The notes beneath the pieces were generated by a model. It made no database searches, was not told the origin of the DNA, and saw only the letters and a program-made list of their open reading frames with translations. 30,469 bases of DNA from a virus: the IMG/VR virus record IMGVR_UViG_3300030012_004588, positions 1-30,469 of that record. One strand, written 5' to 3'. The translations under genes were made by a program, and so were the position numbers. Every line of letters begins with the position of its first letter. The stretch's first letter is position 1. Positions 1 to 30,469 of this stretch are shown in pieces.

Positions 1-222
1 TGGGTCAGTTCTATCGGTATTATTGGACTCGCTCTTAATCTTCGTGCTTACGACTTTGTATCTCAAGAAATTCGTGCAGCAGAGGATCCAGAGTTTGAGA
101 CTTTCTATACCAAGAATATTCTTCTGAATGAAGGACTTCGTGCTTGGTTGGCACCTGCTGATCAACCACATGAGAACTTTATATTCCCCGAAGAAGTTCT
201 TCCTAGAGGCAACGCACTGTGA
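1..222 (+). CDS. psbD: Photosystem II D2 protein, C-terminal part (5' end outside window)
   Basis: The first 73 codons of the window encode the C-terminus of the D2 reaction-centre protein. The reading shows the conserved helix-E end and lumenal tail, including [19 protein letters not shown] and the terminal [13 protein letters not shown]2 pairs with D1 in the thylakoid membrane and carries the photosystem II electron-transfer chain. Cyanophages carry psbD and psbA to keep photosynthesis running while host D1/D2 turn over during infection (established knowledge). Only the 3' part is present; the start lies upstream of the window. The TGA stop overlaps the GTG start of the next gene by four bases (GTGA), which suggests coupled translation. 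No host-type intron or break is seen in this part. Confidence 0.96.
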
Positions 223-440
223 ACCCCTGGTTCGCTCTTATATATTTTATTTGCTTTGCTCTAGTTGCAGGTGCTGCATTTGCGATGATGTGGTCTAATA
301 TTCAATCCATCAATGTGGAGATGAGTAAACCAAAACCACGTCATCCAGAAGCACCTGCTCCTGGTGATGAATTAATGTATGTTGATTTGACAAAAGAAAG
401 ACTTGAAAGTCTTTACAATAAGGAAGATAATGATATATAA
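219..440 (+). CDS. Small membrane protein downstream of psbD
   Basis: A 73-residue protein with one hydrophobic segment at about residues 4-23 ([20 protein letters not shown]), followed by a soluble tail rich in proline and acidic residues. The tail carries [15 protein letters not shown] and ends in a charged stretch. The start is GTG, overlapping the psbD stop. The length and the fixed position behind psbD fit a small conserved cyanophage protein, but its function is unknown to me. A single N-terminal anchor with a short cytoplasmic tail would suit a thylakoid or inner-membrane accessory protein; that is inference only. Confidence 0.8.
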
Positions 441-462
441 TTGACGTAGCATTTTGCTCTTA

Positions 463-1107
463 ATGAAAATCTTCCTCGATACGGCAGACACCGAAGTAAT
501 TAAAAAATATTTCTCAACGGGATTAGTAGATGGTGTCACTACTAATCCTACACTCATTATGAAATCTGGTAGGAATCCAGAAGATGTTTATGAAGATATC
601 CGTGATATGGGAGTTAAGGATATCAGTATGGAAGTCATCGGAAACACTGATGACATGATTGCAGAAGGAATTAGACTTTACCAAAAATTTGGTGAAGTTT
701 GCACAGTTAAGGTTCCTTGCACTAGAGAAGGTCTTGAAGCATGTAAGAAACTCTCTGATCTAGGAATTAAAGTAAACGTCACATTGATCTTCTGTGCTGC
801 TCAAGCAGTCCTAGCAGCAAAGGCGGGGGCAACATATGTTTCTCCTTTTGTAGGACGGTTAGACGACCAGTCAGTGGCAGGTTTGGAGGTTGTAAGATCT
901 ATCTCTGAACTGTATCGTATCCATGGAATCAGAACTCAGGTTCTGTCTGCCTCTATTCGTAGTGTGCAACGTGCTATCAGATCATGGTATAATGGTGCTG
1001 AGATCTGCACGATGCCACCTAAAGTATTCGATCAGATGTACGATCATATCCTTACTGATAAAGGAATGGAAATTTTTGAAAATGATTGGAAGGAAGTAAA
1101 ACTATGA
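463..1107 (+). CDS. talC: Transaldolase, TalC / fructose-6-phosphate aldolase-like family
   Basis: A 214-residue protein of the short transaldolase family. It begins MKIFLDTADTEVIKKYF and continues DGVTTNPTLI, the signature of the TalC/FSA TIM barrel. The Schiff-base lysine is K83 in TVKVPCT. TalC moves three-carbon units between sugar phosphates in the pentose phosphate pathway. Cyanophage talC is known to help shift host carbon flow from the Calvin cycle to NADPH and ribose-5-phosphate for nucleotide synthesis. The in-frame TTG nine bases upstream is possible, but ATG at 463 matches the family N-terminus. The stop overlaps the glutaredoxin start (ATGA). Length is normal for the family. Confidence 0.95.
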   Translation: MKIFLDTADTEVIKKYFSTGLVDGVTTNPTLIMKSGRNPEDVYEDIRDMGVKDISMEVIGNTDDMIAEGIRLYQKFGEVCTVKVPCTREGLEACKKLSDLGIKVNVTLIFCAAQAVLAAKAGATYVSPFVGRLDDQSVAGLEVVRSISELYRIHGIRTQVLSASIRSVQRAIRSWYNGAEICTMPPKVFDQMYDHILTDKGMEIFENDWKEVKL

Positions 1108-1343
1108 AAACATTCGCGATTTACACAAAGATTGGTTGTCCTTATTGCACCAAGGTTGCTAGTGTGTTAGAGTTGGCAGAGTTACAATATGTAGAGTATA
1201 AACTTGGTAGAGATTTTGATCGAGAAGAGTTTTATGAACAGTTTGGTCAAGGTTCAACTTTTCCCCGTGTTAAATATGGAGAGGAGCTTCTTGGTGGATG
1301 CCAAGAAACTGTCAAGTACCTTAAAGAACAAAAACTAGTCTAA
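1104..1343 (+). CDS. Glutaredoxin with CPYC active site
   Basis: A 79-residue thioredoxin-fold protein with the dithiol site C12-P-Y-C15 in IYTKIGCPYCTKV, a cis-proline segment (TFPRVKY) and the glycine pair of the glutathione-binding loop (GGCQETV). It should reduce disulfides using glutathione, and in T4-like phages such proteins serve ribonucleotide reductase. The start ATG at 1104 overlaps the talC stop by four bases, and its stop overlaps the start of the next gene (TAATG), so it sits inside a tightly coupled operon. A longer in-frame TTG start at 1086 would add residues not typical of the family. Confidence 0.93.
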   Translation: MKTFAIYTKIGCPYCTKVASVLELAELQYVEYKLGRDFDREEFYEQFGQGSTFPRVKYGEELLGGCQETVKYLKEQKLV

Positions 1344-1699
1344 TGGAACAGAACCTCATCGACATCTACGATCTTATTGAACATGCGATTGATAATGCCT
1401 TTGAGGGAAAAATGAATTTAAAATTTTATGATTATCTTAAAGATTGTAAAATTAAAAAACATGAAATAGATCAATTCATCACAAGTTCTACTACTAATGA
1501 ACTTGGATCTCTTATTGCAGATCTTGATGAGTATCTCAAAGGTGGTGCAGATGATGAGCACAAACAATTGCGAGAAGGTTATGGACACATTCCTAAACCT
1601 CAAGCAAGAAAAATTAGAAATTACTTAGAAAGTTTCTTAGATGACGCAAAGAAGTACAGTCATGACCGAAGACCTGGGAGAAGAAAGAAAACTAAATAA
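1343..1699 (+). CDS. Conserved hypothetical protein, basic C-terminus
   Basis: A 118-residue protein. The N-terminal 90 residues look alpha-helical and mildly acidic (DIYDLIEHAIDNAFEGKMNL). The C-terminus is strongly basic (HDRRPGRRKKTK) and could bind nucleic acid. I do not recognise a domain. The start codon shares one base with the glutaredoxin stop, and the 3' end overlaps the next small gene by 38 bases, so it belongs to the same operon. Reading frame, start and operon position support a real gene; function is unassigned. Confidence 0.8.
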   Translation: MEQNLIDIYDLIEHAIDNAFEGKMNLKFYDYLKDCKIKKHEIDQFITSSTTNELGSLIADLDEYLKGGADDEHKQLREGYGHIPKPQARKIRNYLESFLDDAKKYSHDRRPGRRKKTK

Positions 1700-1865
1700 A
1701 CCAGATCCCGATGTTAATCGGGGATTAGAACTTATGTTACGACATAAGAGGAGGAAACCAGAAAGACCAAAATCTTTTCAGATAAAGTTTGGCAAGTTGG
1801 TTTCCCTCTTCAACAGGGAAATTGTTCTACACCTAAACTTCTATCTGGACATTAGGAAGAAATAA
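1662..1865 (+). CDS. Small basic conserved protein
   Basis: A 67-residue protein starting at ATG 1662 (MTEDLGEERKLNKPDPDV) and ending LHLNFYLDIRKK. It is rich in Lys and Arg (LRHKRRKPERPKSF) and has a short hydrophobic centre near SLFNREIVLHLNFYLDI. The pattern resembles a small protein I recall from other T4-like cyanophages, but I cannot give a function. An alternative in-frame ATG lies at 1641. It overlaps the preceding gene by 38 bases in another frame. The next gene follows after a short gap with a good ribosome binding site. Confidence 0.68.
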   Translation: MTEDLGEERKLNKPDPDVNRGLELMLRHKRRKPERPKSFQIKFGKLVSLFNREIVLHLNFYLDIRKK

Positions 1866-1882
1866 TCTCTGGAGGACAGAAG

Positions 1883-2104
1883 ATGTTAGCAGTTACTCTT
1901 ACGATAGGAACATTAGTTTCAATCATGTTCTTTTTTGTTGGTGGTGTAGTAGGATGGTTGGCAAAAGAACATGTTTTTCAAACCCAACCCGTTTATACAC
2001 ATCCAGAGATGTTTGATGAAAATGGTAACTTATTACCTGATGAAATTTTAGCAGTACGATTTGAAAACGATTATGAGTCCCACGAAGACAACGACGAAGA
2101 CTAA
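1883..2104 (+). CDS. Small single-span membrane protein, acidic tail
   Basis: A 73-residue protein with an N-terminal membrane segment at about residues 3-27 (LTIGTLVSIMFFFVGGVVGW) and a soluble acidic tail (PEMFDENGNLLPDEIL, then SHEDNDED). The start is supported by a strong ribosome binding site (GGAGG at 1871-1875). The PEMFDENGNL tail is the sort of motif seen in small conserved cyanophage membrane proteins. Function is unknown. The 3' end overlaps the next gene by 32 bases. Confidence 0.82.
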   Translation: MLAVTLTIGTLVSIMFFFVGGVVGWLAKEHVFQTQPVYTHPEMFDENGNLLPDEILAVRFENDYESHEDNDED

Positions 2105-2567
2105 AACAATTAAGGCATCTGATAAATTGCCACCTAATCCTTTTATTCATGAAATTTTAGAACTTGCTAGTAAGCAACGCACTAAAGCAAAGAAAGTAGA
2201 GATACTTCAGGAATATTCAACTGAAGCTTTAAAAACTCTTTTTATTTGGAACTTTGATGATACTGTTATTTCTGTTATCCCCGAGGGAGATGTTCCTTAT
2301 AAAGAGAATGAAGTTCCTGTAGGAACTGATCACACTTCTTTGCGTCGTGAATATAAGCACCTTTATAATTTTGTGAAAGGTGGCAACGATGGTATCTCTT
2401 CTCTTCGTAGAGAGACTATGTTTATTCAGATTCTTGAAGGTCTTCATCCTGAAGAAGCAAAAGTTCTCTGTCTTGTTAAAGACAAATCTTTACAATCTAA
2501 ATATAAAGTAACATACGAGATTGTGCGAGAAGCATATCCTGATATTCAGTGGGGAGGACGCTCATGA
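2073..2567 (+). CDS. Conserved phage protein, DUF6433-like
   Basis: A 164-residue protein. After a Thr/Lys-rich leader (SPTKTTTKTKTIKASDK) it has the layout I associate with the cyanophage DUF6433 family: FIHEILELASKQRTKAKKV, then a WNFDDTV segment, PPGDPPY-like PEGDVPYKENE, LRRETMFIQILEGLHPEEA, and a C-terminal TYEIVREAYPDIQW. Family assignment is from memory and was not searched. Its role is unknown. Start ATG 2073 is preferred; an in-frame TTG at 2061 would give four extra residues. It overlaps both neighbours, ending ATGA with the next start. Confidence 0.82.
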   Translation: MSPTKTTTKTKTIKASDKLPPNPFIHEILELASKQRTKAKKVEILQEYSTEALKTLFIWNFDDTVISVIPEGDVPYKENEVPVGTDHTSLRREYKHLYNFVKGGNDGISSLRRETMFIQILEGLHPEEAKVLCLVKDKSLQSKYKVTYEIVREAYPDIQWGGRS

Positions 2568-2902
2568 CAGTTGCTGTAGAACAGGAGAAGGAAATGGCAG
2601 AATCTAGTAAAGATATAAATTCTGTCAATCCCGTTGATTATGGATGCCAGATTCTTCTTGAAAAAACAACATTAGATACAGCAAACGATAAGTCTTTTCC
2701 TACCGATGCTAGATTAATTTGGTATGTTGAAAATGGCACTGAGTATATTGATCTTACTCGATGTTCTAAAACTTCAAAATTATTTGACATGTACTATGAT
2801 AAGTATGGTAAAGATGCTGTTAAAAAAATTGACTTTGGATTTGGCAGCATTAACCCAAAATTTTGGGGAGTAAAACCTAAGTTAGAAAAGAAAAGAAAAT
2901 GA
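2564..2902 (+). CDS. Conserved hypothetical protein
   Basis: A 112-residue protein starting at ATG 2564. The start is fixed by a strong GGGGAGGA ribosome binding site seven to fourteen bases upstream and by the ATGA overlap with the preceding stop. A second ATG at 2594 is possible. The core reads as mixed alpha/beta (ARLIWYVENGTEYIDLTR) and ends with a basic tail (KPKLEKKRK). No domain is recognised. The small-gene operon context suggests an accessory function during early or middle infection. Confidence 0.8.
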   Translation: MTVAVEQEKEMAESSKDINSVNPVDYGCQILLEKTTLDTANDKSFPTDARLIWYVENGTEYIDLTRCSKTSKLFDMYYDKYGKDAVKKIDFGFGSINPKFWGVKPKLEKKRK

Positions 2903-3183
2903 ATAATAATGATGAAGAAATCAGGGATCAAATTAATGAATTGATTCGTGATGAAATTCAAGATGTAATTAATGATTACGTTGATATGAAAGAATATTCT
3001 AAAAAAAGTGGAATAGGTTTTGTTTCATCAGATGATGAAGATGAATTGAAGGTAAATATTTCTAATATTGAAGTAGATAAACTTATCAAGGAATATAAAA
3101 AAATTAAAAAAAGTGAAAAGTCTAATCTCTCACAAATAAAAAAGTTGGGGTTAGTAGACAAACACGGAAGACCCTTAAAATAA
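2899..3183 (+). CDS. Small charged helical protein
   Basis: A 94-residue, highly charged protein. The first 30 residues are acidic and helical (EEIRDQINELIRDEIQDVIN) and the last 35 are lysine-rich (KEYKKIKKSEKSN), ending DKHGRPLK. The ATG overlaps the previous stop by four bases. No domain is recognised. The stop codon lies inside a T4-type late box (3179-3186), so transcription of the following gene may restart here. Confidence 0.75.
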   Translation: MNNNDEEIRDQINELIRDEIQDVINDYVDMKEYSKKSGIGFVSSDDEDELKVNISNIEVDKLIKEYKKIKKSEKSNLSQIKKLGLVDKHGRPLK

Positions 3184-3186
3184 ATA
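3179..3186 (+). promoter_or_regulatory. Candidate T4-type late promoter box
   Basis: AATAAATA fits the cyanophage late box NATAAATA. It overlaps the TAA stop of the upstream gene and lies 19 bases before the start at 3206, the same spacing seen at the other candidate late boxes in this window. AT-rich DNA gives such matches by chance, so position is the main support. Confidence 0.45.
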
Positions 3187-3205
3187 ACTCAGCAGGTAAG
3201 TTTGT

Positions 3206-3523
3206 ATGCTATCTACCCAATATCGATTGCGTCTTGAGGCAATCTGTGAAAAAATTGTTCTTGGTAAAGAGGTTAGCTTAGAAGACATGATCTGGGCAAA
3301 TAAATTAGCAAAGTCAAATCAAAGTGCTGGATCTATTTTGAGAAAAGCACGACGAAAGGCAAATAATCCTGACATGCAGGAGGGAAGTCTCGATGATTTT
3401 TTGAATCAGATGGACCTGGGTGATCCTGATCCATCTAATCATAGAACAGGATTTGGAAGTGGAGATGAAATTACAGAATGGTTTGGTAGAGAGAAAACTG
3501 ATGATTGGAGGCAAAGAGACTGA
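3206..3523 (+). CDS. Conserved hypothetical cyanophage protein
   Basis: A 105-residue protein. The N-terminus is helical (QYRLRLEAICEKIVLGKEVS), followed by a basic segment (ILRKARRKANNPDMQEGSLD) and an acidic, glycine-containing C-terminus with DDFLNQMDLGDPDPSNHRTG. It resembles a small conserved T4-like cyanophage protein; I cannot assign a role. Its stop overlaps the next start (TGATG), so the two genes are probably translated together. Confidence 0.82.
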   Translation: MLSTQYRLRLEAICEKIVLGKEVSLEDMIWANKLAKSNQSAGSILRKARRKANNPDMQEGSLDDFLNQMDLGDPDPSNHRTGFGSGDEITEWFGREKTDDWRQRD

Positions 3524-3759
3524 TGCAAGCATCAATTTATTCTAACGGTAATCAAGAATGTGAGAGAGCAGCATCTTTAATGAAATCAGTTCACCTTGAT
3601 GAAGTTGTTGTATATGAACGTGGTAAACACTTTACTGAAGGACAGTTCAGAGATGAGTTTGGTGATGAGGTAGAGTATCCAATGATCTCTATTGGTATGT
3701 TCAGAGGTACTTTAAAAGAAACAATGAACTACATGAATCAAAAAGGAATGTTTCTTTAG
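3523..3759 (+). CDS. Glutaredoxin-like protein with one active-site cysteine
   Basis: A 78-residue protein with a glutaredoxin-like outline: a beta-strand leading into the active-site turn (ASIYSNGNQECERAASLMK), a putative cis-proline segment (VEYPMISIG) and a C-terminal helix (ETMNYMNQKG). The CxxC site is replaced by N-Q-E-C, so only the second cysteine (C13) remains. Normal dithiol chemistry is therefore unlikely; it could act as a monothiol variant or a binding module. The start ATG at 3523 overlaps the upstream stop. It is a second glutaredoxin-fold gene within 2.5 kb of the CPYC form. Confidence 0.78.
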   Translation: MQASIYSNGNQECERAASLMKSVHLDEVVVYERGKHFTEGQFRDEFGDEVEYPMISIGMFRGTLKETMNYMNQKGMFL

Positions 3760-3794
3760 AAAATATTAAACTGTATCACAAGTTACAAAATTGC

Positions 3795-3823
3795 TTGACT
3801 ATATAATCTGTAAGGTCTATAAT
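3795..3823 (+). promoter_or_regulatory. Sigma-70 type promoter for the riboswitch-peptide unit
   Basis: TTGACT at 3795-3800 and TATAAT at 3818-3823 are separated by exactly 17 bp, a near-consensus host sigma-70 promoter. A second TATAAT at 3802-3807 lies between them without a matching -35 box. The expected start site, about seven bases after the -10 box, falls at about 3830. That puts the RNA elements at the very 5' end of the transcript. Confidence 0.85.
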
Positions 3824-3831
3824 AGATCTGT

Positions 3832-3869
3832 CGTTCATCCCACACGGGACGCAAGTAAGTCGCGGAACG
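3832..3869 (+). promoter_or_regulatory. Glutamine-riboswitch-like RNA element, copy 1 (downstream-peptide / glnA class)
   Basis: The element opens with CGTTC (3832-3836) and closes with GAACG (3865-3869), which pair as the outer stem. Inside is a hairpin TCCC-ACAC-GGGA (3838-3849), followed by the conserved-looking ACGCAAGTAAG (3849-3859). This matches my memory of the cyanobacterial glutamine aptamer class, whose members are often tandem and precede short peptide genes or glnA. The 3' part (TCGCGGAACG) departs from the usual GAAGGAACG, so ligand binding by this copy is less certain. Confidence 0.7.
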
Positions 3870-3872
3870 GAT

Positions 3873-3913
3873 CGTTCATCCGTCTCAGACGGACGCAAAC
3901 GACTGAAGGAACG
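3873..3913 (+). promoter_or_regulatory. Glutamine-riboswitch-like RNA element, copy 2
   Basis: The second copy starts three bases after copy 1. CGTTC (3873-3877) pairs with GAACG (3909-3913). The internal hairpin is TCCGTC-TCA-GACGGA (3879-3893). The hairpin sequence differs from copy 1 but base pairing is kept, which is covariation within one locus. ACGCAA (3893-3898) is shared with copy 1, and GAAGGAACG (3905-3913) is the class-typical closing sequence. The two CGTTC/GAACG pairs are identical, so stems could also form between copies. The peptide ribosome binding site lies 24 bases downstream. Confidence 0.75.
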
Positions 3914-3947
3914 GGAGTTAATTCACCCATTCTTTTAGGAGTAGACT

Positions 3948-4115
3948 ATGAACACTCTAAACATCATCAAAAAGCAGATTGAAAAAGCATCTGCACTTCA
4001 CAACGCACAAATTACCATGACCACCTATCGTGGTATTGAGACCAAGATTACCAAGGTCAAGCCAAGTGAAATCCACGGCAAGTTTACTTACCGTGGTCAT
4101 ACTTACACTAAGTGA
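3948..4115 (+). CDS. 55-residue peptide with YRG motifs, DUF4278-like
   Basis: A 55-residue basic protein (MNTLNIIKKQIEKASALHNA...) with two copies of a T-Y-R-G motif: TTYRGIE in the middle and TYRGHTYTK at the C-terminus. The TYRGxxY end is typical of DUF4278, a short cyanobacterial domain of unknown function (family recalled, not searched). AGGAG at 3937-3941, six bases before the ATG, is a strong ribosome binding site. The gene has its own promoter, a tandem riboswitch-like leader and a terminator, so it is probably expressed independently and in response to glutamine. It fits the short 'downstream peptide' that names this RNA class. Molecular function is unknown. Confidence 0.85.
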   Translation: MNTLNIIKKQIEKASALHNAQITMTTYRGIETKITKVKPSEIHGKFTYRGHTYTK

Positions 4116-4142
4116 TTGACTTACAAATTAATTATTGATAGA

Positions 4143-4168
4143 ATGGGAGGGAGACCTCCCATTTTTTT
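4143..4168 (+). terminator. Intrinsic terminator of the peptide unit
   Basis: ATGGGAGG (4143-4150), loop GAGA and CCTCCCAT (4155-4162) form a perfect 8-bp GC-rich stem with a tetraloop, followed by seven T residues (4162-4168). It lies 27 bases after the peptide stop and directly before the ATG at 4169. This makes the 3795-4168 unit monocistronic. Confidence 0.93.
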
Positions 4169-4348
4169 ATGGATAAAGAGAGACTTAAACTGATTGTAAA
4201 AAATCTAGAATCTCTGGTTCAATGTTTGAAGTCAGAGATCTACTCTGATGTAGATGCATACAAACCAGAAGAGGGATACTACGATGTCCCACTCCCTGCC
4301 GATAGTTACGACGAAGTTTTTAATGACGATGACGGATACCCTGACTAA
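4169..4348 (+). CDS. Small acidic protein overlapping thyX
   Basis: A 59-residue protein with an amphipathic N-terminal helix (MDKERLKLIVKNLESLVQCL) and a strongly acidic, tyrosine-rich C-terminus (EEGYYDVPLPADSYDEVFND, ending DDDGYPD). It is similar in style to a small acidic protein I recall upstream of thyX in other cyanophages. The ATG touches the terminator T-run, so its promoter must be in or beyond the hairpin, or it depends on read-through. It overlaps the thyX start by about 26 bases. No function is known. Confidence 0.75.
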   Translation: MDKERLKLIVKNLESLVQCLKSEIYSDVDAYKPEEGYYDVPLPADSYDEVFNDDDGYPD

Positions 4349-4973
4349 ACTTATCAGTGTCACTCCTGATGCTGAGAAGCACATGGCTTATTGTGCCCGT
4401 GTGTCGAATCCAAGTAACCAGGAGAATGAAAAGTTCTCTGGTCTTCTTAAGTATTGTGTGAAGCACCAGCACTGGAGCATCTTTGAGCAGGCATACATGA
4501 CTCTCGAAATCAATACCACTAGGGGTGTGGCAGCTCAAGTGCTGCGCCACCGTTCGTTCACATATCAAGAATTTTCGCAACGGTATGCTGATTCTTCCCT
4601 TCTCGCGGAGACGATTCCTCTACCTGAACTCCGTAGGCAAGACACCAAGAATCGTCAGAATTCTATTGATGATATTGACCCGTTTGTCCGTCAAGAGTTT
4701 CAGATTAAAATGAAGAAGCATTTTGATGAGGGAATGAAACTCTACAAAGAGATGCTTGATGCTGAAATCGCAAAGGAGTGTGCTCGCTTTGTGCTTCCTT
4801 TGGCAACACCCACAAGAATCTACATGACGGGCTCGGTTCGTTCATGGATCCATTATATCGATTTGCGTTCTGCAAACGGTACGCAGAAGGAACATATGGA
4901 TATTGCTTTGGGTGCAAAAGAAATTTTTGTTGAACAGTTTCCTGCCGTTGCTGAAGCAATGGAATGGATTTAA
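4323..4973 (+). CDS. thyX: Flavin-dependent thymidylate synthase ThyX
   Basis: A 216-residue protein with the ThyX signature RHRSFTYQEFSQRY at residues 75-88 (RHRxxS plus following conserved residues). It also has the conserved N-terminal ARVSNPSNQ and the C-terminal SWIHYIDLR segment followed by the acidic dimer-interface helix. ThyX methylates dUMP to dTMP using methylenetetrahydrofolate as carbon donor and FAD/NADPH as reductant, and it supplies thymidine for AT-rich phage DNA. Starts at 4323 (MTMTDTL) or 4329 (MTDTL) are both plausible; no strong ribosome binding site decides. The longer frame back to 4254 lies inside the upstream gene and is unlikely. The stop overlaps a late box. Confidence 0.95.
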   Translation: MTMTDTLTKLISVTPDAEKHMAYCARVSNPSNQENEKFSGLLKYCVKHQHWSIFEQAYMTLEINTTRGVAAQVLRHRSFTYQEFSQRYADSSLLAETIPLPELRRQDTKNRQNSIDDIDPFVRQEFQIKMKKHFDEGMKLYKEMLDAEIAKECARFVLPLATPTRIYMTGSVRSWIHYIDLRSANGTQKEHMDIALGAKEIFVEQFPAVAEAMEWI

Positions 4974-4979
4974 TAAATA
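4972..4979 (+). promoter_or_regulatory. Candidate T4-type late promoter box
   Basis: AATAAATA directly overlaps the thyX TAA stop (TAATAAATA) and lies 21 bases before the start at 5001. The same stop-plus-box arrangement recurs at 12729 and 22089. Confidence 0.5.
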
Positions 4980-5000
4980 TTAGAAAAGGACTGAACGTTT

Positions 5001-5252
5001 ATGCCAACGTACCCCGTTATTAACAAAGAAACAAAAGAAAAGAAAGAACTTAGTATGTCCATGAAGGCATATACTGAGTGGAAAGAAGAGAACCCAGAAT
5101 GGGAAAAAGATTGGTCAGCAGGTGTTGCTGGAATTGATACTGAATTTAGATGGACAGGAGAGGCTAAATCTAGTGGTTGGAATGAAGTTTTGGATCGTGC
5201 ATCCAAACAACCTGGTGCCACTGTCCGTAAAAACCGCGATTACAGTTTCTAA
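5001..5252 (+). CDS. Small conserved cyanophage protein
   Basis: An 83-residue protein starting MPTYPVINKETKEKKEL, followed by MSMKAYTEWKEENPEWEKDW, a glycine-containing centre (SAGVAGIDTEFRW) and a C-terminus SKQPGATVRKNRDYSF. The opening resembles the start of FmdB-type zinc-ribbon proteins, but the cysteines are absent, so zinc binding is not expected. The pattern recurs in T4-like cyanophages as I recall. Its neighbours are thyX and phoH, and a late box precedes it. Function is unknown. Confidence 0.82.
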   Translation: MPTYPVINKETKEKKELSMSMKAYTEWKEENPEWEKDWSAGVAGIDTEFRWTGEAKSSGWNEVLDRASKQPGATVRKNRDYSF

Positions 5253-5255
5253 TCT

Positions 5256-6011
5256 ATGCCTGCAAAGAAGAAGACTCAAGGACCCGTAGTCCCATTTGGG
5301 ATGAGCAACAAACACATGAAAAGAAAAAAACCAATCAATTCGGATTTGATGAAGAGGATTGAACCTCTTACTGAAAATCAACAAGAACTTTTCCGTTGCT
5401 ATGAGAACAACCAAAACATTGTCGCATACGGTGCTGCTGGTACAGGTAAAACATTCATTACCCTTTACAATGCACTGAGAGATGTTCTCGATGTAAAAAC
5501 TCCTTACGAAAAAATTTATATCGTAAGATCTTTAGTTGCTACGAGAGAGATTGGTTTCCTTCCAGGAGATCATGAGGATAAATCTTCACTTTATCAGATT
5601 CCATATAAGAATATGGTGAAGTTTATGTTTGAACTGCCTACTGAGGCAGATTTTGAAATGCTTTATGGTAATTTGAAAACTCAGGGGACTATTAGTTTCT
5701 GGAGCACTTCATTTATTCGTGGCACTACACTGGACAATGCTATCATTATCGTTGACGAGTTTCAGAACTTGAATTTCCACGAACTTGATAGTATAATTAC
5801 AAGGATTGGTGAGAACAGTAAGATTATGTTCTGTGGTGACGCAACACAATCTGATCTTGTTAAGACTGCAGAGAAGAATGGTATTGCTGATTTCATGAGA
5901 ATTCTTAGAACAATGCCATCAATGGATATTATTGAATTTGGTGTTGAAGATATTGTTCGTTCTGGTCTCTGCAAAGAATACTTAGTTGCAAAAATGGATC
6001 TTAATCTATGA
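5256..6011 (+). CDS. phoH: PhoH-family P-loop ATPase
   Basis: A 251-residue protein with Walker A GAAGTGKT at residues 59-66, preceded by the PhoH-type N-terminal region (LTENQQELFRCYENNQNIVA). Walker B is IIIVDEFQN around residues 163-171, and sensor-like GDATQSD is near 194-200. PhoH proteins are ATPases linked to RNA metabolism and phosphate stress in bacteria. phoH is a near-universal cyanophage gene, but its role in infection is not settled. It starts three bases after the upstream stop. Its end overlaps the exonuclease start by four bases (ATGA), so the two are likely co-translated. Confidence 0.94.
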   Translation: MPAKKKTQGPVVPFGMSNKHMKRKKPINSDLMKRIEPLTENQQELFRCYENNQNIVAYGAAGTGKTFITLYNALRDVLDVKTPYEKIYIVRSLVATREIGFLPGDHEDKSSLYQIPYKNMVKFMFELPTEADFEMLYGNLKTQGTISFWSTSFIRGTTLDNAIIIVDEFQNLNFHELDSIITRIGENSKIMFCGDATQSDLVKTAEKNGIADFMRILRTMPSMDIIEFGVEDIVRSGLCKEYLVAKMDLNL

Positions 6012-6691
6012 GTTTTATTCATCATAATTTTTTAGGTGATATTGATTTAACAAAAAAAGAAAAGAATGGCATCCGTCTCTATAATCTTCCTAATGGAGAT
6101 TGGGTGCCTTCTATTACGTCTGTTACTTCTTTCTATAATCGTCAGATCTTTGCTAAGTGGCGTGCCCGTATTGGCATTGAAGAAGCAAATAGAATTACCA
6201 AGAAAGCAACTTCCCGTGGTACAGACTTTCATGCTGCCACTGAACTGTACATGTTGAACAAAGACATCAACTGGGATGACTTTCGTCCTCTCACTAAGTT
6301 TATGTTTCATCATGCCAAACCATATCTTGATAAGATAAATAATGTACATGCTATTGAAAGAACTCTATATTCAGAGTATCTTGGATTAGCAGGAAGAGTA
6401 GACTGTATTGCTGAGTACGAAGGAGAACTTGCAGTCATAGACTTTAAAACATCTGAAAAAATCAAACCAGAGAAGTGGTTGGAAAACTACTTTGTTCAAG
6501 AGATGTTTTATGCCTCTGCCTACTATGAGATGACTGGCATTTCTGTCAAAAAACTGATCACTATCATGGTCACACCTGGTGGTGATGTTGAGGTATTTGA
6601 CAAAAGAGATAAAGGGGAGTATATTAAATTGCTAGTTCGATACATCAAGGAATTTGTACATCACAATACTGGGGCAAAGGATGAAGAATGA
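6008..6691 (+). CDS. PD-(D/E)XK exonuclease, RecB-like
   Basis: A 227-residue protein with the order of motifs found in RecB-like/phage exonucleases: RGTDFH at residues 70-75, GRVDCIAEY at 129-137 (metal ligand D132), VIDFKTS at 143-149 (D145 and K147) and QEMFYASAYYE at 164-174. These form the PD-(D/E)XK active site. Such enzymes degrade DNA ends and in phages serve recombination, DNA processing or host-genome recycling. It lies between phoH and the gp33-like gene and overlaps both. Length is typical for the cyanophage family. Confidence 0.88.
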   Translation: MSFIHHNFLGDIDLTKKEKNGIRLYNLPNGDWVPSITSVTSFYNRQIFAKWRARIGIEEANRITKKATSRGTDFHAATELYMLNKDINWDDFRPLTKFMFHHAKPYLDKINNVHAIERTLYSEYLGLAGRVDCIAEYEGELAVIDFKTSEKIKPEKWLENYFVQEMFYASAYYEMTGISVKKLITIMVTPGGDVEVFDKRDKGEYIKLLVRYIKEFVHHNTGAKDEE

Positions 6692-6938
6692 ACTAGAAAA
6701 AGTATTAGAAAGTAAATTCTTCTGCCCCTCACGATTTGCACAGGAGATTGAATCTCTTGTGTCAAAAAATGCAGACATGAGTTACATTGATGCTATCATT
6801 CACTTTTGTGAACAGAACAGTATCGAACTAGAATCAGTTCCTAAATTGATTTCTAAACCACTCAAAGAAAAGATTAAATACGAAGCAATGGAGTTGAACT
6901 TCTTAAAGAGAAGTTCCCGTGCGAAATTGCCTCTTTGA
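6681..6938 (+). CDS. 33: Late promoter transcription accessory protein, gp33-like
   Basis: An 85-residue protein (FAQEIESLVSKNADMSYIDA, then IIHFCEQNSIELESVPKLIS, KEKIKYEAMELNFLKR and terminal KLPL). T4 gp33 bridges RNA polymerase and the sliding clamp and co-activates late transcription; cyanophage versions share the helical FAxEIE...YIDAIxHFCE layout and a hydrophobic C-terminal clamp-binding tail. Start ATG 6681 overlaps the exonuclease by 11 bases; the longer frame from 6654 is less likely. Late boxes elsewhere in the window are its expected targets. Confidence 0.85.
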   Translation: MKNELEKVLESKFFCPSRFAQEIESLVSKNADMSYIDAIIHFCEQNSIELESVPKLISKPLKEKIKYEAMELNFLKRSSRAKLPL

Positions 6939-6973
6939 TTCCATTTTCGGTCAAAAAATTTTCTGGCCAAAAA
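6939..6973 (+). repeat. Post-stop intergenic element, copy A
   Basis: A 35-base AT-rich element begins at the first base after the gp33 stop: TTCCATTTTCGGTC, an A-run, then TTTTCTGGCC and AAAAA. GGTCA and TGGCC can pair around an A/T-rich loop. A closely similar 35-base element occupies the same post-stop position at 29601-29635. Function is unknown; it could be a promoter region or an mRNA 3' element. Confidence 0.6.
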
Positions 6974-6992
6974 TCCCTATATTAGATTTTTA

Positions 6993-7589
6993 ATGATGCC
7001 GTTTGATGCTTATAGAAGTTACTTGTCTCTGAAGAATCACTTCACAAAAGACAAGTATGATTACCACAAATACTGTGGCAAAAGTCGTGCGACTGTTCAG
7101 GCATTTTATAAACGTAAAGATCGATTCTGGTTTGAGAAACTCGCTAGGAACAAGAACGACAAAGAAGTCATTGAGTTTTTTGTATCTAACTTTATCACCT
7201 GTACTGATCCAAGTAAACTTTGGATAGGAGAAATGATACGTGAAGGTGAGGGTAGATACACCTCATGGAAAAAAAGAACTCAATCAATGACTTATACTTT
7301 TAAGGAAGAGATTGATAGTATATTTTCTGATAATAACTTTGAATCAATGTTCGCATTGGATGGGTCAAGACATCCACAAATTCTGAAAGAATACCTAAGA
7401 GGTAATATTTCACTTGAAACTCTAGTAATCTGTGATATGATACTGGGGTTTAGAACTAATTTCGACAAACACCTTGACGATCCTGTTTGGTTGTCCGTCA
7501 GTATGAAGATGAGAAAGTATTCCCCATTCCTAAATATTGATGTGTCACGATATAAAAAAATCCTTAAAGAATTAGTAATAGGGGTATGA
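6993..7589 (+). CDS. 59: Loader of replicative helicase, gp59-like
   Basis: A 198-residue protein with the length and pattern of T4 gp59: an N-terminal YRSYLSLKNHFTKDKYDYHK, RKDRFWFEKLARN (T4 has a similar RRDKYFFQKL), FFVSNFITCTDPSKLWIGEM and a C-terminal helical domain (DDPVWLSVSMKMRKYSPFLN). gp59 binds fork DNA and gp32 and loads the gp41 helicase at replication and recombination forks. The start is ATG 6993 or 6996. The gene lies between gp33 and gp32, consistent with a replication cluster, and ends four bases into the next gene. Confidence 0.87.
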   Translation: MMPFDAYRSYLSLKNHFTKDKYDYHKYCGKSRATVQAFYKRKDRFWFEKLARNKNDKEVIEFFVSNFITCTDPSKLWIGEMIREGEGRYTSWKKRTQSMTYTFKEEIDSIFSDNNFESMFALDGSRHPQILKEYLRGNISLETLVICDMILGFRTNFDKHLDDPVWLSVSMKMRKYSPFLNIDVSRYKKILKELVIGV

Positions 7590-7930
7590 GTTTTTTCAAT
7601 TCTGAAGTCGTCCGTGCAGAGATGGCAGAAATTAGTGAGTTACAAGAAGACGTTTATAAAAATGTCTTTAAGTTTCCCTCAATGAATAAAGAACAAAAAG
7701 TTCAACACGTTGAGATGTTGGAGAAACTTCTTGAAAAACAGAGGGTTCTCTACACTCGTCTGAGTTTATCCGACGACCCCGAAGCAAAACTTATGAAGGA
7801 TAAAATCATTGAATCTGCTACAATGATGGGTCTCCCACCGGGGACAGATATGAGTGTTATCTTCAATAACATGTCAAAAATGCTTGATGTGATGAAACAG
7901 CAGATTGACAAAACAGGTTTAGACCTGTAA
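7586..7930 (+). CDS. DUF1825-like conserved protein
   Basis: A 114-residue, helix-rich protein (FFNSEVVRAEMAEISELQED) with a conserved-looking KLLEKQRVLYTRLSLSDDPE centre, then MMGLPPGTDMSVIFNNMSKM and an amphipathic last helix. The layout resembles DUF1825, a family shared by cyanobacteria and their phages (recalled, not searched). Function is unknown. Its start overlaps the gp59 stop (ATGA), and gp32 follows after 51 bases with no obvious ribosome binding site, so co-transcription with gp59 and gp32 is likely. Confidence 0.82.
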   Translation: MSFFNSEVVRAEMAEISELQEDVYKNVFKFPSMNKEQKVQHVEMLEKLLEKQRVLYTRLSLSDDPEAKLMKDKIIESATMMGLPPGTDMSVIFNNMSKMLDVMKQQIDKTGLDL

Positions 7931-7981
7931 ACTATCAAGGCACAACACACAAGCCAAATCCAAACTAATCCGTAAAATCCT

Positions 7982-8917
7982 ATGTCTTTCGCAAATCTCA
8001 AGAAGCAATCTTCGCTTGGTTCCCTGACTCAGAAACTGGTCAAGGAAGTAGAGAAGATGAACAATACTGGTGGCGGTGGAGATGACCGTCTTTGGAAACC
8101 TGAAATGGATAAGACTGGCAACGGTTATGCAGTCATCCGTTTCCTGCCCGCACCTGAAGGAGAAGATCTCCCCTGGGCAAAGATGTATTCTCATGCCTTC
8201 CAAGGTCCTGGTGGTTGGTACATTGAGAACTCACTGACTACTCTGGGTCAGAAAGATCCTGTGTCTGAGCACAACCGTGAACTGTGGAACAGTGGTATTG
8301 ATTCTGATAAGGACACTGTTCGTAAGCAGAAACGCAAACTGTCTTACTATGCAAACATCTACGTTGTGAAGGATGCTGCCAATCCTCAGAACGAAGGTCA
8401 AGTCTTCCTGTACAAGTTCGGTAAGAAGATCTTTGATAAGATCATGGAAGCAATGCAACCTGAGTTTGAAGATGAAACACCCATTAATCCTTTTGACTTC
8501 TGGCAGGGTGCTAACTTCAAACTGAAACTGAAGAAGGTTGCAGGTTACTGGAACTACGACTCTTCAGAGTTTGACCGTCCTAGTCCTTTGCTGGATGATG
8601 ATGATGCTTTGGAGGCTCTGTGGAAGAAACAGTATTCCCTTGCTGCTTTGACTGCAGACGATCAGTTCAAGACCTACGAACAACTGCAGAACCGACTGAA
8701 GATGGTTCTGGGTCAACGTTCTGCTCCTCAACGTTATGATGAGGAGACTTTAAACGAGGACAACGATCGAGGTTCCTACACTCCTAACTTCCAATCACGT
8801 CGTCCTGAACCTGTATCCACTGCAGACTTTAATGCACCTGATATCACACCGAAGTCTACGACAAGTGAGGATGAAGATGATGCACTCTCTTACTTCCAGA
8901 AACTGGCAGAAGAGTGA
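7982..8917 (+). CDS. 32: Single-stranded DNA-binding protein gp32
   Basis: A 311-residue protein with the T4 gp32 plan: a basic N-terminal LAST-like motif for cooperativity (LKKQSS, residues 6-11), an OB core (NGYAVIRFLPAPEGEDLPW, later FDFWQGANFKLKLKKVAGYW) and an acidic C-terminal tail (SEDEDDALSYFQKLAEE) for partner binding. It coats ssDNA in replication, recombination and repair. In T4 the core holds a zinc ion through one His and three Cys. Here the matching region (YIENSLTTLGQKDPVSEHNR) has no cysteine, and the whole protein contains none, so zinc is probably absent. The stop directly abuts the stop of the convergent gp53. Confidence 0.95.
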   Translation: MSFANLKKQSSLGSLTQKLVKEVEKMNNTGGGGDDRLWKPEMDKTGNGYAVIRFLPAPEGEDLPWAKMYSHAFQGPGGWYIENSLTTLGQKDPVSEHNRELWNSGIDSDKDTVRKQKRKLSYYANIYVVKDAANPQNEGQVFLYKFGKKIFDKIMEAMQPEFEDETPINPFDFWQGANFKLKLKKVAGYWNYDSSEFDRPSPLLDDDDALEALWKKQYSLAALTADDQFKTYEQLQNRLKMVLGQRSAPQRYDEETLNEDNDRGSYTPNFQSRRPEPVSTADFNAPDITPKSTTSEDEDDALSYFQKLAEE

Positions 8918-9580
8918 TCATTCATAAAGTCTGATATTATCAGCAGTCTTAAGGGATTCAGTCTTATATTGACTGGATCCTTTTTTGTATCTCATTAAAT
9001 CTTCAAGATCATCAATGACAATACCTAGATATTCATTCTTCAGTAGATAAATGTTTCTTTTGTCATCGTTTAATTTATCTTCGTATTGATAGTTTGTAAC
9101 TGCCTTGACAGGTTTTTCTGTAACATAACCCTGACTATCAAAATCAAAATAATCAAAAGAATAATCTGATGTTACTGTGAGACCTGCTTTTACAAGCACA
9201 ACACCATCATCATTTTTAAATTCAGTTGTTTCATAATGATGCACTTCATTCATTTTTTCATAAGTGCCATACTTATCTAAAAGATAATTGTCAAAATCAT
9301 ATTGTCTTAGTGGCCATTCACTTTGAACATTCATGATGTTATTGCAAGTTAGTATCACCCAATCTAAATTTGAATCATCATAAACTTTAAATGCAACATT
9401 GTCTGGTCTATCATCTCCTTCTATTTGATATTTTGTAAAGAATGTGAGGTCTTCAAAGATGTCCTCCCTAAGAAATGCTCTCTTAAAGAAATTCTTTACA
9501 GTAATATAATCAGAAATGCTAGCATCAGGAAGTCTGCTAACGTATTCAAAATCTGGAACTTTGCTGAAGTAATTTGACAT
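8918..9580 (-). CDS. 53: Baseplate wedge protein gp53
   Basis: A 220-residue protein starting MSNYFSKVPDFEYVSRLPDA, with DYITVKNFFKRAFLREDIFE and DNVAFKVYDDSNLDWVILTCNN. The FxVYxxxxLDWVIL strand and the WPLRQYDFDNYLLDKYG segment are typical of the gp53 / LysM-like wedge family in T4-like phages. gp53 joins wedges around the hub during baseplate assembly. It is the last gene of a minus-strand group (gp4, unknown, gp48, gp53). It starts one base after the gp48 stop and ends base-to-base against gp32. Confidence 0.85.
   Translation of the reverse strand: MSNYFSKVPDFEYVSRLPDASISDYITVKNFFKRAFLREDIFEDLTFFTKYQIEGDDRPDNVAFKVYDDSNLDWVILTCNNIMNVQSEWPLRQYDFDNYLLDKYGTYEKMNEVHHYETTEFKNDDGVVLVKAGLTVTSDYSFDYFDFDSQGYVTEKPVKAVTNYQYEDKLNDDKRNIYLLKNEYLGIVIDDLEDLMRYKKGSSQYKTESLKTADNIRLYE
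8951..8986 (+). terminator. Intrinsic terminator of the gp32 operon, inside the 3' end of gp53
   Basis: Bases 8951-8963 pair with 8971-8983 (13 bp including two G-T wobbles) around a seven-base loop TTATATT, followed by TTTTTT (8981-8986). It lies 33 bases beyond the gp32 stop, within the antisense of the last gp53 codons. In the minus direction no T-run follows, so it works only for plus-strand transcripts. Confidence 0.85.
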
Positions 9581-9581
9581 T

Positions 9582-11090
9582 TTAGAAACCTATCTCTGCT
9601 GGTAATCCACTCTTTATTGATCTTCCCTCTTCATAATCATCATTGTAAACTGCTTCCAGTTCTTTAAATGTAAGAGACATTTTATAAGCGGTCATCACAC
9701 CATCATCATAAGTTGAGTATGTTCCATTAGGTGTGTAGTCAACACTTACGTTTGTTAAAGCGCACTCTTTCTTCTTTCCAATAAATGGATTTGACTGACT
9801 ACTACCACCTACTCTTTTTAAAAATTCTACTTGAAATGTGTGTGGTGATTTAAGAAATAATCTAGAATCATCTCTGATAGGTGCCATGCCTTGTTTAAAG
9901 AATCTAATAATTTTAATTACTTCTTCTGCTTCTTCTTGTTCTCTTGGAGCAAGAGTAAAATCAAAACTAAACTCTCTTAGTTGAGGTGAATTGAAGAGGA
10001 GTTCGATGTTTGGGTTTATGATAGCACCTGTTTCTCTTGTAAAAAGTCCTTGTCCATCTTGACCAACTGCTGCACCAATAAATGATTTAACTGCAAATTG
10101 TTTTGACGCTTCTTTAAATTCTCCTATGTCACCAGCAATTTTTTCTAAAGAATCTCCCAATCCCTTAAACCCTGACTGAACAAATCCAAATGCTGCTTGA
10201 CCTGCAACAATTCCGAGAGCATTCATTTTATTTTCACCCCAATCACAGGAGTTAGTGTCATTAATTCTGCTTGATACTGGTAATATTACACTACCAAGTA
10301 TATTTTCTGCCTCAATATTTCTTCTTCTACCGAAAGCAATACCATCAAGTCTCCTTGGACTATATTTTAACATATTGAATTTTATAATATCCTGATCATT
10401 AGCAATGTCTCTTGGATATTTAAAGGCACCATTAGTCGATTTAAAATTTGATCTTGTGTTTCTTATACTTTTAATAAGTTCATTTTCTTGACCAGGTGCT
10501 GCTTCAGGTGTTCCAATAACGGAAATGGTAATAGCTGGATCTCTATCAAATCCATTTCTTTTCTTTAGACTTTGCAATCCTTTTTGATCAGCTGCCGATA
10601 ATTGTCCATCTTGTTTAAAAGCATTTTTGACAGAATTGATTGCACCCTTACTGGCATTATTAATATTCCCAGATGCATTTTTTCTTTCTTCCTCGGTTGC
10701 TTTAACAGTATATTCCAATGATGTTCCACCATTTAAATTATTACCTACAGCAATAACATCACCAATTTTTGATGGAGTCCCAGTTCCATCTCCATAATCA
10801 TATAATGCTAATGCGTCTTGTCCTGTTCTCTCATCACCTACACGATATCTTCTTTTTGATAACCCAGTATTACTATCTACATATGTTTCATTAGGATTTG
10901 ATGGCACTTCATTTCTATCATCATATCTAACTATTTGCCTAGTGAATGCAGACGAACCATCATCATTCACACCACCGGTTTTTGTGACGATGGTTGACAT
11001 CGCGAATGACGTTTGAGATCCGTCAGGAGTTTTTCCAGGTATTCCTGGAACATAGACATTACTCTCTTTACTTTGTGATACTACTGCCAT
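9582..11090 (-). CDS. 48: Baseplate tail tube cap gp48
   Basis: A 502-residue protein. The C-terminal half carries the tail-tube-like fold pattern: INPNIELLFNSPQLREFSFD, FTLAPREQEEAEEVIKIIRF, FKQGMAPIRDDSRLFLKSPH and ECALTNVSVDYTPNGTYSTY, as in gp48 of cyanophages. gp48 sits on the hub and starts the tail tube together with gp54. The N-terminal 200 residues are variable and rich in Asn, Gly and Ser. The ATG at 11090 is preferred over the GTG codon just upstream (11093). A late-type box lies at 11110-11117. T4 gp48 is shorter (about 364 residues), so this one has an N-terminal extension or insertion. Confidence 0.82.
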   Translation of the reverse strand: MAVVSQSKESNVYVPGIPGKTPDGSQTSFAMSTIVTKTGGVNDDGSSAFTRQIVRYDDRNEVPSNPNETYVDSNTGLSKRRYRVGDERTGQDALALYDYGDGTGTPSKIGDVIAVGNNLNGGTSLEYTVKATEEERKNASGNINNASKGAINSVKNAFKQDGQLSAADQKGLQSLKKRNGFDRDPAITISVIGTPEAAPGQENELIKSIRNTRSNFKSTNGAFKYPRDIANDQDIIKFNMLKYSPRRLDGIAFGRRRNIEAENILGSVILPVSSRINDTNSCDWGENKMNALGIVAGQAAFGFVQSGFKGLGDSLEKIAGDIGEFKEASKQFAVKSFIGAAVGQDGQGLFTRETGAIINPNIELLFNSPQLREFSFDFTLAPREQEEAEEVIKIIRFFKQGMAPIRDDSRLFLKSPHTFQVEFLKRVGGSSQSNPFIGKKKECALTNVSVDYTPNGTYSTYDDGVMTAYKMSLTFKELEAVYNDDYEEGRSIKSGLPAEIGF

Positions 11091-11104
11091 CACACAGGGG
11101 ATTT

Positions 11105-11455
11105 TTATCTATTTATCACTATCTTTTCATAATCTAATGAAAGTAAGTCATCAAGTTCAGTTCTATTTAAAATATATACTTGAGTACCTAACTCTTCCCA
11201 AGTATACTGTCTGTACTTTCTAAGATGAAAATTTAAACCACGAAATCCCCAGGGAAATATCTCTGTTACCGCAACCAGTGGATGTTGATCATATTTAATG
11301 TTAGGAGTCTTTGCAAAATATCTAAAGGTGCATATATTTCCTTCTTCTGGAATAGGTGCGACTGTATCATTCAGTGCATACATTATCAATTCCATTCTAT
11401 CATCTAGATTTTTTTCAGATTGAATTTCTTGTCTTACAGGTTCGATACGGTTCAT
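11105..11455 (-). CDS. Conserved phage protein between gp4 and gp48
   Basis: A 116-residue protein with an N-terminal charged helix and a mixed domain: ICTFRYFAKTPNIKYDQHPL, VAVTEIFPWGFRGLNFHLRK and YRQYTWEELGTQVYILNRTE. The DQHPLV...PWGFRGLNFH segment is distinctive and I recall similar proteins in T4-like marine phages. No enzyme motif is evident. It overlaps gp4 by four bases (ATGA), and gp48 follows, so a role in late virion assembly is likely by context only. Confidence 0.8.
   Translation of the reverse strand: MNRIEPVRQEIQSEKNLDDRMELIMYALNDTVAPIPEEGNICTFRYFAKTPNIKYDQHPLVAVTEIFPWGFRGLNFHLRKYRQYTWEELGTQVYILNRTELDDLLSLDYEKIVINR
11110..11117 (-). promoter_or_regulatory. Candidate late promoter box for gp48
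   Basis: On the minus strand the bases read GATAAATA, a match to NATAAATA, 19 bases before the gp48 ATG. It lies inside the last codons of the upstream gene. Confidence 0.45.
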
Positions 11456-11895
11456 TTGATACCTAGTTCGTCTTCTGTGATAATCTTAAATTCAATACGT
11501 CTATCTTCACAGAATTCATTTGCTGCTTTCCACTTTGCCTGGTTTACAGCATAGGTTTTACACTCATATAGATATGATTTTGTTACTCTTGATCTTTTCT
11601 TTGGTGGTTGTGTTTGCTTTTTTGGTTTAACTTCTATCACATAGGTCTTTAGTTGACCCGTACTCTCTTTTACCTTTATAATAAAGTCGGGAAAATATCT
11701 ATGGACTCTGTGATCAACTGGTGAGATATAAGGAATAAAGAATTCTTCACTTCCCCACTCAAGAATGTTTTCATTCAAGTCACACCACCTACAAAATCTT
11801 CTCTCCCATGTGCTTCTACAGATAATATTGTTTGGATTGCCCTTGTATTTTTTAGGAAAAGAAGGTTTATATTTACTCTTATTACTTTCTGCCAT
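11452..11895 (-). CDS. 4: Head completion protein gp4
   Basis: A 147-residue protein matching the T4 gp4 (also called gp50/gp65) family: CRSTWERRFCRWCDLNENIL at residues 26-45, WGSEEFFIPYISPVDHRVHR, YFPDFIIKV (D70) and YVIEVKPKKQTQPP (E88, K90). The spacing WE...PD...ExK resembles a TnsA-like PD-(D/E)XK nuclease core. T4 gp4 completes DNA-filled heads before tail joining, possibly by processing the DNA end. It is the first gene of the minus-strand operon. A perfect TATAAATA late box lies 22 bases upstream. Confidence 0.9.
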   Translation of the reverse strand: MAESNKSKYKPSFPKKYKGNPNNIICRSTWERRFCRWCDLNENILEWGSEEFFIPYISPVDHRVHRYFPDFIIKVKESTGQLKTYVIEVKPKKQTQPPKKRSRVTKSYLYECKTYAVNQAKWKAANEFCEDRRIEFKIITEDELGIK

Positions 11896-11917
11896 ACATA
11901 ATATATACGGTAAAAAT

Positions 11918-11925
11918 TATTTATA
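11918..11925 (-). promoter_or_regulatory. T4 consensus late promoter (TATAAATA) for the gp4 operon
   Basis: The minus strand reads CTATAAATA at 11926-11918, an exact T4 late box, 22 bases before the gp4 ATG. The first bases of the box abut the ATG of the divergent gp54 gene (11927-11929), so promoter and start codon are packed together. Confidence 0.8.
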
Positions 11926-11926
11926 G

Positions 11927-12730
11927 ATGGAACGTATATCACCGAAAAAAGTAAGTGATTTAAAATCAAATTTGTTGAGACCATCTCTCTCAGCATATTT
12001 TCTTGTAGAAATTCCTTTTCCAAATGGAGAACTGGGAACGAAATTAAAAGAATTAGTGGGTGTTAGTCAAGAAAAATTAAATCTTCATTGTTCAGAAGCA
12101 TCTCTTCCTGGTTCATCTCTCGCAACTTATGAAGTTGATAATGATAGAACAGGTGTTACTGAAAGACATGCATATCGTAGAATTTTTGATGGTGCAATTG
12201 ATTTTACTTTTTATATTGATGCTGAAGAGTATCTACCTGTCAAATTTTTTGAGACATGGATGAGAAGTATTGTAAATGAAGATCCAGATTTCAATCCATT
12301 TTCTCAGGGGGTGCCTTCACCTGAACAAATTCCTCCTAATATAAAATCAAAGGTTTACAATTATAGAAATAAATATCCTAATTCTTACATGGCAGATCAA
12401 GGATTAAAGGTATTTAAATTTGAAAGAGATTATAGTAATGTTCTTGAATATGAATTTATTAGAGCATTTCCCAGTAGTTTAAATTCAATGCCAGTATCAT
12501 ATGATGGAAATGATTTATTGAAATGTACTGTTTCAATGTCTTACATAAGGTATGTTATGAACGGACCTTATGCAAACCCATTCAAGTACACTCCCGCTGC
12601 AGAGACTTTCTTTGAAAATAACAGGAGGAGTATTCTTAATGATAATTCTGGACTTAATTTTGGTTTTGATCCAGGAAGGTTTGGACAAGGTGGTAGAATC
12701 ATTCAAGATCCGAACCGAGGTTTAGCATAA
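11927..12730 (+). CDS. 54: Baseplate tail tube initiator gp54
   Basis: A 267-residue protein with a tail-tube-like pattern: LSAYFLVEIPFPNGELGTKL, LNLHCSEASLPGSSLATYEV, RIFDGAIDFTFYIDAEEYLP, VKFFETWMRSIVNEDP and LLKCTVSMSYIRYVMN. The 'CSEASLPGxSLATYE' segment and 'FFExWM' helix are typical for phage tail tube proteins, including gp54/gp19. gp54 starts polymerisation of the tail tube on the gp48 cap. It is divergent from gp4 with a 31-base gap. The TAA stop overlaps a late box. Confidence 0.85.
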   Translation: MERISPKKVSDLKSNLLRPSLSAYFLVEIPFPNGELGTKLKELVGVSQEKLNLHCSEASLPGSSLATYEVDNDRTGVTERHAYRRIFDGAIDFTFYIDAEEYLPVKFFETWMRSIVNEDPDFNPFSQGVPSPEQIPPNIKSKVYNYRNKYPNSYMADQGLKVFKFERDYSNVLEYEFIRAFPSSLNSMPVSYDGNDLLKCTVSMSYIRYVMNGPYANPFKYTPAAETFFENNRRSILNDNSGLNFGFDPGRFGQGGRIIQDPNRGLA

Positions 12731-12736
12731 TAAATA
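12729..12736 (+). promoter_or_regulatory. Candidate late promoter box for gp26-gp51 and tape measure genes
   Basis: AATAAATA overlaps the gp54 TAA stop (TAATAAATA) and lies 26 bases before the gp26 ATG. It would drive the hub/tape-measure block. Confidence 0.5.
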
Positions 12737-12762
12737 AAATCACTGAACTTCTATAGGACATT

Positions 12763-13482
12763 ATGCCTTTACCAAAGATTGCTACACCAACTTATGAACT
12801 TGAGTTGCCATCAACAGGAAAACAAATTAAGTTCAGACCTTTTCTTGTAAAAGAAGAAAAACTTCTTGTCCTTGCTCTTGAGAGTGAGGATACAAAACAG
12901 ATTACTAATGCAATCAAATCAGTAATTAAAAACTGTATCCTGACTAGAGGGATCAAAGTTGAAACTCTTCCTACTTTTGATATTGAATATTTGTTCTTGA
13001 ATATTCGTGGTAAATCTGTGGGAGAATCTGTAGAAGTAAATATTATTTGCCCTGATGATGGTGAGACATCTGTTGAAGTAGAGATTGATCTTGAATCTAT
13101 CAACGTCATCAAAGATGATAAGCACAGTAAGCAAATCAAACTTGATGAAAATATTTTAATGGAGATGAAGTATCCATCACTTGAACAATTTATCAAAAAC
13201 AATTTTGACTTTGATGAAAAAAATGCAATGGAGCAATCGTTTGAATTGATTGCAACTTGTGTTGATAAAATTTACTCTGAGGATGAAGTCTGGGCTGCTG
13301 CTGATTATACCAAAAAAGATTTGACTGAATTTTTGGAACAAATGAATTCGTCTCAGTTTAAAGAGATTGAAAGTTTCTTTGAAACAATGCCTAAACTTAA
13401 GCATACTTTGACAGTAACAAATCCAAAGACAAAGGTTGAAAGTGAAGTTGTGCTTGAGGGTCTTGCAAGTTTTTTCGCATAG
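12763..13482 (+). CDS. 26: Baseplate hub assembly protein gp26 (tail-assembly-chaperone-like)
   Basis: A 239-residue protein: MPLPKIATPTYELELPSTGK, QIKFRPFLVKEEKLLVLALE, then SVIKNCILTRGIKVETLPTF and DIEYLFLNIRGKSVGESVEV. This is the T4-like gp26 pattern (P-x-Y-E-L-x-L-P...I-x-x-R-P-F-x-V-K-E-E-K), a hub-assembly protein now often grouped with tape-measure chaperones. The last codons are AGT TTT TTC GCA TAG, which form a canonical slippery heptamer followed by a stem-loop. A -1 shift would extend gp26 into gp51 (see separate entry). No strong ribosome binding site is seen at the start. Confidence 0.87.
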   Translation: MPLPKIATPTYELELPSTGKQIKFRPFLVKEEKLLVLALESEDTKQITNAIKSVIKNCILTRGIKVETLPTFDIEYLFLNIRGKSVGESVEVNIICPDDGETSVEVEIDLESINVIKDDKHSKQIKLDENILMEMKYPSLEQFIKNNFDFDEKNAMEQSFELIATCVDKIYSEDEVWAAADYTKKDLTEFLEQMNSSQFKEIESFFETMPKLKHTLTVTNPKTKVESEVVLEGLASFFA

Positions 13483-13510
13483 CTCTGGTTCACATGAACC
13501 TAGAGAGCTA
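13470..13510 (+). other. Predicted programmed -1 ribosomal frameshift site, gp26 to gp51
   Basis: The heptamer T TTT TTC (13470-13476) is in the correct phase of gp26 (codons AGT TTT TTC). Three to four bases later begins a stem-loop: AGCTCT (13481-13486) and GGTTC (13487-13491), loop ACAT, GAACC (13496-13500), three bulged bases, and AGAGCT (13504-13509); an extra T13480-A13510 pair is possible. In the -1 frame there is no stop before gp51, and its ATG (13494) is in that frame. The fusion would be 300 residues: 238 of gp26, six linker residues (RIALVH) and the 56 of gp51. gp51 has no visible ribosome binding site. The spacer is shorter than the usual 5-9 bases, but the lower stem could melt. 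Confidence 0.72.
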
Positions 13511-13664
13511 CTACAAACTTAATTTTGCCCTGATGCAGTATCATAAATATTCACTAACAGAGATTGAAAATTTAATACCGTGGGAGAGAGACATTTATGT
13601 TGCTCTACTCCAAAATCATTTGGAAGAAGAAAAGTTAAAACAACAGCAAGCAAATGGATCTTGA
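13494..13664 (+). CDS. 51: Baseplate hub assembly protein gp51
   Basis: A 56-residue protein: MNLESYYKLNFALMQYHKYS, then LTEIENLIPWERDIYVALLQ and a charged, glutamine-rich tail. The 'LxxIExLxPWERxIYxxLL' core is the gp51 pattern and resembles the second half of frameshifted tail-assembly chaperones. In T4, gp51 is needed catalytically for hub assembly and is not in the virion. It starts 11 bases after the gp26 stop with no ribosome binding site and inside a hairpin, so translation may depend on frameshifting or coupling. It overlaps the tape-measure start by 11 bases. Confidence 0.85.
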   Translation: MNLESYYKLNFALMQYHKYSLTEIENLIPWERDIYVALLQNHLEEEKLKQQQANGS

Positions 13665-15978
13665 TGCTCTCCTGAAATCTATAAGAGAAGAAGGCACGGG
13701 AGGCAAGATTGTTCCTGCTAAATTTTTTAGCGAGGACAAATATGATAAGTATTACACTGAATTAATCAGTGAAGGTAGAATTGATGGGGATAATCTTTCA
13801 GCAGATGAAAGAAAAATCGGTGTCAAACAATTTAGAAAAGGAAAGCAAAACTTTAAATCATTTGTTGATAAACTTTTAAATAGAAAGAAACAAGTTGATT
13901 CTCCTTTAGGAAATAATATACCTACTTTAGAGGGTTCTATTGTAATCAAAAAACCAAGTATCGATCCAGAAAAAGTTACTGTTGTCAATACTGAAATTAT
14001 TGATGACTATGGATCTAAACTTGATGATTTAATTGATGAAGTAAAAACAGCACTAGAAATTCAAGATAAGACTGATGTTAAGAAAGAAGAAAAAGAAAAA
14101 AGGAATAAAGAAGAGAAAAGATTAGAGAGCAAATATAAAAAACTGCAAAAAACAACCACGGGATTTTTGAAACCAGTTAAGAGTATTCTTGATAGAATTC
14201 TTGATTTCTTTATTAATATTATTCTTGGTCGAATTGTTGTAAAATTTGTAGAGTGGTTAGGTAATCCAAAGAATAAATCTAAAGTTAATTCTATTATTAG
14301 ATTTTTAACTGATTTTGGTCCAAAGTTAATAGGTGCTTATCTTGTATTTGGAACATCCATAGGTAAAGGAATAAGAAAATTATCTAGAATATTAATCAGA
14401 GGTGGTATTAGAATTGCAGCAGCTGCTGCTTTGATGTTAAAAAAAGTTGGTATTTTAAAAGGTCTTGGTATGGCAAAATTTTTATTAGGTCCCAAAGGTG
14501 CAATTATTGCTACGGCACTTGAAGCGATTGGAACTGCTGCTGCAGTTGGTGGTCTTGCTAGTATGTTGAGTGGTGGTGGAGATAAACCTGAGAATGATGT
14601 TCAAGGTTTCTCTGGAGGAGGTCAAGTAGAACAGACACAACAACAGCAATTTAATTTCTTAAATCCATTCTCTTATTTCTCTGGTCAAGCACAGGAAGCT
14701 ATGGATCAGGCAGATAGAGGTGAAGGAAATTTTGATACATCAACTCCTGTTGGTGCTATGATGGAAAAAAGGAGAAAAACTGCAGAAGCAATGCAAATGC
14801 TTCGGGGATTTAATCAAGGATCATTAGTTTCTGGTCCGGGTGGTGTTGATAAAGTCCCAGCGATGCTTACTGCTGGTGAATTTGTCATGAGTCGTGGTGC
14901 TGTTCAGAAATTCGGTGTTGATACTATGATGTCAATGAACGCTATGGGTGGTGGAACTAATATTCCAACAATGATGGGTGGTAAAATTTATGCCAAGGGT
15001 GGTGGACCTGCTTTAACCAAAGAACAATATAAACTTCTTGATGCAATTTCTGCAGCAGAAGGAACCTCTGCTAGTTATGGAACTGTTTATGGTGGTAAAG
15101 TTGTGCCTGAACTTGCACAAGGCAAAATGACCATTGCACAAGTTTTACAAATGATGGATACTGGAATGCATCCTACCACTGGTGAAAAATTATTCGCATC
15201 AGATAAGCATAATTCTGATGCCACAGGTAGATATCAGATGATGTCATATGTTTTGAAAGAAGAAGCACAAAAAGGAGGATATGATATTAATAAAACTTTG
15301 TTTACTCCTCAACTTCAAGATAAAATTATAATTGATAGAATTACTGAGTTTAGAGGTGTAACACCTGAACTTCTTAAAATCGAGGGTGCAAGTGATAAAG
15401 TCATTGATATGCTTGCACCTGAGTTTGCATCTTTCCCAAATTTGATGGGTCCTGATTCAAAGGGAAATTATGGCACTAATTCTAGTTACTATGGACAGGG
15501 TGGTAAATCTGCTGAATTCATTAGAGAAAAATATAATAAATCACAAGGAACACCTTTATATTCAATAAAAGCATCTGTACCTACTGGACCTACAATTTCA
15601 GGAACCACTGGATCTTCAATTTCAGGAACCACTGGATCTTCAGTCACCAAAAAACCTGAGGGAGTGACAAGAGTTGTTGGTGGTATCATGGATATGTTAT
15701 CGGGTCAAAAAACTGATTTTGATCAAAGAGGTTCTTTTAATTTTAATATACTACCCTTCATGGAGCAGAAAGAAAGTAATGTTAAGACAATTACAAAACC
15801 AAGAGTTGTTGCTCCACCACCACCGATTAAAAGACAACCAAAGGTTTCAGTCATCAACGGTGAGACCACACAACAGATGGCATCAGTTAGTCAGGCAGTA
15901 ACACGAGTGCCTGAACTTCCAGCACCACCCATGTCATCATCTAAGGTAAAACTCTTAGGTATCTCAATTCCTGTTTAA
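13654..15978 (+). CDS. Tape-measure-like tail protein with muramidase-like domain
   Basis: A 774-residue protein directly after gp51, where tailed phages keep the tape-measure gene. Layout: N-terminal charged region; Lys/Glu coiled-coil stretch at about 140-168; hydrophobic segments at about 174-199 and 250-308; a tape-measure hallmark at 394-418 (GPGGVDKVPAMLTAGEFVMS, then RGAV); a lysozyme/transglycosylase-like domain at about 450-610 with E469 in SAAEGTSAS and SDATGRYQMM at 521-530; a Ser/Gly/Thr linker with an exact tandem repeat; and a proline-rich C-terminus. It probably spans the tail tube, sets its length and carries a peptidoglycan hydrolase into the envelope. It may replace T4 gp29, but no direct similarity is claimed. 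The enzyme class is inferred from motifs. Confidence 0.75.
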   Translation: MDLDALLKSIREEGTGGKIVPAKFFSEDKYDKYYTELISEGRIDGDNLSADERKIGVKQFRKGKQNFKSFVDKLLNRKKQVDSPLGNNIPTLEGSIVIKKPSIDPEKVTVVNTEIIDDYGSKLDDLIDEVKTALEIQDKTDVKKEEKEKRNKEEKRLESKYKKLQKTTTGFLKPVKSILDRILDFFINIILGRIVVKFVEWLGNPKNKSKVNSIIRFLTDFGPKLIGAYLVFGTSIGKGIRKLSRILIRGGIRIAAAAALMLKKVGILKGLGMAKFLLGPKGAIIATALEAIGTAAAVGGLASMLSGGGDKPENDVQGFSGGGQVEQTQQQQFNFLNPFSYFSGQAQEAMDQADRGEGNFDTSTPVGAMMEKRRKTAEAMQMLRGFNQGSLVSGPGGVDKVPAMLTAGEFVMSRGAVQKFGVDTMMSMNAMGGGTNIPTMMGGKIYAKGGGPALTKEQYKLLDAISAAEGTSASYGTVYGGKVVPELAQGKMTIAQVLQMMDTGMHPTTGEKLFASDKHNSDATGRYQMMSYVLKEEAQKGGYDINKTLFTPQLQDKIIIDRITEFRGVTPELLKIEGASDKVIDMLAPEFASFPNLMGPDSKGNYGTNSSYYGQGGKSAEFIREKYNKSQGTPLYSIKASVPTGPTISGTTGSSISGTTGSSVTKKPEGVTRVVGGIMDMLSGQKTDFDQRGSFNFNILPFMEQKESNVKTITKPRVVAPPPPIKRQPKVSVINGETTQQMASVSQAVTRVPELPAPPMSSSKVKLLGISIPV
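15595..15642 (+). repeat. Two perfect 24-bp tandem repeats in the tape-measure linker
   Basis: Two identical 24-base copies (15595-15618 and 15619-15642) encode ISGTTGSS twice in a flexible linker after the muramidase-like domain. This looks like recent slippage duplication, so linker length may vary among relatives. Confidence 0.9.
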
Positions 15979-15984
15979 TAGAAA

Positions 15985-18672
15985 ATGTTAGACACTTCTA
16001 AACTACTTCCTAATTCAAGCAGTACTGAAAGACAAGCAGATGCTAATGCTACACTTGTCAAAGTGACGAAGAAGACTGTCTCATTAACAAAGTTTTTTAA
16101 GGATAGGAATAAAAAGAAGAAAAACGAAATAAGAAAAGAACAAATTGAAGATGTAAAAGAAGAAAGAGAAGAGGAAGAAAGGAGATTAGAAAAACCCTCA
16201 AAGAATGAAGAGAAGAAGAAGGTAAAAGTTGGAAGTGTAAAAAAATTAGGAATACTTGGTTGGTTTAAAAACTTTATTGGGACAACAATCTTAGGATTTT
16301 TTGCAGTAAGGTTGATAGAACATTTACCTAAGTTACAAGGTATTGCTACAGCATTAGCAGCAGCTGCAGAATTTGCCATTGATATTGGTGGTAAGTTATT
16401 GGATGGATTGACTACGTTTATTGACATAGGTTATAAAGCATATGATTTTACAATCGGTGCTTTAGATGATATTGGTGGAGATAACTTTGTAAATATTTTT
16501 AATGGTCTGATTGATAAGATTTCATTTGCAATCGATGCAATTATCATTGCAACTCTTATCTCCGGTAAGGGTGGTATTGGTCAACTCTTTAAAAGAAAAA
16601 CTCCTAAGGGTCCTGTAACTGAACCTAAAAGACTTCCACCTGCTAAACCCAAAGGTCCAGGAGGAATTCCAAAACCAGCACCAAAACCAACACCAAAACC
16701 AACACCAAAACCAGCACCAAAACCAGTACTAGCACCAAAACCAGTACCAAAACCAGTACCAAAACCAGTACCAAAACCAGTACCAAAACCAGTACCAAAA
16801 CCAGCAGCAGTTCCTGCTCAACCTAGAGTTCCTGTAGGTGCAGGAGCAGGAACTGGAACAAGAGGTGGAACACCTACTAATTTGCCTAGTAGAACATCAC
16901 CTCCTGGTGGTGTTGGTGGACTAATGGATGATGCCTTGAGAAGAATGTTGGGATCGTTATCTAATGAAACAATATCTGAAATTGCAGATAATTTTAAAAA
17001 TGATTTATCAAAAATAAAATCACCTGAAGATATAAGTACACTTGTTGATAAGGCAAGCAGAAAGTCTTTTGGTATTTTTAGTGATGCTGTTGAAAAAATG
17101 AAAAAAACTGGATCTTCTTTTACTAATTTAGAGAAGTATCTAAGACAAATGCAAGATAAGGGTATTCGTGCAAGTGATGAATTAGTTAGTGCTGCTGGAA
17201 AAAGTGCTGAGGTAAGATATCGGGGTGGTGATGAACTTGTAGGTAAACCAGATGCTGCACAACAAAAACGAGCAGAAGACTTTAGAAAAGGAAAAAAAGA
17301 TGCTTTAATAAAAACTAGCAATGAAGATTTGGCTCGTAACGTTGATGATGTAAGCAAAGAATTAAAATCAAAACCAAAATCAGGTTCAAGCAAAAAATTC
17401 GATAAAAAATTATTTGCAAAAAATAAATTAATGAATCTTAAACCTAAATCAATTCTTTCAAATCTTAAATCAGCAGGTCCAAGTATTGTAGCTGATATAG
17501 CACTTGCGTATGCAGCAGAAAAATTAATTATTGAACCTATCGAGTATAAAATGTTTGAAGGTAGAAGAAAAGAAATTGATAAGTTTGTTAGAAGAAACGG
17601 ATTGCAAGCAGCGATTGACAAAACTGTTACTGATTATGAAAAAGAAAATGAAAAGAAACCAATTTCATGGTGGCAAAATGCATTAACATTAGGATTTGGT
17701 GGTTTATTTGATGAAAGAGATGAGAATTTATTGAAAATTTATACAATGGATCTTCAATACCTTAAAAAATTAGATGAAGATCCTGAATTATTAAAGTCTG
17801 TTAAAACTGGTGATCCGGAATCAAAAAAATCTGGATTATTTGGAAATTTAATGAGTGGCATTGGATCAATTTTTGCACCTGCTGCTAAGGCAACAACATT
17901 AGATGAAAGTGTCCCACCTCCACCTAGAACATCAACTGATGGTCAACCTTACAAACCTGAGAAAGAAGATAAGGTAGATAAAAAAGTTCCTGTTGATATT
18001 AAAAATAAAAAACCAGTTTCCCCAAGTAAGGGATCTGAATTAGCAGGTGAACTTGGAAGGTGGTTGAATTCAAAACAATTACGTTGGGGATCTGGTGTCA
18101 CTGAACACCCAGAGCACGGTGGAGTTCATGATGTTCATACTGATGGTTCATATCACTACAAAGAACAAGGATATCGTGCTATTGATATCGGTGGATGGGG
18201 ACCAAAGAGATACAAAAAAGAAGGACAAACTGGAGTTGATGATCAAACAAAAATCCTAGCAGGCATTGCTGAGTGGAATAAGATGAAGGGTGTCAGTCCT
18301 ATTGAACTTATTCATGAAGGAAATGATTATGCAGGTCATAATAATCACGTTCACGTTGCATATAAAAAGGGTGGACTGATCCCAAGAAACACAAGAGCAT
18401 TCCTTCACAAAGATGAAATAGTTATTGATAAGGACAGTTCTGATCCTGCGAGAAATCTTTTGCTTGCCATCAATGAGGCAAAGGGTAAGGAAGGAATAAT
18501 GAGAGCGATAAGTGACTATGCACCATATGATGATAACTCATCTGATACTATCATCATCAATAGAAATAATATCATCGCACCACCTCCTGCTCAACCCCAA
18601 TCAGGTCCTTCTGTTGTAGTGGTCAAGAGAGGATTTAGTGATCCATTTGAACACCTTGATTTTAGTGGGTAA
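15985..18672 (+). CDS. Second large tail (tape-measure-like) protein with M15-like peptidase motif
   Basis: An 895-residue protein, six bases after the first. Layout: Lys/Glu-rich N-terminal helix at about 37-84; hydrophobic segment at about 89-140 ([20 protein letters not shown]); a proline-lysine repeat at 229-274; a helical centre; and a C-terminal domain with zinc-peptidase-like motifs: S722-Y-H724 then G729-Y-R-A-I-D734-I-G-G, and H788-V-H790. The pattern SxH...GxAxD...HxH is that of M15-type D,D-/L,D-peptidases. [21 protein letters not shown] segment near 796-815 resembles the GE(F/Y)V motif of tape-measure proteins. It probably sits in the tail lumen or hub and cuts peptidoglycan cross-links at infection. 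Activity is inferred from motifs. Confidence 0.72.
16669..16806 (+). repeat. Proline-lysine 12-bp tandem repeat
   Basis: Eleven 12-base units of the type CCAAAACCAGTA encode a (P-K-P-x) run. Five units (16669-16728) are separated from six (16735-16806) by CTAGCA. Five consecutive units are identical. The encoded polyproline-type rod would act as a stiff spacer between the N-terminal and C-terminal domains. Confidence 0.92.
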
Positions 18673-18694
18673 ATATAAGTAAGAGGTAATAAAA

Positions 18695-20044
18695 ATGACT
18701 CAATCCAGGATAGCAAACCCTGCTTTTATTGAGCAGGTAGATATAATCTCAAACAAACCACCAAGAAATACTGTCAGTATTTTAGGAGGTATTATATCGT
18801 TTGTTTATTATGAAAGTATGTTGAGTGACTCTTTAAGAGCAACTATAACATTTGCCGATACTGGAGCAGCAAAAAATGAGAAGACTAACGATACTAGTGT
18901 TGTAGAAGGACTTCCGATAGTTGGTCAAGAGAAAGTTCAAATAAAATTTAAAGATAATAATGAAAATAAAATAGGAGATAAACCTGAATTAATTTTATAT
19001 GTCAATAGTGTTAAAGTTATTGATAATGATACAACTAGAAGTCTTGTTCAACTTGACTTGGTTTCAAGAGAGTTTATATTAAATGAAAAGACTAGAATAA
19101 CAAAAAGATATGATGGAAAACTTTCAGAGACTGTTAAAAAATTATTAGAGGATAAAAACTCTATTGGTTTAGAAACTGAAAAGGAATTGTTTATTGAAGA
19201 TACTTCAAATAATTTTAATTTTATTGGTAATAACAAAAAACCATTCTATGTAATTAATTGGTTGGCTAGAAAATCTGTCTCCTCTACTAATCAAAAATTA
19301 GGAAAAAGTGCAGGATATTTTTTTTATGAGAGGTCTGATGGATATTACTTTAAATCAGTTGATAGTTTATTCTCTCAAGAGAAAAAGAAATCTTTTATCT
19401 ACACAGAAACAACAGGAATTCCAAAAGGATATGATGCAAATGTTTTATCCTTTAAAAAAGGAAACTTAATTGATGCTCAGAGAAAATTACAAATTGGTGC
19501 TTATTCTACAAGAACTATTTTGTTTGACCCGTTTACCACATACTATGAGGTGATCACACCTAATGCGGAAAGTAATGAAGAAGATTTAAAACTTGGAGGA
19601 AACAATTTACCTGTATTGAATCCAGAATTTAATCAACCTGGTAGAAATAAAGAGTTCTCAAGAACAACATATTACTTACTTGATAAAGGAACACTTGCCT
19701 CGGGAGATAATGAGCAACAACTTGAAAAAAAGAATGAAGAGAATTTCAAATATTCACAAATATTAAATCAATCCATCATGAGATTGAATCAATTCTTTTC
19801 TTCTCAAGCAACAATAACCATTGCAGGAGATTTTTCACTTCATATTGGTGATGCAATTTATCTTGACCTCCCTAAACTAGGAGTTAATAGGGGAAAAGAA
19901 CTTGACAAGCAAGATAGTGGTCTATATATTATAGCAGAATTAACTCACTTAGTTGACACGAACGGAACATTCACTAGACTAAACCTTGTGAGAGATTCAT
20001 TCGGTAAAACAGGTAAAGCAAATTCGGAAGGTATTTTAAGATGA
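18695..20044 (+). CDS. Baseplate hub protein, gp27/gpD-like
   Basis: A 449-residue beta-rich protein beginning MTQSRIANPAFIEQVDIISN, with strands such as GGIISFVYYESMLSDSLRAT, VQLDLVSREFILNEKTRITK, and a C-terminal QATITIAGDFSLHIGDAIYL with DSGLYIIAELTHLVDTNGTF. The 'T-I-x-I-x-G-x-x-x-L-x-x-G-D-x-I-x-L' ending, followed by YIIxxxxH, is typical of hub proteins that hold the spike (gp27 / gpD / VgrG N-terminal region). Position between tape measure and OB-fold spike genes agrees. The start has a moderate ribosome binding site (AGAGG). Detailed homology to T4 gp27 was not tested. Confidence 0.7.
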   Translation: MTQSRIANPAFIEQVDIISNKPPRNTVSILGGIISFVYYESMLSDSLRATITFADTGAAKNEKTNDTSVVEGLPIVGQEKVQIKFKDNNENKIGDKPELILYVNSVKVIDNDTTRSLVQLDLVSREFILNEKTRITKRYDGKLSETVKKLLEDKNSIGLETEKELFIEDTSNNFNFIGNNKKPFYVINWLARKSVSSTNQKLGKSAGYFFYERSDGYYFKSVDSLFSQEKKKSFIYTETTGIPKGYDANVLSFKKGNLIDAQRKLQIGAYSTRTILFDPFTTYYEVITPNAESNEEDLKLGGNNLPVLNPEFNQPGRNKEFSRTTYYLLDKGTLASGDNEQQLEKKNEENFKYSQILNQSIMRLNQFFSSQATITIAGDFSLHIGDAIYLDLPKLGVNRGKELDKQDSGLYIIAELTHLVDTNGTFTRLNLVRDSFGKTGKANSEGILR

Positions 20045-20259
20045 CGGATAGAAGTATTCAACAACACATTAATGACGATAAAGACATGCTTGAGGACGCA
20101 ACATTGTCTCCTCAAATGCGTCGTCATGTAGCAGATGAACTTGATCACCTTGAGCAGTATCAAGCAAATCATCCAGACGAGGATCGTGATCCTTCATTTC
20201 TTGATATGTATTGTGATGAAAATCCAGAAGCTGATGAATGTAGAATCTACGAGGATTGA
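20041..20259 (+). CDS. Small acidic protein of the hub region
   Basis: A 72-residue acidic protein: RSIQQHINDDKDMLEDATLS, PQMRRHVADELDHLEQYQAN, then HPDEDRDPSFLDMYCDENPE and ADECRIYED. Two helices precede a C-terminal part with two cysteines (C61 and C67) in MYCDENPEADEC. It overlaps the hub gene by four bases and the spike gene by one base, so it is translated with them. By position it could be a hub-assembly helper in place of T4 gp28; sequence gives no function. Confidence 0.82.
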   Translation: MTDRSIQQHINDDKDMLEDATLSPQMRRHVADELDHLEQYQANHPDEDRDPSFLDMYCDENPEADECRIYED

Positions 20260-20837
20260 TGGAAGGTAGTTCACTATTTAATCCTGGATTTTTAGGTGCA
20301 TCATTTAATTGGTGGGTCGGTCAAATTGTTGACGATTCTGTATGGAGAGATAATATCAACCCTGGAAAGTATGATGATGTAAATTCAATTCCGGGATGGG
20401 GATACAGATATAAGGTAAGAATTATTGGTCTTCACGATCAGGGACAAGAAACAATTCCTGATGAAGAATTGCCTTGGTGTAATATAATGTATCCTGTAAC
20501 TGCCGGTGGATTTCAAGGTGGTAGTGGACAAACACCAAATTTACGTCAAGGAAATATGGTGTTTGGTTTTTTCCTTGATGGTCAAGATCAACAAGTTCCT
20601 GTTATTATGGGAGTGCTTGGTAATAACTCTCAAACTATCTTAAATCAAAAGATAGGTGATAATAGAGTTACAAATTCTACTCCTGGAACTCTTGGAGTTA
20701 GTGGATTTGCAGATGGTGCAAAATCAAAGCAGGGATCTAGAAGATCAGTTCCGTCAGACGAAAGCAGAACAATCAAACAACCTACTAGAAGGGGTCAAGG
20801 TGGTAGAGGTGGAGATACTGTAAGGAGGGTAGGATAA
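20259..20837 (+). CDS. OB-fold central spike protein, gp5 N-terminal-like, no lysozyme
   Basis: A 192-residue protein with the gp5/VgrG-type OB domain: GASFNWWVGQIVDDSVW near the start, then GYRYKVRIIGLHDQGQE, LPWCNIMYPVTAGGFQG, NLRQGNMVFGFFLDGQDQQV and PVIMGVLGN. The order 'RYKVRI-G-H...LPW..V..P......G.......G..V.G.F.DG....P.I.G' is the OB-fold pattern. In T4, gp5 continues with lysozyme and a beta-helix; here the protein ends in a disordered, basic tail (RRGQGGRGGDTVRRVG). Start ATG 20259 overlaps the upstream stop (TGATG); a TTG at 20256 is the alternative. Confidence 0.85.
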   Translation: MEGSSLFNPGFLGASFNWWVGQIVDDSVWRDNINPGKYDDVNSIPGWGYRYKVRIIGLHDQGQETIPDEELPWCNIMYPVTAGGFQGGSGQTPNLRQGNMVFGFFLDGQDQQVPVIMGVLGNNSQTILNQKIGDNRVTNSTPGTLGVSGFADGAKSKQGSRRSVPSDESRTIKQPTRRGQGGRGGDTVRRVG

Positions 20838-22090
20838 TGACACAATCCTTTAATTCAGAGTTTGCAAATAATAGAAATAATTCTGTTGATAGATCATTAG
20901 AAGCAACTATTGCCAGAGAAGAAGCAGGATTAAATGCTGCACTTGAAGCTGAAGCACAGCAGCAGGCTCAACAACAGCAAGAAGAAGCAGGTCCAGGAGC
21001 ACAACCACAACCTGGAGCGACTATTGAAAATGAAGGAGTACATCAGGTTACTGCTGCAGATGTAATTCGACAAGAAAAATGTGATGAAAAAATTGTTCTT
21101 CTGACTCCAGATCCAGATTCCCTTGTTAAATCATCAATCAAGGGAATACAAACTGCAATTGAAAATATGACAAAGAAAATTGATAAATTTCTTCAGTCAA
21201 TTCAAAGTTATATTGATGCTGTTACTAATAAAATTCAAGATATAAGAAGTTTTATCAGAGGTATATCAGGTGAAATTGCAAAATACATGAAAATTATATT
21301 TGATAAGGTGATGGAGTATGCTATAAAAATAATTAACAAGCAAATGAATAAAGTTGTTGCAGCACTACCATCCAGTTTAAGGTATCAATTTTCTGATCTT
21401 AAAGAGATTACAACTGAACTTATTTTATGTCTTTATGGTAAAATGACTGGTAATCTCACAGATCAAGTTTCTGGCGTTCTTGATGATATTTTAAAACTTG
21501 ATGATCTCGAAAAAGAGGCAAGAGACAGAGCGGCAGTAAGTATTGATGATGATGGAAACGTAAATGGTGAAACTACTTATCCTAAAGCACCAATTTGTAC
21601 TGCTGAAGATATTACATCTAGAGTAATGTCCCTACATGTAGATGAAATTGATAAAGCAAATGTCACATTACTTGACAACATTGATGCATATCTTGAAGAT
21701 ATTACAGATACACTTGCTGGAGTTACAGGTAACCTACAGGATGTTAAAAATTTAATTGGTAATTTTAAAGGAAGTATTACTTCTGCTCTTACTTTTACTA
21801 ATTTTTCACCAAGTGTATTTGGTTGTGAATTAAAACCAAATCAAGCATCTACTGATTATTATACATTTTGTAGTGGAGGATCAGGACAAGCAAGATCAGA
21901 ACTTCCGAGTGAAAGATCCCTTGGTGACCGAGTTAATAAAGATACTCCAACATCTCCTCCTAAAAAAACGCAACCATTTGTTGAACCAACTAGAGCAACT
22001 CCTGATGTTGTAGATGATATTGACAGAGAATTAGATAGGGCTCGGGCAGGTGATCGTTCGGGTCTTGATGATGCTCTTGACATTTCATAA
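20837..22090 (+). CDS. Helical virion-associated protein, unknown function
   Basis: A 417-residue protein with a Gln/Ala-rich disordered region at about 33-62 (EAEAQQQAQQQQEEAGPGAQ), a long helical, coiled-coil-like stretch at about 95-200 (SIKGIQTAIENMTKKIDKFL), further helices around 275-325 and a charged, disordered C-terminus. The start shares a base with the upstream stop and is supported by AAGGAGGG at 20822-20829. It lies between the spike and the 1718-residue protein, so it is probably a baseplate or hub component. I do not recognise a family. The stop overlaps a late box. Confidence 0.78.
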   Translation: MTQSFNSEFANNRNNSVDRSLEATIAREEAGLNAALEAEAQQQAQQQQEEAGPGAQPQPGATIENEGVHQVTAADVIRQEKCDEKIVLLTPDPDSLVKSSIKGIQTAIENMTKKIDKFLQSIQSYIDAVTNKIQDIRSFIRGISGEIAKYMKIIFDKVMEYAIKIINKQMNKVVAALPSSLRYQFSDLKEITTELILCLYGKMTGNLTDQVSGVLDDILKLDDLEKEARDRAAVSIDDDGNVNGETTYPKAPICTAEDITSRVMSLHVDEIDKANVTLLDNIDAYLEDITDTLAGVTGNLQDVKNLIGNFKGSITSALTFTNFSPSVFGCELKPNQASTDYYTFCSGGSGQARSELPSERSLGDRVNKDTPTSPPKKTQPFVEPTRATPDVVDDIDRELDRARAGDRSGLDDALDIS

Positions 22091-22096
22091 TAAATA
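22089..22096 (+). promoter_or_regulatory. Candidate late promoter box for the 1718-residue gene
   Basis: AATAAATA overlaps the TAA stop of the upstream gene (TAATAAATA) and lies 29 bases before the next ATG. It is the third instance of this exact stop/box fusion in the window. Confidence 0.5.
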
Positions 22097-22125
22097 TCTG
22101 TATGCTACAAGTGTAACGTGTAAAT

Positions 22126-25100
22126 ATGTCGTTCGATATTTACGGACCTGCTTCATTTAAAGATATTACCGTAGGATACGTTGACCCAGATGAAGGATAT
22201 ATTACTGGGGTGTCAATTTGTGATGCAAATCGTTACTCTTCTTTAAATCCCGGCACGATTTTTATACTTGAGACAAGAGATGGAGTCAGATATCTTAATA
22301 TCAATGAAGTAAATGAATTAACTCCAGATGATATATTGCCTAAAGAAACCGCGGCAAGTCAGAGTTGTAAGGGTATAAGAGGATTACGTCCTGAAATAGA
22401 TAATGAACTTAAACCAACTAGAATTGAAATAATTGGTGGGTCTGGTACTGGAGCAATTGCAAACCCTATAATCGGTAATGATGGTTCTATATTACATGTT
22501 GATGGACTAGTGGGTGGATTTGGATATAAGTATCCACCACAAGTAAAAGTTATTGATGACTCATTACAAGGTTCAGGTGCTGTATTAAGGTCAGTTCTTG
22601 GAGAACTTCCAAAAACAGAAATTGTTTTTGATCAGGAGGATGACTTTGAGATATATGACTTGTCACGATGTGAAGTGGATCCTGCTGGTTACGGAGATCG
22701 AACAAATCCTGATGGAGCAGTGTTAGGACCTTGGGATCCAAATCTTTATGCTAATTTAAAAGATGACCCTATCAAACGGGAGATTATTAAATATCAGGAA
22801 TTTTTACAAAAAGAAAAAAAACCATGGTGGACGACAAGATTAGAAACACCACTCAAAGTAACGTTTGGAGATAGAACTAACAGAGTTGTTCATGCTGTCT
22901 CTCATCTAGCATGGAGTGACACAAATTTAGGAGATGGACCTCCTAGTGCTGAACAAATTAAATTGATGTACAATTACCGTTGGGGTAGGGTAGCATCAGA
23001 AAAAGAAATTAATGATTGGTTGAGCACACGTTTATCTGGAAAAGAAATATATCGAAGTATTTTAGAGCATAGTGCTAAGATCGCAGGATATATTCCAAAA
23101 GAAAAAGATTTTGGTGATAGTTTTATGAATCGTTATGCGATTTCACCTGTCCCACCTTCTAACGTTCCTGGTAGTGATTTTGCAGGGAGAGTATGTACTT
23201 TTGAATGGGAAGAAGATTTTCCCTTCTCGGGAGAATATGTGTTTCGTGGTATGGCAGATAATCAAGCCATATTGTATCTTGATAATGAACCATTAATTCA
23301 AACATCTAATTTTAAAGGTGGACCAACTGATACGTTAAAGAAAACAGTTGAGTCAGGAGTTCACAAAATCAAAATAGATTTGTTGAATCATGTTATCAAG
23401 GAAAAAATTAGAATTAAAAAAACACCACCACAACCTCAAAACAGAGCAGAGGAACTTCTAATATCATATCGTGGAATGTCAGAGGGATCTGGTATTGTAT
23501 TATTATCTCCAACAGAAGTTGGTATAGATGATGATATTAAACCATCGTTTGATAAAAATGTTTCATTTAAAATTTTATCATCAACTGTAAATGCAAGATT
23601 TTCAAGTGATGGCAAAAAAATTCTATACAATGGTAGTGGCAAAATCACTATTGAAATGAAATATGACGATAAACAATTTTTTGCTGGTTTAGCTGTCACC
23701 GATATCGAGGTTGGTGGAAAAGTATGGGCAAGAAAATTTTCATTAATTAGTGATGAAGATGATGTGGATCCGTTTGAAAAATTTTATGATAGACGAGGCA
23801 AAGTAGTACAGACAATAGATGTTGTTGGTGTAACTGCTACAGAACAATCTCCTACTCAACAACCCTCTCAACCATCGATAGGAAATGAAAAATTTGGAAA
23901 TGTTTTCAACACCATTGATTATATTAAAAAAGCAGACAGAAAATTATGGAGAACTAATGTTTTCAGTAAAGGTGGATTTTTAAATGAGTATGGTGTTTGT
24001 CCTTTTGACACTGTTAATGCCTTAGATGACAATCCATATGCAGGACATCATGACATCGTATGGAATGATGTTGAATTTCCTGTTACTGGAAATTATAATA
24101 TTGAAATTGATGTTGATGACGCATGTAATCTTTACTTTGATAATTTTATTGATGAGCAAAAATCAATACGTAAATTAGGTTTTGTTCCAAATACAAACAC
24201 AGCTACTGGTAAAAGCACAGAAACTTTATTCTTTAAGAAAGGGAAGTATAGAATTTTTGCTGACTTATATCAAAGACCAGGTGGAAGATTTTCTTTTGAT
24301 CCCACTAGTGGAACCAAGGGTGGTAAATTAATTCCAAGATTTAGAAGAGATGCAAATGGTCAAATTATTATGTTTGTTGATGGTTCCGGATCTGGAGAGA
24401 TTGATTTTTCATTAAAAGTCAACGATCAACCGGGAGGATCATCTGGACTTGCACTTGCATCTGTAAAAATTGGTAATCTTGAGTTAAAAAGAACCAGTGG
24501 TTATAGCACGTCAGGACAGAAAAGATTTCAAACAGGTGAGGATTATTCAAAACTAAAGAGAAGAGAAACAATCTCTGGTTCTGGTGTTTTTGAAGGAGGA
24601 ATATCATATCCAGTTCAAATTATTGGTGCATCTGCTAGGTCTGGTCAAACACTTAGGGATAATGTTATTAGATTTGACGATAATGTCGATAATGGATTTG
24701 ATACAAATGCTGAACTTTTTATTATAAGAGTTAGAAATGAGCAAGCAGCACCAGTAAAGGGTAATAATCCCATGGCACTTGCTGTAAATATTACAGTTAG
24801 TGATTTTGAAAGGGAGATTATATCTGCAAAATCTTGGAATATAAATCCAATGGGTGCTGCTTTCACTATTGATGCACCAGACCCACCAATTCCTCAAGAA
24901 CCTATTCCTGAAGGTGAAGGAAGATGTCCAAAGAATCCTATCTGGACCACAAGATTTCCAGGTGCATCTGAATCCTGGTATCCTGTGACACTTCTAAAAA
25001 AATTGACTCCGGAAGATCCAAATGATCGCAGTCCTGTGAAACAATGGAGTAGATTTATGAACAGGTTTGCTTTATCGCCACTTCCTCCTTTAGATACTCC

Positions 25101-27282
25101 AAATAGTGATGGTGGAGGAGGTGTTACATATAGAACTTCTTGGAATTTTGAAGCACCATACAGAGGATTTTACGCACTGAAAGGTGCTGTGGATAAAGGT
25201 GGTCGCATTTTAATTGATAATAAAGAGATAATGAGTGGTGGATTAGATAAGTCGCAAAATGGACTTGGAAATTTTTCAAATCCCTCACCTAAATTTAAAA
25301 AATTCTTTTTGCCTGAAGGTAATCATACTATTACTGTTGAAGTTCAAAATGATGATCAAACAAAATATAAAACGATTGTCAAAAAAATCTTTAGTACTCA
25401 AGATTTTCAATTTCCACTTAAGAAAAAAACTCTTGCAGATGCACCCGCAGGTGGTATTTTCTTAAAAGAGGGTGGTAGATATGTTTATCTTGCTGGTGGA
25501 AATGATATTATTGAAACAGATTTTGTTTTAGATTATATTGATAAACCAAATTTTGCTGGTCTTGCAATTGAAAATATTATTATTCAAACAGAGAAAGGTG
25601 ACTTATATTTTGATAGAGACAATAGTAAAAGAATAGGTTCTGTAAAACTTACTGGTACATTCAAGAGTGGTAATAGATATGCCGTTCAATTAAATGGTAG
25701 GGTAGCAGGATCTGCTGATCCCACCATTGTTGATACTGGTCCCCAACCAGAGGCAAGGCAACAAAGAATTAATCTTTTTGATGCTGAAGGATTGGATGTT
25801 AATGCTAGTTTCACAGCAATTGCATCAAGACAATTATCTCCTCCAAGAGAAATAACTGAGACCTCTGAAATTACAAATAAAGATGGTGTAGTGTATGATG
25901 GTCCACCTATTTTTCACTATAAGGATAAGAGGTGGAGCACTTTTATGAATAAGAATTCTATTTCTCCGTTTATACCCCCTCTTGACTCACCTAATTCTGC
26001 AATCGATGACACAAGAGAATATGTTTTTAATAATGTAAAATTTCCAGATAGTGGACAATACACTGTCAGACTTCAAGCTGATAATCTGGCAGAAGTATTC
26101 ATTAATGATGTGCCAGTTGCCAGTGCTGTTTATGATAGGGGAACTCCAATTCCATCTTATGTAAATCTAACTGCTGGAACTTATACTGTTCGTGTTGTTA
26201 TGCCAAGCACCCCTAATCTTACAGATATTTTTTATAGCAACCCTATTGGTTTTGCACTGAGAATTGACATTCCTGCTCAAGTTTCTCTTGGGTCACGTTC
26301 ATGGGTTAAAAACCCCATAGGAATTTCTGCTATCTTAGTTCCCCCTCCTTGTCCAAAAATTGTTGAAGGAAAAGGTGTGGTGACAGATATTATTATTGAT
26401 GATCCTGGAAATGGATTCCCTAACACTATTCCTACACCTCCCTCTGATGATACTCCTGTATATCCAGTAACATTAAAACTTAAAGCAATTGTTCCCACCT
26501 CGCCGGGTATTAATTATTCACCTGGTGATCCAGTTTTAGTTAATGGTGAACCACTTCTCATTGATAATGTTCCCGTCACTCCAAATTTAGGTTCTTTTGG
26601 TGAGGTAATTGATATTCCTATTCCAGATTCGCCGATTGTATCTGATGATCTAAATGATCCTGATGGTGATGTCGTTGTCGATGGTCCAACAGATCCTGGT
26701 GGTGATGTTGTTGTCGATGGTCCAACAGATCCTGGAAAAACTCCTGCAGATGATGCATTACGCAGACCAAAAGGAAGAGGTAAGAGATACACTGACCTTG
26801 CCAGTGGTCTAAGGGACATTAGTGGTGTAACGGATTTAAGAAAACTTGATACAATCATCGAGAGAACAGAACCCGCACCGAATATTAATGCACCGATTGG
26901 ATTTACTGAGTTCCCTGATATTTCAATACCATCTCTTACTGGTGTTGGATTTAGGGGAAGACCCGTATTTGAAACAATCAGAGTTCCTGATAATATTTTA
27001 CCTGACGAAAACATTATTCAGGTGACAGACTTGGTTGGTTTGAAGCAAACTGGTTATGTCAATGGCAAACCATATTATGGATCAACTTTCTTCAAAGATG
27101 GTGTTCGTTATGCGGGTATATATGAAACACTTGGTGTTTTGGTTCAAGTTTATAGCACTCTTGAAGAGAGTATTGAAGCAGAGGTATTGACAAGACCTTC
27201 TGCTATTCAGAGACAGGGCACTGATAGATCTAGTAATGATCCTAGACTTGACATTCCCAACACACCAGATAATCTTATCTAG
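22126..27282 (+). CDS. Giant modular structural protein with repeated PA14-like beta-sandwich modules
   Basis: A 1718-residue protein. At least four modules share a pattern of FMNRxAxSP...P, an aromatic strand, G-x-Y-x-x-x-x-x-x-D and a metal-site-like LYxDN: about residues 330-430 (GEYVFRGMADNQAILYLDNE), 605-715 (GNYNIEIDVDDACNLYFDNF), 970-1085 (GFYALKGAVDKGGRILIDNK) and 1265-1370 (GQYTVRLQADNLAEVFINDV). This resembles PA14-like carbohydrate-binding domains. Between them recur a second unit (FAGLAxxxIxxG/E...) and a third around SWxxNPxG. The N-terminus and the C-terminal 200 residues differ. Role inferred: adhesin or baseplate-anchored fibre contacting the cell surface. Confidence 0.75.
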   Translation: MSFDIYGPASFKDITVGYVDPDEGYITGVSICDANRYSSLNPGTIFILETRDGVRYLNINEVNELTPDDILPKETAASQSCKGIRGLRPEIDNELKPTRIEIIGGSGTGAIANPIIGNDGSILHVDGLVGGFGYKYPPQVKVIDDSLQGSGAVLRSVLGELPKTEIVFDQEDDFEIYDLSRCEVDPAGYGDRTNPDGAVLGPWDPNLYANLKDDPIKREIIKYQEFLQKEKKPWWTTRLETPLKVTFGDRTNRVVHAVSHLAWSDTNLGDGPPSAEQIKLMYNYRWGRVASEKEINDWLSTRLSGKEIYRSILEHSAKIAGYIPKEKDFGDSFMNRYAISPVPPSNVPGSDFAGRVCTFEWEEDFPFSGEYVFRGMADNQAILYLDNEPLIQTSNFKGGPTDTLKKTVESGVHKIKIDLLNHVIKEKIRIKKTPPQPQNRAEELLISYRGMSEGSGIVLLSPTEVGIDDDIKPSFDKNVSFKILSSTVNARFSSDGKKILYNGSGKITIEMKYDDKQFFAGLAVTDIEVGGKVWARKFSLISDEDDVDPFEKFYDRRGKVVQTIDVVGVTATEQSPTQQPSQPSIGNEKFGNVFNTIDYIKKADRKLWRTNVFSKGGFLNEYGVCPFDTVNALDDNPYAGHHDIVWNDVEFPVTGNYNIEIDVDDACNLYFDNFIDEQKSIRKLGFVPNTNTATGKSTETLFFKKGKYRIFADLYQRPGGRFSFDPTSGTKGGKLIPRFRRDANGQIIMFVDGSGSGEIDFSLKVNDQPGGSSGLALASVKIGNLELKRTSGYSTSGQKRFQTGEDYSKLKRRETISGSGVFEGGISYPVQIIGASARSGQTLRDNVIRFDDNVDNGFDTNAELFIIRVRNEQAAPVKGNNPMALAVNITVSDFEREIISAKSWNINPMGAAFTIDAPDPPIPQEPIPEGEGRCPKNPIWTTRFPGASESWYPVTLLKKLTPEDPNDRSPVKQWSRFMNRFALSPLPPLDTPNSDGGGGVTYRTSWNFEAPYRGFYALKGAVDKGGRILIDNKEIMSGGLDKSQNGLGNFSNPSPKFKKFFLPEGNHTITVEVQNDDQTKYKTIVKKIFSTQDFQFPLKKKTLADAPAGGIFLKEGGRYVYLAGGNDIIETDFVLDYIDKPNFAGLAIENIIIQTEKGDLYFDRDNSKRIGSVKLTGTFKSGNRYAVQLNGRVAGSADPTIVDTGPQPEARQQRINLFDAEGLDVNASFTAIASRQLSPPREITETSEITNKDGVVYDGPPIFHYKDKRWSTFMNKNSISPFIPPLDSPNSAIDDTREYVFNNVKFPDSGQYTVRLQADNLAEVFINDVPVASAVYDRGTPIPSYVNLTAGTYTVRVVMPSTPNLTDIFYSNPIGFALRIDIPAQVSLGSRSWVKNPIGISAILVPPPCPKIVEGKGVVTDIIIDDPGNGFPNTIPTPPSDDTPVYPVTLKLKAIVPTSPGINYSPGDPVLVNGEPLLIDNVPVTPNLGSFGEVIDIPIPDSPIVSDDLNDPDGDVVVDGPTDPGGDVVVDGPTDPGKTPADDALRRPKGRGKRYTDLASGLRDISGVTDLRKLDTIIERTEPAPNINAPIGFTEFPDISIPSLTGVGFRGRPVFETIRVPDNILPDENIIQVTDLVGLKQTGYVNGKPYYGSTFFKDGVRYAGIYETLGVLVQVYSTLEESIEAEVLTRPSAIQRQGTDRSSNDPRLDIPNTPDNLI
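26662..26733 (+). repeat. Two 36-bp tandem repeats near the C-terminus of the giant protein
   Basis: Two adjacent 36-base units (26662-26697, 26698-26733) encode DGDVVVDGPTDP and GGDVVVDGPTDP. They differ at only a few bases. The acidic Asp/Gly linker separates the PA14-like part from the C-terminal segment. Confidence 0.88.
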
Positions 27283-27307
27283 ATAGTATACACTTTTATT
27301 TTTTAAG

Positions 27308-27925
27308 ATGGCAACTGCCGGTAATACAAATAATGATAGGTCAAGTGGTGGTAATAACATTAAGGCAAATTATACTGCCATCCGATATGGTAATGACCAC
27401 GGATCTATTGCATTCGGCAAAGTTCATAAACGTGCTGATGTAACATCGGATATCCTTTTACAGGCATCCGATGGTAGACACTTTATCTCAATGGATAAAG
27501 ATGGTCAAAGAAAAGGATGGACCACTGCAATGTGCCCTGGAAATCTACAACTTGAGTGTGGAAGTGATAATGTAGAAGATCAAGATACTTGCATGATTAA
27601 TGCCAAGAATGGCAATATTGACATTATAGCAACTAATGGTAAAATTAGACTGCAAGCAACTGATATTGAGTTGATTGCAGTCGGTGCTAGTGGTGACAAA
27701 GGTAACATCAAAATGGTTGCCACTGAAACAATCAGTGGTGAAGCTAAAAAGATAATTCTTAGTTCTAAAATGAATACCAAGATTATGTCATCTGGTATTA
27801 CTGAAGTTATTGCTAATAGCACACTTAAAATTTACGGTTCTATTATCCGTGGAGTGACTGATGCAGTTGCACTTAAGGACTCAAAGGTTGGTGGAAAACG
27901 ATATCAACAGCAACAAAATAACTAA
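27308..27925 (+). CDS. Beta-helix-like spike protein (possible gp5 C-terminal equivalent)
   Basis: A 205-residue protein. After a disordered N-terminus (NTNNDRSSGGNNIKANYTAI) it has short alternating strands: SDILLQASDGRHFISMDKDG, MINAKNGNIDIIATNGKIRL, QATDIELIAVGASGDKGNIK, then SSKMNTKIMSSGITEVIANS. This is the pattern of VgrG/gp5-type triple-stranded beta-helices, where short strands of 6-8 residues repeat. I infer that it forms the membrane-piercing needle, supplied here as a separate gene from the OB-fold protein. It could alternatively be a fibre-tip protein. Confidence 0.65.
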   Translation: MATAGNTNNDRSSGGNNIKANYTAIRYGNDHGSIAFGKVHKRADVTSDILLQASDGRHFISMDKDGQRKGWTTAMCPGNLQLECGSDNVEDQDTCMINAKNGNIDIIATNGKIRLQATDIELIAVGASGDKGNIKMVATETISGEAKKIILSSKMNTKIMSSGITEVIANSTLKIYGSIIRGVTDAVALKDSKVGGKRYQQQQNN

Positions 27926-27937
27926 TAGGAGATATAA

Positions 27938-28720
27938 ATGTCATTTAATTTAGATGATGCCAATGTTGGCGGTCAAATAAAAGTTGGTACTGGCATTTAT
28001 CCTGCAATTGGTGAGGGTATTACAAGGGTAAATGGTTCAGCAGGTATTGAAGGACCTGTCGTCATGGGCAACCCCACAACATTTCCTTTTCCGTATGCAA
28101 CGGTCAATATAGCACCACTTACTAATAGTGATTCTATTCCCCCAACAATTCCAGGTTTTTCCTGTTATGGAGTAAACAATCCATTTTCATTAGCAGTTAG
28201 TGGTGCTGCAGCATTCATGAATGTTGTGCAGACTAATGATAATGTAATCGTTGGTGGTAATTTGCTTGCACAGGGACATGTAATTTCAAACTGTGGTGGT
28301 CACGTTCTTGCAGCAAAGAAGAACTTTGATATTCCACACCCAACTAAAGAAGGTTGGAGACTTAGGCACACTTGTCCCGAAGGTCCATCAAATGATGTTT
28401 ACTTTAGAGGAAAAGTACTTAACAAAACTGAGATTGAACTGCCAGCATATTGGAAAAAGTTAGTTGACTGGACTACGATCACAGTTAATCTGACACCGAT
28501 TGGTGCTCATCAAAACGTTATCGTCAAACGTATAGATGAAGACAAAGTTTACCTGCAATCGCATGGTAAAATGCCTATTAATTGTTTCTTTCACATCTAT
28601 GGCACCCGTGCTGATGGGGAGAGATTAATTCCTGAGTATGAGGGAGAGACGCCCGAAGATTACCCAGGTAATAATGACGAATATTCTGTATCTGGTTACC
28701 ATTACGATAGGAGAGATTGA
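27938..28720 (+). CDS. Fibre-like structural protein with HPTKEGWRLRH domain
   Basis: A 260-residue protein. The N-terminal half is Gly/Pro-rich and beta-like, with NVIVGGNLLAQGHVISNCGG typical of tail-fibre domains. The C-terminal domain reads KKNFDIPHPTKEGWRLRHTC, then GPSNDVYFRGKVLNKTEIEL, PAYWKKLVDWTTITVNLTPI, and ends EYEGETPEDYPGNNDEYSVS. The same domain occurs in the next gene. The start follows TAGGAGATATAA, a good ribosome binding site. It is probably a tail fibre or baseplate-associated structural protein; similar domains occur in other marine phages as I recall. Confidence 0.78.
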   Translation: MSFNLDDANVGGQIKVGTGIYPAIGEGITRVNGSAGIEGPVVMGNPTTFPFPYATVNIAPLTNSDSIPPTIPGFSCYGVNNPFSLAVSGAAAFMNVVQTNDNVIVGGNLLAQGHVISNCGGHVLAAKKNFDIPHPTKEGWRLRHTCPEGPSNDVYFRGKVLNKTEIELPAYWKKLVDWTTITVNLTPIGAHQNVIVKRIDEDKVYLQSHGKMPINCFFHIYGTRADGERLIPEYEGETPEDYPGNNDEYSVSGYHYDRRD

Positions 28721-28722
28721 TT

Positions 28723-29349
28723 ATGGCAGGAGAATTTATTCCAGGTTCTGGCGGTAAAGACTGCTCTGAAAAAGCAGGTGGATGGGGGATCAAATCCACT
28801 CAATATGATTACATCTGGAAAGGTGATATTGATGAAGATGATTATCCAGACGAGGCATGTGAACCAAGGTATCACGGTAATGCCCAGATTGATAATTTAC
28901 AAGTAAATAATGATGTAATTGCTGCCGGAGAAGTTTCTGCAGGTGGTATTACTCTTTCCTCTAGAAAAGATTTTGATATACCTCACCCAACTAAAGAGGG
29001 ATGGAGATTGCGACATGTATGTTTAGAAGGTCCTGAGGCGGGTGTTTATTTTCGTGGACGACTGACAAAATCCAATATTATTGACTTGCCTAATTATTGG
29101 AAAGGACTTATTGATCCTGAAACTATTACCGTTACTCTTACTCAAATCAAAACATCTCAAGACTTGATGATTGATAATATTGAATGGGGTTCTAGAATCA
29201 AAGTTAAATCTGGAAATGGAACTACCATTGATTGCTTCTATCTTGTTCAGGCAGAGAGAAAAGATGGAGAGAAACTCATTGTTGAATATGAGGGCATGTC
29301 GATTGAGGATTATCCCGGAGACAATCGTCAATACACTCACAACAAGTAG
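28723..29349 (+). CDS. Fibre-like structural protein, paralogue of the preceding gene
   Basis: A 208-residue protein starting MAGEFIPGSGGKDCSEKAGG. Its C-terminal domain matches the upstream neighbour: RKDFDIPHPTKEGWRLRHVC, GPEAGVYFRGRLTKSNIIDL, PNYWKGLIDPETITVTLTQI, and EGMSIEDYPGDNRQYTHNK at the end. The N-termini differ, so a shared C-terminal module was duplicated and joined to different heads. Start ATG 28723 is preferred to TTG 28717; TAGGAGAG precedes it. It closes the structural block; the next gene has its own promoter. Confidence 0.78.
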   Translation: MAGEFIPGSGGKDCSEKAGGWGIKSTQYDYIWKGDIDEDDYPDEACEPRYHGNAQIDNLQVNNDVIAAGEVSAGGITLSSRKDFDIPHPTKEGWRLRHVCLEGPEAGVYFRGRLTKSNIIDLPNYWKGLIDPETITVTLTQIKTSQDLMIDNIEWGSRIKVKSGNGTTIDCFYLVQAERKDGEKLIVEYEGMSIEDYPGDNRQYTHNK

Positions 29350-29350
29350 G

Positions 29351-29379
29351 TTGACACCTATTCCTATACACCTTATAAT
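29351..29379 (+). promoter_or_regulatory. Consensus sigma-70 promoter
   Basis: TTGACA (29351-29356), a 17-bp spacer and TATAAT (29374-29379) form a perfect consensus host promoter, one base after the stop of the fibre gene. The expected start site is about 29386, giving a leader of roughly 17 bases for the gene at 29403. It separates the early-type small genes from the late block. Confidence 0.9.
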
Positions 29380-29402
29380 AAGCAGGTAATTAAACGAACC
29401 GT

Positions 29403-29600
29403 ATGTCAAACGAACTTCTCACCCGTTGCGTCGTGGATCCCGTGTCCCGTAAGTTCTTTCTGTATTCAAGTGAGGGTCAAAAAAAAGTCGTGGACTGTGA
29501 AACCGTTGATCAGTTCATGAGTGTGCTTGAATTGTGTCGTGATTTATTGGGTGATGACGTGCTCAAGTATGCTGACCCCCTGATCAAAAACGAACTTTAA
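29403..29600 (+). CDS. Small conserved cyanophage protein
   Basis: A 65-residue protein: MSNELLTRCVVDPVSRKFFL, YSSEGQKKVVDCETVDQFMS and VLELCRDLLGDDVLKYADPL. It looks like a small alpha/beta domain with three cysteines (C9, C37, C50), and resembles a small protein I recall from other T4-like cyanophages. It has its own consensus promoter, so it is probably made early. Function is unknown. A 35-base element follows its stop immediately. Confidence 0.82.
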   Translation: MSNELLTRCVVDPVSRKFFLYSSEGQKKVVDCETVDQFMSVLELCRDLLGDDVLKYADPLIKNEL

Positions 29601-29635
29601 TTCCATTTTTGGTCGAAAAAAAATTCCGGTAAAAA
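29601..29635 (+). repeat. Post-stop intergenic element, copy B
   Basis: A 35-base element starts at the first base after the TAA stop: TTCCATTTTTGGTCG, A-run, TTCCGGT and AAAAA. It matches copy A (6939-6973) at the TTCCATTTT and GGTC positions, the A-run and the final A-tract, with changes in the middle. Its pairing potential is weaker than in copy A. Confidence 0.55.
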
Positions 29636-29704
29636 ATTGACCTGTAGGGTTTTCAAAAATGATCAATCACAAACCAACCCTTTACAAAGAAATTCTAGAG
29701 TGTT

Positions 29705-29884
29705 ATGAGTATGAGACCAGAAACCCGACAATCTATGGAAATGTTATTTTGTGCGAAATGGAATTTACCAAAAGCAGCAAAAAATGCTGGTCTGACCAAC
29801 AAGGAGATGAAAATAACGTTTAACGAATATTGTGCGTTTCACCCTCCTACATGGACACTTGAAAATGAAAGGTGGATGAACTGA
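29705..29884 (+). CDS. Small conserved protein, helix-turn-helix-like
   Basis: A 59-residue protein: MSMRPETRQSMEMLFCAKWN, LPKAAKNAGLTNKEMKITFN, EYCAFHPPTWTLENERWMN. The 'KWxLPxAAKxAGLTxxEMKxxFxEYxxxHPP' pattern is familiar from small T4-like cyanophage proteins, and the AAKNAGLTNKEMK part has the spacing of a helix-turn-helix. It may bind DNA; that is inference. The start is ATG 29705 or 29711; an in-frame TAG at 29696 excludes anything longer. The ribosome binding site is weak. It ends eight bases before the tRNA. Confidence 0.7.
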   Translation: MSMRPETRQSMEMLFCAKWNLPKAAKNAGLTNKEMKITFNEYCAFHPPTWTLENERWMN

Positions 29885-29891
29885 ATTATTT

Positions 29892-29975
29892 GCGAGTGTG
29901 GCGGAATCGGTAGACGCACCAGACTTAAAATCTGTTGACATTTGTGTCGTGGGGGTTCAAGTCCCCCCACTCGCA
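29892..29975 (+). tRNA. tRNA-Leu (anticodon UAA)
   Basis: An 84-base class II tRNA. Acceptor GCGAGTG (29892-29898) pairs with CACTCGC (29968-29974); discriminator A29975; no CCA encoded. D-arm GCGGAATCGGTAGACGC; anticodon loop CTTAAAA with UAA at 29926-29928; long variable arm GACA-TTTG-TGTC (29937-29948); T-arm GGGGG-TTCAAGT-CCCCC (29951-29967). The anticodon stem has a C-T mismatch at its outer pair. UUA is a frequent codon in AT-rich phages and rare in many marine Synechococcus, so it could help phage translation. Confidence 0.96.
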
Positions 29976-29997
29976 TACCCTAAATATGACTAGGGTA
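29976..29997 (+). other. Perfect 7-bp hairpin directly after tRNA-Leu
   Basis: TACCCTA (29976-29982) and TAGGGTA (29991-29997) pair perfectly around an eight-base loop containing an ATG (29986). No T-run follows, so it is not a normal terminator; it may guide tRNA 3' end processing or block translation from that ATG. Confidence 0.6.
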
Positions 29998-30009
29998 CGA
30001 TATAGACCC

Positions 30010-30282
30010 ATGAAATACCGCATAGAAACAAAATATGCTTGGTATAACAAGGGAAGCACACTTATTTTGATTTATTGTATTGAAAACGTTCCTTTCACTT
30101 TTGATGAACTTCCCGAATTAGCTAAGCAACATCCAGAAGTATTAGCACTTGCTGATAAGGAAAGACGTTGGGAACCAGAAGATTTGTATAGAGCATCTAT
30201 GTATCTTATGATGGAAGAGTGTCATCCGATGATGTATGAACTGGAGTTAGAAAATCCAGAACTTTTACCTATTGATGAGTAA
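30010..30282 (+). CDS. Conserved hypothetical protein
   Basis: A 90-residue acidic protein: MKYRIETKYAWYNKGSTLIL, IYCIENVPFTFDELPELAKQ, HPEVLALADKERRWEPEDLY and a methionine-rich MYLMMEECHPMMYELELENP end. It is probably an alpha/beta fold with an N-terminal beta-hairpin. The start ATG 30010 is favoured because the in-frame ATG at 29986 lies in the loop of the tRNA-flanking hairpin. No function is recognised. Confidence 0.75.
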   Translation: MKYRIETKYAWYNKGSTLILIYCIENVPFTFDELPELAKQHPEVLALADKERRWEPEDLYRASMYLMMEECHPMMYELELENPELLPIDE

Positions 30283-30334
30283 TACCAATTTAGTTCAATA
30301 AATGAACTTTAATAGTTGGATTATAAGGAGGATT

Positions 30335-30469
30335 ATGGTAATTAATCTATGGTATAATAAACAGATGAAAGAGTGGCGTTGGTCACTTACGGAAACCTCA
30401 GTCATGGCACAACATACTGGTGGTCAAGAAAAACTTCGTGATGCTATGAATGATGTTGCAAACACCGTC
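30335..30469 (+). CDS. Conserved small protein, 3' end outside window
   Basis: An open frame of 45 codons without stop to the window end: MVINLWYNKQMKEWRWSLTE, TSVMAQHTGGQEKLRDAMND, VANTV. AAGGAGG at 30325-30331 is a strong ribosome binding site, though only three bases from the ATG. The WYxxxMxxWRWSLT start and LRDAMNDVANTV segment resemble small cyanophage proteins I recall. Function is unknown. Confidence 0.75.
   Translation, partial: MVINLWYNKQMKEWRWSLTETSVMAQHTGGQEKLRDAMNDVANTV

Follow-up and report, generated by a model that had tools for sequence, protein, structure and literature searches.

The 3' end of gene 26 in a T4-like phage record raises the question of whether gp26 and gp51 are translated independently or represent the short and long forms of a single tail assembly chaperone (TAC), with the long form produced by -1 frameshifting. 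In the window (the whole stretch of DNA that was analysed, 30,469 nt), both the short protein and the extension downstream of it match the T4 gp26/gp51 family (PF12322, phrog_150 and phrog_634), and the phrog_150 profile covers the gp26 and gp51 domains together (Table 1). The gp26 ORF ends with ...GCA AGT TTT TTC GCA TAG, where the heptamer T_TTT_TTC is in phase with gp26, as a preceding sequence-only reading had stated, and is separated from the stop codon by three bases (GCA, one sense codon) rather than by the four given in that reading. After the slip, the frame reads CGC ATA GCT CTG GTT CAC ATG... and, as also claimed there, runs without an intervening stop, from 13476 to the stop codon at 13662-13664; its translation, RIALVHMNLESYY..., comprises 62 aa, which yields the previously proposed fusion of 300 residues (238+62). 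The first ATG of gp51 (13494) is in the same -1 frame, and a search for an SD (Shine-Dalgarno)-like sequence before this ATG found none, in agreement with the earlier remark that gp51 has no ribosome binding site. The locus thus has the arrangement of a TAC-N/TAC-NC pair, i.e., a short ORF that ends in an in-phase slippery site and a second ORF that is open in the -1 frame.

Table 1. Features of the gene 26/51 locus (positions are those of the window)
Feature	Position	Strand	Description
Upstream gene, tail-tube-like protein	11927..12730	+	PF23849 E 3e-7, phrog_45 E 6e-33
Gene 26, short tail-assembly chaperone (TAC-N)	12763..13482	+	239 aa; Pfam PF12322 T4_baseplate E 4e-74, phrog_150 E 6e-81
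Internal Shine-Dalgarno-like GAGGG, probable frameshift stimulator	13456..13460	+	9 nt upstream of heptamer
Slippery heptamer T_TTT_TTC	13470..13476	+	in phase with gp26; T_TTT_TTN kept in 292/295 distinct relatives
-1 frame extension, gene 51 domain (TAC-C)	13476..13664	+	62 aa as fused; phrog_634 E 4e-29 and C-terminal part of phrog_150
Gene 26 0-frame stop TAG	13480..13482	+	ORF reading
Downstream RNA stem-loop	13480..13510	+	upper stem 13487-13491/13496-13500 (GGUUC/GAACC); lower stem 13480-13486/13504-13510
ATG usually annotated as gp51 start	13494..13496	+	within loop/stem of the hairpin; lacks an SD; Met conserved only in close relatives
Next gene, probable tape measure protein	13654..15978	+	774 aa; position, length, weak tape-measure PHROG matches

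The string TTTTTTC by itself proves nothing because it is not enriched in the window, where 26 occurrences are seen against 22 expected, i.e., it is not rare; its count was accordingly rejected as evidence for a signal. Among the 45 in-phase X_XXY_YYZ sites detected in the 22 window genes that were checked, the site at 13470-13476 is the only one with a -1 frame that continues beyond the end of the gene for more than 50 codons. Elsewhere in the window, in the ORF at 2899-3183, an in-phase A_AAA_AAG lies roughly 13 codons from the end, and the -1 frame that it opens continues for about 31 codons beyond the stop; this is probably a chance occurrence.

It is conservation, beyond the string or its position in the window, that settles the reality of the predicted signal. 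The heptamer is exact and located at the same place in all 80 of the nearest IMG/VR relatives compared. In a wider set, compiled from the relatives found with six queries together with annotated phages and reduced to 295 distinct loci that reach gp26 identity down to about 25%, T_TTT_TTN is found in phase, with 0-2 sense codons before the stop, in 292 loci, although, because the loci are interrelated, the counts do not represent independent events. The last codon of the heptamer is TTC in 248 of the 292, TTA in 21, TTT in 21 and TTG in 2. At least 274 of 277 relatives carry the gp51 domain motif in the -1 frame. The slippery site and the relative frame are therefore kept among the relatives, as befits a TAC-N/TAC-NC pair: the conservation of the heptamer at gp26 ends that the sequence-only reading had proposed to check is observed, and the loss of the heptamer or change of frame in close relatives that it had named as fatal to its proposal did not occur. 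Codon usage across the site is consistent with this. Codon 237 is TTT in 291 of 291 sequences, with most other Phe columns mixing TTT and TTC, and the preceding codon is AGT, TCT, AAT, GAT, GCT or GGT, which encode five amino acids (Ser, Asn, Asp, Ala and Gly) and always end in T. The persistence of this T through amino acid changes, together with the fixed TTT, shows selection on the nucleotides and not only on Ser-Phe-Phe.

The three exceptions are Vibrio D533 (L090), Serratia 3M (L092, Ackermannviridae) and Enterobacter KMB20 (L097), the last of which carries a T4-type duplication. In Vibrio D533 and Serratia 3M, a non-canonical site (CTTTTC and GTTTTC, respectively) takes the place of T_TTT_TTN; in these Ackermannviridae-type loci (L090:3561-3761 and L092:3564-3767), the -1 frame is still open and a gp51-like domain is present. 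In one further locus (L060:4716-4840), an in-frame deletion between CTAA repeats has taken out both the hairpin and the gp51 ATG, and the -1 frame stays open; this locus was left out of the evidence because the deletion may be an assembly artefact.

Comparison of the relatives also reveals a strongly conserved GAGGG-type sequence upstream of the heptamer, which was absent from the sequence-only reading and probably is an addition to the signal that acts as a stimulator. At 7-9 nt before the heptamer, pairing with the anti-SD sequence at -4 kcal/mol or below is predicted in up to 96% of the relatives, compared with 3.5% at control positions. The Glu232 codon is GAG in 72% of the sequences, against 10-57% in other Glu columns. 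The conserved Glu-Gly residues account for part of this putative SD-like signal, but not for the synonymous preference for GAG.

Downstream of the heptamer, the RNA is predicted to fold into a stem-loop with a minimum free energy of -14.5 kcal/mol (z = -3.9 for 44 nt; z = -1.9 on 84 nt). The bulged stem-loop noticed previously at this position is real, but it consists of 12 bp (7 + 5, with a 3-nt bulge and the stop codon inside the lower arm), not 11. When the 45-nt segments that follow the heptamer are compared with shuffled sequences, the mean z is -1.7 in the window group and -1.9 elsewhere, as opposed to -0.3 for gp26-internal controls. The expectation that the stem would be conserved holds for its upper 5-6 bp, which covary, with double changes in GGUYC/GRACC within the window group; most of the lower stem is not conserved, being largely codon-fixed or broken, and its middle part does not covary. 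The full 12-bp stem was therefore rejected as a conserved structure beyond the upper 5-6 bp, given that the stop codon and a Tyr codon dictate the outermost lower pairs and the middle ones are mostly unpaired in relatives. In the window group, 75% of all cells of the stem are paired, versus 23-44% when the stem is slid, and the sampled sequences of other lineages form different hairpins at the same place.

An alternative is that gp51 is a separate small protein, made by ribosomes that reinitiate at ATG 13494 right after termination at TAG 13480. An ATG immediately past the stop is indeed found in the window and its close relatives, being kept in 98 of 101 distinct window-group sequences, and some distant relatives, e.g., S-CRM01, nt-1 and YB07, have a stop-start overlap (TAATG or TGATG). 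However, the missing SD of gp51 counts against this route, and in 54 of 277 relatives none of the first 11 codons of the -1 frame is ATG, GTG or TTG. Such start-less loci occur, for example, in Synechococcus phage S-SSM4, Methylophilales phage Melnitz, Pseudomonas phage Astolliot and an Aeromonas phage CC2 sequence, in the records of which gp51 is either unannotated or annotated from an internal start only. Furthermore, coding conservation reaches from the annotated ATG back to the slip site: among 239 distinct downstream sequences, codon 4 is Leu or Met in 237 and codon 6 is His in 214, whereas the position of the annotated Met is mostly occupied by M, N, E, T or D. Conservation of the residues upstream of the annotated Met, set against the variability of the Met itself, means that the stretch between the slip site and the ATG is translated. 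Reinitiation also leaves the fixed bases of the T_TTT_TTN codons unexplained and cannot account for the gp26-like domain in T4 gp51. Taken as the explanation of the locus, it is very improbable; as the main route for the family it is excluded by the sequence comparison, and some reinitiation from ATG 13494 in the window itself could in principle take place. The remaining possibility, that the poly-T tract only mirrors a conserved Ser-Phe-Phe terminus and the frame relation is incidental, draws on the conservation of the SFF residues themselves and has a negligible probability, considering that the residue before FF varies under an invariably T-ending codon, that the second Phe can turn into Leu (TTA or TTG) with TT retained, that the gp51 domain lies in the -1 frame in nearly all relatives, and that the SD-like element and the hairpin are both in register.

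Thus, -1 frameshifting at the end of gene 26 is very strongly supported by these comparisons, from which the heptamer, the frame, the SD-like element, the hairpin and coding across the junction all emerge, and genes 26 and 51 almost certainly form one TAC unit whose long form would be made by a -1 shift with upstream and downstream stimulators. Under this mechanism, most ribosomes would terminate at TAG 13480 and release TAC-N (gp26, 239 aa), and a presumed fraction would pause on T_TTT_TTC, with the upstream GAGGG paired to the 16S anti-SD and the downstream hairpin opposing unwinding, both presumably as stimulators. Both Phe-tRNAs would then slip by -1 and translation would run to 13664, giving TAC-NC of 300 aa with the junction ...SFF-RIALVH.... 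As in lambda G/GT, the short form is expected to coat the tape measure, and the long form to recruit tail-tube subunits.

The T4 group appears to have arrived at the same two forms differently. T4 gp26 (208 aa) and T4 gp51 (249 aa) both belong to PF12322, but the phrog_150 match of gp26 extends only up to position 235 of 282, whereas that of gp51 spans 13-280, i.e., the whole fusion. When aligned to a profile built from 135 frameshift fusions, T4 gp26 stops at the junction (...GLKEFFELL) and T4 gp51 runs through it, and the Enterobacter KMB20 counterparts behave in the same manner. These relationships indicate that the T4 group uses two genes instead of a frameshift; T4 is without the frameshift signal, its gp51 being a single-ORF copy of the fusion, and its genes 26 and 51 are adjacent and divergently oriented. 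The abstract of Vladimirov, Gautam and Davidson is said to describe T4 26 and 51 as short and long forms and, reportedly, frameshifting as conserved in several T4-like groups. The simplest history for T4 would be a duplication followed by fusion in one copy. Unlike T4 and KMB20, the locus in the 30-kb record contains no second copy of the gp26 domain fused to a gp51 domain. Among T4-like phages other than the T4 group, gp51 is likely to exist in many lineages solely as a frameshift product, made under a conserved three-part signal (SD-like GAGGG, T_TTT_TTN and hairpin) in which lineage-specific hairpins were swapped at a fixed place, with the T4 group later exchanging the signal for a gene duplication, one copy with the stop and the other with the frames fused.

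The chaperone function of the gp26/gp51 pair is suggested by its position and by the short/long logic. The tail-tube-like gene is directly upstream, and the gene that follows is probably the tape measure gene, judging from its position, its length and weak matches to tape-measure PHROGs; a long gene is found at the same place in nt-1, phiM12 and CC2. In Synechococcus phage S-PM2, the gene after gp51, in the tape-measure position (L082:3176-6180), encodes an ADP-ribosyltransferase-like segment near the N-terminus (PF01129, E 9e-6) and a phage tail lysozyme domain (PF18013, E 2e-21). A Foldseek search started with the AlphaFold model of gp26 (pLDDT 86) identifies the HK97 tail assembly chaperone 2ob9 with a probability of 0.75 (2.7 A over 62 columns; E = 1.2, not significant), the sole PDB match with a probability above 0.2 among the matches listed, which may be taken as a hint only; the viral structure library yields gp26-type baseplate hub proteins. 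The G/GT-type short/long pair proposed by the sequence-only reading is supported by the heptamer, the frame, the loss of start codons, the junction peptide and the single-ORF fusion in T4 gp51.

Lambda gpG/gpGT similarly combines a short protein with a -1 frameshifted long form made in minor amounts, and its coding region immediately precedes that of the tape measure, but the pair uses another slippery sequence, and no sequence relationship is claimed. The lambda slip site is farther from the stop than that of the window. The signal of E. coli dnaX consists of an internal SD about 10 nt upstream, which is stimulatory, a slippery heptamer and a downstream stem-loop. The window signal resembles this three-part signal, with GAGGG in the place of the dnaX stimulator; in contrast, the dnaX heptamer is A_AAA_AAG rather than T_TTT_TTC, and the dnaX frameshift product is the shorter one, not the longer. 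A stimulatory effect of internal SD sequences on -1 shifting has been described (PMC10885494). TAC-N of Vandenendeviridae and Andersonviridae ends in a T-rich site (GTTTTT) with a conserved -1 shift; the -1 frame is open there and the C-terminal piece has been misannotated as a gene of its own, but these are other phage families with another slippery sequence (PMC12846349). For T4-like phages, TACs were identified by Vladimirov, Gautam & Davidson (Virology 2022, 566:9-15), as cited in PMC10885494 and PMC12846349; according to these citing papers, some T4-like phages carry a separate short gene and a long fusion gene (PMC10885494), and poly-T slippery sequences occur in T4-like TAC-N genes (PMC12846349). 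As far as these citations convey, the published T4-like gp26/gp51 TACs are from the same phage group as the window and follow the same short/long logic, whereas the window is a record of an uncultured marine T4-like phage. An explicit cyanophage case was not found in the literature searched, where the 2022 study was known through the citing papers. The window is thus one more clear example of the standard long/short TAC arrangement, already known in kind and published in 2022 for T4-like phages; beyond the published point, the present comparison contributes the SD-like element and shows how widely the arrangement is conserved.

In many T4-like phage records, gp51 either appears as a gene of its own, named 'hub assembly catalyst', or is missing from the annotation; in such records, it would be the C-terminal part of the frameshifted chaperone. 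The phages that use frameshifting also offer an explanation for T4 gp26 and gp51: a single chaperone in a short and a long version.
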